DNA of 64,000 nucleotides from Psychrobacter glacincola (GTDB taxonomy: Bacteria; Pseudomonadota; Gammaproteobacteria; Pseudomonadales; Moraxellaceae): contig NZ_CAJGZK010000005.1 in NCBI RefSeq assembly GCF_904846215.1, positions 117,825-181,824 on the forward strand, read 5' to 3'. This document shows, in pieces, positions 1-64,000 of this stretch. The number at the start of each line of letters is the position of its first letter. The stretch's first letter is position 1. A program made the translations under genes and the position numbers. Below the pieces are notes generated by a model, which did no database searches, was not told the origin of the DNA, and saw only the letters and a list, made by a program, of their open reading frames with translations.

Positions 1-527
1 TAGTGCATCAAGTCGTCACCGCATATCTTGCTGGTGCTCGCCAAGGTACACGCGCTCAAAAAACCCGTGCCGAAGTTTCTGGCGGTGGCATTAAGCCATG
101 GCGCCAAAAAGGTACCGGTCGCGCTCGTGCAGGTTCTATTCGTAGCCCAATCTGGCGTGGGGGCGGTCGTGCATTCGCGGCTAAGCCACAAGATTGGTCA
201 CAAAAAGTTAACCGTAAGATGTATCGCGGTGCGATGCAGTGCATCCTAGCCGAATTGATTCGCCAAGAGCGTCTGATTTTGGTTGAAGAGATAAGCGTTT
301 CTGGTCCTAAGACCAAAGAGCTGATCGCAAAGTTAGGTGAGTTAAATGCATCACGTGCATTAATCGTCACCAAAGAAGTTGACGAAAACTTATACTTAGC
401 TGCTCGCAATATCCCACATGTCAATGTACTTGATACAAGTGAAGTGGATCCAGTGAGCTTGATTGCTTTTGATAAAGTGATCATGACAGTCGAAGCTGCG
501 AAACAATTTGAGGAAGCACTAGCATGA
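1..527 (+). CDS. rplD: 50S ribosomal protein L4, 5'-truncated by window edge
   Basis: L4 binds 23S rRNA domain I early in large-subunit assembly and lines the exit tunnel. Reading starts in frame at base 3 with residues [16 protein letters not shown]. Family members carry about 30 more residues before this point, so the true start lies upstream and the GTG at base 3 is an internal valine. The loop with [19 protein letters not shown] is diagnostic. In E. coli, L4 also represses the S10 operon, but the leader is outside the window. The stop overlaps the rplW start (ATGA), indicating translational coupling. Confidence 0.97.
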
Positions 528-874
528 ATAACGCAAGACTTTATCAGATCCTAAGAGGACCTGTATTCTCAGAGAAATCTCAAATGCTTGGCGACTCACT
601 TGGTGTGCAGGTATTTAAAATTGACTCTAAGGCTACTAAGCTTGAAGTTAAAAAAGCAGTTGAGATGATGTTTGAAGGTGTTGAAGTTTTAAAAGTAAAC
701 ACTTTGAATGTTAAAGGTAAGACAAAGCGTTTTGGTAAAAGTATCGGCCGTCGTAACGACTATAAAAAAGCCTATGTTACCTTAAAAGCTGGTCAAGATG
801 TACAAATGGCTGATGCTGGTGAAGAGGTCGCAAATACGACTGCTTCTACTAGTGAAACAGCGAATAACGAATAA
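524..874 (+). CDS. rplW: 50S ribosomal protein L23
   Basis: L23 sits at the exit of the peptide tunnel and is the docking site for trigger factor and SRP. It is 116 residues, against about 100 in E. coli. The core ([23 protein letters not shown]) is normal. The extra length is a polar, acidic, Ser/Thr/Asn-rich tail of about 20 residues after VQMADAG. The start overlaps the rplD stop by 4 nt. The tail is unusual in composition, but I see no frameshift. Confidence 0.97.
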
Positions 875-885
875 GGATTACACTC

Positions 886-1713
886 ATGCCTATCGTAAGA
901 GCAAAGCCAACATCACCAGGCCGTCGTTTTGTTGAAAAAGTAGTGCATCCACACCTTTATAAAGGTCGTCCGTTTGCAGCGCTTCTAGAATCAAAAAGCA
1001 AGACCGGTGGTCGTAACAATAATGGCCGTATCACTACTCGTCACATCGGCGGTGGTCATAAGCAACATTATCGTATTATCGATTTTAAACGTACTAAAGA
1101 CAATATCCCAGCTACAGTAGAGCGTATTGAATACGATCCTAACCGTACTGCGCATATTGCTTTACTTAAGTACGCTGATGGCGAACGTCGTTATATTATC
1201 GCCGCTAAAAAGCAAGCTGTTGGCGATACTGTGATGTCAGGTGAATTATCACCAATTCGTCCAGGCAACTGTTTACCGCTAAAAAACATACCACTAGGTA
1301 CTGTGATCCATAATATCGAACTTAAAATCGGTAAAGGCGCACAGATGGCTCGTGCTGCGGGTGCTAGCGTTCAGCTACTAGGTCGTGACGGTATTTATGC
1401 CATTCTTCGTTTGCGTTCTGGTGAAACTCGCCGCGTACACGTAAATTGCCGTGCTGTTATCGGTGAAGTATCGAACACTGAAAACAACTTGAAATCACTT
1501 GGTAAAGCCGGTGCTTCACGTTGGAGAGGTATTCGTCCTTCTGTTCGTGGTGTCGCGATGAACCCGGTTGATCACCCACATGGTGGTGGTGAAGGTCGTA
1601 ATAAAGGTCGCCATCCTACTAGCCCTTGGGGTCAGAAGTCTAAAGGACTTAAAACGCGTCACAATAAGCGTACTGACAGTATGATCATCCGCCGCCGCGC
1701 CAAGAAGAAATAA
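886..1713 (+). CDS. rplB: 50S ribosomal protein L2
   Basis: L2 is a primary 23S rRNA-binding protein needed for subunit association and peptidyl-transferase centre assembly. It is 275 residues, close to the 273 of E. coli. The conserved C-terminal segment [16 protein letters not shown] is present, including the histidine long implicated in peptidyl transfer, followed by the usual basic tail. It lies 11 nt after rplW behind an AAGGA-like ribosome binding site, within the S10 operon. Confidence 0.98.
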
Positions 1714-1725
1714 AGGAAGAATTTC

Positions 1726-2001
1726 ATGCCTCGTTCATTGAAAAAAGGTCCATTCATAGACGCGCATTTATTTGCTAAAGTTGAAACTGCATTAGAAACC
1801 AACTCACGCAAACCAATTAAAACTTGGTCGCGCCGCTCGATGATTCTGCCACAAATGGTTGGCCTAACTTTATCTGTTCACAATGGCCGTACTCATGTAC
1901 CGGTTATCGTGAGTGAACAGATGGTTGGTCATAAACTAGGTGAATTTGCCCCGACTCGTACATATCGTGGTCACGGCATTGACAAGAAAGCTAAGAGATA
2001 A
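1726..2001 (+). CDS. rpsS: 30S ribosomal protein S19
   Basis: S19 forms a head-domain complex with S13 near the A site. It is 91 residues (E. coli 92). It begins [12 protein letters not shown] and contains the characteristic [14 protein letters not shown] and [16 protein letters not shown] motifs. It is preceded by AAGGAAG at good spacing and follows rplB by 12 nt. Confidence 0.98.
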
Positions 2002-2011
2002 GGTGCTTACC

Positions 2012-2341
2012 ATGGAAGTAACTGCAAAATTACGCGGTGCCGCCATATCGGCACAAAAAGTTAGACTCGTTGCTGATGAAGTTCGTGGCAAATCTATTGA
2101 GCGTGCTTTGGATATCCTAACGTATAGCAATAAAAAAGGCGCGGTTTTTGTTAAGAAATGTCTTAACTCTGCCATCGCCAATGCTGAAAACAACAACGGT
2201 TTAGATATTGATACCCTTAAAGTATCAACCATCTACGTTGATGAAGGCATTACGCTAAAACGTATCCTACCACGTGCTAAAGGTCGTGCTGATCGTATCA
2301 GCAAGCGTACCTGTCACATCACTATAAAGGTAGGGGAATAA
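2012..2341 (+). CDS. rplV: 50S ribosomal protein L22
   Basis: L22 contacts all 23S rRNA domains, and its beta-hairpin lines the exit tunnel near the macrolide site. It is 109 residues (E. coli 110). I chose the ATG at 2012 ([16 protein letters not shown]) because it follows an AAGGTG site and matches the family N-terminus; the longer in-frame reading would run back into rpsS. The tunnel hairpin ([15 protein letters not shown]) is intact, with no obvious macrolide-resistance insertion or deletion. Confidence 0.97.
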
Positions 2342-2344
2342 GTT

Positions 2345-3073
2345 ATGGGACAAAAAGTACATCCAATCGGAATTCGTCTTGGTGTTGTAAAAAAGCATAA
2401 CGCAAACTGGTATGCTAGCCCTAAACAATACTCAGAATACCTAATTAACGACATTCAGGTTCGTGAATATCTGCGCAAGAAACTTGATAGTGCTATGATT
2501 AGCAAGATCATGATTGAGCGTCCTACCGGTGCTGCTAAGATTACCATCGCCACTGCGCGTCCTGGTATTGTTATCGGTAAGAAAGGCGAAGATATTGAAA
2601 GACTTCAAAAAGAATTGACCAAAATTATGGGCGTACCTGCTCAGGTCAATATTGAAGAAATCACCTCGCCTGATCTTGATGCTCATTTGGTAGCAGAAGG
2701 TATCGCAAGTCAGCTTGAGCGTCGTGTTATGTTCCGCCGTGCAATGAAGCGCGCCGTACAGAACAGCATGCGTTCTGGTGCTAAAGGTATTAAAGTTGAG
2801 CTGTCTGGCCGTCTTGGCGGTGCTGAGATTGCTCGTACTGAATGGTACCGTGAAGGTCGTGTGCCATTGCATACATTGCGTGCCGATATTGACTATTCGT
2901 CAGTACGTGCGGAAACCACTTACGGCACCATCGGTGTAAAAGTTTGGATCTTCCGTGGCGAAATCCTTGACGGTATGAACAGTGTTTATAACCCCGTTAA
3001 AGAAGAGCAGACTCGTGCGCCAAAACGCCGTGGTCGTGGAAACGGAAACCGTCGAAACACAGACAGAGGTTAA
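2345..3073 (+). CDS. rpsC: 30S ribosomal protein S3
   Basis: S3 helps form the mRNA entry tunnel and has helicase-like activity together with S4 and S5. It is 242 residues (E. coli 233). The N-terminus [12 protein letters not shown], the KH-domain GxxG loop ([14 protein letters not shown]) and the C-terminal [11 protein letters not shown] are all present. The last 25 or so residues form a very basic Arg/Gly/Asn tail, slightly longer than in E. coli. It starts 3 nt after the rplV stop. Confidence 0.98.
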
Positions 3074-3076
3074 ACT

Positions 3077-3490
3077 ATGTTACAGCCAAAACGTACCAAG
3101 TTTCGTAAAATGCACAAAGGTCGTAACACAGGTCTTGCTCATCGTGGAAGCACCGTTGCATTCGGACAAATTGGTCTAAAATCTTTGACTCGCGGTCGTA
3201 TGACTGCCCGTCAAATTGAAGCAGCACGTCGTACCATCACTCGTAAAATTAAGCGTGGCGGTAAGATTTGGATTCGCGTTTTCCCAGACAAACCAATTAC
3301 TAATAAACCATTAGAAGTACGTATGGGTAAAGGTAAAGGTCCTGTAGAATATTGGGTATGCGAAATCAAACCTGGTAAAATACTATATGAACTTGAAGGG
3401 ATCTCAGAAGAGCTTGCTCGCGAAGCGTTAACGCTTGCTGCAGCAAAACTGCCCTTTAAAACTACCATTGTTAAGCGGACGATAATGTAA
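3077..3490 (+). CDS. rplP: 50S ribosomal protein L16
   Basis: L16 organises the A-site region of the 50S subunit and is needed for peptidyl transfer and antibiotic binding. It is 137 residues (E. coli 136). It begins [17 protein letters not shown] and holds the conserved [16 protein letters not shown] and [13 protein letters not shown] segments; the arginine of the latter is the one hydroxylated in some bacteria. It starts 3 nt after rpsC, and its stop overlaps the rpmC start by one base. Confidence 0.98.
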
Positions 3491-3687
3491 TGAAGATCAG
3501 TGAATTACGTGATAAATCATTAGAAGAACTGACCCAGTTACTTGATGAAAAGCAACTTGATGCTTTCCGTATTCGTATGGCTAAAGCAACTGGTCAGTTG
3601 GGGAATACCCATGAAGTACGTGTCAATCGTCGTGCGATTGCTCAGCTTCAGACTTTGATTAACGAGAAACAACGAGGCGACTCATGA
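3490..3687 (+). CDS. rpmC: 50S ribosomal protein L29
   Basis: L29 is a small helical hairpin protein beside L23 at the tunnel exit. It is 65 residues (E. coli 63) and starts [18 protein letters not shown]. The conserved end of the second helix ([20 protein letters not shown]) is present. It is translationally coupled on both sides: its ATG overlaps the rplP stop (TAATG) and its stop overlaps the rpsQ start (ATGA). Confidence 0.96.
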
Positions 3688-3959
3688 GCGATAACAATCA
3701 AGCAACGACCAATGCTAGTGTTCTGACAGGACGAGTTGTCAGTGACAAGATGGACAAGTCCATCACGGTTTTGATTGAGCGTCTGGTTCGTCATCCTTTA
3801 TATGGCAAGCAGCTTCGTCGTTCTACTAAGATCAAAGCACATGATGAGAATAATGTTTGCCAACAAGGCGACCTTGTCCGCATCAAAGAAACGCGTCCAA
3901 TCTCAAAAACCAAGTCTTGGACTTTGGTTGATGTGGTTGAAAAAGTAGAAAAAATCTAA
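3684..3959 (+). CDS. rpsQ: 30S ribosomal protein S17
   Basis: S17 is an OB-fold primary 16S rRNA-binding protein. It is 91 residues (E. coli 84), with a short polar N-terminal extension ([13 protein letters not shown]) before [20 protein letters not shown]. The conserved [18 protein letters not shown] motif is intact. It is the last gene of the S10 operon; a 181-nt spacer follows, whereas most joints in the cluster are under 20 nt. Confidence 0.97.
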
Positions 3960-3964
3960 GTAAA

Positions 3965-3993
3965 TTGCATTAAAAGCCAGAAGCTGTTAAAAT
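3965..3993 (+). promoter_or_regulatory. Candidate spc-operon promoter upstream of rplN
   Basis: TTGCAT (3965-3970), a 17-bp spacer and TAAAAT (3988-3993) lie in the spacer between rpsQ and rplN. In E. coli the spc operon has its own promoter at exactly this junction. The match is fair; placement is the stronger argument. Confidence 0.45.
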
Positions 3994-4140
3994 AGCTGCC
4001 TTTTTAAGGATACTGATTGCGCCGAGCGTATATCAATCACATTAAGAGTAGCAGCGGTTATTAATATTAAAATGCCGACTACTCATACTGTGCTAGCGGC
4101 AGCAACTGGTTTTTATTGCTCATACGTGTGGAGTAACGCT

Positions 4141-4509
4141 ATGATTCAGGTTGAATCTATGCTGGAAGTTGCAGATAATAGCGGTGCAAGACGAGTTCAG
4201 TGCATTAAAGTACTGGGTGGCTCTCATCGTCGTTATGCATCAGTTGGCGACATTATTAAAGTAACGGTTAAAGAAGCCATTCCTCGCGGTCGTGTTAAAA
4301 AAGGCGACGTGATGAATGCGGTAGTTGTACGTACCAAAAAAGGCGTTCGTCGTCCTGATGGTTCGGTATTACGTTTTGACGACAATGCTGCGGTATTGTT
4401 GAACCAAAACAAAGCGCCGATTGCAACTCGTATTTTTGGACCGGTAACTCGTGAACTACGTGGTGATCAGTTTATGAAAATTGTATCACTAGCACCAGAA
4501 GTATTGTGA
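4141..4509 (+). CDS. rplN: 50S ribosomal protein L14
   Basis: L14 lies at the subunit interface and takes part in intersubunit bridges. It is 122 residues (E. coli 123). I start at ATG 4141 ([18 protein letters not shown]), the universal N-terminus; an in-frame ATG 69 nt upstream would add residues with no family resemblance. The ending [12 protein letters not shown] is typical. First gene of the spc operon. Confidence 0.97.
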
Positions 4510-4517
4510 GGTAATCC

Positions 4518-4835
4518 ATGTCAAAATTACGTAAAGGTGATACAGTTATCGTGATTGCTGGGAAAGACAAAGGCAAGCAAGGTACTGTACAAGCTGTAAA
4601 AAACGATCGTATCAAAGTTGAAGGCATTAACATTGTCACTAAACATCAGAAGCCAAATCAGGCAACTGGCGTTGAAGGCGGCATACTTAAGCAAGAAGCT
4701 TTTTTACATATTTCAAATGTCGCAATTTTAAATGCGCAAACCCAAAAAGCAGACCGTATTTCTTACCAGACTGGCGAAGACGGTGTTAAAAACCGTGTTT
4801 ACCGCTCAAATGGTGAAGTTGTGGCGACTGCGTAA
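4518..4835 (+). CDS. rplX: 50S ribosomal protein L24
   Basis: L24 initiates 50S assembly by binding the 5' domain of 23S rRNA. It is 105 residues (E. coli 104). The N-terminal KOW motif (LRKGDTVIVIAGKDKGKQG) is clear, and the GVEGGILKQEAFLHISNVAI segment is typical. It follows rplN by 8 nt, with GAGG in the spacer. Confidence 0.97.
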   Translation: MSKLRKGDTVIVIAGKDKGKQGTVQAVKNDRIKVEGINIVTKHQKPNQATGVEGGILKQEAFLHISNVAILNAQTQKADRISYQTGEDGVKNRVYRSNGEVVATA

Positions 4836-4856
4836 GACACTAAGGGTGTAATGGTA

Positions 4857-5393
4857 ATGGCAAGATTAAAAGCTTTATATAACAATGAACTAAAGCAAAA
4901 GATCAAAGAAGAACTTGCTTTAGAAAACGTGATGCAAGTGCCTAAAATCACTAAAATCACTTTAAACATGGGTGTTGGCGGTGCGTCTCAAGATAAGAAA
5001 TTGCTTGAAGGTGCTGTTGCTGATATGACGGCTATCGCTGGTCAAAAACCTGTAGTCACCAAAGCGCGTAAATCAATCGCTGGCTTTAAGATTCGTGAAG
5101 AATGGCCAATCGGTTGTAAAGTAACGCTACGCGGTGAGCAAATGTACGAATTTTTAGATCGTCTTATTGCCGTTGCAATTCCTCGTGTTCGTGACTTTCG
5201 TGGTTTTTCAGCTAAAGCCTTTGATGGACGTGGTAACTATTCACTGGGTATCAAAGAGCAAATCGTATTCCCAGAAGTAGATTTTGACAAGATTGATCGT
5301 ATCCGCGGTATGGATGTGACTATCACTACGTCAGCTACTACTGACGATGAAGGTCGTGCGCTGCTTAAAGCATTCGGCTTCCCATTTAAATAA
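4857..5393 (+). CDS. rplE: 50S ribosomal protein L5
   Basis: L5 binds 5S rRNA and contacts the P-site tRNA. From ATG 4857 it is 178 residues (E. coli 179), starting [13 protein letters not shown]. An ATG 6 nt upstream would add Met-Val. AAGGG at 4842-4846 lies 10 nt from 4857 but only 4 nt from the upstream ATG, so I prefer 4857. Motifs [14 protein letters not shown] and [14 protein letters not shown] are conserved. In E. coli, S8 represses the spc mRNA near the rplE start; I could not verify that structure here. Confidence 0.95.
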
Positions 5394-5405
5394 GGTAAAG
5401 ACGTT

Positions 5406-5711
5406 ATGGCAAAGAAGAGCATGATTAACCGCGAATTAAAGCGCGAAAAAATGGTTGCTAAGTACGCTGATAAGCGTATCAAGCTAAAAGAAACTATCAG
5501 TGATATGACTGCAAGTGACGAAACTCGTATGGAAGCGATGCTAGAGCTACAAGCTCTTCCACGTAACTCATCACCAGTACGTCTGCGCAATCGTTGTGCT
5601 ATCACCGGTCGTCCTCACGGTTACTTCCGCAAGTTTGGCTTATCACGCAATATGCTGCGTGAGCGTGTCATGCAAGGCGATGTGCCTGGTGTTCGTAAAG
5701 CAAGCTGGTAA
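5406..5711 (+). CDS. rpsN: 30S ribosomal protein S14 (zinc-independent form)
   Basis: S14 is a late-assembling protein of the 30S head. It is the long 101-residue form, as in E. coli, and lacks the paired CxxC zinc ligands of the short form. The conserved C-terminal part contains [20 protein letters not shown] and ends VRKASW. It begins 12 nt after rplE behind AAGGTAAAG. Confidence 0.97.
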
Positions 5712-5722
5712 GGGGTAACTAT

Positions 5723-6121
5723 ATGAGTATGCAAGATACTGTTGGGGATATGCTAACCCGTATTCGTAACGCACAAATGGCTAACAAAGTATCGGTAGCA
5801 ATGCCGAGCTCTAAGCTACGCAAATCAATCGCTGATTTGTTGGTTAATGAAGGTTACGTTGCTAGCGCTGTTGTTACTGAAGAAAACAACAACAAAGCAA
5901 CTTTGACCATCGTATTAAAATACTTCGAAGGCAAAGCTGTCATCGAAATGATTCAACGTTTTAGCCGTCCTGGTTTACGCCAGCATCGCGGTAAAGATGC
6001 TATCCCTACTGTTAAGCAAGGTATGGGTGTTGCTATCGTATCAACCAGCCAAGGTATCATGAGTGATCGTGCTGCACGTGCTGCTGGTATCGGTGGTGAA
6101 GTCGTCGCATTTGTAGCGTAA
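5723..6121 (+). CDS. rpsH: 30S ribosomal protein S8
   Basis: S8 is a primary binder of the 16S central domain and, in E. coli, the translational repressor of the spc operon. It is 132 residues (E. coli 130), starting [18 protein letters not shown] and ending in the conserved [21 protein letters not shown]. It is followed by a 174-nt spacer carrying a promoter-like sequence, which is unusual within this operon. Confidence 0.97.
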
Positions 6122-6192
6122 GCTATACGACGATAAAGTCTATTTGACGCGGTTAGGCTTCTATCGATGTGGTAATGAATAATTATTTAACA

Positions 6193-6223
6193 TTGACAAG
6201 TGTCTAACGTGGTCAACTATGCT
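6193..6223 (+). promoter_or_regulatory. Candidate internal promoter before rplF
   Basis: A perfect -35 hexamer TTGACA (6193-6198) is followed after 19 bp by TATGCT (6218-6223) in the spacer between rpsH and rplF. The spacer is slightly long. It could give a second entry point for rplF to secY transcription. Confidence 0.45.
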
Positions 6224-6295
6224 AAACTAACACGCTTTTTAGCCTGTTAGTTTTTTCGCTAATAAAAGCAAGTTAATTTTCTAAGGAATATTCCT

Positions 6296-6829
6296 ATGTC
6301 TCGTGTGGCTAAAGCCCCAGTGACGCTGCCAAACGGCGTAAGCGTTACTTTGAACGATCGGCAGGTCGAAGTTAAAGGCAAGAACGGCAATATGTCTTTA
6401 CGCCTGCATGAATTGGTCGAGCTGAAACAGGAAGATGATGCGATCATTTTCTCACCTACAGTCGATTCAAAAGAAGCCATGATGCATACTGGCACCATGC
6501 GCTCTTTACTAAACAACTTAGTAATAGGCGTTAACGAAGGCTTTGAAAAACGTCTTCAGTTGATTGGTGTTGGTTATCGTGCACAAGCTACTGGTAATAA
6601 AGTAACGCTAAATGTTGGTTACTCACACCCAGTAGAATATACGTTACCTGAAGGTGTATCAGCTGAAACCCCAACGCAAACTGAAATCGTTTTAAAATCA
6701 AACGATAAGCAGCAGCTTGGTCAAGCAGCGGCTAATATCCGCAGTTTCCGCCCACCTGAGCCTTATAAAGGTAAAGGTATTCGTTATAGTGACGAGCATG
6801 TGATTCGCAAAGAAGCCAAGAAAAAATAA
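6296..6829 (+). CDS. rplF: 50S ribosomal protein L6
   Basis: L6 sits near the GTPase-associated centre next to the sarcin-ricin loop. It is 177 residues, the same as E. coli. The two repeated domains are visible, with [20 protein letters not shown] in the second and the signature [14 protein letters not shown] near the end. The start ATG follows AAGGAATATTCCT. Confidence 0.97.
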
Positions 6830-6840
6830 GGTGAGTTGAA

Positions 6841-7191
6841 ATGTTTGATAAAAAAGCAGCTCGTCTACGTCGAGCTAAGAAAACCCGCGCGCATATCCGC
6901 TTTTTAGGCGTTCATCGTCTAACGGTTAATCGCACGCCAAGACACATCTATGCCCAGATTATCTCTCCGAACGGTGGTGAAGTGATTGCTCAGGCATCTA
7001 CCTTAGACAGCAGCTTGCGTTCAGGCGCGACTGGTAACGCTGATGCAGCGACGTCTGTAGGCCAAATGATCGCAGAACGCGCAAAAGCAGCTGGCATCAC
7101 TAAAGTTGCATTTGACCGTAGTGGTTTTAAATATCATGGTCGAGTAAAAGCTTTAGCTGAAGCTGCTCGCGAAAACGGATTGGAGTTTTAA
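6841..7191 (+). CDS. rplR: 50S ribosomal protein L18
   Basis: L18 carries 5S rRNA into the central protuberance with L5. It is 116 residues (E. coli 117). It begins [19 protein letters not shown]; the C-terminal [20 protein letters not shown] and the ending AARENGLEF are diagnostic. It is 11 nt after rplF, behind AAGGTGAG. Confidence 0.97.
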
Positions 7192-7193
7192 TC

Positions 7194-7709
7194 ATGGCTA
7201 GAAATGATAAAAATGATAAAAATGAACAGACTGACGGTCTAGTAGAACGCTTAGTTACCGTTGATCGCGTTGCAAAAGTGGTTAAAGGTGGTCGTATTTT
7301 CTCCTTCACTGCGTTGACCGTAGTGGGTGATGGTAATGGTCGTGTTGGTTTTGGTCGTGGTAAAGCACGTGAAGTGCCAGCCGCTATTCAAAAAGCGCTA
7401 GAAGCTGCCAAACGTAATATGATTACTGTTGAGCTAAATGATGCAACTTTGTATCATCCGATCAAAGCACGTCATGGTGCTAGTAAAGTCTATATGCAAC
7501 CTGCATCTGAAGGTACTGGCGTAATCGCTGGTGGCGCAATGCGTGCTGTATTAGAAGTTGCTGGTGTCAAAGATGTTTTGACTAAATGTTATGGTTCTAC
7601 CAACACTGCTAACGTGGTTCGCGCTACGTTTAACGGTTTACGTGATATGTCAACTCCAGAAAAGATGGCAGCGAAACGTGGTAAATCTGTAGACGAAATC
7701 TTGGGTTAA
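7194..7709 (+). CDS. rpsE: 30S ribosomal protein S5
   Basis: S5 contributes to decoding fidelity and the mRNA entry helicase site. It is 171 residues (E. coli 167), with an Asn/Asp/Lys-rich N-terminus containing a short repeat (NDKNDKNEQ). The double-stranded-RNA-binding-like domain ([20 protein letters not shown]) and the [16 protein letters not shown] loop are intact. It follows rplR by 2 nt. Confidence 0.97.
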
Positions 7710-7729
7710 CTTAGACTAGGTGAGTTACG

Positions 7730-7909
7730 ATGAAAAAAATGAAAGTCACTCAATTCAAATCGGGTGCCCATCGCCTCAAGAGCCACAAAGCATGCTTGAA
7801 AGGATTGGGTTTACGCCGTATTAATCATTCTGTTGTAGTAGAAGATACACCTTCAACTCGTGGTATGGTCAATCGCGTTAACTACTTGGTAAAAGTGGAG
7901 GAAGCGTAA
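7730..7909 (+). CDS. rpmD: 50S ribosomal protein L30
   Basis: L30 is a small beta-alpha protein of the large subunit, found in most but not all bacteria. The frame encodes 59 residues starting [17 protein letters not shown], with the typical [17 protein letters not shown] and [14 protein letters not shown] segments. It has GGTGAG upstream, and its TAA overlaps the rplO ATG by one base. Confidence 0.95.
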
Positions 7910-8349
7910 TGGGTCTTAGATTAAATGAATTATCACCAGGTGTTGGCGCAAAGAAAACTGCCCAACGTCGTGGTCGTGGTATCGGTTCAGGCCTTGGCAA
8001 AACCGGTGGTCGTGGTGTAAAAGGTCAGAAATCTCGTTCAGGTTCTAGCATTCGCTCAGGATTTGAAGGTGGTCAAATGCCTTTATATCGCCGTCTACCA
8101 AAATTTGGTTTTACCAGTAAAATGGCTATGACGACTGCTGAAGTTCGTCTGTCTGAACTGAGCCAAATTGAAGGCGATGTCGTTAGTATTGAAACTTTGA
8201 AAGCTGCTAACCTTATCCGTCGTGACATGAAGCGTGCGCGCGTTATGTTGTCGGGTGAAGTCACTAAAGCTTATACTTTTAAAGGTATCAAAGTGACTAA
8301 AGGCGCCAAGCAAGCAATCGAAGCTGCTGGTGGTAGCATCGAGGAGTAG
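7909..8349 (+). CDS. rplO: 50S ribosomal protein L15
   Basis: L15 is a late-assembly protein with a long Gly/Arg-rich N-terminal extension that penetrates 23S rRNA. It is 146 residues (E. coli 144), starting [16 protein letters not shown]. The motif [20 protein letters not shown] is typical, and the globular C-terminus ends with [13 protein letters not shown]. Coupled to rpmD. Confidence 0.97.
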
Positions 8350-8353
8350 TAAC

Positions 8354-9700
8354 GTGTCAAAGCAATCAATGTCATCGACTGGTATACCGCTCAATCCATT
8401 TGCCTTTATACGTAAGTATGACGAGCTATGGACGCGTTTGTTATTCTTAATCGGCGCATTGATTGTTTATCGTTTTGGGTCGCATATTCCGGTACCGGGT
8501 ATCAATCCGGTTAACTTGGCTGATCTGTTTTCGCGCAACGAAAATACCATCCTGAGCATGTTTAATATGTTCTCAGGTGGTGCACTAGAACGTATGTCTA
8601 TCATGGCACTTGGTATCATGCCATATATCTCAGCATCAATTATTGTACAGATGATGTCTGCGGTATTGCCATCGCTTGAAGCCCTCAAAAAAGAGGGTGA
8701 AGCGGGACGACGTAAGCTAAACAAGTATACCCGTCAAGGAACGCTTGCTTTAGCGCTAGTACAGTCATTAGGAATGTGTGCTGGTTTAATCAGTCAAAAT
8801 CTTACTTTATCTTCTGGTCTGACTTTTTATATTCCAGCGGTTACCTCATTGGTAGCTGGCGCTATGTTCTTAATGTGGCTTGGTGAGCAGATTACAGAGC
8901 GCGGCGTAGGTAATGGTATCTCAATGCTCATTTTTGCGAGTATTGTGGCTGGTACGCCAGGTATGATTTCGCAGTCTATTGAACAGGTCAACCAAGGTCA
9001 GATGAACTTGATTGTCCTCTTTATCTTTGCACTGTTAGGTGTCGCGGTTACTGCGGGTATCGTTTATATTGAACGTGCTCAGCGCCGTGTTCCTGTCAAT
9101 TATGCGCAAAAACAACAGCAGGGTCGCAAAATTTACGCTCAGCAGCAATCACATTTGCCGTTGAAACTAAATATGGCAGGGGTTATTCCTGCTATTTTTG
9201 CCAGCTCATTGCTATTGTTTCCTGCAAGTTTAGGGCAGTGGGTCGGTCAATCGCCTGATCCTACCTTGACGCAAAAGATATTGCAAAATATGGCATTGGT
9301 TTTGTCTCCAGGGCAGCCGCTGTATTTGGTTCTATTTGGTGCAATGATTATCTTTTTCTGCTACTTCTATACGGCATTGGTATTTAGTCCGCGTGAAGTT
9401 GCTGAAAACCTTAAACGTAGTGGTGCGTATATCCCAGGTATTCGCCCAGGACAACAAACTCAGCGTTACCTTGATCATGTGTTAAACCGATTGACCTTTA
9501 TTGGCGCGATGTATATGACGGTTATTTGTTTAATGCCAATGGTCGTTCAGTCATCGTTTGGTGTGCCGTTTCAACTTGGTGGTACGTCGTTACTGATTAT
9601 GGTGGTTGTGGTGATGGACTTCATCTCGCAGATCCAAGCGCATTTGATGACCCATCAATATCATGATCAGACGTTAATTCAATCGCCCACTCAACCTTAA
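8354..9700 (+). CDS. secY: Preprotein translocase subunit SecY
   Basis: SecY forms the protein-conducting channel of the inner membrane with SecE and SecG. From GTG 8354 it is 448 residues (E. coli 443). I chose this start because GAGGAG (8341-8346) sits 7 nt upstream; ATG 8369 is an alternative. Ten hydrophobic segments can be followed. The conserved cytosolic loop around [20 protein letters not shown] and the [20 protein letters not shown] plug/TM2 region are present. Its position between rplO and rpmJ is classical. Confidence 0.97.
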
Positions 9701-9731
9701 ATGAGCGGTACGATATTTAAAGGAGTATGCT

Positions 9732-9848
9732 ATGAAAGTTCAAGCATCAGTTAAGAAGATTTGTGGTAGCTGTAAAGTTGTGCGCCGTAAAGGCCGTGTA
9801 CACGTAATTTGTACCGCAGAACCTCGCCACAAGCAACGTCAAGGTTAG
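9732..9848 (+). CDS. rpmJ: 50S ribosomal protein L36 (zinc-binding form)
   Basis: L36 is the smallest 50S protein. The frame encodes 38 residues, [17 protein letters not shown] onward. It keeps the zinc ligands Cys11, Cys14, Cys27 and His33, so this is the C+ paralogue, usually repressed under zinc limitation when a C- copy exists elsewhere. AAGGAG lies at good spacing upstream. Last gene of the spc operon. Confidence 0.96.
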
Positions 9849-9853
9849 TAATT

Positions 9854-9887
9854 TAAGCAAGTCAGTCTTAGGTGATTGGCTTGCTTA
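9854..9887 (+). terminator. Hairpin after rpmJ, weak terminator
   Basis: Inverted arms TAAGCAAGTCA and TGGCTTGCTTA (one G-T pair) begin six bases after the rpmJ stop. The tract after it is A/T-rich but not a clean T-run, so termination may be partial. A second perfect hairpin (GGCGGATG / CATCCGCC, 9912-9933) follows, also without a T-run. Confidence 0.4.
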
Positions 9888-10030
9888 TTAAATTAATACT
9901 TGAAAAATGACGGCGGATGCGATATCATCCGCCACTTGCCGTAGTTTATGCAAAATCTTTTATAAAATGGTCAATGAATAGATTGGTTTACCAATTCGAA
10001 GCAGCGATAATAATTATAAGAGCTTTAGTA

Positions 10031-10059
10031 TTGACAGCAACAAATCTGAAAAATAATAC
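10031..10059 (+). promoter_or_regulatory. Strong candidate alpha-operon promoter
   Basis: TTGACA (10031-10036), a 17-bp spacer and TAATAC (10054-10059) precede rpsM. This is a near-consensus sigma-70 promoter at the classical start of the alpha operon. The predicted start point is near 10066, leaving a leader of about 40 nt. Confidence 0.7.
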
Positions 10060-10086
10060 CTTATTTTAACGAATAAGGGTATTTTT
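10055..10086 (+). terminator. Terminator-like hairpin overlapping the rpsM promoter -10
   Basis: AATACCTTATT pairs with AATAAGGGTATT (one bulged G, 6-nt loop), followed by a run of T. It could stop read-through from the spc operon. Transcripts starting at the promoter it overlaps would lack the left arm and so escape it. Confidence 0.5.
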
Positions 10087-10105
10087 CTTTAATGGAGAGA
10101 AATCA

Positions 10106-10462
10106 ATGGCTCGTATTGCCGGCGTAAACATTCCGGATAATAAGCATGCTGTTATTTCACTAACTTACATCTTTGGTGTAGGTCGTACCACTGCTCAGAA
10201 AATCTTAGAAGCAGTTGGCATTGCCCCTACTACTAAAGTCAGTCAGTTAGATGATACACAGTTAGATGCTATCCGTGCACAAGTTGCAGAATACATGACT
10301 GAAGGTGATCTTCGTCGTGAAGTGTCAATGAATATCAAGCGCTTGGTTGATCTTGGTTGTTACCGTGGCATCCGCCATCGTCGTAACTTGCCAGTTAGAG
10401 GTCAGAACACCAAGAACAACGCTCGTACTCGTAAGGGTCCGACACGCCCTCTCAAAAGATAA
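10106..10462 (+). CDS. rpsM: 30S ribosomal protein S13
   Basis: S13 contacts the P-site tRNA and forms head bridges with the 50S subunit. It is 118 residues, as in E. coli. It begins [19 protein letters not shown] and ends with the basic tail [26 protein letters not shown] precedes the start. In E. coli the rpsM leader is the target of S4 repression; I did not identify the pseudoknot here. Confidence 0.98.
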
Positions 10463-10482
10463 TTAACTTAGGAAGCTAAAAG

Positions 10483-10872
10483 ATGGCAAAAGACACTCGC
10501 AGTCGCAAAAAGGTGGCTCGTCGTTCAGTATCGGAGGGCATTGCCCATATCCATGCGTCTTTTAATAACACCATTGTTACGATTACCGATCGTCAAGGTA
10601 ATGCATTGGCTTGGGCCACTTCAGGTGGACAAGGCTTCCGTGGTTCACGTAAATCTACACCATTTGCAGCTCAGGTTGCAGCTGAAGTCGCTGGTAAAGC
10701 GGCTCAAGAATATGGTGTTAAGAATATCGATGTTTTGGTCAAAGGACCAGGACCGGGTCGTGAGTCTGCGGTAAGAGCACTAGGTGCATTGGGTTATAAA
10801 GTCAACAGCATCTCTGATGTAACCCCAATCCCACACAATGGTTGCCGTGCGCCGAAAAAGCGCCGCGTCTAA
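10483..10872 (+). CDS. rpsK: 30S ribosomal protein S11
   Basis: S11 is a platform protein that contacts mRNA at the E site. It is 129 residues, as in E. coli. Motifs [38 protein letters not shown] and the ending [13 protein letters not shown] are all conserved. It lies 20 nt after rpsM. Confidence 0.98.
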
Positions 10873-10920
10873 TATTAAAGACGAAGCTTTTTATAATAGA
10901 AGCTTATAGGAGACATAACA

Positions 10921-11562
10921 ATGGCCCGTTATATTGGACCAAAACTCAAATTATCACGTCGTGAAGGCACTGACTTAGGTCTTAAGTCTGGTGTTAAACC
11001 ATACGACGTGAAAACGAAAAAATCGGCTCGTCCACCTGGTCAACATGGTGTTAGCCGTAACAAAAGCTCAGAGTACTCTTTACAGTTACGTGAAAAACAA
11101 AAAGTTAAGCGTATCTACGGTGTATTAGAGCGTCAGTTTGCAAACTACTATAAAGAAGCTGCTCGTAAGCGTGGCGCTACTGGTGAAAACTTGTTAGCAA
11201 TGCTTGAGAGCCGTCTAGATAACGTAGTATATCGTATGGGCTTTGGCTCTACGCGTGCTGAAGCACGTCAGTTAGTTAGCCATCGTACTGTTATGGTGAA
11301 AAAAGCTGGCCGTGATGAGTTTATTCGTGTGAATATTCCATCAATTCAGTTGCAAGATGGTGATGTCATCGCTATTCAAGAGAAGTCTCGCGAGCAATTA
11401 CGTATTAAGAACGCAATTGAACTGGCTACCCAACGTGGTATCCCAGAATGGCTAGATGTTGATCACAGCAAACTACAAGGCACGTTCAAAAAAGCGCCTG
11501 ATCGTATTGATCTACCTGCTGAAATCAACGAAAGCTTAATCGTTGAGCTATACTCTAAGTAA
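10921..11562 (+). CDS. rpsD: 30S ribosomal protein S4
   Basis: S4 nucleates 16S assembly and, in E. coli, autogenously represses the alpha operon. It is 213 residues (E. coli 206). It begins [19 protein letters not shown]. The S4 RNA-binding domain is clear ([20 protein letters not shown], then [12 protein letters not shown]). The N-terminal zinc-type cysteines of some homologues are absent. Confidence 0.98.
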
Positions 11563-11571
11563 GTAACGTAC

Positions 11572-11601
11572 TGCTCGATGCTGTTCACATGGCATTGAGC
11601 A
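11572..11601 (+). other. Hairpin between rpsD and rpoA
   Basis: TGCTCGATGC pairs with GCATTGAGCA (one G-T pair) around a 10-nt loop. No T-run follows, so it is more likely an mRNA processing or stability element than a terminator. Confidence 0.35.
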
Positions 11602-11643
11602 ATTAGCGTTAATTAAACCAGTTTAATAAATCGAGGTGACATC

Positions 11644-12651
11644 ATGATGCTAAATGCAACTGAGTTTCTAACGCCGAACGCCATCAACGTGGACACGGTT
11701 AATGAAACGATTGCGAAAGTCACGCTCGAACCGTTAGAACGCGGCTTTGGGCATACCTTGGGTAATGCCTTACGTCGCATCTTGTTATCTTCATTACCTG
11801 GTGCTGCAGTCATTGAAGCTGAGATTGATGGTGTTGACCATGAATACTCAACGCTTGAAGGACTACAAGAAGATGTGCTTGATTTGCTTTTGAACTTAAA
11901 AGGTTTAGCAATCACTCTTCATGACCAAAATGAAGTATTTTTGACCTTGGATAAACAAGGTCCAGGCACTATTACTGCTGCAGACATCACGTTACCGCAC
12001 AATGTAGACATCATCAATCCAGAATTGGTATTGGGTACATTGAGTGACCGTGGTCATCTAAAGATGCGTTTGCGCGTAGTAATGGGTCGTGGATATGAGC
12101 CAGCAAACCAGCGCCGTGAAGATGGTGATACTAAAGCGATTGGACGCTTAAAGCTTGATGCAAGTTTTAGTCCTGTGCTTCGTGTTGCTTATCAGGTTGA
12201 GAACGCACGTGTAGAACAACGTACCGATCTTGATCGTCTTATCATTGAGCTTGAAACTAATGGCACTATAGATCCAGAAGAAGCAATTCGTAAAGCAGCC
12301 ACTATTTTACAACAACAGATTTCTATCTTTGTTGACCTAGAAGCTGAAGAAGCGCCTGAGCCTGTGAAAGAAAAAGAAGAGGTTGATCCGGTGCTATTAC
12401 GCCCTGTGGACGATCTTGAACTAACGGTTCGCTCAGCCAACTGCTTAAAAGCTGAAAACATTTACTATATCGGTGATTTGGTACAGCGTTCAGAGACTGA
12501 ACTTCTAAAAACCCCAAATCTTGGTAAGAAATCATTAACAGAAATCAAAGACGTACTAGCGTCTAAAGATTTGGAGCTTGGTATGCGCCTAGATAACTGG
12601 CCACCAGCTGATTTACGTGTTGATGATCGCTTTTCTTATCGTAGCCGTTAA
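11644..12651 (+). CDS. rpoA: RNA polymerase alpha subunit
   Basis: Alpha dimerises to start RNA polymerase assembly, and its C-terminal domain binds UP elements and activators. It is 335 residues (E. coli 329). The N-terminal domain has [20 protein letters not shown]. After an acidic Glu/Pro linker ([15 protein letters not shown]) comes the C-terminal domain, with [19 protein letters not shown] and [21 protein letters not shown] precedes the ATG; a second ATG follows directly, so the start may be one codon later. Confidence 0.98.
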
Positions 12652-12670
12652 ACTTTAAGGATTTTTGACT

Positions 12671-13030
12671 ATGCGCCATCGTAAGAGTGGAGTCAAGCTG
12701 GGTCGTACCGGCAGTCATCGTAAGGCAATGTTTCAGAACATGACCAACTCATTATTTGAGCATGAACTGATCAAAACAACTTTACCAAAAGCAAAAGAGT
12801 TACGTCGCGTTGCTGAGCCATTGATCACTATGGCTAAAGAAGACAGCGTTGCTAACCGTCGCTTGGCATTTAGCCGTATGCGTAGCAAAGCTATGGTAGG
12901 CAAATTATTTGGTACTCTTGGTCCTCGTTACCAAGCTCGTCCAGGTGGTTATTTGCGTATCGTAAAATGCGGTCATCGTGATGGTGACAATGCGCCTATG
13001 GCTTATGTAGAATTGGTTGATCGCGACTAA
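12671..13030 (+). CDS. rplQ: 50S ribosomal protein L17
   Basis: L17 is a large-subunit assembly protein and the last gene of the alpha operon. From ATG 12671 it is 119 residues (E. coli 127). It begins [20 protein letters not shown] and holds [17 protein letters not shown] sequence (here [20 protein letters not shown]). An in-frame TTG two codons earlier is not needed. AAGGATT precedes the start. Confidence 0.97.
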
Positions 13031-13060
13031 TTTTATAATAACCAAAATATGTATGTAAAA

Positions 13061-13088
13061 GAGCTCCAATTCAATTGGAGCTTTTTTT
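13061..13088 (+). terminator. Alpha-operon terminator
   Basis: GAGCTCCAATT and CAATTGGAGC form a near-perfect stem followed by seven T. It ends the ribosomal superoperon. Confidence 0.85.
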
Positions 13089-13153
13089 CGTCTAAAGTAT
13101 TTGTATCAGTCATTATTAGGGTGAGTATTTGAAAAATTGTAATAAATTTCTAT

Positions 13154-13771
13154 TTATAATAATGAATCCACATCGCCAGCACCCTGCCGAACGATTTCTG
13201 GTTGGCTGCTGGTCATATCAACGATCGTTGTCAGTTTAGTGGTTTTGATACCAGCATTGATTAGCCCATCTATCTGATTGCCCAATAATTCTTCGATCTC
13301 GAAAGGGTCATCTAGTATATCCTCTCGGTTTGGCAATATTAATGAGCTGGTCAAAATAGGTTCATCCATTGCCTCTAACAACGCCTGAGCAATAGCATTA
13401 CTTGGAACACGAATACCAATGGTTTTTTTCTTGGCATGTGCCAGTTTCCTCGGTACATCTTTGGTCGCATTTAAAATAAAGGTAATAGGTGCGGGTGTAT
13501 GCGCTTTAAGCTGTTTAAATTGGACATTGTCTACTGCGGCGTAATTGGCAATCTCACTTAAATCACGACAAAGTAAGGTAAATTGATGCTTATCATCAAG
13601 CGCGCGTATTTGCTTAAGTTTTTCTAATGCATCCTTTGCCCCTAAGCGACAGCCAAAGGCATAACTGGTATCAGTCGGATAAATAATTAATTGATCCTTA
13701 CGTAACAATTCTGCTACTTGTTCAATCAGCCTCGGCTGTGGATTTTCTGGATGAATATAAAATACTTGCAT
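13154..13771 (-). CDS. YciO-type Sua5/YrdC family protein
   Basis: A single-domain, 205-residue protein of the YrdC/Sua5 fold, which in TsaC makes threonylcarbamoyl-AMP for tRNA t6A. Visible motifs are LIIYPTDTSYAFGCRLGAKD, IRALDDKHQFTLLCRDL (the dinucleotide/RNA-binding region), APITFILNATKDVP and KTIGIRVPSN. The HQFTLLCRDLSE version of the loop resembles the YciO branch rather than TsaC, so I do not assign t6A synthesis. It stands alone on the minus strand, with its 3' end facing rplQ across the terminator. Confidence 0.8.
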   Translation of the reverse strand: MQVFYIHPENPQPRLIEQVAELLRKDQLIIYPTDTSYAFGCRLGAKDALEKLKQIRALDDKHQFTLLCRDLSEIANYAAVDNVQFKQLKAHTPAPITFILNATKDVPRKLAHAKKKTIGIRVPSNAIAQALLEAMDEPILTSSLILPNREDILDDPFEIEELLGNQIDGLINAGIKTTKLTTIVDMTSSQPEIVRQGAGDVDSLL

Positions 13772-14014
13772 AATAAATCCTTATTTTATAATTATTAGAG
13801 TTTGGTTACTGGGGAAGTCGTAATAATAACGTTTTTAGTGTTGTAAGCTACTGATGTTATTTACGCTAAAATATCGTATTAAACATTAGTATAGCGCAAA
13901 GTAAATATAGTTTTATGAGCAAGCCGTTAATGTGAGTAGAGAATCGTTAACAATAGCCAGTGGTATAAGACGTTTCGATACGAGTAATAAAAGAGCTTAC
14001 ACGATTGGATTTAG

Positions 14015-14812
14015 TTAAGATAAAGCACAGAGAGCGAGTAGGGCTTGAAGCAAGGTTTTAGCGTCAGATGGCAAGGTATCTGGTTTAGTAATATATGTCT
14101 GAGCTTGTTGATAGACATCCTGAGCGAAGGTGCTGCTACTGGTATCAAAATCTGCATATAAATTGTCCTGTGATACTTGAAAAGGTCGTCCACAAGCTAA
14201 TGTAAGCAAACACTCTATAGCTTGTGGCTTAACCTCAACACGTTCAAATGCCTGCTGCTGAGCCGCTGAGCGTCCGTCGGCTGCATACCAGTAGCCAAAG
14301 TCAGGTAGCTGCCTACGTCGCTTACCTGCCACAAAAAAATGGCTACACTCATGCAGTGCACTGGCAAAAAATCCATGGGCAAACTCAATTCTTGCGGGTT
14401 GATTATCTTGGGCAGGGAAGTATTCGGGTTCGCCAGTGCTACGAACCAATATGACCTGTTTGCTAATAAATAAATGATTAAAGAGTTCGATAAGCCAGTC
14501 AGTCAATGCTTGCTCAATATCTTCAAACGACAATTCATCTTGTGAAGTAATACCGGTTAAAGTATTTTGAGTAACTTTACCTTCTTTGATAGGCTCAATG
14601 AACCCTTTAGAGGAATGAATCAAATAATTACTAGCGAGATATTGCCACTGTAATGACAGTTTTTTTAATGTGGCATCTGTCTCAACATTGCTACTGGGAT
14701 CATTAAGGTTTGTTTTTTGACTTTGCAATTCATTCAAACGTTGCAAGAAATCTTTGGCTTCAATAGAAGATAGTAAACTGGAAAAATCAGGAGAAGCGGT
14801 AGGCGATATCAT
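14015..14812 (-). CDS. epmC: EpmC/YfcM-like elongation factor P hydroxylase
   Basis: EpmC hydroxylates the modified lysine of elongation factor P. The segment HGFFASALHECSHFFVAG contains an HExxH-type metal site (HECSH). RRRQLPDFGYWYAADGRS, then a run through FERVEVKPQAIECLL, then GRPFQVSQDNL match the YfcM family in order. From ATG 14812 it is 265 residues, with a poorly conserved N-terminal half; a TTG at 14830 would add six residues, and neither start has a clear ribosome binding site. Sure of family, less of start. Confidence 0.82.
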   Translation of the reverse strand: MISPTASPDFSSLLSSIEAKDFLQRLNELQSQKTNLNDPSSNVETDATLKKLSLQWQYLASNYLIHSSKGFIEPIKEGKVTQNTLTGITSQDELSFEDIEQALTDWLIELFNHLFISKQVILVRSTGEPEYFPAQDNQPARIEFAHGFFASALHECSHFFVAGKRRRQLPDFGYWYAADGRSAAQQQAFERVEVKPQAIECLLTLACGRPFQVSQDNLYADFDTSSSTFAQDVYQQAQTYITKPDTLPSDAKTLLQALLALCALS

Positions 14813-14995
14813 AAATAAAACTTTAACCAAGTAAAAGATAACAGAGCAAGATGTTCTATTTTTTTAGGCAAACACTGACAGGTAAAAATGCATCACTATC
14901 AAAAAATATTAACACACTAGCGCTAGCGCAATAGGGCACTTTCCGTTAGTATGGCAGGCAATATTATACACCGTTTTTGATCAATGAGGCCGCGT

Positions 14996-15589
14996 ATGTC
15001 AAGCACCCAAGATAACAAGTCGTCAGCGCTTCATGCTGGTAAAGTACAAGTGCCTACATCAACCAGCATGCCTGATAATATCTCTTTAAATAAATGGGAA
15101 GATACTGGTTTTGAATGGGCAGGTGAAGCTGCTCCCAGCTCTTTTGAGCGTCTTGCGACTATTTTAGCCACAGAGCATGAACAATCAAATATCGTACTAA
15201 ATACCAACCTGTATCGTCGTAACAATGTACTGCATTTGGCTTTTACATTGACTGGTGAAGTCTGGCTGACTTGCCAGCGCTGTTTGCAACCGATTGCCGT
15301 TGACTTGAGTGATGAGTATGATATCGCGCTTCTTGATAATGAAAGCCAAATACGCCTAGTCAATGAAGAGCAAGATTATTTATTGTTAGAAGAGATTGTC
15401 ACTGAACAATCGCCAGAGCGACTATTACCATTTAAAAAATTGGTAGAAGATGAAATTTTGCTTAAAACACCAATGGCACCAAAGCATGATGACTGTGAAA
15501 TGAGTGTTGAGCAGTTTGGTGAAATACCTGAAGAAGAAGAAACGGAAAATCCTTTTGCTGCTTTAGCGTCTTTAAAAGGTAAATTATAA
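14996..15589 (+). CDS. yceD: YceD family (DUF177) 23S rRNA accumulation protein
   Basis: YceD is needed for normal 23S rRNA accumulation in E. coli and is nearly always next to rpmF, as here. From ATG 14996 it is 197 residues; GAGG (14986-14989) sits 6 nt upstream, which favours it over ATG 14984. The family core LTGEVWLTCQRCLQP with its CxxC pair is visible, followed by acidic stretches and a C-terminal NPFAALASLKGKL. Confidence 0.9.
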   Translation: MSSTQDNKSSALHAGKVQVPTSTSMPDNISLNKWEDTGFEWAGEAAPSSFERLATILATEHEQSNIVLNTNLYRRNNVLHLAFTLTGEVWLTCQRCLQPIAVDLSDEYDIALLDNESQIRLVNEEQDYLLLEEIVTEQSPERLLPFKKLVEDEILLKTPMAPKHDDCEMSVEQFGEIPEEEETENPFAALASLKGKL

Positions 15590-15699
15590 CGCTATAAACG
15601 GTATCTATAAAACATATGTCGGAATATGTTCTACTATCTTTTTGCAGGCTTTATGCAGAAGAGTGAAAAGCAGGGCTTTATTAATCCGCCAAACATGCG

Positions 15700-15705
15700 T
15701 ATAAT
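15700..15705 (+). promoter_or_regulatory. Candidate -10 of an rpmF promoter
   Basis: A consensus TATAAT preceded by ATGCG sits in the 285-nt spacer between yceD and rpmF. The matching -35 is poor (TTTATT, about 17 bp upstream). It is plausible as an extra promoter for rpmF. Confidence 0.35.
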
Positions 15706-15874
15706 GTCCCGTTTATTGCATTCTAGCAATCTGCCACTGGCAGAGAGAAGCTAACCTTGCAGACTATTTAACTAATGATGCATAAGACCTAGGTTGTTGT
15801 GATTACATAGCCTCTGTCAGTGTCGATTAAAGCTGAATTTCAAGCTTATCCCTTTTAAGTATAGGAGCTATATC

Positions 15875-16057
15875 ATGGCCGTTCAAAAAAGTCGTAAAAG
15901 TCGTTCTCGTCGTGACATGCGCCGTTCACATCATCGTATGGAAATCGCTGAGATAAGCGTTGATGCTACTACTGGTGAAAAACATCGTCGTCATCACATG
16001 ACCAAAGATGGTTTTTATCGTGGTCGTCAGTTGTTTAAAGTAAGTCAAGACGCTTAA
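15875..16057 (+). CDS. rpmF: 50S ribosomal protein L32
   Basis: L32 is a small protein near the E site of the 50S subunit. It is 60 residues (E. coli 57), beginning [20 protein letters not shown], with the conserved [20 protein letters not shown] near the C-terminus. It lacks the zinc cysteines of some L32 forms, as in E. coli. TAGGAG lies upstream. Confidence 0.96.
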
Positions 16058-16153
16058 TTTATTGTTATTTGATGGCGGCTAAAGATTATGATGGTTTTAT
16101 GACTGTCAATGCTCTTTATCACGCCATTATCCAGCAATTGGTTTGAGCTAACG

Positions 16154-16207
16154 AAAGCCAAGTTATTTCGCTATCATATATTATGTGGCTAAATAACTTG
16201 GCTTTTT
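16154..16207 (+). terminator. rpmF terminator
   Basis: Perfect 15-bp arms AAAGCCAAGTTATTT (16154-16168) and AAATAACTTGGCTTT (16191-16205), followed by T's. The loop is 22 nt. Confidence 0.75.
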
Positions 16208-16308
16208 GCTATGGGTTTTTTAGCGCTAATTTTGCAGTAATATTTATTGACTATTGGCTCTTGATGACCGTTTTAACGCTTTAGTGATGAAGCAGTAGCT
16301 ATTTTAAC

Positions 16309-16453
16309 TATAGTCGGTCCTAAATAAAAGAAATACAAATGTTATAAGGTACTACTGGGGTTAATTTTTCTTGCTTGCTGTGCCTACGCGGACAGAGGCT
16401 GCGAATAATTAACCCCGGTAGTTCTGTGCCCTTTTAAAAATGGATTAACTATA
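16309..16453 (+). repeat. Dispersed palindromic repeat, copy A (subtype 2 ends)
   Basis: 145 bp bounded by TATAGTC and ACTATA. An internal inverted repeat (ACTACTGGGGTTAAT / ATTAACCCCGGTAGT) frames the core TTGCTTGCTGTGCCTACG...CAGAGGCTGC found in all six copies. The end sequences (ATAAAAGAAA at left, TTTTAAAA-TGGATTAAC at right) match copy C. Confidence 0.85.
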
Positions 16454-16680
16454 TCTATTATAAATCCTCTCATAGGACTTATCAGAGCACGACAAACAAT
16501 TAACTTTCTAGTAGCTTTGTTAATTACCGATGTCAGTGTATAGTTTCATAAGAGCATGCTGTCTTAAAGGACTAGTGGCAGTAACGGCTCTATAAAATAA
16601 ATATCTTATTATAGTCTTTAACTCTACGATTAACCCCATTCACGCTAGGGGTGTTCCCAATCAAATAAGGAATATTGGTT

Positions 16681-17649
16681 ATGGGCTCTGTACCCGATAT
16701 GATAAAAAAACAACCAACGCGTATTGCAATTTTGTTTCCTGGGCAAGGCTCACAAGTCGTCGGTATGACAAGCGAGCTTGCTGAAACGTATCCTGAAATC
16801 CTTGAAACCTTTACTGAGGCAAGTGTAGCCCTTGGTGAGGATTTATGGGCAATTTGTCAGGACGAAGATAAGCTCAATCAAACGCAATATACGCAGCCCG
16901 CATTACTAACGGCTAGCATTGCTATTTGGCGTATCCTACAACAAAAAATAAAAGATAAGCCCTGTTATCTAGCCGGCCATTCTCTTGGGGAATATAGTGC
17001 CCTTTGCGCCGCTGGTGTGCTGTCACTGGCTGATGCCGTAAAACTGGTACATAAGCGTGGTCAGTTAATGCAAGACGCTGTTGTGGGTATAGATACGGCT
17101 ATGGCAGCAGTGTTGGGCTTAGAGGATCATAGAGTCGAAAATTTGTGTGAACAAGCCACCGAGCATGTGGATGATGCAATTGTTGGCGCTGCAAATTTTA
17201 ATAGCCCAGGGCAGGTTGTGGTTTCTGGTAATGCAGCAGGCGTCAAAGCGGTCATTGATAAAGTGCAAAATACGGGCAAAAAAGCCATTCCATTAAAGGT
17301 CAGCGTGCCGTCACACTGCGCTTTGATGGAGCCTGCTAGTAAAGCGTTGGCTCAAGAGCTCGCCTCAATTAAGTTCGATCAAGCATTGATTCCTGTGATT
17401 CAGAACCGTCATGCGCGTGTTGAAACCAGTGCGGTAGGTATCAAGGACGCTTTAATCGAACAATTAAGTCAGCCAGTACTGTGGTCAAAAACCATGCAAG
17501 CGCTTTCTGACAAACAAATTAATATTTTAATCGAGTGTGGTAGTGGTAACGTCTTAAGTAATTTAGCAAAGCGCCAAGCGCATCCCATTATAAGTTATCC
17601 GACTGACAAACTCGCCCGTCTAGAAAAATTGCTGGAGGTATTATCATGA
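16681..17649 (+). CDS. fabD: Malonyl-CoA:ACP transacylase
   Basis: FabD moves the malonyl group from CoA to ACP, supplying the extender for type II fatty acid synthesis. From ATG 16681 it is 322 residues (E. coli 309). AILFPGQGSQVVGM, the nucleophile elbow AGHSLGEYSALCAAG with its serine, and VSVPSHCALMEPA with the catalytic histidine are all present. AAGGAA lies 8-10 nt upstream. The stop overlaps the fabG ATG (ATGA). Confidence 0.96.
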   Translation: MGSVPDMIKKQPTRIAILFPGQGSQVVGMTSELAETYPEILETFTEASVALGEDLWAICQDEDKLNQTQYTQPALLTASIAIWRILQQKIKDKPCYLAGHSLGEYSALCAAGVLSLADAVKLVHKRGQLMQDAVVGIDTAMAAVLGLEDHRVENLCEQATEHVDDAIVGAANFNSPGQVVVSGNAAGVKAVIDKVQNTGKKAIPLKVSVPSHCALMEPASKALAQELASIKFDQALIPVIQNRHARVETSAVGIKDALIEQLSQPVLWSKTMQALSDKQINILIECGSGNVLSNLAKRQAHPIISYPTDKLARLEKLLEVLS

Positions 17650-18374
17650 GCCGTACGATCACATTAGTAACAGGCGCAAGCCGCGGTATCGGCAAAGCTG
17701 TCGCCAAACGCTTTGCTAAAGAAGGACACTTTGTTATTGGTACTGCCACCACTGAAAAAGGCGCTGCACAGATTGATGAATATCTACACGATAGCGGCGG
17801 CATTGGTCGAGTGCTAGATGTACGCTATACTGCGCAGATTGACAAGCTATTTGAAGAGATAGAAAGCGTTTACGGAGCCGTTCAAGTATTGGTGAACAAT
17901 GCCGGTATCACGCAAGACGGTTTACTGATGCGTATGAAAGATGAAGATTGGGACAATGTGGTTGATACCAATCTGACTTCTGTTTATCGTATGAGTAAAC
18001 GTGCCATTCGCGGCATGATGAAAGCGCGCCGCGGTCGTATCATCAACATCACCTCTGTGGTAGCGCAAATGGGTAATGCAGGTCAATCTAACTATGCGGC
18101 GACTAAAGCTGGCGTAGAAGGTTTTAGCCGTACGCTCGCGCGCGAAATTGGCTCACGCCAAGTGACCATTAACTGCGTTGCGCCAGGTTTAATTGAAACC
18201 GATATGACCGATGAGCTTGATGAGCGCTTATTGAATTCAATGCTAGATGCAGTGCCTATCAGCCGCCTTGGTCAGCCAGAAGATATCGCGGCAGCCGTAC
18301 TGTTTCTTGCGAGTGATGAAGCCAGCTATATCACAGGTGCAGTTTTGCCTGTCAATGGCGGCATGTATATGTAG
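17646..18374 (+). CDS. fabG: 3-oxoacyl-ACP reductase
   Basis: FabG is the NADPH-dependent first reductase of fatty acid elongation, a short-chain dehydrogenase. It is 242 residues (E. coli 244). The nucleotide-binding TGASRGIGKAVAKRF, NNAGITQDGLLMRM, the catalytic Ser in NITSVVAQMGNAGQ and the YAATKAG Tyr-Lys pair are visible, ending with YITGAVLPVNGGMYM. It is coupled to fabD and followed by acpP. Confidence 0.97.
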   Translation: MSRTITLVTGASRGIGKAVAKRFAKEGHFVIGTATTEKGAAQIDEYLHDSGGIGRVLDVRYTAQIDKLFEEIESVYGAVQVLVNNAGITQDGLLMRMKDEDWDNVVDTNLTSVYRMSKRAIRGMMKARRGRIINITSVVAQMGNAGQSNYAATKAGVEGFSRTLAREIGSRQVTINCVAPGLIETDMTDELDERLLNSMLDAVPISRLGQPEDIAAAVLFLASDEASYITGAVLPVNGGMYM

Positions 18375-18687
18375 CAGTTTGCTGTTAGCTTTTACCCAAT
18401 CATTAGATAACGTTGCGTTAAAAGCTTAAGTGTTACATAGTTATAATAAAAAACTCTGTGAACGAGTGTAAACTATAAAAAAGGGTGCTATAATGTCGAA
18501 TACTTTTAAGTCAAAGCCCTGTATGATAGCAAGACTTTACTAGATATTAGTCAGGATATATAACTTGTTATAGTATACTCAGATGGTTACATGGGTCTGA
18601 AAATCCCACTTATATACAATGCTGTAGCAGCTAATCACGTTACTATGGTAGTTTGTCAAAATAATAGATCAAAAAGGAGAGATTTAC
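18375..18687 (+). other. Spacer fabG-acpP
   Basis: A 313-nt A/T-rich spacer. The only signal I can support is the extended -10 at 18486-18494. It suggests that acpP is made mainly from its own promoter, as is usual for this abundant protein. Confidence 0.5.
18486..18494 (+). promoter_or_regulatory. Candidate acpP promoter (extended -10)
   Basis: TGC-TATAAT forms an extended -10 with a weak -35 (GTGTAA) about 17 bp upstream. It leaves a leader of nearly 190 nt before acpP. Confidence 0.45.
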
Positions 18688-18924
18688 ATGAGTAATGATA
18701 CCGAGCAAAGAGTTAAAGCTGCAGTAGCTGAGCAATTAGGTATGAATGTTGAAGATATCAACAATGATGCTTCATTTATGGAAGACTTAGGCGCTGATTC
18801 ATTGGATCTCGTTGAGTTGGTTATGTCGTTTGAGAGCGACTTTGGCATCACAATTCCTGATGAAGATTCAGCAGAATTAACGACTGTTCAAAAAGCAATC
18901 GACTATGTACAAGCACAGCTATAA
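18688..18924 (+). CDS. acpP: Acyl carrier protein
   Basis: ACP carries growing acyl chains on a 4'-phosphopantetheine. It is 78 residues, the same as E. coli, and highly acidic. The attachment serine lies in [23 protein letters not shown] precedes the ATG. It follows fabD-fabG in the usual order. Confidence 0.97.
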
Positions 18925-18952
18925 TTAGCCACTTGCTCAGTAAGTCATAGAG

Positions 18953-18983
18953 CCGCTTATCTTAATAGATAAGCGGTTTTTTT
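18953..18983 (+). terminator. acpP terminator
   Basis: CCGCTTATC and GATAAGCGG form a perfect 9-bp stem with a 6-nt loop, followed by seven T. Confidence 0.9.
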
Positions 18984-19206
18984 ACGGCCATTATTTTTCT
19001 TTATACAAGTCATGCATATCTGCTCAATTGGCCATTACGTTAACATTGGCTACGCCAAATCAACATTACTCAACATACTCTTACTATTCATCGCACAAGC
19101 CTTTGCCTATACTCATTATGGAAAGCAAAAAACTGGTAACTGACCATGGTTATCATTAGAAAAATAAAGATGCATAATAAATAACAATATTTCAAGGAGT
19201 AGTTAT

Positions 19207-19713
19207 ATGGGTATGTTCAGTTTTGCAAAAGACATTGGCGATAAGATTTTTAATCGTGATGACGCCAAACATGATGCTAAAGCAGAAACAAAAGCAGATG
19301 CTAATACCCCAGTACAGAGTACTGAGCCTTCAGCGCAGTCAGTAGCCAATATTTTACTTCGCCATATTCAGCAGCAAAATCTGAATATCAGCGATTTAAA
19401 AGTTAAATATAATGGTTCAACCGATACCGCAGAGATCAGCGGTAAAGCCAAGACCCAAGCCGACCGCGAAAAAGCAATCATTGCCACTGGTAATGTACAG
19501 AATGTCGCTAAAGTGATTGATAATATCGATGTTGAACAGCAGGCTCCTGAGTCGACTATGTATACGGTAAAGTCTGGTGACAGCTTATCTAAAATTGCAA
19601 AAGACGTTTATGGTTCAACTGGCGATTATATGAAGATATTTGAAGCCAATAAGCCTATGCTGTCTGATCCAGACAAGATTTATCCTGGTCAAGTACTACG
19701 TATTCCTAAATAA
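19207..19713 (+). CDS. kbp: Kbp-like potassium-binding protein (BON + LysM)
   Basis: Kbp (YgaU) is a small K+-binding protein made under osmotic and general stress in E. coli. It is 168 residues (E. coli 149). It starts MGMFSFAKDIGDKIFN, as in the family. A BON domain spans about 45-108 and a C-terminal LysM domain about 118-166 (YTVKSGDSLSKIAKDVYG, then IFEANKPMLSDPDKIYPGQ). The extra length is an Ala/Lys/Thr-rich insert after residue 20. No signal peptide, so probably cytoplasmic. Confidence 0.88.
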   Translation: MGMFSFAKDIGDKIFNRDDAKHDAKAETKADANTPVQSTEPSAQSVANILLRHIQQQNLNISDLKVKYNGSTDTAEISGKAKTQADREKAIIATGNVQNVAKVIDNIDVEQQAPESTMYTVKSGDSLSKIAKDVYGSTGDYMKIFEANKPMLSDPDKIYPGQVLRIPK

Positions 19714-19800
19714 TTAGAATTGTCTAACTGGTCATTGGTATCTAAATACTCACATTGTTTTAGATAATTGTTGTTTTGAATACTTGGAATATGACTTAAT

Positions 19801-19832
19801 AAAAAACACCTCATGATAAGAGGTGTTTTTTT
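19801..19832. terminator. Bidirectional terminator kbp/queG
   Basis: CACCTC / GAGGTG with A6 on one side and T-run on the other, between two convergent genes. It works in principle for both. Confidence 0.85.
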
Positions 19833-19864
19833 ATGTATAAAATATAGATTTAAAAATTAGACTT

Positions 19865-21082
19865 CTAATTATTAATAAGTAATATATCCAATTTATGATG
19901 CTGTTCGGCGATTGCCCAATCTATATGTTCGTCAAGCATAGTGTTATGTAGCCCCAGTTTTGCTTGTAATGCTTCGATGATTTCTTGATTACCAGTGGCA
20001 TTGCCAAGACCGATAGCGATATTACGCAGAAAATTCACGTAACCGGTGCGTCTAAGTGGGCTACCTTCGGTCTTTTTCATAAATTCTACCTCTTGCCATT
20101 GCCACAACTCCAGCAAACTGCTGCTATCTAGACGATGTCTTGGTGCAAAATCCTCTACAGGTGTGAGATTGGCATAACGGTTCCATGGACAAATCAGCTG
20201 ACAATCATCACAACCAAAGATGCGATTACCAATAGCGCGGCGGTATTTTTCATCAATAATACCGTCATGTTCAATCGTAAGATAAGAGATGCAAGCTGAC
20301 GCATTAAGCTCATAGGGCGCGACGATAGCTTGAGTGGGACAGATATCAATACAGGCGCTGCAACTGCCACAATGCTCTTTGACGGGCGCATCATCGGGTA
20401 ATTCAAGGCTAATAAAAAGCTCTCCGAGTACAAAAAAAGAGCCGGCTTGTTTATTGATCAATAACGTATGCTTACCCGTCCAGCCAAGACCAGCAGCATC
20501 GGCGATTGGTCGCTCAAAAATAGGCGCTGAATCACTAAAAGGTCTGAAAACAAAATCGATGTCAGCGCCAATGTCTAGATGCTGCCATTCAGGAAGCATG
20601 GCCTCAATCTTTAATGCCAGCTGCTTCAGACGGCTGCGCATGGTTTTATGATAGTCGCGCCCTCTTGCATAACGAGCAATAATACCTTGATTGGGATAAT
20701 CATTATCAGTGACAGCACGAGGTGTTGGGGTCTGGGTCAGATAATCCATGCGCACGCTGATAATGGTTTTTGCGCCTTCTACCAGTTGTTCAGGGTGCGC
20801 GCGTAGATGATGATTGCTGTGCATAAACTGTAGTTGTGCTTCATAACCTTTTGCTAACCATTGCTTTAACTGTTCAGTCTGCTTAACAAATAAAGGATGG
20901 TGCACGGATAAAAACCCACAATCGGCAAATCCTAAAGATTGTGCTGCCTCTTTAATCCATTGTTTAATGTCTGCTGCAGTAGCAAAGTCATGATGATGAT
21001 TAACCACAATCTTTTTCTGAGAGACGCTAGCAGTGACAGAGGAGAGCCGTGTTGGCAAGGTCGTTTGAGGTTTATTGGTCAT
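19865..21082 (-). CDS. queG: Epoxyqueuosine reductase
   Basis: QueG makes queuosine from epoxyqueuosine in tRNA using cobalamin and two 4Fe-4S clusters. It is 405 residues (E. coli 379), with about 30 extra poorly conserved N-terminal residues. Cluster ligands are visible as Cys238/241/244/248 (CGSCSACIDICPT) and Cys264 with Cys291/294/298 (CDDCQLICPW). The C-terminal part (RRTGYVNFLRNIAIGLGNA) is a HEAT-like repeat region. The true start may be somewhat downstream. Confidence 0.95.
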   Translation of the reverse strand: MTNKPQTTLPTRLSSVTASVSQKKIVVNHHHDFATAADIKQWIKEAAQSLGFADCGFLSVHHPLFVKQTEQLKQWLAKGYEAQLQFMHSNHHLRAHPEQLVEGAKTIISVRMDYLTQTPTPRAVTDNDYPNQGIIARYARGRDYHKTMRSRLKQLALKIEAMLPEWQHLDIGADIDFVFRPFSDSAPIFERPIADAAGLGWTGKHTLLINKQAGSFFVLGELFISLELPDDAPVKEHCGSCSACIDICPTQAIVAPYELNASACISYLTIEHDGIIDEKYRRAIGNRIFGCDDCQLICPWNRYANLTPVEDFAPRHRLDSSSLLELWQWQEVEFMKKTEGSPLRRTGYVNFLRNIAIGLGNATGNQEIIEALQAKLGLHNTMLDEHIDWAIAEQHHKLDILLINN

Positions 21083-21277
21083 ATCTGGCTATCAATGATA
21101 ATGTGAGTATAGATATGATAAGCCGATGAGCTAGGAGCGCAAGGGTCAAAGCAAATAAATCTACCTTGATATAACTATAGCAGCTCGTATCAGTAATTTA
21201 CTGAGCTAATATGAATAAAAAATCATCGATAACGTCAAACAATACATCAATCTTATAAAAACAATGAAGGGTCAGCC

Positions 21278-23050
21278 ATGGACATGCAAACTAATTCATT
21301 TTCGAAAAATACAATGCCTATCCGACTATATAGTAGTGAGCAGCTCTATGCGATGGAACAAGCGTGGTTTGCACAAGGCAATGATAGCTTTGGCCTAATG
21401 CAACAAGCGGCTTGGCAAATGGCACAGCATATTGAAACGCTTTATGAAAATAAATGTCGTGATAACAAGTCATCCGTTCAGGAAATAACTTCTCGTCCTT
21501 ATGCTCGCCAGCGCCGAGCCAGTATTTGGGTCGGAAAAGGCAATAATGGTGGCGATGGTTGGCTCATTGCTTATTATTTACAGCAGATGGGCTGGCAAGT
21601 GCAAGTGATAATGGTCGGCTTCGACAAAGATGATTCAAATAAGGATGATTCAAATAAGGATAAACAAGATTGTGTTTCTGATGCTGTAAAAGCTAAGAAG
21701 ACAGCGCTATCTGCCAACTGCCCGTATCGGAGCTTTGAAACCAGTACTGATAGAAAAAATGAGGAAACAGATAAGGAGATACGAGCTGATGTCTATATCG
21801 ATGCGCTATTTGGTATCGGTCTAGATCGAGCACCTAAGAATGTTTATAAGCAAGCAATTTTTGCCTTTAATGAGGCAGCACAGTATGCAGAGGCATTAAT
21901 CATTGCCGTTGATATTCCAAGTGGGTTGGTTGCTTCCACGGGTCAAGTATTTGACCGTATAGCGATACAAGCAGATGTGACGTTATGTTTGATTGCACGA
22001 AAATTTGGGCTGCACACTAAAGACGGTTTGGACTATAGCGGCGCAGTGATTGACATACCGCTGATACCTTATCATTTGGATAGTAACGAGCTAATACCCT
22101 TTGCAACACTCATGACTGCCGCTCATACTTTAAAACCACGCCGTCAAAACAGTTATAAAGGCAGCTATGGGCATGTATTGGTCATCGGTGGCAATCGCAT
22201 TGAGGGCTCACAAGGCATGGGCGGTGCAGCTATTCTTTCTGCCTCGAGTACCATGGCAACAGGTGCTGGGAAAATCACTGTTGCTTGCCATGAGGCGTTT
22301 CATAGCGCACTACTAACTTCACTACCAGATGCAATGACTGTCGATTTACATGATACAGATTGGGTGAATCGTCTTATTGGGCAAGCCAGCGTCGTCGCTA
22401 TTGGTATGGGACTGGGACGTGATGAAAAAGCAAAGTTGATATTTATAAGTTATGTACAGGCTGCCATAGTTGTAGGTAAGCCGATAATAATTGATGCTGA
22501 CGGTCTCTATCATTTGGCATCATTGCATAGCGAGAATCATAAAATAATAGCCGAGCTAAAAAAACATAGCGCCACTCATCAAGTATGTTTGACGCCGCAT
22601 AGTGGGGAAGCTGCTAAGCTATTAAATAAAGAGATAAATGAGATAGAAGCCGATAGAGTGGCCGCGATAAGGCAATGTGCAACGACTTATGGCGGTGATT
22701 GGGTGCTAAAAGGAGCAGGCTCGTTAATTTTGGAGCAACCATCAGGACAAGCGCACATCTATGTATGCGGTGTGGGAAATGCGGGTATGGCAACCGCTGG
22801 CATGGGCGATGTATTATCGGGTGTGATTGCCGGATTATTGGCTCAAGAAGATTTAAAACAAGAACGACGCAGCTTGCACCAAGCGGTCCTTATTCATGGA
22901 CTCGCAGGAGATATTTTAGTTAATCAGACGAGCAGAAACGATGATAATTCGCTATTGGTAGGTCAGAGAGGTCTGCAAGCTCAAGATATGCCAGCGGCTA
23001 TCCGTCATGTGATTCAACATATGACATCTAGCCAAATAGACATTAAATAA
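21278..23050 (+). CDS. nnr: Bifunctional NAD(P)H-hydrate epimerase / ADP-dependent dehydratase
   Basis: Repairs hydrated NAD(P)H. It is 590 residues in two fused domains. The N-terminal epimerase (about 15-270) has VGKGNNGGDGWLIAYYLQ and VDIPSGLVASTGQV. The C-terminal dehydratase (about 285-580) has SYGHVLVIGGN, DADGLYHLAS, TPHSGEAAKLL and GMGDVLSGVIAGLLAQ. Odd: a 15-bp unit is duplicated at 21629-21658, giving DDSNKDDSNKDK in a surface-like insert within the epimerase domain. The start is supported by GAAGGG upstream. It is divergent from queG. Confidence 0.94.
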   Translation: MDMQTNSFSKNTMPIRLYSSEQLYAMEQAWFAQGNDSFGLMQQAAWQMAQHIETLYENKCRDNKSSVQEITSRPYARQRRASIWVGKGNNGGDGWLIAYYLQQMGWQVQVIMVGFDKDDSNKDDSNKDKQDCVSDAVKAKKTALSANCPYRSFETSTDRKNEETDKEIRADVYIDALFGIGLDRAPKNVYKQAIFAFNEAAQYAEALIIAVDIPSGLVASTGQVFDRIAIQADVTLCLIARKFGLHTKDGLDYSGAVIDIPLIPYHLDSNELIPFATLMTAAHTLKPRRQNSYKGSYGHVLVIGGNRIEGSQGMGGAAILSASSTMATGAGKITVACHEAFHSALLTSLPDAMTVDLHDTDWVNRLIGQASVVAIGMGLGRDEKAKLIFISYVQAAIVVGKPIIIDADGLYHLASLHSENHKIIAELKKHSATHQVCLTPHSGEAAKLLNKEINEIEADRVAAIRQCATTYGGDWVLKGAGSLILEQPSGQAHIYVCGVGNAGMATAGMGDVLSGVIAGLLAQEDLKQERRSLHQAVLIHGLAGDILVNQTSRNDDNSLLVGQRGLQAQDMPAAIRHVIQHMTSSQIDIK

Positions 23051-23079
23051 AATATTTGCGGCTGTATTAGGTAACTGGT

Positions 23080-23580
23080 TTAAGTCGGGGAGCCATTACA
23101 GTATTGCGTGATTGCTTGTTGAACACGTTCACGCTTAAGCTCAATTTCACGACCATCTAGATATTGACGTTTACCATTAGCATCCATCTCATAGATGCGC
23201 CCACCCACATTTAGATTGGTCAAGTTATTACGTAACGACTGACAACGCTCGGCATTCGCTTGTGCTTCTTGTTCTTTAATACGTGCTTCTAACTGAGCAA
23301 CGCGCTGTTCTTCTGCGCTTTGCGGCGCACTTTGATTGGCTTCAGTTTTACCTGCTAGCTGTCCGGCATTGGTTTGTCTACCATCACTACGAAACTCAAT
23401 AACCTGAATGTTTCTACCATTTTGCGGCGCATATTGGCTGTATTTGACTTCACCATGTGCCCCAATAGATTTGTATACCTGAATGGCATGAACGGCGCTC
23501 ATGGGTAGCATAAGCATACACGCAGTGCTGACAGTCATAAGCAGTTTGGCAGCGGTATTTATGGTAGACGCATATGCCAT
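23080..23580 (-). CDS. DUF4124-type secreted protein
   Basis: 166 residues with an N-terminal signal peptide (hydrophobic LLMTVSTACMLMLPMSAVHA). After it comes the short DUF4124-like segment (IQVYKSIGAHGEVKYSQYAP), a Gln/Glu/Ala-rich probable coiled coil at about 88-112, and a C-terminal part with two Cys (AERCQSLRNNLTNL and TQYCNG). Predicted periplasmic or envelope; function unknown. It converges with nnr. Confidence 0.75.
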   Translation of the reverse strand: MAYASTINTAAKLLMTVSTACMLMLPMSAVHAIQVYKSIGAHGEVKYSQYAPQNGRNIQVIEFRSDGRQTNAGQLAGKTEANQSAPQSAEEQRVAQLEARIKEQEAQANAERCQSLRNNLTNLNVGGRIYEMDANGKRQYLDGREIELKRERVQQAITQYCNGSPT

Positions 23581-24344
23581 GGTAACAATCCTTTTGATGG
23601 GTAAAAAATGTGTAGAAATAGGTTAAGGATAGTATTTAATCCTCTCGATAACCATATAAATACATTATGGTTTGATTTTAGCAAATAATTCTTATGAATG
23701 TACATTATTTAATAACCAATAGTTAGGGGTGGGCTTTAGAAGTTTTTCTTGACAATGGTGCCCAAACCACCGAATATAATAGCAGTTGATTGGTCAGTGA
23801 GCGGCTTTTATGATATTGCCGTGGCACTTGAAAATAAGGACTACGGGTTACTTATCGGTAGCTTGTTTAGCTTTATTATCTTTGTGACAATAATATAAAA
23901 TAAATAGTGCTTATCACTATTCAAATCCATATTTATTGTCTCCGGACTTATCTGTCTACAATGACTAAGATTAACTTATTAATGCATCTCATAAGATTTT
24001 GCTGTTATAAAAAATAGAGTGTCATGTGTGTTTAACATCTACTCATCAAACATGTTATAAGATTTCGTAATCCTATAACGTGATATAAGCTATAAAATAC
24101 AAGCTTTGAGATTTGTTCTAGCATTCTGTATCCCTTTATTTACTATCAGCGCAAGCTCTTATGCATTGCAAATAATAAGCCTCTTTTATAGGTGCGTTCG
24201 CATCTAGTCACTGTATATCGATAAACTCTTGTCACAAAGCTGACCTTAAATATATTGCTATGTTTGAGTGCTATGCTGTCTTATAGCACAGCGTAACTTA
24301 GACGTAGCGGGCACATATTCTTGCCACAAAAAAAGGTGACGACA
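23581..24344 (+). other. 764-nt non-coding region upstream of ilvI
   Basis: A/T-rich, between the divergent DUF4124 and ilvI genes. Visible: TTGACA (23749-23754) and TATAAT (23775-23780) 20 bp apart; a possible 25-codon frame at 23810-23887 rich in Leu/Ile; a hairpin AATAGTG-CTTAT-CACTATT at 23903-23921; and two overlapping alternative stems near 24265-24295. None is followed by a good T-run. It may hold ilv regulation, but nothing is proven. Confidence 0.4.
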
Positions 24345-26171
24345 GTGACGCAAACCACGCAAAGTCCGAACATGACCGGACATACTCAAACGGCTAATGC
24401 CGCCAAAAATTTCCCTGAAAAGCAGCAAAAGCTCGCTGAAAATAGCCATGAGCCAGTAATGCTATCTGGCGCTGAGATGTTGGTACAAGCACTGACGGAT
24501 GAGGGCGTCAAACATATCTTTGGCTATCCAGGCGGTGCCGTTCTTCATATCTATGACGCTTTGTTTCAACAAGACAATATTGAGCACATCTTAGTGCGTC
24601 ACGAGCAAGCAGCCGGTCATATGGCAGATGCTTATTCGCGAGTGACCGGTAACACGGGCGTGGTTTTGGCGACTTCAGGCCCTGGTGCTACCAATACAGT
24701 GACTGCTATTGCCACAGCTTTTATGGATTCAGTACCGATGGTGGTCATCGCTGGACAGGTGCCCAGCAGTTTAATCGGTGAAGATGCTTTCCAAGAAACC
24801 GATATGATCGGCGTGTCGCGTCCTATCGTTAAGCATAGTTTTCAAGTACGCCATGCTAGCGAAATCCCAATGATTGTTAAAAAAGCTTTTTATATTGCGC
24901 AGGCTGGGCGTCCAGGTCCTGTTGTAATCGATGTGCCGAAGGATATGACCGCGCCGAGTGAGAAATTTGCTTATGAATACCCAGCAGAGGTGTTTATACG
25001 CTCGTATCAGCCGTCATTAAAAGGTCATAGTGGTCAAATTAAAAAAGCGGTTGAAACGTTACTTGCTGCTAAGCGCCCGATTATTTACTCGGGTGGCGGT
25101 GTTGTTTTGGGTAATGCACATAAAGAGCTAATTGATCTTGCGCATCGCTTAAACTTGCCAGTCACCAATACCTTAATGGGTTTGGGTGCTTTTCCTGGCT
25201 CTGATGGTCAGTTCTTGGGTATGCTGGGTATGCATGGCACTTATGAGGCCAACATGACCATGCACCATTCTGACGTTATATTGGCAGTTGGTGTGCGTTT
25301 TGATGACCGCGTGACCAACAACGTCAAAAAATTCTGTCCAAATGCGACGATTATTCATATTGATATTGACCCCACGTCTATCTCAAAAACTATTTTTGCA
25401 CATATTCCTATCGTCGGCGATGTCAAGTCAGTCCTTACTGACATGTTAGAGATTATCGGCGAGGATAAAGAGCTGGACCAACCGGCGTTATTGGATTGGT
25501 GGTCACAGATTAATGAGTGGCGTAAGCGTCATGGTTTGCGCTATGACACCAGTACCGATAATGGTATTAAGCCTCAAGCGGTCGTTCAGGCTTTAGATAA
25601 AGTGACCAATAGTAACGCTATTATCACGAGTGACGTGGGTCAGCACCAGATGTTTGCGGCCCTCTACTATACCTACAATGAGCCGCGCCAATGGCTGAAC
25701 TCAGGTGGTTTAGGTACGATGGGTGTTGGCTTGCCGTATGCGATGGCAGCGAAACTTGCCAATCCAGATCGCGATGTGGTTTGTATTACTGGTGAAGGCT
25801 CTATTCAGATGAATATCCAAGAGCTATCAACCTGCTTGCAATATGATTTACCAGTCAAGATCCTAAACTTGAATAATGCGCAGTTGGGCATGGTTAAGCA
25901 GTGGCAAGATATGCTCTATGAAGGCCGTCATGCGCATTCTTATATGAATTCTTTGCCAGATTTTGTAAAACTGGCTGAAAGCTATGGTCACGTCGGTATC
26001 AAGATTACCGATCCTGCGACTATGGAAGCACAGCTGGCTGAAGCCATGGCAATAAAAGATAAGTTGGTATTTATTGACGTTCATGTCGATCGTAATGAGC
26101 ATGTGTATCCGATGCAAATCGCTGGGCAGACGATGCGTGATATGTGGTTAACCAAAGGGGAGCGTACCTAA
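24345..26171 (+). CDS. ilvI: Acetolactate synthase, large catalytic subunit
   Basis: The TPP- and FAD-dependent first common step of valine, leucine and isoleucine synthesis. From GTG 24345 it is 608 residues, with a Thr/Gln-rich extension of about 35. AAGGTGA (24333-24339) 5 nt upstream supports this start over TTG 24321. Visible are [14 protein letters not shown], the catalytic glutamate in [16 protein letters not shown], and the TPP motif [12 protein letters not shown]. The stop overlaps the ilvH ATG. Confidence 0.96.
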
Positions 26172-26668
26172 TGCAACAACAACATCTGATTTCGGTACTG
26201 ATGGAAAACGAAGCGGGTTCGTTGTCGCGAGTGGTTGGTTTGTTCTCTCAACGTGGCTACAATATCGAAACTCTGAACGTTGCTCCAACAGACGATGCGA
26301 GTATTTCTCGCTTAACGTTAACCACCATTACTTCACCTGAAAAAATAGAACAAATCACCAAGCAATTGCATAAATTGATTGAAGTGGTTAAAGTGCTTAA
26401 TCTATCAGATACTGTACACGTCGAACGCGAGTTGATGCTAATCAAAGTACGTGCGACTGGCGGTATACGTGAAGAGATCAAACGTAGTGCAGATATTTTT
26501 CGCGCACAAATCGTTGACATAAATGCCAGTTTATATACGATTCAAATCGTCGGCGATAAAGCTAAGCTCGATGGTTTTATTGACGTGATTGGTCGCGAAC
26601 GTATTATGGAAGTGGTGCGCTCAGGCGTGATTGGCATTGCTCGCGGCGACAAAACGCTAAGCTTATAA
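26171..26668 (+). CDS. ilvH: Acetolactate synthase, small regulatory subunit
   Basis: Regulatory subunit that activates IlvI and confers valine feedback. From ATG 26171 it is 165 residues (E. coli IlvH 163). The N-terminal ACT domain (ISVLMENEAGSLSRVVGLFS, then RGYNIETLNVAPTDD) and the C-terminal domain (ELMLIKVRATGGIREEI) are intact. TAATG overlap with ilvI indicates coupling. Confidence 0.96.
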   Translation: MQQQHLISVLMENEAGSLSRVVGLFSQRGYNIETLNVAPTDDASISRLTLTTITSPEKIEQITKQLHKLIEVVKVLNLSDTVHVERELMLIKVRATGGIREEIKRSADIFRAQIVDINASLYTIQIVGDKAKLDGFIDVIGRERIMEVVRSGVIGIARGDKTLSL

Positions 26669-26799
26669 TCAGCGTTTACTACATTTTAGATATTATATTT
26701 CAAACTTATTTATTCAACATTAACATAGCGCTTATCTTACAAATCACTTTAAAAAGGTGGCTGTAATTTAAGTGTTTATTTACCCATGGCACGCCATGA

Positions 26800-27837
<1,038 letters not shown>

Positions 27838-27871
27838 TTTGCTAATGAGTAATTAGTAAAAAATTAGTTTG

Positions 27872-27908
27872 AAAAAGCCTATGTTATCAGTGATAGCATG
27901 GGCTTTTT
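27872..27908 (+). terminator. ilvC terminator
   Basis: AAAAAGCCTATG and CATGGGCTTTTT (one wobble) form the stem, ending in T's, 34 nt after ilvC. Confidence 0.8.
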
Positions 27909-28109
27909 AGTAGGCGCTATTTTATAAAGTATTTTTAGCATCGCCAGTCTGTGTTGGTTGAAAATCTGTCGTAGCTGCCTAATATAGGCAAGCATCATCA
28001 TATATATTAACGGCTTACTCGGTTAGATAGGTATCGTTATTTTTATCCTTACGCTATCAATGCTTGGGATTCTTTCATCTCATATTCTATAGATTACAGG
28101 TTGTCTGTT

Positions 28110-28535
28110 GTGCAAATATCTTATCCTGATTGGCTAACGCCGCAATTCATATACATTACTCTTAGCGCTGTGGTCGCCGTTTTGATTTGGATCGAAGGGG
28201 AGATGCTCAAAAAAACCGATGGCAAACTCCCTAACTCTAAATTCTTTCAAATCAGCTCAATTATAGACACCTCATGGTTTTTTATTTCAGTAGTCATGTT
28301 ATATACGATCGATTTGACGCCAATAGCAGTTGCAGTCCCGGCGGCTTACGGTCTTTATACGACCTTTGGTTGGATCTATGGCGCACGTTTATTGAAGCGT
28401 AAAGGCATTCCTGACGCTCCAAAAGACTTGATCATACCCACTAAATATATTGCTTATAGTCAGTCATTTTCGCTGATATTTTTTGCGCTATGTTTATTGG
28501 TACTAAGCTCACCGTGGCTACCAATGCCTCTATAG
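28110..28535 (+). CDS. Hypothetical four-helix membrane protein
   Basis: About 141 residues from GTG 28110 (ACAGG 9 nt upstream; TTG 28101 is an alternative). Four hydrophobic segments are visible: ITLSAVVAVLIWIEG, a stretch at ISSIIDTSWFFISVVMLY, one around IAVAVPAAYGLYTTFGWIYG, and FSLIFFALCLLVLSS near the end. A short basic/polar loop (RLLKRKGIPDAPKD) lies between the last two. I do not recognise the family. It stands alone, with no obvious partner. Confidence 0.6.
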   Translation: MQISYPDWLTPQFIYITLSAVVAVLIWIEGEMLKKTDGKLPNSKFFQISSIIDTSWFFISVVMLYTIDLTPIAVAVPAAYGLYTTFGWIYGARLLKRKGIPDAPKDLIIPTKYIAYSQSFSLIFFALCLLVLSSPWLPMPL

Positions 28536-28747
28536 TTTTCTTTCAATATAGGCGCAAATTTGCTGCTTATCACTGTGATTTGTCAAAAGCGATATCTAAG
28601 TTCATGGCAAATCTTAAAAGGCAAGTGATAAAAAAGCATTCTATATCAACGCATTAAGTCTCAGATAACCAATAGTAATAATTATTTAAAATTGACTTAA
28701 ATAGGTTACAAAAATCATCAATTTAAGCTGTTGTGCTTATGAAAAGC

Positions 28748-28756
28748 TGCTATAAT
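28748..28756 (+). promoter_or_regulatory. Extended -10 of the cold-shock gene
   Basis: TGC-TATAAT lies about 157 nt before the cold-shock start codon, with CTGTTG near -35. It implies a leader of about 150 nt, as in cspA-type genes. Confidence 0.5.
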
Positions 28757-28912
28757 CAGCTTGTACTCAAAGGATTTCGGGTAAAGATATTAAGACGTCT
28801 ATGAGATGTTTCAATGGTTTTATCCACGCATTCTGCAAGAAAAACTTGGGTATATATCAATTAATCGGTGATGACACACGTCTCGCCAACAGTTAAAGAG
28901 TTAGGAAAATTT

Positions 28913-29125
28913 ATGTCAGATAAAGTTGAAGGCACTGTAAAGTGGTTTAATGAAGCTAAAGGTTTTGGTTTTATCGCGCAAGACAACGGCGGACAAGACG
29001 TATTCGCTCACTACAGCGCTATCCAAGGCGGTGGTTTCAAAACTCTAGCCGAAGGCCAAAAAGTGTCTTTCATCTTAGGTGATGGCAAGAAAGGCCCACA
29101 AGCTGAGCAAATCGAAGCTATCTAA
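28913..29125 (+). CDS. CspA-family cold-shock protein
   Basis: A 70-residue single cold-shock domain, an RNA chaperone or antiterminator. RNP1 (KGFGFIAQ) and RNP2 (DVFAHYSAI) are present. I start at ATG 28913 ([17 protein letters not shown]), after TTAGGAAA; an upstream in-frame ATG would add 15 unrelated residues. The long untranslated leader is typical of cold-induced members, but I cannot say which paralogue this is. Confidence 0.93.
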
Positions 29126-29240
29126 TCTCATTTGATATTAAGTAAGCTGTTTTTCAGCCCGCTTAATGACAATAAGATTAATCAAGATGCATTGATACCT
29201 TTGTTTGTTAAAACAATAAAAATACTGTTTAGACTTTAAA

Positions 29241-29272
29241 AAAGAGCAACCTCTGATCAGGTTGCTTTTTTT
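29241..29272 (+). terminator. Cold-shock gene terminator
   Basis: AGCAACCT and AGGTTGCT around a 6-nt loop, followed by T7. Confidence 0.85.
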
Positions 29273-29696
29273 ATACTCTTTTTTTGAGTTATTTGTTTTA
29301 ATGATAACTGCATGTTAACCTGGATAAACTGCTATAAATATTTTAAAAATTTTTGAAAATAATTATAAGAAAATGGCGTCACTAGGTGTTTATAAACTGT
29401 TTATTGTAGAATAGTGACAAATTTATGACGCATTATTCACGGCGTTGCCTTGACCTTAGGGCTGAGCTCACGCAAGATACATAGGTCTGATAATAACGGT
29501 TGGCTTCGCTTTGGCAGACTTTATAGATAGAGAGTATGATGCCAGTATATTGTTTATGGTCTGATATTTTTTATTACATTATAGATGCTGACGCAGCCAT
29601 CAACCTTGAGTACTATTTCGAACGACGATTTAAAGAAATGAACCTTTGGTTCTTAACTGGCAATTTTAATTCATAACATTAATAAACGAGGAACGT
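29273..29696 (+). other. Non-coding region before etfB
   Basis: 424 nt, A/T-rich in its first half. It must hold the etf promoter, but I see no convincing hexamer pair, no hairpin with T-run and no credible frame. Confidence 0.4.
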
Positions 29697-30446
29697 ATGA
29701 AAGCATTAGTAGCGGTCAAGCGTGTCATTGATTACAACGTAAAAGTTCGTGTGAAAGCTGATAATTCTGGCGTAGATTTATCTAACACTAAAATGTCAAT
29801 CAACCCTTTTGATGAAATTGCAGTAGAAGAAGCAGTTCGTCTAAAAGAAGCGGGCGTGATTGATGAAATCATTGTTGCATCAATTGGTCCAAAAGAGTCA
29901 CAAGAGCAGATTCGTGCCGCTTTAGCACTGGGTGCTGATCGTGGTATTTTAGTGGTGACTGATGCAAAACCTTATCCTCTACAAATCGCTAAAATCCTGA
30001 AAAATATCGCTGAGTCTGAGTCTACTGATATTATCCTATTGGGTAAGCAAGCGATTGATGACGATAATAATCAAACAGGTCAAATGCTAGCGGCATTGAT
30101 GGGTATTGGTCAGGGTACGTTTGCTTCAGAAGTGAAAGTTGAAGGCGATAAAGTCAATGTAACGCGTGAAATCGATGGCGGTTCGCAAACGGTTGCACTT
30201 GATTTGCCAGCGGTCATTACCACTGATTTGCGCTTGAATGAGCCACGTTATGCAAAACTGCCTAACATCATGAAAGCCAAAAAGAAACAGCTTGATGAAA
30301 AAACGCCAGCTGATTTTGGTGTTGATATGGCCTCTAAGCAAGAAATTATTAAAGTCGTGCCACCTGCTGAGCGTAAAGCGGGTATTAAGGTAGGTTCAGT
30401 TGACGAGTTGGTCGATAAGCTAAGAAATGAAGCAAAAGTCATTTAA
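29697..30446 (+). CDS. etfB: Electron transfer flavoprotein beta subunit
   Basis: EtfB binds AMP and, with EtfA, accepts electrons from acyl-CoA and other dehydrogenases for ETF-ubiquinone oxidoreductase. It is 249 residues, normal for the family. Motifs [35 protein letters not shown] and the signature [23 protein letters not shown] region (here [20 protein letters not shown]) are clear. GAGGAACGT precedes the ATG. etfA follows after 130 nt. Confidence 0.96.
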
Positions 30447-30576
30447 TACTTTGCTAAGCCTATCTAGTACAAAGTCATGATGTCCTAAATATGTTTTATT
30501 GAAATGGGACATAAAATGGCTTTGTATACCAACAATCACATGAATAGATGATACGAACAAATAAAGGATAAAAACA

Positions 30577-31509
30577 ATGGCAATTTTGGTATATGCAGAA
30601 CACGACAATGCCAGTCTAAAAAAGGCAACTTTGAATACGATCGCTGCCGCTAAGCAAATAGGCGGTGATATCCATGTATTGGTCGCTGGTAGTGGTAACC
30701 AAGCTGTCGCTGACGAAGCTGCTAAGGCTGAAGGAGTTACTAAAGTATTATTAGCAGATAATGCCGTTTACGAGCATCAATTGGCAGGTAACTTAGCATT
30801 ACTGGTTGCTGATATTGCTGGTGACTATAGTCATATTATTGCGCCTGCTACGACAACTGGTAAAAACTTCTTACCACGCGTTGCGGCATTGCTTGATGTG
30901 AGCATGCTGTCAGAAATCTCTGCTGTAATAGATGCGCAAACGTTTGAGCGTCCTATCTATGCAGGTAACGCGACAGCAACGGTTAAAACATCAGAAGACA
31001 AAGTCGTATTAACCGTACGTACTACCGCTTTTGATCCAGTAGCAAGCGAAGGTGGTTCAGCTACTGTCGAGACACTTGATAATGTTCAAGAACTTGGTAA
31101 AGCAAGCTTCGTAAATGAAGAGATGGCTAAATCTGACCGTCCAGAATTGACATCAGCTAGCATCGTGGTGTCTGGTGGTCGTGCGCTAGCAAATGGTGAG
31201 AACTTCACTAAGTATATCGAGCCACTAGCTGATAAACTTGGCGCTGCTGTTGGTGCATCACGTGCCGCCGTTGACGCAGGCTATGTACCAAATGATATGC
31301 AGGTCGGTCAAACAGGTAAAATCGTTGCACCAGATTTATATATCGCAGCAGGTATTTCAGGTGCGATTCAGCATCTAGCCGGTATGAAAGATTCTAAGGT
31401 GATTGTTGCTATCAACAATGATCCAGAGTCACCTATCGCTAGCGTTGCTGATTACTTCTTAGAAGCGGATTTATTTACAGCCTTACCTGAGCTGACTAGC
31501 AAAATTTAA
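30577..31509 (+). CDS. etfA: Electron transfer flavoprotein alpha subunit
   Basis: EtfA binds FAD. It is 310 residues. The C-terminal FAD domain shows GASRAAVDAGYVPNDMQVGQ, TGKIVAPDLYIAAGISGAIQ and the ending region VAINNDPESPIASVADYF. The gap from etfB has a weak TGTCC/GGACA inverted repeat but no terminator, so the two are probably co-transcribed. Confidence 0.96.
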   Translation: MAILVYAEHDNASLKKATLNTIAAAKQIGGDIHVLVAGSGNQAVADEAAKAEGVTKVLLADNAVYEHQLAGNLALLVADIAGDYSHIIAPATTTGKNFLPRVAALLDVSMLSEISAVIDAQTFERPIYAGNATATVKTSEDKVVLTVRTTAFDPVASEGGSATVETLDNVQELGKASFVNEEMAKSDRPELTSASIVVSGGRALANGENFTKYIEPLADKLGAAVGASRAAVDAGYVPNDMQVGQTGKIVAPDLYIAAGISGAIQHLAGMKDSKVIVAINNDPESPIASVADYFLEADLFTALPELTSKI

Positions 31510-31535
31510 TTACTCTTTAGTATTAAAATAAAAAT

Positions 31536-31569
31536 AAAAAACCCGCTATCATTGATTGCGGGTTTTTTT
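31536..31569 (+). terminator. etfA terminator
   Basis: AAAAAACCCGC and GCGGGTTTTTT form a perfect stem with an 11-nt loop. Confidence 0.88.
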
Positions 31570-31585
31570 ATATTCAACTTAAAAA

Positions 31586-31723
31586 TATAGTCAAAATACT
31601 CTAGAAACGCGACGGTATTGCTGATATCAATTTTTTGTAGCCTCTTTCTGCGCAGGCACAGCAAGCAAGAGAAATTTATATTAGCAGTATTTGATGTATC
31701 GATATTACTTTTCACTGACTATA
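31586..31723 (-). repeat. Dispersed palindromic repeat, copy F (subtype 1 ends, reverse)
   Basis: 138 bp with TATAGTC at one end and GACTATA at the other. The core reads GTAGCCTCTTTCTGCGCAGG then CACAGCAAGCAAG, the reverse complement of copies A-D. The TTGATGTATCGATATTACTT subtype 1 end is at right. It is the most diverged core among the six. Confidence 0.8.
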
Positions 31724-31899
31724 GCCAATATCTCGATATTATCTGCACTATTTTCCTTGTTTGGCTATCATTTACCTCATTTTTATCAGCATTTTTAACA
31801 TGAGGGCACGCTCTAGTGGGAGATTGGTTTAGTTAAACAAACGAATGTGCGATACTACGATTTGTCTAAAACTTTCAGGGATAAGATTACAAGGACTTG

Positions 31900-32962
31900 G
31901 ATTCAACATCGAAGTGCAACGCACCCGAAGCTAGATTTTACCTCAAGCGGTGTTCTAAACCCTAGCACCTTTCTAGGTCGATTATTTAAACTATCTTCAA
32001 TCGACTGAACTAAGTGCCTGCATAGGTTATCTAGACGCATCGACTTAGGTAGAAACTGACGAATTAAACCATTGGTATTCTCATTCGTTCCACGCTCCCA
32101 AGAATGATAAGGCTGAGCAAAGTAAATATCAGCCTTCAACGCGGTTGCCATCGTTTCATGGTCAGCAAACTCTTTACCGTTGTCAAAGGTGATGCTTAAC
32201 GCCTGCTCACCTTTTAGCATGCCAATACAAGCTTGTGTGACAGCTTTTGCCTTACGATTGGGTAGCGCTTTGATCTTAGTCTCTCGAGTCGTTCTATCTA
32301 CTAAAGTAACCAGAACACCTTGATGTCCATGACCAACCACCGTATCTCCTTCGTAATCGCCCATACGAATGCGCGTATCAATGATACTAGGACGGTCATT
32401 GATATCACAGCGGTTCGCTATCTTTCCACGCCTATCATTGCCTTGCAGACGGCGTTTCCTATAGCGCTTTTGACATCTGAGGGCGTTGTGTAGATCACCC
32501 CCTGCCTTTTTGTCAGTATAGATGCGTTGGTATATCGATTCATGGCTTGGGACCTCTTCCCAACCCAGCATCCTCAGTCGCCCTGTGATTTGTTCAGGTG
32601 AGTAGTGCTTGCTGAGTAGATGCTCAATATAACACCAGCCAAAGCGGCTGATTTGTGCGCTATTTACAACTTTGCGCGCGTTTGCCAAACGATGGGCTTG
32701 TTTGGGGCGATAACCCCTTTGTCCTAGGTTTCGCCTTATCTCTCGACTCACCGTTGATTTATGACAGCCGATAATTCTAGCTATTTCACTCATGCCTTTT
32801 TTAGCTTGCAATAGCGCTGATATTTGATATCTTTGCTCTTGGGTAAGATGTGTATAGTGTCTCATAACGTTCTGATATGTAGGAGTTGAAGTTTGAAATG
32901 CAACACGGCACATCTTACTCTTCAACTCATTCTTTTAAAACGTTGCACTTCTTATTTGAATC
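31900..32962 (-). mobile_element. IS30-family insertion sequence
   Basis: 1063 bp. Imperfect 22-bp terminal inverted repeats lie at 31900-31921 and 32941-32962; the outer GATTCAA and inner GAAGTGCAACG blocks match, with a 4-5 bp mismatched middle. It contains one transposase gene on the minus strand. I see no certain target duplication. The right end lies directly before the ribosome binding site of the next gene. Confidence 0.88.
31903..32865 (-). CDS. IS30-family transposase
   Basis: 320 residues from ATG 32865 (MRHYTHLTQEQRYQISALLQ); the upstream in-frame extension runs into the inverted repeat. The N-terminal helix-turn-helix (EIARIIGCHKSTVSREIRRN) is typical of IS30. The DDE residues sit in MGDYEGDTVVG, ITFDNGKEFADHE and RGTNENTNGLIRQF. 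The frame is intact and probably functional. The stop lies inside the left inverted repeat. Confidence 0.94.
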   Translation of the reverse strand: MRHYTHLTQEQRYQISALLQAKKGMSEIARIIGCHKSTVSREIRRNLGQRGYRPKQAHRLANARKVVNSAQISRFGWCYIEHLLSKHYSPEQITGRLRMLGWEEVPSHESIYQRIYTDKKAGGDLHNALRCQKRYRKRRLQGNDRRGKIANRCDINDRPSIIDTRIRMGDYEGDTVVGHGHQGVLVTLVDRTTRETKIKALPNRKAKAVTQACIGMLKGEQALSITFDNGKEFADHETMATALKADIYFAQPYHSWERGTNENTNGLIRQFLPKSMRLDNLCRHLVQSIEDSLNNRPRKVLGFRTPLEVKSSFGCVALRC

Positions 32963-32975
32963 TAGGGGAGTAAAT

Positions 32976-33788
32976 ATGAACGCAATTTTACAGTTAGAAC
33001 CCACCTGGCAACAGTGGATTACAGAAAACATCGAGCGCGGCGTACCCCATAATAAGATTATCAGTACTCTCTTTGAAAGAGGATTTTACAGTGCTGCTTA
33101 CGAGTTAATGTCACAACAGTCTGATGTTATCAATATTCCCTACATAGACATGACTCACAATTCGATAGAATTGCCAGACAAGACGGTCAAGTTGGCATCA
33201 ACTTTTCATCCCCCTTTTGTGGCTGTTATAGAGAGTTTTTTGAGTCATCAAGAATGTGACCAACTTATAAAAAGCACTGAAGGTAAAATGAAGGAATCCA
33301 GAGTCGTCAGTCCTACTGATGGCACTTTTGCCGCGCATAATGCAAGAACCAGTCTAAGCTTCGGCTTTCAACGCAGCGCTACTCCTTTGATAACGATAAT
33401 TGAGAATAGAATCGAGGCTTTATTACATTGGCCAGCCATTCGCGGTGAAGGTTTGCAAGTTTTACAGTATGGGAAAGGTGCTGAATATCGTCCACATTAT
33501 GATTTTTTTGACCCTAAGAACGAAAATTTTCAAAGAAATGTGGGTAAAGGAGGGCAACGAGTAGGTACTCTACTGATGTACCTATCTGATGTAGAAGCTG
33601 GGGGTGGCACCAGTTTTCCTAAAGTAAATCTTGAAGTGCGACCTAAAAAGGGCATGGCTTTATATTTTGCTAACACTAAGTTTGATGGTAGTGTTGAATC
33701 TTTAAGTTTGCACGCTGGTATGCCAGTGATAAAAGGTACAAAGTACTTGGCTACTAAGTGGTTACGTACTAATCCTTATATAGGCTAG
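32976..33788 (+). CDS. Prolyl-4-hydroxylase-like 2OG-Fe(II) dioxygenase
   Basis: 270 residues. An N-terminal part of about 75 has no recognised fold. The oxygenase domain (about 78-266) has the iron ligands His174 and Asp176 (YRPHYDFFDP) and His246 (SLHAGMPV), and Lys256 to bind 2-oxoglutarate (GTKYLATKW). Family members hydroxylate prolines on proteins such as EF-Tu, but the substrate here is unknown. I start at ATG 32976 after AGGGGAG. The IS30 right end is only 1-2 nt before that site, so the native promoter has probably been displaced. Confidence 0.85.
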   Translation: MNAILQLEPTWQQWITENIERGVPHNKIISTLFERGFYSAAYELMSQQSDVINIPYIDMTHNSIELPDKTVKLASTFHPPFVAVIESFLSHQECDQLIKSTEGKMKESRVVSPTDGTFAAHNARTSLSFGFQRSATPLITIIENRIEALLHWPAIRGEGLQVLQYGKGAEYRPHYDFFDPKNENFQRNVGKGGQRVGTLLMYLSDVEAGGGTSFPKVNLEVRPKKGMALYFANTKFDGSVESLSLHAGMPVIKGTKYLATKWLRTNPYIG

Positions 33789-33862
33789 TTTGTATTCGCA
33801 TTAAAAGCAGTATCAACGTACGGTCTTATCAGTAAAAGGGATAGAATATTGCTCGGAAAACC

Positions 33863-33907
33863 AAAAAAATAGCTGGATAACTATGTGCAGTTATTCAACT
33901 ATTTTTT
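33863..33907. terminator. Bidirectional terminator, hydroxylase/TrmH genes
   Basis: AAAAATAG-CTGGATAACT and AGTTATTCAA-CTATTTTT pair with two mismatches between two convergent genes. A-run on one side and T-run on the other. Confidence 0.7.
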
Positions 33908-33940
33908 AGTCAATATTTCTTCATATAATCAAAATTATAG

Positions 33941-34735
33941 TTAACAGTATTTCCTTTGACGCAGCGTTTCATATAAGCATAATGAGCCTGCAATGGCGAC
34001 ATTGAGGCTTTCTTGTCCATTAGGCTGCGGTAGGGCGATAGGGGTTGCGCACTGCATCAGCTCGTCACAAACGCCTTGACCTTCATGTCCCATAATCCAA
34101 GCGATCGGTTTTTTTAAGTCATGTTGATAAATGACGGTATCGGTATGCGAGCTAGTGGCAAATAAAGGCGTTTGTACAAAGTCTAAAATATCTTGTACGC
34201 TTAAACCTTCATAAATCGTTAGCGCAAACTGCGCGCCCATGCCTGCTCGTAATGTCTTCGGTGACCACGCTTGAGCGGTGGCACTGGTACAGAGTATGTT
34301 ATGAATACCGACAGCTGCTGCGGTACGGAGTATAGTGCCGACATTACCACTGTCTTGAACGTCATTGAGAATCAAGCAGTCATCATTAATCATGGATAAG
34401 CTAGGTGTTGGTATCTTGATCACAGCCATGATATCAATGCCAGTGCCTAAGCTGCGCATACTTTCATAAAGCGCATCTGACAAGGTTAAAATAGGCGTAT
34501 AAGTTGGCAGACGAGTAAGGACTTGCTGCACCTCAGGATGATGATGCGCTGATTCAGCTAGCAATATTTGCACAAACGGGTAGTCACTACGAAGGGCAGC
34601 ATCAATAAGATGAATACCCTCAATCACAGTTTGACCTTGTTTTTTACGTTGGCGAGCTTGCGTCAACAACGCCTTTACTAGCTTGACCGTTGTATTCTTA
34701 TCTGAGGTAATCAGCTCGGTGGGATTTGCTACCAT
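33941..34735 (-). CDS. TrmH/SpoU-family RNA 2'-O-methyltransferase
   Basis: 264 residues. An N-terminal substrate-binding domain (VIEGIHLIDAAL) is followed by the SPOUT domain with its three motifs: LNDVQDSGNVGTILRTAAAV, WIMGHEGQGVCDEL and IALPQPNGQESLNVAIAGS. It transfers a methyl group from SAM to rRNA or tRNA ribose. Which RNA cannot be told from sequence; rRNA is more likely from the N-domain. Confidence 0.85.
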   Translation of the reverse strand: MVANPTELITSDKNTTVKLVKALLTQARQRKKQGQTVIEGIHLIDAALRSDYPFVQILLAESAHHHPEVQQVLTRLPTYTPILTLSDALYESMRSLGTGIDIMAVIKIPTPSLSMINDDCLILNDVQDSGNVGTILRTAAAVGIHNILCTSATAQAWSPKTLRAGMGAQFALTIYEGLSVQDILDFVQTPLFATSSHTDTVIYQHDLKKPIAWIMGHEGQGVCDELMQCATPIALPQPNGQESLNVAIAGSLCLYETLRQRKYC

Positions 34736-34827
34736 AATAGATCGCTTAGAGAAAAAGTATAAAATATAGACATCGGCTATAAAATGATTATTGATATGGC
34801 TTTATAGGCGCTGTCAAAATGTGCTTG

Positions 34828-34959
34828 TATAGTCAATAAAAAGTAATATCGACACATTATGTACTGCTGGCATCAATTTTTCTTGCTTGCTGCGCCTACG
34901 CAGACAGAGGCTGCAAAAAATTTATACCCGCAGCACCGTAGCGTTTTATTTTGACTATA
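34828..34959 (+). repeat. Dispersed palindromic repeat, copy B (subtype 1 ends)
   Basis: 132 bp from TATAGTCAA to TTGACTATA, the best-matched terminal pair of the family. Core TCTTGCTTGCTGCGCCTACG then CAGACAGAGGCTGC. It lies between the TrmH-like gene and fbp. Confidence 0.85.
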
Positions 34960-34963
34960 TGTA

Positions 34964-35947
34964 TTATTTATCAGTATGGTTTAAATGCAAATTTTTAATA
35001 TACTCGACTTCATTCTTGCTACCAAGCACTACAGGCACGCGTTGATGAATATCGGTCGGCTCTATATCTAAAATACGATTGACCGCGTCCGTTGCACCGC
35101 CACTAGCACGCTCAATGAGTAAACTCATGGGATTGGCTTCATACATGAGACGTAATTTGCCTGCTTTATTGGCATATTTGGTATCGAATGGATAAGTAAA
35201 TAAACCACCGCGGCATAGAATACGATGGACATCGCCCACCATGGCGGCAACCCAGCGCGTATTAAAATCGCGACCACGTACGCCTGTCTTGCCAGCGATA
35301 AGCTCATCGATATACTGTTGCATTGGCGCGCGCCAATAGCGGTAGTTTGAGGCATTGATAGCATATTCGCTGGTATCGGCATCGATTTGTACATTTTCTT
35401 CTATAAGCACATAGTCATTGGTATCTGGGTCTAGACTAAACATAACCACATTATCAGTGATGGTCAGCGCGAGAACGGTAGAGGTGCCATAGAGTAAGTA
35501 ACCGGCTGCTAGCTGCTGATTACCCGCTTGTAAAAAGTCGCTATTTTCACTCACTTGACCTTGACGCTGGTACGGTAAAATCGAGAATATGGTGCCGACC
35601 GCCATATTGATGTCGATATTTGACGAGCCATCGAGCGGGTCAAACAATACCAATAAACTGCCATCAATATTGGCAGGAGTGGCGTCGTCAAGCTCTTCTG
35701 AAGCAACACCTGCACAATGGCGGTTTTGTGCCAAGGCATCTAACAATAAATCATTCGCCAATACATCTAACTTCTTCTGGTCTTCACCTTGCACGTTTTG
35801 ATTACCTGCTTCACCAAGGATATCTGCCAAAGCGCCTTTTCTGAGCAGCTGTGAGATGGTTTTACCGACGTCAGTAATCGTAGTAATAACATCATTGAGA
35901 GCAGTGCTTTTGCCATGAGTGTTTAGGTAGTGTGCTAAGGTTGTCAT
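34964..35947 (-). CDS. fbp: Fructose-1,6-bisphosphatase class 1
   Basis: Key gluconeogenic phosphatase. It is 327 residues (E. coli 332). The metal site [20 protein letters not shown], the substrate-binding [10 protein letters not shown] and [14 protein letters not shown] region, and [17 protein letters not shown] are conserved. The 3' end lies 4 nt from repeat copy B. Its start faces pyrB across a 544-nt region. Confidence 0.96.
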
Positions 35948-36491
35948 AGGGCTTCCTGATAAATGAGTCTGATAAAGAGTATTGCAAATAAAAGAGAATG
36001 AGCGTTTAATATTTTGTTACGTTGTATAGTCTGTTCTACATAAAAGAAACACAATATTATAACGCGCTATTGAAATTCATTTTTCTTGCTTGCTGTGCCT
36101 ACGCAGACAGAGGCTGCAAACAATGAATCCCAGTAACGCTGTATTCTTTTAAAAGTGGATCAACTATATCTATGTGAGAGATATTTTTAAATACTGGCTA
36201 AGGCGTCTTTGTCCTGACCACGAAATCAGCTACACTAACACTATTATTATTTATTTATGGTTGAAAAAGCTATTTTTTGATACGGCTGCTAAATGGTGTG
36301 CGGCTATTCTCTAAAATGAGAACCTCATCTATTTTAGCATTGCTTATATCACTGCGGTAAATTGTAGCAAATAAGCAGCAAAATGTCCTTGCCTCTATGC
36401 GTGTCTGCCTTATTATCGAGCCAAAATTATTAAAAAAATGAATGAAAACGTATTATCAAATCATATAAACCCTTAATAAAGACGTGTCCTT
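35948..36491. other. Divergent intergenic region fbp/pyrB
   Basis: 544 nt holding repeat copy C (36025-36168). The remaining 320 nt before pyrB is A/T-rich, without a clear promoter, leader peptide or attenuator of the pyrBI type. Confidence 0.5.
36025..36168 (+). repeat. Dispersed palindromic repeat, copy C (subtype 2 ends)
   Basis: 144 bp, TATAGTCTG to AACTATA. Core TTGCTTGCTGTGCCTACGCA then GACAGAGGCTGC. An inner inverted repeat ATTGAAATTCATTT / AATGAATCCCAGT is weaker than in copy A. The right end TTTTAAAAGTGGATCAAC matches copies A and E. Confidence 0.85.
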
Positions 36492-37565
36492 ATGTCAAAT
36501 TCTATCGATAGCCAATCAATATCTACCGTCTTGCTGACAGACTATGCAAAATTTGATCCTAATACCATTCATGAAAAACTTGATGCGTCGCTAAGTCGTC
36601 CGCAGCTCAATAATGATGGGAGCATTCGTCATTTTTTGGGCGTAGAGGGGCTTAATAAAGCACAGTTGCAGGCGATTATCACCAAAGCTGAGTCCTTTTT
36701 TGATGATAAGGGACAGCTGATTAACCGTCCTGAGCTTGAAGGCTATACGGTGATGAATCTGTTTTTTGAGCCATCGACGCGCACGCGTACCACTTTTGAG
36801 GTAGCAGAAAAACGCCTAGGTGCCAATGTACTGAATATCGATATCGAACGCTCTAGCACCAAGAAGGGAGAGAGCTTGCGTGATACGTTATGGAATCTAC
36901 AAGCGATGACGGCAGATATCTTTGTGGTACGCCATTCAGCATCAGGTGCGGCACATTTTATGGCGACCGAAGTGACACCAGATATTGCTATTATCAATGG
37001 TGGTGATGGTTGGCACGCCCATCCGACGCAAGGCATGCTTGATATGCTGACTATTCATCGCGAGGCACCACGTCCTTTTGAAGAGCTATCGATAGCAATC
37101 ATTGGTGATATCAAGCACTCTCGGGTAGCACGCTCTGATATCAGCGCACTACAAACCTTGGGCGTAAAAGACATTCGCGTCTGTGCGCCTCGTACCTTAT
37201 TGCCAAAAGGGATTGAACGTTTTGGCGTGCAGGTTTATGAAAACATGAATGAATGCGTGACCGACTGTGATGTCATTATGGGATTAAGAATACAAAACGA
37301 GCGTATCGGCTCACCGCTCCTCGCCTCATCGAGTGAATACTATAAGCACTATGGCATTACCCCTGAGCGCGTGGCATTGGCTAAGCCTGATGCCTTGGTT
37401 ATGCACCCAGGACCGATGAACCGTGGCGTTGAGATTGCCTCGAGTGTCGCTGACGGTGCGCAATCTGTGATTTTAAAACAGGTAAATAACGGCATTGCCA
37501 TTCGTATGGCGGTACTGTCATTGGCAATGGAAGGTCAGCGCGCTCACCAAGCCGCGAGTAAATAA
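36492..37565 (+). CDS. pyrB: Aspartate carbamoyltransferase catalytic subunit
   Basis: Commits carbamoyl phosphate to pyrimidine synthesis. It is 357 residues, longer than the 311 of E. coli because of an N-terminal extension of about 40. [20 protein letters not shown] (carbamoyl phosphate loop), [17 protein letters not shown] and [13 protein letters not shown] are present. The long form and the downstream pyrC' match the Pseudomonas-type ATCase, in which PyrB assembles with an inactive DHOase rather than PyrI. Confidence 0.95.
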
Positions 37566-37625
37566 TATTTTGCTGCGCTATCTTATATTTATTTATCCCA
37601 TTTTATTGATACGGTAATAACGCTC

Positions 37626-38837
37626 ATGGTTCACATTACGAATTCAGATGTTCATATGCACGACTTACTTCCAAAAGTATTTAAAGAATCCCTCTCACAA
37701 ATTGCCACTGCTCAGTTAGCAAAGCTGACAAGCGAGCGCGAGACATGGATATTACCGCCGTTGGTTGATTTGTGCGCACGCTTGCGGGAGCCAGGGCAAC
37801 AACAGCATGGTACATTGGAGTCAGAAGGGCGTGCGGCCCGTGCCAATGGTTTTTTGCATGTGGTGATTCCGCCCGATACCAATCCTATCTTAGAGAACGG
37901 TTCATTGTTAAAAGGTTTACGTGAGCGTGCACTTGAAGATGGTGGTATTTATTTGCATATTTTGGGCGCGTTGACTGCTGGCTTAGAGGGTGAGCGCCCG
38001 TCTAATATTGCAGGGCTCAAAAAAGGCGGCTGTATTGCGGTCTCCAATGCTCGTAGACCCTTTCAAAACGACTTAGTGCTCTTACGTACACTCGAGTATG
38101 CGGCGACGTTTGGTATGAAAGTATTCTTTTATCCTGATGAACCAAGCCTATCTGGTGATGGGGTGGCGCATGAAGGCTATATCGCGTCATATCATGGTCT
38201 GCAAGGTATTCCTTGGATTGCAGAAACCGTCGCCTTATCAACGCAGTTACTTATGATGGAAGAAACGGGTATAGCCGCTCACTTTAGCCAATTATCCTGT
38301 AAATCTTCAATTGAGCTGATGCGCTGGGCGAAAGATAAAGGTCTGCCAGTGACCTGTGATGTGGCAATGCATCAGTTGTATTTAACCGATGATAATTTGG
38401 AAGGCTTTAACGCTCAGGCTTATGTTCTACCGCCTCTGCGTAGTAATACCGATCAGCAAGCGATTCGCCGTGGTCTAAAAGATGGCACTATCGATGCAAT
38501 TTGTAGTCATCATGAGCCATTAAACAGTACCGCGAAAAAAGCCCCGTTTGCGGAAAGTACGCCCGGTATCTCAAACTTTGATACCTTTATGGCGCTGGCA
38601 TGTCAGCTGGTAAAAGATAACGTATTAACACTTGAGCAGCTGGTCGATAAAATCTGTCTAAATCCTGCAAAAATTGCCGGTATCAGCGAGCAATATGAGA
38701 CTATCGGTGGCGCAGTATTGGTCGATCCCAATCTTGAATGGCAGGTGACTAGCGAATCCATGCTGTCAAACGGTAAGAACACGCCCTTCTTTAATCAAAC
38801 ACTGCAAGGTCGCGTTGTGGAGACTTTCTTTGGCTAA
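37626..38837 (+). CDS. pyrC': Non-catalytic dihydroorotase-like ATCase subunit (PyrC')
   Basis: 403 residues of the amidohydrolase fold. An active dihydroorotase has an HxH metal motif after the first strand; here the site reads PPLVDLCARLREPG, with no histidine pair. The late DHAPH-type motif reads CSHHEPL. So the protein should not hydrolyse dihydroorotate. In Pseudomonas such a PyrC' holds the ATCase complex together. It follows pyrB by 60 nt. The start could also be ATG 37656. Confidence 0.88.
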   Translation: MVHITNSDVHMHDLLPKVFKESLSQIATAQLAKLTSERETWILPPLVDLCARLREPGQQQHGTLESEGRAARANGFLHVVIPPDTNPILENGSLLKGLRERALEDGGIYLHILGALTAGLEGERPSNIAGLKKGGCIAVSNARRPFQNDLVLLRTLEYAATFGMKVFFYPDEPSLSGDGVAHEGYIASYHGLQGIPWIAETVALSTQLLMMEETGIAAHFSQLSCKSSIELMRWAKDKGLPVTCDVAMHQLYLTDDNLEGFNAQAYVLPPLRSNTDQQAIRRGLKDGTIDAICSHHEPLNSTAKKAPFAESTPGISNFDTFMALACQLVKDNVLTLEQLVDKICLNPAKIAGISEQYETIGGAVLVDPNLEWQVTSESMLSNGKNTPFFNQTLQGRVVETFFG

Positions 38838-39393
38838 TTTGCCTAGGCAGGATGATAGTCTCCAGTCTTCGTCAAAAGGCAAGTCATCAAAAGTTAACCA
38901 TCCGTCTTCAGGCTCACAACACAATGAGCCTCGCACGACGTCAAGCGAATCTATCAAAGCAGTAGCAATCTATGAAGTCGTCAAGGGTATTGGTGCGCTA
39001 TTAGGCGCAGTGGCTTTATGGTCGTGGCATACCGACCTTGAGCGTTGGCTTATTACGGCGACGGCTTCTTGGCAACAAATATTTGGTCAGTTATTGGCTC
39101 CGCAAGTTGATAGTGCGGTACGTATCGCACAGATGGCAAGCAAAAACTGGCCTGTATTCTTATTATTGATTTTTGCTTATGCCAGTTTGCGTTTTGTTGA
39201 GGCGTATGGCTTATGGCAAGATAAGACATGGGCTTACTGGTTTGGGGTGCTTGGTTATGGAGTATTTATTCCTATTGAACTGTACTATTTGATTGCGAGT
39301 CCGTTTGATTGGTTCAAACTTGCCATATTGGTGTCGAATATTATCATTGTGATTGTGGTTTATCGTAATATGAAACGAAAGGGCTTAATCTAA
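38830..39393 (+). CDS. DUF2127-type membrane protein
   Basis: 187 residues from TTG 38830. GGAG (38819-38822) 7 nt upstream supports it; the start overlaps the pyrC' stop by 8 nt. A Ser/Lys-rich N-terminus of about 40 residues is followed by hydrophobic segments around IGALLGAVALWSW, PVFLLLIFAYASLRF, YWFGVLGYGVFIPIELYYLI and AILVSNIIIVIVVY. DUF2127 proteins are of unknown function. Probably transcribed with pyrB-pyrC', but unlikely to share their role. Confidence 0.72.
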   Translation: MANLPRQDDSLQSSSKGKSSKVNHPSSGSQHNEPRTTSSESIKAVAIYEVVKGIGALLGAVALWSWHTDLERWLITATASWQQIFGQLLAPQVDSAVRIAQMASKNWPVFLLLIFAYASLRFVEAYGLWQDKTWAYWFGVLGYGVFIPIELYYLIASPFDWFKLAILVSNIIIVIVVYRNMKRKGLI

Positions 39394-39423
39394 TCAGGTG
39401 TCCTTAGGCTCAAATGACAATTT

Positions 39424-39464
39424 AAAAAACCAGCTTAAGATAAATATCTTAAACTGGCTTTTTT
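39424..39464 (+). terminator. Terminator of the pyrB-pyrC'-DUF2127 unit
   Basis: CCAGCTTAAGATA and TATCTTAAACTGG (one mismatch), flanked by A6 and T6. Confidence 0.85.
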
Positions 39465-39488
39465 ATAAACACCCTAATCTAAGATTTA

Positions 39489-39626
39489 TATAGTCAGAGA
39501 AAAGTAATATCGATACATCAAGTACTGCTGATATTGCTTTTTCTTGCTTGCTGTGCCTATGCAGACAGAGGCTGCAAAAAATTCATACCAGCAGCACTGT
39601 AGCGTTTTTGAGATATTTTAACTATA
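39489..39626 (+). repeat. Dispersed palindromic repeat, copy D (subtype 1 ends)
   Basis: 138 bp, TATAGTCAG to AACTATA. Core TTGCTTGCTGTGCCTATGCA then GACAGAGGCTGC; inner arms TACTGCTGATATTG and CATACCAGCAGCA. Its right end overlaps the last bases of the antiporter gene and supplies that gene's TAG stop. Confidence 0.87.
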
Positions 39627-40896
39627 TATCGGCTTTCTTCTCTTCAGTACGAATGCTTTTGGCGACCTTGCCTACGCTCAAACCTTGTACCAAAATAGAG
39701 AATATAACCACCGCATAAGTCAGCGCCAATAAGATATCGCGCTCTGACCCTGTTGGCAGTTGTAATACTAAAGCGACCGAAATACCACCTCGTAGTCCAC
39801 CCCATGTCAGCACTTTCCAAGCACCTGCCGGCAAATCAAGCTGTCGATGAAAGGTTTTGGTGGTCATACCGACCACAATAAATCGCGCAAGTAAAGCAAT
39901 CACAATCGTCAAAGCGCCAGCGATGAATAAATTGGCTGAATAAGCAATCATCACCACTTCAAGACCGATTAATACAAATAAAATCGCGTTTAGAATCTCA
40001 TCGATCAATTCCCAAAACAAATCAACATAATGGCGCGTCTTATCACTCATCGCTAGTGCTCGTCCGCGATTACCCAGCATCAGCCCCATCATTACCATTG
40101 CTAGCGGTCCCGATAAATGCCAATGACTGGCCAACGCGTAGCCGCCTATGACACCAGCAAGTGTTAACAGAACCTCTTCTTGATAACTATCGATGCTCTT
40201 GAGCATGTAATATAAAATTGCGCCAAGTACTAAGCCAAAAATAATACCGCCACCAGCTTCGACTGCCAAAGTATGTGCCACATAATTGGCGGTTGGGATA
40301 TCGCCGCTCGATAAAATACCGAGCAGCAGCACAAAGATGACGACGCCGATACCATCGTTAAATAGTGATTCGCCCGCGATGACCGTCTCTATGCTTTTTG
40401 GTGCGCCAGCAGAGGCTAAAATACCCATCACTGCAATAGGGTCAGTTGGAGATATCAAAGCACCAAACAATAAGCACCATAAAAAAGAGAGCTCGAAACC
40501 AAATAATGGCAACATCAGATATAGAGCGATGGCAATCAGCAGCGCTGATACTAAAGTACCGATAAAGGCTAGAATACCGATAGGTAACTTATAACGTTTT
40601 AGATCGCCAATATTGACGTGCAAAGCGGCGGCAAATAACAGCATAGACAGCATGCCATCAAGTAAGACTTCAGTAAAATCAAGCTGCCCTAATAAACTGA
40701 CCTCGTAATCAATGAGCTGATCAAATCCTAAAAATCCTAAAAATATCGCTCCGATAGACAATAATATAGAAATAACCATCACACCAATGGTCGTCGGTAG
40801 TCCAATAAATCGATGATTAACGTAAGTTAATAGGGCGGTGATGGATAAGAATATCGCGCTGATTTCGAGTATGGTCAGGCTGCTCGTAGGGTCCAT
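39622..40896 (-). CDS. NhaP-type Na+/H+ antiporter (CPA1 family)
   Basis: Exchanges sodium (or potassium) for protons across the inner membrane. It is 424 residues with 12 or so hydrophobic segments. The CPA1 core ISPTDPIAVMGIL and GESLFNDGIGVVIFVLLLG with its Asn-Asp pair are clear, as are VLIGLEVVMIAY and WGGLRGGISVALVLQLP. The C-terminus is short (IRTEEKKADI) and its stop codon lies in repeat copy D, so the original tail may have been longer. Confidence 0.88.
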   Translation of the reverse strand: MDPTSSLTILEISAIFLSITALLTYVNHRFIGLPTTIGVMVISILLSIGAIFLGFLGFDQLIDYEVSLLGQLDFTEVLLDGMLSMLLFAAALHVNIGDLKRYKLPIGILAFIGTLVSALLIAIALYLMLPLFGFELSFLWCLLFGALISPTDPIAVMGILASAGAPKSIETVIAGESLFNDGIGVVIFVLLLGILSSGDIPTANYVAHTLAVEAGGGIIFGLVLGAILYYMLKSIDSYQEEVLLTLAGVIGGYALASHWHLSGPLAMVMMGLMLGNRGRALAMSDKTRHYVDLFWELIDEILNAILFVLIGLEVVMIAYSANLFIAGALTIVIALLARFIVVGMTTKTFHRQLDLPAGAWKVLTWGGLRGGISVALVLQLPTGSERDILLALTYAVVIFSILVQGLSVGKVAKSIRTEEKKADI

Positions 40897-40936
40897 AAAA
40901 AAGTCTCAAGTGGGTAGTAAAAAATATTAACTATGC

Positions 40937-42568
40937 TCAAATGTGCTTTGATTGGGCTTGTAGTGCCTGACGAATATGGGCATCAAAGTCACTAACATAA
41001 TGGAAATAATGATGCTGGGCATTTTCACTCATAATAAATTTTTCTGCTTGTTGACACATTGCGGTCAAATCATCAGCAAGTTGATGGTAGTTTAAATTAT
41101 CCGCACCGGCACGCTCAATCAATTTTATCTCATGTATGAGCGTTTGCTGCTGCGCCTCATTAACCCTAGCATAATTGAGATCAATCATTGCCTGACATAG
41201 CGCCTTTAATACCATCAAATCTGCTGCCGCGTAACGCCGTATCTCACCAAGTGAGCTATCAATAAAATCTGATATTTTAGGAATACGAGTAACGATGGCA
41301 AGGATGGCTGATGGTTGATGGCTGACAGTGTCCGGTGTGTCTGTCTCATCCACCGGTTTATAAAAATGATACGGCGTCGGCGGCTGACAGCGCATCATAA
41401 TGCTCAGACAGCTGGTCAGCGATTGGACACAGTTAACCGCTGTTTTTGGGTCATTGATACCTGGCGACAATGCGCGTACGGCAATCTCAGTCATTTGTCC
41501 TAAGCTATAAGCAATATCATTAGATTGCGTTAAGCGCTGTTCAACACGTATACAGCCGGCAAAGCGTTGCCAAAACAGTCCGTCAGGCGAACGCGGCACG
41601 AGCGCCAAATGCGGCATTTTGGTTTTTTGTAAGTTGATTGGATGGTCTGCCGGACGCTGATAAAAATAGCCAATCACGTTTTTGTCGGTGACAAAGTGAC
41701 CAAGACTGCTATTTATTTGTACCACACCGCCGTAATCTTGCGATAGAGTAATGAGTGATTCAAAATAAATCTGTTGCAAATAGCCCGAGTGCGGTGGATA
41801 AATAGGCGTCGCAGACCAGTGATGAAACTGCTTAATATCATGATGCTCGATATTACGTTGGTGCTCGATATCGCAGCGGTCTTTATACCAATAATGAATG
41901 TTTTTAATCGCTTCATTGCTGGCACCTTGGATCACATGCGATGCCTGGATAGCATGTACCATATGCTGCACAAAATAGACCAGTAAAAGGGCACAAATAA
42001 TCGCCATAATAATGGCAAAGGTCACCGATAATTGCGGCACACCAAAACCAACATCGTATTTATGAATGGCTTTTAACACCAGTAAGCTATAGCTAAAGGT
42101 ACCGATAAACGCGCCCAGTACAAACTGATTGGGCGTATCGGTCAAAAAGTTGCGTAGTAATCTGGGTCCAAATTGCGAAGATGCCATCGACAACACAGCA
42201 ATGGTAATCGAGAAAGTCGTGCCTGCCACGCCAAGTACTGCACCAGCAATGGTGGTCATAATAGCGCGCGCGGCATTATCATCGCCAGTAAAAGCAAAAG
42301 TAATCTCTCTGACGGTGTCGCGATCAAAATGCTCATCGATCGTCACGAGTATAGGAGCGAGCAAGATGCCTACCAACACACATGCAGTCGGTATAAACCA
42401 GTAAGAGCCAATCAGCTGTTGCCACAAATTCGTTAGACGATCAGGTAAGTTGGTGAGCGTTTTTAGCGACCATAACTGAAAAAACTGCTGCAGTTTTTTA
42501 ATATTTGACGTTGATAGACGGGTAAATAAGTTGCTTTTAGCATGTTTAGTCAACGTGAGCAGCTCCAA
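40937..42568 (-). CDS. DUF2254 membrane protein
   Basis: 543 residues. Four hydrophobic segments occupy about 55-235 (WFIPTACVLVGILLAPILV; then IMTTIAGAVLGVAGTTFSIT, a family hallmark with the following IAVLSMASSQFGPRLLRNFL; then FVLGAFIGTFSYSLLVL; then FAIIMAIICALLLVYFV). A large soluble C-terminal part contains ALSPGINDPKTAVNCVQSL. Function unknown. The start is probably TTG 42568, with AGGA upstream; a TTG 15 nt later, after GGAG, is equally possible. Confidence 0.8.
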   Translation of the reverse strand: MELLTLTKHAKSNLFTRLSTSNIKKLQQFFQLWSLKTLTNLPDRLTNLWQQLIGSYWFIPTACVLVGILLAPILVTIDEHFDRDTVREITFAFTGDDNAARAIMTTIAGAVLGVAGTTFSITIAVLSMASSQFGPRLLRNFLTDTPNQFVLGAFIGTFSYSLLVLKAIHKYDVGFGVPQLSVTFAIIMAIICALLLVYFVQHMVHAIQASHVIQGASNEAIKNIHYWYKDRCDIEHQRNIEHHDIKQFHHWSATPIYPPHSGYLQQIYFESLITLSQDYGGVVQINSSLGHFVTDKNVIGYFYQRPADHPINLQKTKMPHLALVPRSPDGLFWQRFAGCIRVEQRLTQSNDIAYSLGQMTEIAVRALSPGINDPKTAVNCVQSLTSCLSIMMRCQPPTPYHFYKPVDETDTPDTVSHQPSAILAIVTRIPKISDFIDSSLGEIRRYAAADLMVLKALCQAMIDLNYARVNEAQQQTLIHEIKLIERAGADNLNYHQLADDLTAMCQQAEKFIMSENAQHHYFHYVSDFDAHIRQALQAQSKHI

Positions 42569-42585
42569 AAATGATCCTAGTATGT

Positions 42586-42639
42586 CTTTTAACAGCGATT
42601 AGTACCGTAAAATGGAATGGTGCTAATCGCTGTTAAAAG
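42586..42639. repeat. Perfect 17-bp inverted repeat upstream of the DUF2254 gene
   Basis: CTTTTAACAGCGATTAG (42586-42602) and its exact complement (42623-42639) are separated by 20 nt that pair further (AGTACC/GGTGCT). It lies 18 nt before the DUF2254 start on the minus strand, so it would fold in that gene's leader. No T-run follows on the minus strand. Confidence 0.75.
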
Positions 42640-42691
42640 GTTTCAAAAACAAATTACCTGATTGGCGGTAAATAATCCATTAAAAGTAGAA

Positions 42692-42727
42692 TAAAAAAAA
42701 TAAGCTCCAGCTGGAACTTATTTTTTA
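42692..42727. terminator. YihY gene terminator
   Basis: TAAGCTCCAGCTGGAACTTA with A8 on one side and T6 on the other, just after the yihY-like stop on the minus strand. Confidence 0.7.
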
Positions 42728-42752
42728 CAGAATGTTCTTATTATTGCAACGG

Positions 42753-44330
42753 TCAAATCGACCTTGGGTTATCGGCTTCTGTAATAATATCGCGTTTAGC
42801 ATTAGAAAAATTAGCGTTTATTTGATTTTTATCGTCAATGCTGTCTTGTGGAATAAGGATTTCACGATTATGCTCATCACGTTCTAAGTCGCTATCCTTA
42901 TCATAGGCGACCGGTTCAAACTTCGGTATATCATCGTTATTATCTATAGGCTCTTGTAATAAACGACTGGAAGTCTCCGCGCTAGATTTTCTAAAAAATT
43001 CATTTTTCTCTTTTTGAAGCTTTTCGTTTTTATGATGAGTCGATTTATCATTAGAAGTTTTCTTACGTGGTTCACTATGAGCAAAAATAGCACTAAGCGG
43101 CACATTCAATTGTGCTTTGGCATAGGCTTCAGTATTTTCAAAGCGATTAACCAATAAGCTAAGCCAAGGTTTCTGGTCTTCTAGGCTCATCTCATCAAGC
43201 TCATCTTTGATGGGCAATGGATAAGGCAGCGTGCGATAAAAATCCCACAAGGTCATTTTGCTCAAATCTCTTTTGAGTACATAATGCTCATCTTCTGTCA
43301 TGGTGATCAAGTTACTGTCTTGCAGGTAGTTGATATAGATATACCATTTTGGCAGCTCTTTACGTCCCAGGACATTGCGTAGCGCTTGCTCGCTCACCGC
43401 TTCGCCTTTTAAATGATAGGTATAAACCAGATTTAACATGTCAAGTAAGCTTAAAAATGGATGACGCGGATAGACCTCTTCTGTTTCAAATATCGTTAGG
43501 GTATAGCTGATCTCAACCCCTAATAAAATCAGATTCCATGACAGATATATCCATAATAAGAAAATCGGCAGTGCCGCAAACGCACCATAAATCGCCTCAT
43601 AACTGGTAAAGTTTGCCATCACTGTACCAAATAGATGCTTCATCAGCTCAAAGACAACCGCCACAAAGACACCAGCAATCGCCGCGTTTTTTGCTGGTAC
43701 TCGCGCTTTTGGAATAAACCAATACATTCCAATGAAGCCAGCTGTCGTCACCCCAATCGATACTATTTGAACCCAAAATGCCCAATCAATACCATAACCG
43801 CCAATTTGGCGATTTAAAAAGCTGAGACTTTGTACGGCACTTGAGGCGATAAACGCAATACCCAATACCAAGGGTCCCAACGTGACGATGGTCCAATAGC
43901 GCAGCATACTTCTCATACCGCCAGAACGATTTTCTACGCGCCATATTTGGTTAAAAGCGCGCTCAATAGTGGTCAAGGTCATGATGGTGGTAAAAAATAA
44001 CACCATCGCCCCGATGATGGTGAGATTTGATGATTTTTCAGCAAAATTATTGATGTATTTACTGACTTGCAAGCTCGATTGTGGCAGCAAGTTGCTATAA
44101 ATGACTTCGTAGATCTGCGCCCTGACAGAAGCAAGTGCTGGCACTGAAGACAGAATCATCAGCAGTACCGTTAAGATAGGCACGATTGACAGCAAAGTTG
44201 TGTAGGTCAATGAGGCAGCTTTTTGCTGACAGTTATCCTCAAAAAAGTGCCGCGTCAAAAAACGTAAGAACTGAAACCAACGTTGGTGTAAAAAAGGTAT
44301 TTTTTTTAATAAGTTTTCCATAATGACCAT
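42753..44330 (-). CDS. yihY: YihY/BrkB-family inner membrane protein
   Basis: 525 residues. The N-terminal half (1-290) has six hydrophobic segments and the family motifs AASLTYTTLLSIVPILTVLL, TTIERAFNQIWRVE and SYEAIYGAFAALPIFLLWIY. The C-terminal 235 residues are hydrophilic, with a Lys/Ser/Asn-rich stretch (SEPRKKTSNDKSTHHKNEK), longer than in E. coli YihY (290 aa). It was once miscalled RNase BN; the real function is unknown. A second ATG lies three codons in, and no clear ribosome binding site decides the start. Confidence 0.88.
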   Translation of the reverse strand: MVIMENLLKKIPFLHQRWFQFLRFLTRHFFEDNCQQKAASLTYTTLLSIVPILTVLLMILSSVPALASVRAQIYEVIYSNLLPQSSLQVSKYINNFAEKSSNLTIIGAMVLFFTTIMTLTTIERAFNQIWRVENRSGGMRSMLRYWTIVTLGPLVLGIAFIASSAVQSLSFLNRQIGGYGIDWAFWVQIVSIGVTTAGFIGMYWFIPKARVPAKNAAIAGVFVAVVFELMKHLFGTVMANFTSYEAIYGAFAALPIFLLWIYLSWNLILLGVEISYTLTIFETEEVYPRHPFLSLLDMLNLVYTYHLKGEAVSEQALRNVLGRKELPKWYIYINYLQDSNLITMTEDEHYVLKRDLSKMTLWDFYRTLPYPLPIKDELDEMSLEDQKPWLSLLVNRFENTEAYAKAQLNVPLSAIFAHSEPRKKTSNDKSTHHKNEKLQKEKNEFFRKSSAETSSRLLQEPIDNNDDIPKFEPVAYDKDSDLERDEHNREILIPQDSIDDKNQINANFSNAKRDIITEADNPRSI

Positions 44331-44586
44331 CTAACAGGGATAATGAGTGCGAATAGTGTAACAAACATGGGCGGTCTGAATCTGCCCAATAAGTGTGTCA
44401 ATATGCATTAGATTGTATTGAACAATTAAATAGGATACTGCTGATGGTTAAAAATAGTGAATACAAGACGCAAGACAAAGATTAGTGGGTTTGCTTGGTT
44501 ACTAGGGCGTGTCCCTAATTGGAAAAAGGGATAATATTCGCTAAAATAATGCCTATATTTTAGCGATCGATAGGTATTGAGAAAAA

Positions 44587-45338
44587 ATGGCCAGACAAGC
44601 ATTAACCGATAATCTCTGGGAGCAGCTACAAGAGACTATGGCACAACATGGTTGCTATCAAAAAGATAAGAACCGAGACGTGATGGAAGCCATTCTTTGG
44701 AAGCTCCGTACAGGCGCACCATGGCGTGACGTACCTGAAGAATTATGCCCGTGGAAAACCGCTTATAACCGTTTTAATCGCTGGTCAAAGACGGGTTTGT
44801 GGGAGAAATTTTTTTTAGCTTACGAAAAGAAATTGATACAGAATGGGTATTCGTCGATGGAAGTTATATACGCTGTCACCAGCATGCAAGTGGAGCTCGG
44901 CTTGGTGAAGATCGAGCAATTGGACAAAGCCGTGGTGGAGCAACTACAAAGATACACCTATCCTGTGATGCCGATGGATATACGCTCGATTTTAAAATCA
45001 CTGGAGGTGAGGTTCACGACAGTCAAGTTGCAGGTGAATTGATTGAGCTCATAGGGCAAGCGGACTACTTTATTGCTGATAAAGGCTATGATTCAGAAGT
45101 TATTAGAGACAAAGCTCGTACCCACGATATGGTACCTGTCATCCCTAAAAGAAAAAATGCCAAACAGCCTAATCCAGAATTTGATCGTTATTTATACAAG
45201 TTACGCCATTTAGTAGAAAATATGTTTGCGAGACTCAAGCATTTCCGTAGCATCGCGACTCGCTACGAGAAGTTGGCTCGTAATTTTAAGTCTATGCTTT
45301 ACCTAGCGTGCACTATTATTCATTACAAGATGAATTGA
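44587..45338 (+). CDS. IS5-family transposase, two frames joined by a -1 shift
   Basis: The first frame (from ATG 44587, stop 45042) encodes the N-terminal DUF4096-like part (WKLRTGAPWRDVPEELCPW). The catalytic part is in the -1 frame (about 44799-45338), with Asp in VFVDGSYIRCHQHA, Asp in FIADKGYDSEVIRD and Glu in RHLVENMFARLKHFR. They meet at a run of eight T (44809-44816), the type of slippery site used for programmed -1 frameshifting in this IS group. I read it as functional, not a pseudogene. Confidence 0.88.
44809..44816 (+). promoter_or_regulatory. Probable programmed -1 frameshift site
   Basis: T8 between AAA and AGC. A slip of one base back changes KFFLAYEK to KFFSLRKE, entering the frame of the DDE catalytic domain. 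Confidence 0.7.
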
Positions 45339-45406
45339 GGACACGCCCTAGGTTAAGTATGCTGCCAAGTAACAGGGTTTGTTTGCATGTCAGTGAACGA
45401 CTCGGG

Positions 45407-45450
45407 CATAATGAGCAGTATCTATATTCATAATGAGCAGTATCTATATT
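45407..45450 (+). repeat. Perfect 22-bp tandem duplication upstream of wrbA
   Basis: Two head-to-tail copies of a 22-bp unit starting CATAATGAGCAG and ending TCTATATT (45407-45428 and 45429-45450). They end 32 nt before the wrbA ATG and 57 nt after the IS5-family element. Confidence 0.9.
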
Positions 45451-45458
45451 ACTGCTAA

Positions 45459-46100
<642 letters not shown>

Positions 46101-46152
46101 TGCGTTCATCTATTGCTGTTTGGCATGAATAATTAGGAAATACATATCTCTA

Positions 46153-46635
46153 ATGGCTACTAACCCTTCTCATGACGACAGTCATAAGCCAACATCCCAA
46201 ATAAGCAGTCAAACAACTCAGCTGCTGAAACCGATTACGCCTGTTCGTCAGCGCTTAATGGTCACGTGGCTTGTTTGGCTGGTCTTTAGATTGCTTGCGC
46301 TACCTGTTTTAATTAACATTTTTAATCCTAGCCGCCCTGATATTATCGGCGGTATCGCATGGCAAGCGCTATGGTTGGTACCGGCATTTGTCTTGACGCC
46401 ATCTATGCTGCGCGGGCGCTCGCCTTACGCACTATTAATAGACAGTATGTTTACCTTGGTGTATCTAGGCGCAAGTGGGGTCGTATTATTCACACGTGCT
46501 TATGGCAGTAGCTGGGCAGAGATAGCCGTCTATTTCATTGATTTCGTCCTGCTATTTGCAATTAACGTTTGGCTGTTTATTTTATTAAAGCGCCTGCCTT
46601 CGATGAATAATGTGGTTAAACAACCCCGCTCATAA
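46153..46635 (+). CDS. DUF2069 membrane protein
   Basis: 160 residues, with a polar N-terminus of about 30 and four hydrophobic segments (WLVWLVFRLLALPVLINIF; GIAWQALWLVPAFVLTP; then SMFTLVYLGASGVVLF; then VYFIDFVLLFAINVWLFILL). The RLMVTWLVWLVF-plus-PSMLRGRSPYA pattern fits DUF2069. It follows wrbA by 52 nt, probably in the same operon; function unknown. Confidence 0.75.
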   Translation: MATNPSHDDSHKPTSQISSQTTQLLKPITPVRQRLMVTWLVWLVFRLLALPVLINIFNPSRPDIIGGIAWQALWLVPAFVLTPSMLRGRSPYALLIDSMFTLVYLGASGVVLFTRAYGSSWAEIAVYFIDFVLLFAINVWLFILLKRLPSMNNVVKQPRS

Positions 46636-46713
46636 CTCATTACATAGTTGCTTAAGCAATGGATTGCTATAGTTCTTGAAAAATGTCCATTACACCAAAA
46701 AACGATATTAAGC

Positions 46714-46769
46714 TTAAGACATTAAAAAAGCGGCAAGCCAAATAGCGTGCCGCTTTTTTAATGTCTTAA
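46714..46769. terminator. Bidirectional terminator with 22-bp perfect arms
   Basis: TTAAGACATTAAAAAAGCGG-CA (46714-46735) is exactly complementary to 46748-46769, with a 12-nt loop, between convergent genes. The central GCGGCA/TGCCGC stem with A6/T6 is a typical terminator; the arms are unusually long. Confidence 0.88.
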
Positions 46770-46786
46770 ACTTGAGAATTATGTTA

Positions 46787-47557
46787 TTAGTTCACTTTAG
46801 ACAATTCTAAATCCATCTTTTTACCATCGTTGATCTGGCTTACTTTTACCGGTAAGTAATCTAAGCTTGGGGCCAACCAAAAACTGGTAGAGCGGCTGTT
46901 GTCGTCATGGATACGGTCGACACGTACAGTATCAAACGTACCAGCTGGCACGGTGATTTTGGTATTGCCAGATTTTTTAAACGGTGTTTTCTCAATTTTA
47001 CCTTTCTTCGCCATGTAGTAATCGCCAGAAAATTTACCATTTAATAAGTCTTGGCGAATTTGCACCTCAAGACTTAAGTCGTCAAAGGCTTGCTGCGCCA
47101 TATTCATGGTGGTCGATTTGCCTCTATAGTTACTCACAACTTTTTTGCTGCTTGGGTCAAAGTCTAATTTGTGCGTACGCCCAAGACCCAATAACTTATA
47201 CGTCGTGCTGGCTTGTGTTGGACTGACATTGTTACCTTTGATAGTAAAGGTACTGTGCTGATTAGCACTTGCAACACCAGCGACTCGTGCATTGACGTCA
47301 TATTTCCAAGTATTACCTGACTTATTCAAGGTGCGGGTAGCGGTCCCTTTATATTTGTCTTCAACGGTAAAGCTATAACTAGCGCTTGAGGGTTGAATGG
47401 TTTTTGCGCTGGCAAGGGTAGGGGCGGTCATACTCAAAGCTCCGATAGTAGCAATACTGGCGCCAGTGGTTAAGGCGGTCAAAAATTTAGAGTTACTGTG
47501 GGTTTTATTATTAGAATCAATGCGGACTGATTTTTGCTTCATTGATAAAAAACTCAT
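46787..47557 (-). CDS. DUF3108 exported protein
   Basis: 256 residues. After a basic N-terminus of about 25 comes a signal-like hydrophobic stretch (ALTTGASIATIGALSMTAPT) ending ASA, then a beta-rich domain with SYSFTVEDKYKGTATRTL, FDDLSLEVQIRQDL, VPAGTFDTVRVDRIHDD and WLAPSLDYLPVKV, the DUF3108 pattern. Predicted periplasmic; function unknown. The start could be ATG 47557 or 47542. Confidence 0.75.
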   Translation of the reverse strand: MSFLSMKQKSVRIDSNNKTHSNSKFLTALTTGASIATIGALSMTAPTLASAKTIQPSSASYSFTVEDKYKGTATRTLNKSGNTWKYDVNARVAGVASANQHSTFTIKGNNVSPTQASTTYKLLGLGRTHKLDFDPSSKKVVSNYRGKSTTMNMAQQAFDDLSLEVQIRQDLLNGKFSGDYYMAKKGKIEKTPFKKSGNTKITVPAGTFDTVRVDRIHDDNSRSTSFWLAPSLDYLPVKVSQINDGKKMDLELSKVN

Positions 47558-47849
47558 GAATATTCCTTACTTTTTATCTGTGGGATTGATCATAACTATT
47601 ATTGTTTTCTCAAGCATTATAATGGTCATAAGTTGTTACATTTTCAAGAGCTGAGGATTGCATGATCGTTTGCCTCTTGTAGCAGATGTTGCTGCCATAG
47701 CTTCCTTTATCAAACTGAGTAACTTGCTGTAAAACTGGTAATAGCGTCAGGATAATTTCTTTAGTCCTATAGCTTATACACTGTTTAATATAGATTTATG
47801 GAAAATACTGCTTAAAAAGCAAAATTCTTGTAAATTTTTGGCCTTTACA

Positions 47850-47878
47850 CTTGAAGCTACCTTGCCATGCCCCCACTT
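47850..47878 (+). promoter_or_regulatory. Sigma-32-like heat-shock promoter for groES-groEL
   Basis: CTTGAAG (47850-47856), 14 nt, then CCCCACTT (47871-47878). This fits the sigma-32 consensus CTTGAAA-N(11-16)-CCCCATNT with two changes. It places the transcript start about 120 nt before groES. I see no CIRCE element. Confidence 0.72.
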
Positions 47879-48006
47879 TTTGAAACAAGCTCAAAGCTTA
47901 TCTTAGTAAAAGCGTTTTTATAAGATGGCTTTTGAAGATAGAGTATTGAGACTAACAAACCAAATAAATTTTTCATTTAAACAACCAACTTATTGGAGAC
48001 ATATTG

Positions 48007-48297
48007 ATGAATATTCGTCCTTTACATGATCGTATTGTTGTCCGCCGCATAGAAGAAGAAACAAAAACGGCTGGTGGTATCTTGCTTCCTGGTTCTGCGC
48101 AAGAAAAGCCTTCACAAGGTGAAGTGTTGGCAACTGGTAATGGTCAGATTCGTGACAACGGTGAAACTCGCGCGTTAGATGTAAAAGCTGGCGACAAAGT
48201 CTTGTTCGGTCAATATGCTGGTCAAACCGTGAAAGTTGACGGCGAAGAACTATTGATTATGAAAGAATCTGATGTATTGGGTGTGTTAGAAGGCTAG
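48007..48297 (+). CDS. groES: Co-chaperonin GroES
   Basis: Lid of the GroEL chamber. It is 96 residues from ATG 48007 ([18 protein letters not shown]), with TTGGAGAC upstream. The mobile loop [18 protein letters not shown] and the roof region ([17 protein letters not shown]) are present, ending [15 protein letters not shown]. It lies 94 nt before groEL. Confidence 0.97.
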
Positions 48298-48385
48298 ACC
48301 TTTTTGAGTATATTTATACTCAGCATATTTTGACAATATCATTGAAAAATTCAACTGCATTCTCATACTTATAATAGTGGAGTAA

Positions 48386-50035
<1,650 letters not shown>

Positions 50036-50155
50036 TTTATGCCTCGACTAAACTTGTACGACGTTGTTAACCTCGTTCGATGTACTTTATGTACAATCTT
50101 TACTCGGCCGCCTAATCGTACTGCTTTAGTCAATCCATAAATAACTCTTTAAAAT

Positions 50156-50190
50156 AAAACCCCGATAGGCTGAGCTTATCGGGGTTTTTT
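50156..50190 (+). terminator. groEL terminator
   Basis: AAAACCCCGATA and TATCGGGGTTTT stem with an 8-nt loop and T6, about 120 nt after the groEL stop. A small hairpin (TGTAC-TTTAT-GTACA) precedes it. Confidence 0.88.
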
Positions 50191-50203
50191 AAATTGATAA
50201 ATT

Positions 50204-51643
50204 TTAACGTATTGTTCTTCTAATAGATTCGATAGTTGACAATGTAATATCTATATTTTCTATGTCACCTATATCTCTAGAAATGGATAATGAATCATTA
50301 AGGTGCTTTAAAGCGATATCGAAGTTTCCTTGCTCAAAATAGATAGATGAAATATTATATAATACTGTACTTAAAAGAACTTTATTGCCTAATTCTTCAC
50401 ATATTTTTAAAGCTTTTTTTAAGTGTTTAAGTGCTAAATCTTTATTGCCTTTATTATAATACACACTGGCTATACCATTGAAAGAATGACTTATACCTAC
50501 TTTGTTTCCAGTATCTTGGCTAATTTTTAAAGCTTTATTCATGTAGTCTAAAGCTTTGTCATACTCTCCAGTTTTATAATATATACCTCCTGTATTAATA
50601 TAACGTGTACTCAGAGCTACATCATCGTCGATTTTAGCATCAATTTTTAAAGATTTTTCTAGTTCCTCTAGTGCTTTCTTATAATCACCACGGGCTATAT
50701 AAATTAACGATATATTATTGGATATTGCTCCATTGTCACTTATAAAATTTAAGCTCTCTCCTAATCTTTGAGCTTCCATAAGACAATCTAATGCTTTATC
50801 GTAGTTTCCTTGGGCTTGATAAACTTGAGAAATATTACTTAGAATAGTTTGTTCAGCTACCTGATTATTCATTTTAATAACAATTTGCATTGCATCTTTC
50901 CAGTGCATTAAAGCTTCATCCAAACGTCCTATTGAAAAAAATAAGTCTGCCATTAAAGTTCTTATATAGGCTTGATCATTTAGTGTAGTCGCTTCATCTA
51001 GTAATGCTCTAAGGGACTTCAATTGAGATTCTTTTTCTGTAGAAGTTTGATAATGCTGAGAAAGGATTTTAGAGTCTGGGTGCTTGAGTGAGTTATATTG
51101 ATTGAAAGCAGCAAGTTTTTTCTGATTTAAATTACTATCGAAATGATAGATATCGCTATACCAATCATAAAAATCACTAGCTTGGGTTGCAAGCAATTCT
51201 AATGCGTAACTTGGCAACCAAAATATAATAGGAACTTTAAGCGCTTGAAAATAGCTTCTACGCCAGTTTAACTCGCTTACGGTTTTGATAATTTGTTCAT
51301 CAGAGCCTGTAGGTAATAGTTGTTCAAGACCAATTATATTGATGGCATCTAATGGTTGTTTAGACTTTGCGTTTTGATACTTATTTTTCTGTTTATGTAC
51401 CCACTCATCTATATGTATACCTTCGTTTTTCGGATAATCAGCAGTATCAAGGGTAAGTAAGTTTAGATTATCTATATTGTCAAGTTCACCAATCAACTGC
51501 CTGCGTAAATTAGGTAAATTGCACTCGACAAAATACAAAGCATATTCGTTTTCAGAACGCCTTATATTGCGCCTAATACGTTGAAGAACTTCTATTTGTT
51601 CTTCAGTAATAGGATTGTTTATTGAAAAATCTAAAGTATCCAT
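50204..51643 (-). CDS. TPR protein with degenerate NTPase-like N-terminus
   Basis: 479 residues, second gene of a two-gene unit. Residues about 225-460 hold six TPRs at a regular 40-residue period (for example DNGAISNNISLIYIARGDYK then KALEELEKSLKIDAKI), the spacing of Rap/LGN-like TPRs. Residues 1-170 resemble an NTPase fold that has lost its P-loop: IRRNIRRS aligns with IRRSIERS of the upstream ATPase, NIIGLEQLL sits where Walker B would be, and VPIIFWLPSYALELLATQAS follows. Start ATG 51643 lacks a clear ribosome binding site. More A/T-rich than neighbours. Function unknown. Confidence 0.8.
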   Translation of the reverse strand: MDTLDFSINNPITEEQIEVLQRIRRNIRRSENEYALYFVECNLPNLRRQLIGELDNIDNLNLLTLDTADYPKNEGIHIDEWVHKQKNKYQNAKSKQPLDAINIIGLEQLLPTGSDEQIIKTVSELNWRRSYFQALKVPIIFWLPSYALELLATQASDFYDWYSDIYHFDSNLNQKKLAAFNQYNSLKHPDSKILSQHYQTSTEKESQLKSLRALLDEATTLNDQAYIRTLMADLFFSIGRLDEALMHWKDAMQIVIKMNNQVAEQTILSNISQVYQAQGNYDKALDCLMEAQRLGESLNFISDNGAISNNISLIYIARGDYKKALEELEKSLKIDAKIDDDVALSTRYINTGGIYYKTGEYDKALDYMNKALKISQDTGNKVGISHSFNGIASVYYNKGNKDLALKHLKKALKICEELGNKVLLSTVLYNISSIYFEQGNFDIALKHLNDSLSISRDIGDIENIDITLSTIESIRRTIR

Positions 51644-51685
51644 AAGTAAAATTCGCTACTAAGTCGTGCCAGAACTATTAAAGTT

Positions 51686-53008
51686 CTAAGTATTAGCCGC
51701 TGTTAGATTGTTTATCTCATCCATAACCCATCCGATCTCTAAACAAGCGGGGTGTAGTTTGGCGGAACGTTTGCCGTTCTCGTATTCAAGTATAACTCGG
51801 TTAAGCAGTAATTGATTTGTTCTCTCATCGTCTGGATTAACTAACTCGGTTCTATAGACTCTTTCTAAAATGGGAATATCGCTTGGTTTCAACAATCTAT
51901 CGTATTCTCTAGTCAATCTAGAGACTGCATATTTTACTTCTTTAGCAGATACTTGAGTTTCGTCAGTATCACAAGACAATCTAATAAGACGCATCAAATC
52001 ACGTACTACACCACCAGAACTTTCAATCAACATATCAACAAGCGTAGGGTCAGAAAATACCGCTTCTATATCAACACGTTTTTGTACCAAATCTTTAAGA
52101 GTAGATTTACCAGCATTATTTAGCCTTACCATTGGTAAAATGTAGACGTTTTCATAGTCGTTTTGCAGATTACTAATAAAGAACAAGCTTATTGGGGTGG
52201 TGTAGACCACATGAGATTGTAGTGATAACAATTGCTCAGCATGTTGAACAAAAAGCTGAGTATGACTATCTGACTGATTATTCATTAACGAAAAGGTTCG
52301 ATAGTGCATTTTTTCGAGACCATCGACAATAATAACTATGTCTTTATAGTTATTCTTCTGAATAGCAATACGGACACTAATTAAGAATTGATTTATCTTT
52401 CTAATAAAGTCTGATGCTTTCTTTTCAATATTTTCACGTATTATGTGGCGTTGGCTTTGACTATGCTTAATGTCTCCAGTCAAATTACCGAATAGCTTCA
52501 ATATAGAAGGTATGCCTACATTAACTTCTATACCTGCACTAGCTTTACCGTCTATTTGCTTCTCTACAGTCGATTCTGCATATGCTTCTTGAGTGACCCA
52601 GTTATGGATTTCTTTTATAGCGTCATTATCAATGTTGATATTACTTTCTTGCAAAGATTTGCTAGTTGCATCAACCATTGCTAGAAAAATATCAATATAG
52701 CTAATATCTGCCAAATCTAAAGCGTCGCCTACATCGAAATAAACACATAAATATTGGTCTTGTTCTAATCTTTGCTTAAGTCTAAATAGTTCAGTTGTCT
52801 TGCCTGATCCTCGGTGTCCACTTATTAAATAAGTACAGGTATTATCGTCTGAGCGCTCAATACTACGACGAATCGTGCTAATAATCTTTATGTTCTCTCC
52901 TCTTACTTCTGACAAATCTATATAACGATTATCATTAGCAGGAAGAGCGTAATCAGGATTACATTGCTTGTATGCATCAACGACATTGGTTGCTGGCGAG
53001 ATAGTCAT
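51686..53008 (-). CDS. P-loop (AAA/STAND-like) ATPase
   Basis: 440 residues, first gene of the unit, 42 nt before the TPR gene. Walker A is GHRGSGKT (64-71), Walker B IVIIVDGLEK (224-233) with an Asp and a Glu, then a sensor-like strand VVYTTPI (267-273). A helix-rich region with GGVVRDLMRLIRLS (332-345) and a probable winged helix (ILEYENGKRSAKLHPACLEI) end the protein. No transmembrane or nuclease domain is visible. The fold is like Cdc6/STAND regulators that switch by nucleotide binding. AGG lies 7 nt before the ATG. Specific role unknown. Confidence 0.8.
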   Translation of the reverse strand: MTISPATNVVDAYKQCNPDYALPANDNRYIDLSEVRGENIKIISTIRRSIERSDDNTCTYLISGHRGSGKTTELFRLKQRLEQDQYLCVYFDVGDALDLADISYIDIFLAMVDATSKSLQESNINIDNDAIKEIHNWVTQEAYAESTVEKQIDGKASAGIEVNVGIPSILKLFGNLTGDIKHSQSQRHIIRENIEKKASDFIRKINQFLISVRIAIQKNNYKDIVIIVDGLEKMHYRTFSLMNNQSDSHTQLFVQHAEQLLSLQSHVVYTTPISLFFISNLQNDYENVYILPMVRLNNAGKSTLKDLVQKRVDIEAVFSDPTLVDMLIESSGGVVRDLMRLIRLSCDTDETQVSAKEVKYAVSRLTREYDRLLKPSDIPILERVYRTELVNPDDERTNQLLLNRVILEYENGKRSAKLHPACLEIGWVMDEINNLTAANT

Positions 53009-53102
53009 AGAATACCTATATAGTTATCGATTTAATCTAATTGCTTATTTTTTTAGTATACCTCTTTTAGAGAGAGGCTTGGAGTAATCCAGATAGCCGT
53101 TA

Positions 53103-53912
53103 CTAAGCCACCGCATCACGCCTAAACACCCACGTCTTATCATCAGAGGCATCCGCACAATAATGATATCCCGCCAAATCAAACTGTTTTAATTGCTCAG
53201 CATTGGTCAATTTATTATCAGCGGCATATTTCACCATCAGTCCGCGCGCTTTTTTGGCATAGAAGCTAATGACTTTATATTGACCATTTTTTTCATCTTC
53301 AAATCGTGGCGTGATAATCTCCGCATTCAAGGCCTTCTTCTTTATCGCTTTAAAATATTCATTAGAAGCTAAATTAACCAAGACCTTGTCATCGCTATCA
53401 GCCGTGCGCTTATTAATAATCTTAGTGACGTCCTCGCCCCAAAACTCGTATAAATTACCACCGCGCGCATTTTTCAGCTTGGTGCCCATCTCTAGGCGAT
53501 ACGGTTGGATTAAATCTAACGGTTTTAGCACGCCATAAAGCCCGGACAAGATACCCAGATGTTCATTGACGTAAATAGCCGTATCTTTATCCATATGATA
53601 CATATCAAGACCCGTATAAACATCGCCATCGAACAAATAACCAGCAGGCTTAGCCGCATTACCAGAAGCCTCATCAGTAAATGGCTGCTCTGTACTCCAG
53701 TGCCAATCTTGATTACGTTTAGCATTCAGCTGCGACAAATCATCAGAGATGCTCATCAGCTCTTGTAAGTCAATCGGTTCTTTCGACTTCAATATTTTCA
53801 TCAGCGCCTGTGAGTGTTCAATCAGCTCAGGTTGACTATAGTAATTGCCAAGATTCACAGGGATGGCGTCTGTCTCATTTAGAGATTTGGCAGGAGAGAG
53901 TAAAAAATACAT
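53103..53912 (-). CDS. yaaA: Peroxide stress protein YaaA
   Basis: YaaA (DUF328) lowers free iron and protects DNA from H2O2 in E. coli. It is 269 residues (E. coli 258). It begins MYFLLSPAKSLNE; GLYGVLKPLDLIQPYRLEMG and NLASNEYFKAI are the family signatures, as is ITPRFEDEKNGQYKVISFYA near the end. It is on the same strand as the ATPase/TPR pair, 94 nt upstream of it, and could be co-transcribed. Confidence 0.93.
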   Translation of the reverse strand: MYFLLSPAKSLNETDAIPVNLGNYYSQPELIEHSQALMKILKSKEPIDLQELMSISDDLSQLNAKRNQDWHWSTEQPFTDEASGNAAKPAGYLFDGDVYTGLDMYHMDKDTAIYVNEHLGILSGLYGVLKPLDLIQPYRLEMGTKLKNARGGNLYEFWGEDVTKIINKRTADSDDKVLVNLASNEYFKAIKKKALNAEIITPRFEDEKNGQYKVISFYAKKARGLMVKYAADNKLTNAEQLKQFDLAGYHYCADASDDKTWVFRRDAVA

Positions 53913-54164
53913 GGTTATTCCTTATTATAATGAGTCGGCGAACACGCCATTAACGTGTCAAGCTTTCTCATTATACGATACCTACAGGTTTAACTTGACT
54001 TACTCGTGGCTGTTTTGTACTTTTAAGCCTCATCATGGACACCTGTCAAATATTATAGTAACTGTGATGACCTTTGTAAGCTAATGGCCAAAGGCCTTTA
54101 AGCGCTTCAGGGGAAAATAAATTTTTTTAACACAACAATAAAAGTTATAATCATATTATAAATA

Positions 54165-54213
54165 GCTAACTTTTATTTTACTTGCGGGTCATCATTAAAC
54201 GATGAAAGTTAGC
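54165..54213 (+). repeat. Inverted repeat in the pnt leader
   Basis: GCTAACTTT (54165-54173) pairs with AAAGTTAGC (54205-54213); an inner CATC/GATG pair tightens it. Possibly an operator or RNA structure. Confidence 0.45.
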
Positions 54214-54277
54214 AGACGATATATCTATAATAAAACGGCATGATGGCAAATCAGCTATCATTTATTAAATTGATAAT

Positions 54278-54321
54278 CTTTGGTCCTAATTTTTAAACCA
54301 ACAGCGACCAAAGGTTTTTTT
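54278..54321 (+). terminator. Terminator-like hairpin before pntAA (possible attenuator)
   Basis: CTTTGGTC and GACCAAAG form an 8-bp stem with a 20-nt loop, followed by GG and T7. It ends 66 nt before the pntAA ATG, oriented to stop transcripts entering the operon. Confidence 0.6.
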
Positions 54322-54387
54322 GTCCCCTGTGCTTTTTAAATGTGCGTTGAGGGTATTAAGAGTAGTCATTAGACGTAAGGAGACGGT

Positions 54388-55545
54388 ATGAAGATCGGTG
54401 TCATTAGTGCATATAGCGAAAGCGAGAGTCGAGTAGCACTAACCCCAGACGCGGTAAAAAAATTAAGCAAACTTGGGTTTGAAGTCGTGATACAGTCAGG
54501 TGCAGGTCAAGCAGCGTATTACGCTGATGAGATGTATCAGGCTGCAGGTGCCGACATTGCCAGTAGCAGCACCGAGGTCGTCACCCAATCTCAGATTATT
54601 ACTACCGTCAATGACTTACCGACTGAAGCTATTAATGGCTTATCGTCTGGTCAGATCGTCATTGGCATGCTCGACCCGTATCGCAATACTCAGTTGGATA
54701 CTTATGCGGCCAAAGGTGCTACCGCCTTTGCCATGGAGCTATTACCACGCACATTGTCGCGCGCACAGAATATGGACGTTTTGTCCTCACAAGCCAATCT
54801 TGCAGGCTACAAAGCGGTGTTGCTTGCTGCCAATGAATACTCGCGTCCGTTCCCGATGTTTATGACCTCAGCGGGTACAGTTAAACCTGCCAAAGTGGTT
54901 ATCTTAGGCGTCGGTGTTGCAGGTTTGCAGGCTATTGCGACAGCCAAGCGTTTGGGCGCCGTCGTTGAAGCCAGTGATTTGCGTCCGACAGCTCGCGAGC
55001 AAGTAGAGTCATTAGGTGGTAAATGGCTTGATGTGCCGATGAGTGCAGAGGAGGCTGAAACAGCTAAATCTACAGGCGGCTATGCGTGGACACCATCTGA
55101 GCAATATATCAAAGACCAAGCTGCTGTCGTTGACAAAGCTTTGAGTAATGCGGACATCGTCATTACGACTGCACAGATTCCTGGTCGTAACGCACCGCGT
55201 TTGGTACACCAATCAACCCTTGCCAAAATGAAAGCAGGTTCAGTATTAATCGATATGGCTGCTGGTACTGGCGGTAACGTCGAGGGCAGTGTCCCTGATG
55301 AAACCATTATGACTGCTAATGGCGTACGTATCGTCGGTGCAGCCAACATTCCATCGCAGCTAGCGGCGCAGTCTTCAGACTTATATGCCAATAATCTTGT
55401 TAATTTTATTACTACCTTGATTGCTCCTGCCACGACCGACGACGCTTCAGCAAACACACTGGCACTCAACATAGACATGGAAGATGAGATTCAAGGCGCA
55501 TTAGCCGTGACACATGAGAATCAAGTACGTCTCGCTAAATGCTAA
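54388..55545 (+). CDS. pntAA: NAD(P) transhydrogenase alpha subunit, soluble NAD domain
   Basis: Domain I of proton-translocating transhydrogenase, which uses the proton gradient to make NADPH. It is 385 residues. The NAD site VVILGVGVAGLQAIATAKRL, EASDLRPTAREQVESLGGKW and IDMAAGTGGNVEGSVPDE are clear. The alpha subunit is split into two genes here, unlike E. coli pntA. AAGGAGACG precedes the ATG. The stop lies within a triple GCTAAAT repeat (55534-55554). Confidence 0.95.
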   Translation: MKIGVISAYSESESRVALTPDAVKKLSKLGFEVVIQSGAGQAAYYADEMYQAAGADIASSSTEVVTQSQIITTVNDLPTEAINGLSSGQIVIGMLDPYRNTQLDTYAAKGATAFAMELLPRTLSRAQNMDVLSSQANLAGYKAVLLAANEYSRPFPMFMTSAGTVKPAKVVILGVGVAGLQAIATAKRLGAVVEASDLRPTAREQVESLGGKWLDVPMSAEEAETAKSTGGYAWTPSEQYIKDQAAVVDKALSNADIVITTAQIPGRNAPRLVHQSTLAKMKAGSVLIDMAAGTGGNVEGSVPDETIMTANGVRIVGAANIPSQLAAQSSDLYANNLVNFITTLIAPATTDDASANTLALNIDMEDEIQGALAVTHENQVRLAKC

Positions 55546-55554
55546 ATGCTAAAT
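55534..55554 (+). repeat. Triple 7-bp tandem repeat at the pntAA stop
   Basis: Three copies of GCTAAAT, followed by GCTAGG. The pntAA stop TAA is in the second copy, so a change in copy number would alter the last few residues. Confidence 0.8.
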
Positions 55555-55618
55555 GCTAGGTCTTGATATTTTCATTATCGTACATTTGCTAGACACGAAT
55601 AAATTTTAGGAGTATAAG

Positions 55619-55996
55619 ATGATTGCCACTATTCTAGCGGCAGCGCCAGCCGGTGCGGCCATGAGTAGCACGCCATTCGTAGCGATTTTTACCGTATTTG
55701 TGCTTGCTATTTTTGTCGGATATTACGTCGTTTGGGGCGTTACGCCTGCATTGCATACACCATTGATGGCGGTAACCAATGCTTTATCAAGTATTGTTAT
55801 CGTCGGTGCGATGCTACAGACCGTTACCATTGATGGGTCGATATTCACGCCAACCAGTTTGCTTGGGGCTTTTGCGGTATTTTTAGCCAGTATCAATATT
55901 TTTGGTGGTTTTGCTGTGACTGAGCGTATGCTATCGATGTTTAAGCCAAAAGTGAAAAAAGAAGTAGTGACAACGAATACTGGGGGTGACGCATGA
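55619..55996 (+). CDS. pntAB: NAD(P) transhydrogenase alpha subunit, membrane part
   Basis: 125 residues with three to four hydrophobic helices (FVAIFTVFVLAIFVGYYVVW; PLMAVTNALSSIVIVGAML; then LLGAFAVFLASINIFGGFAV). The helix ending with TNALSSIVIVGA is the proton-channel part of the alpha subunit. The C-terminus is basic (FKPKVKKE). TTAGGAG precedes the ATG; the stop overlaps the pntB start (ATGA). Confidence 0.93.
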   Translation: MIATILAAAPAGAAMSSTPFVAIFTVFVLAIFVGYYVVWGVTPALHTPLMAVTNALSSIVIVGAMLQTVTIDGSIFTPTSLLGAFAVFLASINIFGGFAVTERMLSMFKPKVKKEVVTTNTGGDA

Positions 55997-57393
55997 GTGA
56001 CTTATCAAATATGATTGCGGCCAATGCGGATTGGTTTTATCTCATCGGTGCCATTCTTTTTGTTTTGACGTTACGTGGTCTCTCTAGCCCAAAAACGGCG
56101 ATTCGTGGTAATCGATTTGGCATGGTTGCCATGGCGATTGCTGTTGTGACGACGTTCTTCTTAGCAGAAGGCCCCGTACTTTGGTTAATTATCGGTGCGA
56201 TGGTGTTAGGTGCTATTGTCGGGATGTGGAAAGCGAAGACGGTGGCGATGACTCAAATGCCAGAAACGGTTGCCTTGATGCATTCGTTTGTTGGTTTGGC
56301 AGCGGTTGCTATTGCGTTAGCAACGGTATTGCATACTGAACAACAGCATGGTGCGGTTGCTCGTGTTGAATTGTTTATCGGTTGCTTTATCGGTGCGATT
56401 ACTTTTTCAGCGTCTGTCTTTGCCTTTGGCAAGTTGGCAGCTAAAAGCTGGGCGAAAACCTTGGTTGGCGGCTGGGTAAAACCAGTACAAGCACTACTAT
56501 TTATAGCGATGATTGCTTTTGGTGGCGTGTACTTCGTCACAGATTCATTACCAGCTTTCTATGCTATGGCAGTGATTGCGGTCATCTTTGGTTGGATGTG
56601 GATTGCCCCAATTGGCGGCGGTGATATGCCAGTGGTCGTGTCTCTACTGAATTCATTTTCAGGTTGGGCGGCAGCAGGTATTGGTTTTACCCTTGGCAAC
56701 TCGATGCTGATTATCGCAGGTTCGCTCGTCGGTTCATCAGGTGCGATTCTATCTTATATCATGTGTAAAGCCATGAACCGCTCATTACTTAATGTGCTAT
56801 TTGGCGGGATGGGTACGTCAGCAGTCGCGGCAGGCGGCGATGATGGCGCGCCGAAAAACTACAAAGCAGGTTCTGCAGAAGATGCAGGCTTCCTTATGGC
56901 AAATGCCAGTAGTGTGGTGATTGTTCCAGGTTACGGCATGGCGCAAGGTCGCGCACAAAATGCGGTCAAAGAGCTGTATGAGCTGTTAAAAGAAGAAGGC
57001 GTCAACGTGCGCTTTGCGATTCATCCGGTTGCTGGTCGTATGCCAGGACATATGAACGTGCTATTGGCGGAAGCCGATGTCCCTTATGATGACATTCTTG
57101 AGATGGATGAGATTAACTCAGACTTTGCGAGTACCGATGTGGTGTTGGTTATCGGTGCAAATGACGTTGTTAATCCGTCTGCGAAAGACGATCCTACTTC
57201 ACCAATCTTTGGTATGCCGATTCTAGAAGTGACTAAAGCCCAAACGATTATGGTTATCAAGCGTTCGATGAGTACCGGTTATGCAGGTCTAGATAACAGC
57301 TTATTCTATATGGACAAGACCATGATGATCTTTGGTGATGCCAAGAAAATGGTCGAAGAGATGGTACGTAGTATCAATGGCGCTGGTCATTAA
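55993..57393 (+). CDS. pntB: NAD(P) transhydrogenase beta subunit
   Basis: 466 residues (E. coli 462). About nine hydrophobic segments in the first 270 residues are followed by the NADP domain with VVIVPGYGMAQGRAQNAVKE, HPVAGRMPGHMNVLLAEADV and GANDVVNPSAKDDPTSPI. It completes the three-gene pnt operon and is coupled to pntAB. Confidence 0.96.
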   Translation: MSDLSNMIAANADWFYLIGAILFVLTLRGLSSPKTAIRGNRFGMVAMAIAVVTTFFLAEGPVLWLIIGAMVLGAIVGMWKAKTVAMTQMPETVALMHSFVGLAAVAIALATVLHTEQQHGAVARVELFIGCFIGAITFSASVFAFGKLAAKSWAKTLVGGWVKPVQALLFIAMIAFGGVYFVTDSLPAFYAMAVIAVIFGWMWIAPIGGGDMPVVVSLLNSFSGWAAAGIGFTLGNSMLIIAGSLVGSSGAILSYIMCKAMNRSLLNVLFGGMGTSAVAAGGDDGAPKNYKAGSAEDAGFLMANASSVVIVPGYGMAQGRAQNAVKELYELLKEEGVNVRFAIHPVAGRMPGHMNVLLAEADVPYDDILEMDEINSDFASTDVVLVIGANDVVNPSAKDDPTSPIFGMPILEVTKAQTIMVIKRSMSTGYAGLDNSLFYMDKTMMIFGDAKKMVEEMVRSINGAGH

Positions 57394-57415
57394 TTTTTAA
57401 GTAGAAGCTTGCACA

Positions 57416-57443
57416 TAAAAAAGTCACTGCGGTGGCTTTTTTT
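57416..57443 (+). terminator. pnt operon terminator
   Basis: AAAAAAGTCAC and GTGGCTTTTTTT pair around a short loop, right after pntB. Confidence 0.75.
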
Positions 57444-57510
57444 GCGTTAAGGTATGCCGCATTTATATGCAATCATGATTGATACAAAATAACAGTTAAG
57501 AGATTTACTT

Positions 57511-58074
57511 ATGAATATGTTAATACGTTTTTTTATTATGGTCAGCCTACTCAAACAACAACTTAAGAAGCAATCAACGAGTGAGCGCCTAAGTGTCGAG
57601 ACATTAACAGCGCCGATTGTACGTCATTATCGTGTATTACCGCATGATATGGGCTTTCGCGATCATTTGCCAAACTATCGTTACTTGTCTTTTATTGAGC
57701 TAAACATCACCAACTGGCTCATGGCATGCTGTCATCAGAAAGGCATTAAAGATCTAGGCTGGATTATCGCTATGCAGGAGATGATCTATCTTAAAGAGAT
57801 TAAGTTCTTAGATAAAATGACAGTGAATAGTAAGGTTGTTGGCTGGGATAAAAAGTACGTCTACTTTGATCATCATTTTTTTGTCAAAAATCAATTGATG
57901 GGCGTTGGTATGACCAAGTTTGTTTTAATGGATAACAAAGGTAAATGCACGCCTGAGATATTAGATATGCTAGGCGAGCAGATGACGGATGTCATTAGCA
58001 CTTGGAATAAACACCAAGTAGCGGTTAAGTCGGCTGACTCTAGTAAGGCCAATAAATCACCAGCGACTGCATAA
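57511..58074 (+). CDS. Hotdog-fold thioesterase-like protein
   Basis: 187 residues, 4HBT_2/THEM6-like acyl-CoA thioesterase fold. The segments YRVLPHDMGFRDHLPNYRYL, FIELNITNWLMACCHQKG, IIAMQEMIYLKEIKFLDKM and HHFFVKNQLMGVGMTKFVLM follow the hotdog order. The N-terminus MNMLIRFFIMVSLLKQQLKK could be a short membrane anchor. The Asp/Glu pair of a classical active site is not certain, so the substrate is unknown. Confidence 0.75.
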   Translation: MNMLIRFFIMVSLLKQQLKKQSTSERLSVETLTAPIVRHYRVLPHDMGFRDHLPNYRYLSFIELNITNWLMACCHQKGIKDLGWIIAMQEMIYLKEIKFLDKMTVNSKVVGWDKKYVYFDHHFFVKNQLMGVGMTKFVLMDNKGKCTPEILDMLGEQMTDVISTWNKHQVAVKSADSSKANKSPATA

Positions 58075-58197
58075 CGAACTTAGCTATAATCATTTGATAA
58101 ATTTTGGTAGGATAGTGCTTATGTATATAGCACCTATATATTGGAAAATTTGTTCAAAAAATATGTTATAAAAAAGATGAAAAAATAAGGAGCCGCT

Positions 58198-58407
58198 ATG
58201 ACCCCGCAGAAGTTAAAATGGACAGACAGTCTAGATATCGCCATCGAGCTTTATGAAAAATTCCCAGAGACGGATCCGCAGTATATCCGCTTTACCGATT
58301 TGCATCGCTGGGTGACTGAGCTTGAAGGCTTTGACGATGATCCACAAAGGTCTAATGAAGGTATTTTAGAAGCGATTCAGATGAATTGGATCGATGAAGC
58401 GGACTAG
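58198..58407 (+). CDS. iscX: Fe-S cluster assembly protein IscX
   Basis: 69 residues (E. coli 66). IscX binds IscS and iron and tunes Fe-S assembly. [34 protein letters not shown] and the acidic ending [15 protein letters not shown] match throughout. AAGGAGC precedes the ATG. Here it is away from the isc operon, a detached position seen in other genomes too. Confidence 0.93.
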
Positions 58408-58487
58408 ATTGACCTTTTTACTACTTTTTAATGACAAACATAGCCTTAATAAACATAATTTCAAATGAAAACAGGACAGACCGTCTC

Positions 58488-59012
58488 ATGACTGCACCAA
58501 TCCAAGAGCTAACCGATGTACAAATTTGCACAGGCATCAGCGTACGCACCACCAATACCGATGAAATCAGCCATGAAACGGCAAAGTTAGGCAAGCTATG
58601 GCAAAGTTTTTACAAAAATCACGTGAGCCAACTTGAAAAGGGTGAGGATATCTACGGTATTTATCATAACTATGAGAGTGATGATGTCGGCGCTTTTGAT
58701 GTGGTAGCCAGTTGGAAGGTGAACAGTCAACAAGAACAGTCAGAAAATCATGATACGGCTAATACTGTCAAAGCTACTAAGAATAAAAATGTAAGCAACC
58801 TAACCACGGTTAGCATCCCTGCAGGAAAATACATGGTATTTTCTGAATACGGTAACATGCCTAATACCGTGATGAATGCGTGGGAGAAGGCATGGACGTA
58901 TTTTAATGATCCAAGTTGTGAGCACACGCGACTTTATGATGTCGATTTTGAGCGTTATGTCGATGGCAATCTAGAATTCGGTCAAGTGGATCTCTATATT
59001 GGTATTGAGTAA
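58488..59012 (+). CDS. GyrI-like / AraC effector-binding domain protein
   Basis: 174 residues from ATG 58488 (AGGA at 58473-58476); an upstream ATG 58431 has no ribosome binding site. The domain pattern QICTGISVRTTN, KLGKLWQSFYKN, DIYGIYHNYESDD, SIPAGKYMVFSEYGNMPNTV and AWTYFNDPS fits stand-alone GyrI-like ligand-binding proteins (often predicted to bind small molecules). No DNA-binding domain. A Ser/Asn/Thr-rich insert near residue 85-110 is not conserved. Confidence 0.78.
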   Translation: MTAPIQELTDVQICTGISVRTTNTDEISHETAKLGKLWQSFYKNHVSQLEKGEDIYGIYHNYESDDVGAFDVVASWKVNSQQEQSENHDTANTVKATKNKNVSNLTTVSIPAGKYMVFSEYGNMPNTVMNAWEKAWTYFNDPSCEHTRLYDVDFERYVDGNLEFGQVDLYIGIE

Positions 59013-59080
59013 AAAGGCTAAGGCTTTACAGGTCTGACTGATAAACTATATTATGTACTAAGTGATTCACTACCTATATT

Positions 59081-59117
59081 AAAAAAGCGCCAACTCTAAA
59101 AGAGATGGCGCTTTTTG
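59081..59117. terminator. Bidirectional terminator, GyrI-like gene/dapE
   Basis: AAAAAGCGCCA and TGGCGCTTTTT with an inner ACTCT/AGAG(A) pairing, between convergent genes. Confidence 0.85.
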
Positions 59118-59133
59118 TTTTTACTAATGCTGA

Positions 59134-60342
59134 TTAATCTAATAGCAAATTCTCTAAAATCCCTTCATAAATCTGTGCCAATTTCCCTAAGTCGTCTACT
59201 TCTACTTTTTCATCGACCTGATGAATAGTGGCGTTACGCACGCCAAGTTCGACCACTTGCGCACCGGTTGGCGCGATAAAGCGCCCATCTGATGTGCCGC
59301 CAGAAGTTGATAATGTCGTATCGGTTCCAGTCACAGACTTAATTGCTTGCTGGCATGCTGAGACCAATTTACCTTCAGGCGTCAAAAAAGGCTGACCAGA
59401 TAATTTCCAATGAATAGCATAACTGGCCTTGCTGTCTTTGAAGTATTTATCAAAGATAGCATGTGTTTTCGCTTTTAGCTCATCTTCAGTCGTTTCTGTC
59501 GAAAAGCGGAAGTTAAATACAGCCTCTAAGGTTTCAGGAATGACATTGGTCGCGCCTGTGCCACTATTGATATTAGATATTTGTAGTGAAGTTGCAGGGA
59601 AGTAATCATTGCCATTATCCCAAGTAGCATTGGTCAATTCTGCGAGCGCTGACAGAGCGGCATGAATAGGATTTGAGGCAAGGTGCGGATAGGCGACATG
59701 ACCTTGCTTACCAGTGACAGTTAGCACCGCACCCAATGAGCCACGACGACCGTTTTTGATAATATCGCCAAGCGTATCCGTGCTTGATGGTTCACCTACT
59801 AAGCAATAAGTAATTTTTTCTTGTCGTGCTTCCAAGGTTTCTATGACTTTGACTGTGCCATTAATAGAGGGTCCTTCTTCATCTGAGGTGATTAAAAAGG
59901 CAATTGAGCCATTGTGCTCAGGGTGATTCGCCACAAAGCGCTCAGCAGCGACGGTAAAAGCGGCAATGCCAGTTTTCATATCAGCCGCACCGCGCGCCCA
60001 TAAATAGCCATCTGCAATGGTTGGGGTAAATGGCGGATAAGTCCAGTTTTTTTCATCGCCTGTTGGGACGACGTCAGTATGACCTGCAAAGCAAATGACC
60101 GGATTGGTGGTACCACGGCGCGCCCATAAATTTTTAACCTCAGCATGTTCGCCTTTTGCTTGTCTATCACTGTAATACATAAACTCACAGTCAAAGCCGG
60201 CTTGCGTCAGCCGCTCAGATAAGATGTCTTGGCAGCCATCATCATCTGGGGTGACAGAAGGACGTTCAAGTAAGGCAATACTTAAGTCCAAGGTTTGTTG
60301 TTGATGGGTTTGAGAAGTTAGGTTTTTATCAAAATCTGACAT
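59134..60342 (-). CDS. dapE: Succinyl-diaminopimelate desuccinylase
   Basis: Di-zinc peptidase-family enzyme that makes LL-diaminopimelate for lysine and peptidoglycan. It is 402 residues (E. coli 375), with a polar extension of about 17 at the start. The first zinc ligands lie in [18 protein letters not shown], the catalytic Glu in [15 protein letters not shown], and the substrate site in [18 protein letters not shown]. Single gene on the minus strand, its 3' end facing the GyrI-like gene. Confidence 0.96.
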
Positions 60343-60410
60343 GAGAAGCCTTTTTTATTATAGAAGGATGGATGTAGCTGGTAAGAGAGTCTTTATGAAT
60401 ATTACAGTAC

Positions 60411-61172
60411 TTAAATAACGTCTTCAATAAAAGGCACTAAGCCATCACGGCGCATCCAAGTCGCGATAGAATAACGCTGACGATTCGCGATTTGCACTTG
60501 ATGTTGTAAGTCACTATCGAATATTACCAGCCTATTGGCGACAGGCATTACATTATGATGGATACCATGTTTATCGACGATTTCTAAGGCACCGCTGTCA
60601 CTAGTAGTCCAGTCATCATTAAGATAAAACACTGCCGAGATAACGCGTTCATTACGCCCAGTTGGATTGTCACTATGCCATTGGTAGCCAAAACCTACTG
60701 GATAACAGGCGTAATGCGCCTCGCTATGACGAATACCAGCGTACAAGCTTTGATTGAATAAAGCAGCAAGCGCATTGATACTTTGCAGGTAGTAAAACCC
60801 CGCAAAAAAATCTTTGGTAATCCAGCGTATTTTATCACCGCGAATATCACTGGTACGAATACCCGCTGTTAGCTGAGCATCACGATAGTCAATAAAGCCA
60901 CTTTCCGCTTGCAGTGCTAATAATGCTTTTTGTTCAAAGACATCGTCAATAATGAGCCAACCATCATCAACAAACGTATCCAACTGTTTATCTGTCAGCT
61001 TGTGTTCCCAATTAACCTCAAAATCAGAGGATTGTAATAGATGTTGGGTTGGCAGCGGCTGATTATTATCATAGTTAGTAGGATATACAGATAACAGTGG
61101 CGGATTATCCTTGCCTATTGGATTATCAACCACCAACGTTGTCACATCAAGATTGCTAATAATCTTCGTCAT
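60411..61172 (-). CDS. 2OG-Fe(II) oxygenase (EGLN/SM-20-like)
   Basis: 253 residues. After about 55 unassigned residues comes an oxygenase core with iron ligands His166 and Asp168 (YQWHSDNPTG) and His224 (DLQHQVQI), and Arg233 for 2-oxoglutarate (RQRYSIATW). GFYYLQSINALAALF and RVISAVFYLNDDW are typical of the prolyl-hydroxylase-like EGLN branch. Substrate unknown. It lies 68 nt upstream of dapE on the same strand. Confidence 0.85.
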   Translation of the reverse strand: MTKIISNLDVTTLVVDNPIGKDNPPLLSVYPTNYDNNQPLPTQHLLQSSDFEVNWEHKLTDKQLDTFVDDGWLIIDDVFEQKALLALQAESGFIDYRDAQLTAGIRTSDIRGDKIRWITKDFFAGFYYLQSINALAALFNQSLYAGIRHSEAHYACYPVGFGYQWHSDNPTGRNERVISAVFYLNDDWTTSDSGALEIVDKHGIHHNVMPVANRLVIFDSDLQHQVQIANRQRYSIATWMRRDGLVPFIEDVI

Positions 61173-61301
61173 TTTGTCTCGCTATCGTCCATTATCTGTC
61201 ATTACACCGTCAATCTATGCCTTTTTACCAAAACCATCGTTATCTTTGAGCCATCCTATGCTACCATAGATGCAATTTTTCTTATTTAAACTTTTGAGAT
61301 T

Positions 61302-62177
61302 ATGAACTATAAACACGCCTATCATGCTGGTAACTTTGCCGATGTTGTCAAGCACATTTTATTGGTACAACTGCTGAATCAAATGGGGCAAAAAAACAAA
61401 CCTTTTTATGTGCTTGATGCTTATGGCGGTCGTGGACTGTATTCGCTCGGCAGTGAAGAGGCTCGCAAGACGGGTGAAGCCAAAGGTGGTATTCAAGCCT
61501 TGGTAAAAGCCGATGTCGAAAAAGCGCCAGCTGCCATCAAAGATTATATGGAAGGCATTAAGCAAGCCCGTTTTACCTATGATAAAAAAGTCTATCCGGG
61601 TTCGCCGTGGTGGATTGCCCATCATGTTGAAAAAAATCCAGAGGCTGGCGTGCGCGGCGAAGCGTTTGAAGCCAAAGCTAGTGAATATGATGCACTGAAT
61701 TATCAGCTGCATAAATTGCCAATCGGTATTCATCATCGCAATGCTTTTGAAGGTATCGCTGCCGTGATTCCGCCAAAAGAAAAGCGTGGCTTGATATTTT
61801 TAGATCCTCCTTATGAGCAGGAGCATAAAGATTTTACCCGTCTAATCGATTTGTTGGTGCACTCTTACAACAAGTGGCCACAAGGCACTTATGCGTTATG
61901 GTTCCCAATCAAAAACATCGATGCGGTTGAGCTGTTCTATAAAAAGCTTAAGCGTACTGAGATGAGACGTCAGCTGGTCTGTGAGCTAAATATTTATCCT
62001 AAAGATATCGCTGTCGGTCTAAACGGTACAGGGTTACTCGTGATCAATCCGCCATGGCAGTTCGATAACCAAGCGCGTGAGATATTGCGTTTCTTACAGC
62101 CTGTATTAAAAGTTGCTGATGCACCAGATTTAACACCTGATAGTGCAACCACCGTCCGCTGGTTGGTTGGCGAATAA
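61302..62177 (+). CDS. rlmJ: 23S rRNA (adenine-2030-N6)-methyltransferase
   Basis: RlmJ methylates A2030 of 23S rRNA. It is 291 residues (E. coli 280). It starts MNYKHAYHAGNFADVVKHI, the family hallmark; the catalytic motif is LIFLDPPYEQEHKDF, and GTYALWFPIKNIDAVELFY and GLLVINPPWQFD complete the pattern. It is divergent from the 2OG oxygenase gene. Confidence 0.95.
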   Translation: MNYKHAYHAGNFADVVKHILLVQLLNQMGQKNKPFYVLDAYGGRGLYSLGSEEARKTGEAKGGIQALVKADVEKAPAAIKDYMEGIKQARFTYDKKVYPGSPWWIAHHVEKNPEAGVRGEAFEAKASEYDALNYQLHKLPIGIHHRNAFEGIAAVIPPKEKRGLIFLDPPYEQEHKDFTRLIDLLVHSYNKWPQGTYALWFPIKNIDAVELFYKKLKRTEMRRQLVCELNIYPKDIAVGLNGTGLLVINPPWQFDNQAREILRFLQPVLKVADAPDLTPDSATTVRWLVGE

Positions 62178-62187
62178 GGATATTGTT

Positions 62188-63135
62188 ATGACGACTGATC
62201 AATCATCACGTAGCCTTGAAAAAAACAGTCTTGCAAAGGGCAGTCTGGTCACTGATAAAGTGATGAATGACGGTATGATCAAAGAGCCTTTATTACAAGA
62301 TAGCGCTGCTACTCAACCGCCTTTTATTGATGAGCATGATTTCGATATTCGCTTGGCGGATAATGAGAACTATGATGGGCTGACGTTCGAGGTGATTGAA
62401 GCGGAAGTCGCTGAAGGTAAGCGGGTAGTCAGTCGCGGTGTTTATTTAGCACCCAACTTGATCACCACTTTATCGCTGCTGTCAGGCTTTTATTCTATTT
62501 TAGCCAGTACGCAAGGTGAGTTTTATAAAGCATCCTTAGCGATTTTCTTATCGGCTATTTTGGATGGCGCAGATGGCAGGGTAGCGCGTATGCTCAATGC
62601 GCAAAGCCCCTTTGGCGAGCAGTATGATTCGCTTGCCGATATGCTAGCTTTTGGTGTTGCGCCTGCTATCTTAATTTATAGCTTTGCTTTGCAGCCATTA
62701 GGTCGTATTGGGCTTGGCTGTGCGTTTGTCTTTACTGCCTGTGCCGCATTCCGTTTGGCACGTTTTAACGTTCAGATTGGTGAGGTCGATAAGAAATACT
62801 TTGTTGGTTTGGCCAGTCCGCTTGCCGCTATTTTAGTCACAGCAGCTGTCATGGTTGCCGTTGATCATAATCAATGGATCGGACAATACGATACGCCTGT
62901 GATGTTATTATTTGCCGCTTGGGTCGTTATTTGCGGTTTGCTGATGGTTAGCAACGTCAAGTACTATAGCTTTAAAGAGTTTGATAAGAAAAAAGTCCCT
63001 TTTGTGGTGCTTATCGTTGGTGTATTGGTCATGAGTATCGTGTTATATGATATTCCTGTCGGCATCTTAGCGATTGGTGTTATTTATGCCTTATCAGGTA
63101 TTTTTAGCACCTTACAAGCCAAAGCGACCAGTTAA
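62188..63135 (+). CDS. pssA: CDP-diacylglycerol-serine O-phosphatidyltransferase
   Basis: Makes phosphatidylserine. It is 315 residues from ATG 62188 (AAGGA at 62176-62180); an upstream in-frame start would overlap rlmJ. About 85 polar residues lead into a membrane domain with some eight hydrophobic segments. The CDP-alcohol phosphotransferase motif DG-x2-AR-x8-G-x3-D-x3-D is exact in ADGRVARMLNAQSPFGEQYD plus SLAD. It is the membrane-bound type II form, not the soluble E. coli type. Confidence 0.94.
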   Translation: MTTDQSSRSLEKNSLAKGSLVTDKVMNDGMIKEPLLQDSAATQPPFIDEHDFDIRLADNENYDGLTFEVIEAEVAEGKRVVSRGVYLAPNLITTLSLLSGFYSILASTQGEFYKASLAIFLSAILDGADGRVARMLNAQSPFGEQYDSLADMLAFGVAPAILIYSFALQPLGRIGLGCAFVFTACAAFRLARFNVQIGEVDKKYFVGLASPLAAILVTAAVMVAVDHNQWIGQYDTPVMLLFAAWVVICGLLMVSNVKYYSFKEFDKKKVPFVVLIVGVLVMSIVLYDIPVGILAIGVIYALSGIFSTLQAKATS

Positions 63136-63170
63136 CGCTAAAGCTGTTTTATAGTAGAAATCAATTTAAG

Positions 63171-63222
63171 GCACGCAAATAAAAACCGCCTATTTTTTAA
63201 TAGACGGTTTTTATTTGCGTGC
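63171..63222. terminator. pssA terminator with 24-bp arms
   Basis: Arms 63171-63194 and 63199-63222 are complementary over 24 bases with one mismatch and a 4-nt loop. The inner part (AAAAACCGCCTATT / AATAGACGGTTTTT) is a terminator; outer GCACGCAAAT/ATTTGCGTGC extends it. Confidence 0.85.
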
Positions 63223-63371
63223 TAGTTTTTGAATCTATTAGACACTGAAGCTATGGTTCTAATAAAGATAACCATAACAAGTGAAAAATTAAAATAAAAT
63301 AAATAGCTATTGATTAAGTGCAATATTAAAGCCTTATATAATGCCATTGTATGGAATCTGCGTAAAGGTTA

Positions 63372-63509
63372 TATAGTTAATCCACTTTTAAAAGAGTACA
63401 GAGCTACTAGGCTTAATAATTCGCAGCCTCTGTCTGAGTAGGCACAATAAGCAAGAAAAATTAATATCAGCAGTACTTGATGTATCGATATTACTTTTCT
63501 CTGACTATA
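63372..63509 (-). repeat. Dispersed palindromic repeat, copy E (chimeric ends, reverse)
   Basis: 138 bp, TATAGTTAA to GACTATA. Core GCAGCCTCTGTCTGAGTAGG then CACAATAAGCAAGAAA, reversed. The left end (TTAATCCACTTTTAAAAGAG) is the subtype 2 end of copies A and C; the right end (TGATGTATCGATATTACTTT) is the subtype 1 end of B, D and F. Confidence 0.85.
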
Positions 63510-63720
63510 GGTTATTCTTGAGTTTATCAATATCCTTTAGATTCTAGGTAAGTCCTTACCAATTTAACTTACTCTTTCTCATCAATTTATCCTAGATTAC
63601 TCTGTTTATATAAGACAGCTACTAATATTTTATATTTTGTAAAACCACAAGTTATTGATAGTTATACTAGTAATAATTCATATGTTCAGCATTCACAACC
63701 ACCCAAAATAAACTCGACAA
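63510..63720. other. A/T-rich spacer before the tandem promoters
   Basis: I see no gene or hairpin here. It is A/T-rich immediately upstream of the first promoter and could include UP elements and Fis-type sites, as before rRNA operons; no specific site is claimed. Confidence 0.35.
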
Positions 63721-63725
63721 ACCCC

Positions 63726-63753
63726 TTGACCCCCATCTAAAACTGCGTATAAT
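63726..63753 (+). promoter_or_regulatory. Tandem promoter P1 (probable rRNA operon)
   Basis: TTGACC (63726-63731), a 16-bp spacer and TATAAT (63748-63753), then GCCACCC as a G/C-rich discriminator. Fits a strong, stringently controlled promoter. Confidence 0.75.
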
Positions 63754-63863
63754 GCCACCCAGTCGGAAGGGGAAGGTGGTTTAGAGAATGATTTATCATT
63801 CTAGTAACTTAGCCAACCAAGTAAATGATTTTTAAGTTTCCATAAACTAAATAAAATAAGTTC

Positions 63864-63891
63864 TTGACACTCTATTAAAAGCGTCTATAAT
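63864..63891 (+). promoter_or_regulatory. Tandem promoter P2 (probable rRNA operon)
   Basis: Full-consensus TTGACA (63864-63869) and TATAAT (63886-63891) with a 16-bp spacer, then ACGCACC. 138 bp downstream of P1. Confidence 0.82.
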
Positions 63892-63975
63892 ACGCACCTC
63901 AGCAAAGGGAAGCTGGCAAATAAGTTAACAAACTTATAACCCAGATAACCCGTTGAAACGAATTAGAACAAAGGG

Positions 63976-64000
63976 TTGACAGACTTATATTTAATGATAT
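63976..64000 (+). promoter_or_regulatory. Possible third tandem promoter, cut by the window edge
   Basis: TTGACA (63976-63981) followed after 16 bp by TAT at the last three bases. The same 16-bp spacing as P1 and P2 would put a -10 across the edge. Confidence 0.45.

Follow-up and report, generated by a model that had tools for sequence, protein, structure and literature searches.

The locus lies in a window of 64,000 nucleotides (the whole stretch of DNA that was analysed), positions 117825-181824 of a contig of Psychrobacter glacincola. Read along the minus strand, the order of genes is yaaA, a gene for an ATPase and a gene for a protein with tetratricopeptide repeats (TPRs), and the cassette formed by the latter two is convergent with groEL. 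The first-pass annotation had described the cassette as an ATPase with Walker A and B motifs plus a six-TPR gene, both on the minus strand and 42 nt apart, and the ORF coordinates agreed with this. Its remark that the cassette is richer in A/T than the flanking genes also held: the GC content was 0.32-0.35 at 50-53 kb, compared with 0.41-0.47 in the two kilobases on each side. A/T-rich stretches occur elsewhere in the 64-kb window as well. The features of the locus are listed below.

51686..53008, minus strand: ATPase gene, 440 aa (ORF; conservation; AlphaFold2 model; fold matches)
52793..52819, minus strand: Walker A, GHRGSGKTT, residues 64-72 of the ATPase (sequence; conservation)
52313..52339, minus strand: Walker B, IVIIVDGLE, residues 224-232 (sequence; conservation; strand 224-229 of the model)
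51986..52015, minus strand: GGVVRDLMRL, residues 332-341, in the helical domain (conservation)
50204..51643, minus strand: TPR partner gene, 479 aa, an alpha/beta N-domain without a P-loop plus six TPRs (ORF; Pfam; AlphaFold2 model)
51134..51643, minus strand: partner N-domain, residues 1-170, conserved, no Walker A (75 of 75 loci; model)
50270..50983, minus strand: six TPRs, residues 221-458, in 40-residue units (Pfam; model; 120-nt repeats)
50156..50188, strand not given: terminator-like inverted repeat between groEL and the convergent cassette (repeat scan)

The nearest named homologues belong to Psychrobacter. When the genes were compared with those of Psychrobacter sp. APC 3281, dN/dS was 0.10 in both the ATPase and the partner N-domain, and 0.18 in the TPR part. 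Neither gene is disrupted, and by this measure both evolve under purifying selection. It may be noted that the ATPase of the window has 440 aa compared with 449 aa in many of the closest Psychrobacter-type relatives, which carry an additional C-terminal tail. The inverted repeat at 50156-50188 was not flagged in a scan for consensus terminators. It was matched also in the groEL-yaaA gaps of cassette-free relatives, so that the cassette has yaaA on one side and, on the other, an older terminator belonging to the groEL side. Promoter and terminator scans were not informative (19 promoter-like sites, where shuffled sequence averaged 13.0, sd 4.2; one terminator-like site against 1.5), and no Rfam family was found around the locus. 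Elsewhere in the window, transposase-like ORFs were seen at 44587-45338 (two overlapping frames, presumably a frameshifted IS5-type gene) and at 31903-32925 (which we take to be an IS30-like gene).

In an alignment of 40 ATPase homologues, residues G64, H65, R66, G67, G69, K70 and T72 of Walker A were invariant. The same was true for D229 and G230 of Walker B, with V225 and E232 being almost invariant, and for G332, G333, R336, L338 and L341 of the motif at residues 332-341, which we assume to be sensor-2-like. Walker A was located within the first 120 residues in 72 of 74 ATPases and further in for the remaining two, although the 80 loci sampled (see below) had been selected in part with a Walker A pattern, so that its conservation there is not independent. 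The AlphaFold2 model of the ATPase (pLDDT 84.7) comprised an NBD (about residues 30-295), a helical domain (298-345) and a winged-helix-like domain (355-439). Hence, by model, the ATPase is predicted to be laid out like STAND/ORC proteins, with NBD, helical and winged-helix domains in succession. Of the features expected for a STAND protein, the intact Walker A and Walker B motifs and, in the predicted model, this order of domains are present; no sensor repeats were seen on the ATPase chain, the TPRs being situated on the partner.

A fold search matched most of the ATPase chain with PABY2304, SSO1545, CED-4 and RPP1, while a PDB sequence search with the ATPase profile gave nothing convincing. 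TnsC and Cdc6/Orc1 matched the model as well as STAND proteins did, and therefore a DNA-bound AAA+ role also fits. Under such an explanation, the ATPase would be a regulator that depends on ATP and controls transcription or sits on DNA, in the manner of ORC/Cdc6, TnsC or MalT, and the TPR protein would sense a ligand and regulate it. The winged-helix domain does little for this proposal, which we regard as rather improbable: such domains are standard in STAND proteins that do not bind DNA.

To what extent the two genes belong together was judged from two samples. A scan with the ATPase alignment (A1), using one genome per species, gave at least 461 confirmed relatives, the best 80 of which were used. 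These 80 loci came from Pseudomonadota, Cyanobacteriota, Acidobacteriota, Chloroflexota, Planctomycetota, Methanobacteriota and other phyla. The next gene encoded the same N-domain of about 170 residues in 71 of the 80, and inspection revealed it in four more (L064, L092, L098, L103); five loci ended at, or no more than 376 nt from, a contig edge (L035, L041, L046, L054, L102). Among these best 80 of at least 461 relatives, the partner N-domain was therefore directly downstream of the ATPase in all 75 loci with room for it. An N-domain profile recovered 75 of 75 at E <= 1e-5, including 11 that were outside its building set. The N-domain alignment (A3) contained 64 of the 71 N-domains and that of the window; the seven left out were cyanobacterial and were all recovered by the profile. 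The two genes overlapped in 66 of 71 loci (61 of them by 4-50 nt), and the widest gap seen was about 350 nt (L098).

The second sample consisted of 369 evenly drawn genomes of Gammaproteobacteria. The ATPase was present in eight (E <= 1e-10) and the partner N-domain in the same eight (E <= 1e-6), a coincidence with a chance of about 1e-16 if the genomes were independent. All 10 partner matches were on the contig and strand of an ATPase match, at a distance of about 1 kb or less. Moreover, pairwise distances for the ATPase and the N-domain were correlated with r = 0.96 over 68 pairs, the best of 2000 permutations being 0.26. Given this shared occurrence and these correlated distances, the two genes travel together. 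They form a two-gene unit in bacteria and archaea and were never found apart in our samples. The linkage proposed in the first-pass annotation was thus borne out; homologues occurring unlinked, or lacking a joint phylogenetic distribution, would have spoken against it, and neither was found in the samples. The ATPase tree required 16 changes of phylum label compared with a minimum possible of 10, an excess that is in keeping with transfer, though paralogy and mis-binned contigs could also have raised the number of changes.

The TPR protein had initially been viewed as a sensor or scaffold. The nature of its repeats is consistent with that view, but its own conserved alpha/beta N-domain, which lacks a P-loop, had been missed. 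Pfam detected TPR_12 (E 4.5e-41) and TPR_MalT (69 bits, cut-off 45) on the partner. Its AlphaFold2 model (pLDDT 90.1, pTM 0.88) showed six 40-residue TPR hairpins with one helix at either end, and the TPR superhelix matched domain III of MalT. The TPR-coding DNA of the window consists of copies spaced by 120 nt and 61-71% identical, which were too diverged for Tandem Repeats Finder.

Across loci, the tail was found to vary. TPR_12 (E <= 0.01) occurred in 67 of the 71 rows of the partner alignment A2 (70 of 72 downstream genes and the window, the short fragments L081 and L082 being left out), where L041, an ATPase fragment, was scored as a miss. Mean identity among 19 close homologues was 82% for the N-domain and 69% for the TPR part. 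When ten partners were scanned singly, TPR matches appeared in eight; among the ten, L076 additionally contained NB-ARC, L084 additionally contained SpoIIE (with its TPR match below the cut-off), L075 had NNH1 and NACHT with no TPR match, and L071 had no Pfam match. The N-domain is therefore joined to NNH1-NACHT (L075:11289-14099), to NB-ARC and TPRs (L076:2436-5039) and to a SpoIIE phosphatase domain (L084:2561-4090), and from these fusions it looks like a portable adaptor. The partner is a constant N-domain followed by a variable tail, which is mostly of MalT/Rap-like TPRs.

The lengths of cyanobacterial homologues clustered at 444, 484, 524 and 564 aa and at one residue more. A length of 4 or 5 modulo 40 was found for 52 of the 120 listed, compared with six expected for even lengths, a count that is descriptive since the homologues are related. 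One Psychrobacter-type homologue has 519 aa compared with 479 aa, i.e., 40 residues more; others differ by other amounts. Tandem arrays of 120-nt TPR units were observed at L034:12034-12640 (5.1 copies at 87%) and L088:7888-8893 (8.4 copies at 81%), and through arrays of this kind the number of repeats could change fast. Diversity-generating retroelements acting on STAND sensors are the topic of a separate paper (PMC10907252, from the part consulted).

The N-domain was modelled as five strands alternating with helices, in the strand/helix order of an NTPase core. Its third strand carries a GLE-like motif at the place of Walker B in the ATPase, and the position of the strand that follows Walker B there is taken by a strand ending in P. 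All 75 partners lacked Walker A over their first 200 residues. This order of fold elements weakly suggests an eroded STAND domain, and the profile matches are marginal at best. With hhalign, the ATPase and the N-domain were aligned with 1.4% probability over 22 columns; a second run gave 1.9% (E 0.025, 62 columns), where a control segment taken from that ATPase reached 1.2% (E 0.042), and the global mode gave no signal (0.17% against 0.16% for the control). Scores so little above the control would be expected if the N-domain were an unrelated alpha/beta adaptor and not an eroded P-loop domain, the pair still being an ATPase with a TPR adaptor. That no Pfam family was listed for the N-domain of the window's partner, and that a PDB sequence search with the N-domain profile found no convincing relative, also agree with this alternative, which we consider less likely than not; the five alternating strands and the two motifs placed as in the ATPase argue against it. 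Fold matches of the whole partner were filled by TPRs and carried little information on the N-domain, and no relative of the N-domain was among those listed. Judged from its constancy, the N-domain may couple the ATPase with the TPR chain, and is probably a coupling domain.

An ATPase search of 145 genomes, that of the window included, returned its own match and one weak match (E 7.4e-4, 27% identity over residues 48-184, within a 684-aa frame). From relatives, 20 stretches downstream of yaaA were collected, 18 of which reach groEL; neither gene of the pair was present in any of the 20. Measured between their aligned ends, groEL and yaaA were 104 nt to about 6.9 kb apart. This gap held an Lrp-type regulator and a transporter gene in 7 of the 18, and a gene of about 550 aa or small ORFs in others. 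The names of the gap genes, the transporter included, are our own assignments from the sequences, with the exception of the Lrp/AsnC copy in APC 3281, which was confirmed by a Pfam match. In that strain (locus L033), the pair likewise adjoins groEL, and the Lrp and transporter genes separate it from yaaA. The pair is thus accessory and patchy, being confined to its own genome among 145, apart from the weak partial match, and to 8 of 369 genomes in the class. This had been surmised earlier, with a comparison of the groEL-yaaA junction as a check; conservation throughout relatives as part of a housekeeping pathway, which would have contradicted it, was not found in the samples.

The adjacency to groEL, in the window and in APC 3281, could be taken to indicate a GroEL-linked chaperone function. 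Within 10 kb or less on each side, however, groEL, groES and yaaA were near the pair in L033 only, one of 80 loci with varying flanks, and the groEL-yaaA gap in the genus is variable and carries other cargo. A chaperone link is consequently very improbable, and we rejected it.

In a separate observation, the groEL-yaaA gaps of L121, L123, L124, L125, L128, L131 and L033 were noticed to contain extra copies of the 3' end of yaaA (about 30 to 61 codons), situated some 2 kb away from the complete yaaA on the far side of a gene of about 555 aa; G009 has one more short copy. It looks as if a segment had been inserted at the 3' end of yaaA, duplicating that end. No such copies were seen in the window.

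The genes next to the pair were then considered, using 108 of 111 immediate neighbours (the groEL of L033 and two partner ORFs were dropped; L041, L064 and L092 were skipped in the neighbour listing). No Pfam family (E <= 1e-8) occurred in more than three of them; there was no third constant gene, and so no constant target gene for a DNA-bound regulator was seen. Nor did any PADLOC family (E <= 1e-10) occur in more than three, the 25 of 90 families listed including PD_DExK (3), PycC (2), and single hits to type II restriction and methylase families, among others. Enrichment near defence genes, which the first-pass annotation had suggested testing, was therefore not supported by this count, made without a matched control. 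Relatives of the ATPase at 24-28% identity were found on nine plasmid records, three of them conjugative; phages and viral contigs yielded no relative. As the first-pass annotation had stated, no effector domain was recognised in either protein by Pfam, PADLOC or NCBIfam.

These data bear on the possibility that the pair acts against phages or other invaders, the TPRs recognising an invader protein and the ATPase triggering a growth block or recruiting a host effector. Its patchy, accessory distribution, the plasmid-borne relatives and TPR numbers differing by whole units are consistent with such a role, as is the combination of a STAND-type ATPase and MalT-like TPRs, which in our view resembles Avs. 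The P-loop region of the ATPase also gave weak matches to PADLOC PDC-S20 (E 4.7e-7) and NCBIfam DS41_1 (E 5.7e-5), the latter at 22.3 bits against a cut-off of 370. A published two-gene system of one active and one eroded STAND protein is a predicted counter-invader system, according to the part of PMC8195603 consulted. The neighbour counts, the lack of relatives in viral contigs or phages and of a recognisable effector, and the low DS41_1 score all weigh on the other side, and we consider an antiphage role possible but on the unlikely side.

We are inclined, by a modest margin over even chances, to regard the pair as one ATP-driven sensing switch, i.e., a STAND/NLR-type receptor split over two proteins. 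The earlier comparison with a divided NLR stands as far as an NLR/MalT-like switch and a MalT/Rap-like TPR sensor lie on separate chains. By analogy with LypA/LypB and the nSTAND2 operon (see below), the two proteins would form a mixed oligomer, with the N-domain docked onto the active ATPase. Once the TPR superhelix had bound a ligand, the ATPase would be released to exchange nucleotide and assemble, and the assembly might display the TPR arms and so recruit a partner protein. With a constant, P-loop-less N-domain it would be understandable that a single kind of ATPase is coupled to many different tails, and differences in TPR number by whole units would provide a simple route to new specificities. 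In its boldest form, which we put forward as doubtful, the pair would be an immune switch of the split-NLR type, hitherto without a name, that crosses phyla in bacteria and archaea: a mixed ring would be built from an active STAND ATPase and a pseudo-ATPase lacking the P-loop, the latter carrying a swappable, rapidly expanding TPR antigen sensor that changes by whole repeats. If the split-receptor reading is right, the separation of an NLR-type receptor's switch and sensor onto two chains is widespread in prokaryotes, archaea included, and can be tested with two small genes.

No paper was recognised as describing the pair, in literature consulted mostly as abstracts and passages, and none was found on PDC-S20. 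NLR-like STAND receptors and MalT combine NBD, helical and winged-helix parts in a single-chain switch. The present pair resembles them in this switch and in its MalT-like TPR sensor, and differs in placing the two on separate chains, the sensor chain having its own N-domain without a P-loop; in addition, no effector domain was recognised here, unlike in the NLR-like receptors. Avs/AVAST, a P-loop ATPase in defence with an N-terminal effector, STAND module and C-terminal sensor in one chain, has an architecture that the ORFs, Pfam and PADLOC did not reveal here. DS-41 (DefensePredictor), likewise a P-loop ATPase in defence from what was seen of PMC13092281, was rejected because of its score and the absence of the N-domain at the one DS41_1 locus found. 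The ternary MoxR-vWA iSTAND system, as outlined in the portion of PMC7159879 available, was also rejected, the pair being flanked by groEL and yaaA only. RcbAB is a two-gene TPR operon, for which the word ATPase was absent from the main text of PMC12282931 as far as it was available.

In the passages of PMC7439463 consulted, BcsE has a predicted RecA-like N-domain serving self-assembly and binds the ATPase BcsQ; that system differs in serving cellulose secretion and in having an ATPase of the SIMIBI class. In LypABC/CARD-NLR (part of PMC13236601), the NLR-like LypB needs its Walker A and B motifs and works with LypA, the ATPase domain of which lacks conserved Walker A/B residues. The likeness lies in one protein with intact Walker motifs and one with a Walker-less domain, while LypABC has three genes with peptidase and CARD-like domains. 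The nearest published idea is nSTAND2 (eLife 2021, PMC8195603, in the part seen), to which the pair is likened by description and not by sequence. It is a mobile two-gene operon with a predicted mixed ring, both proteins containing STAND modules, one of them motif-eroded and fused to variable domains. There the eroded protein most commonly carries GT4 or HEPN, and the tail of the partner here is mostly TPR; no GT4 or HEPN was seen among the 10 partners that were scanned singly, nor among the 25 listed families out of 161. An equivalence of the eroded STAND domain of nSTAND2 with the present N-domain is weakly suggested, and the pair has the same arrangement of a two-gene operon with NTPase motifs in one protein and missing from the other.
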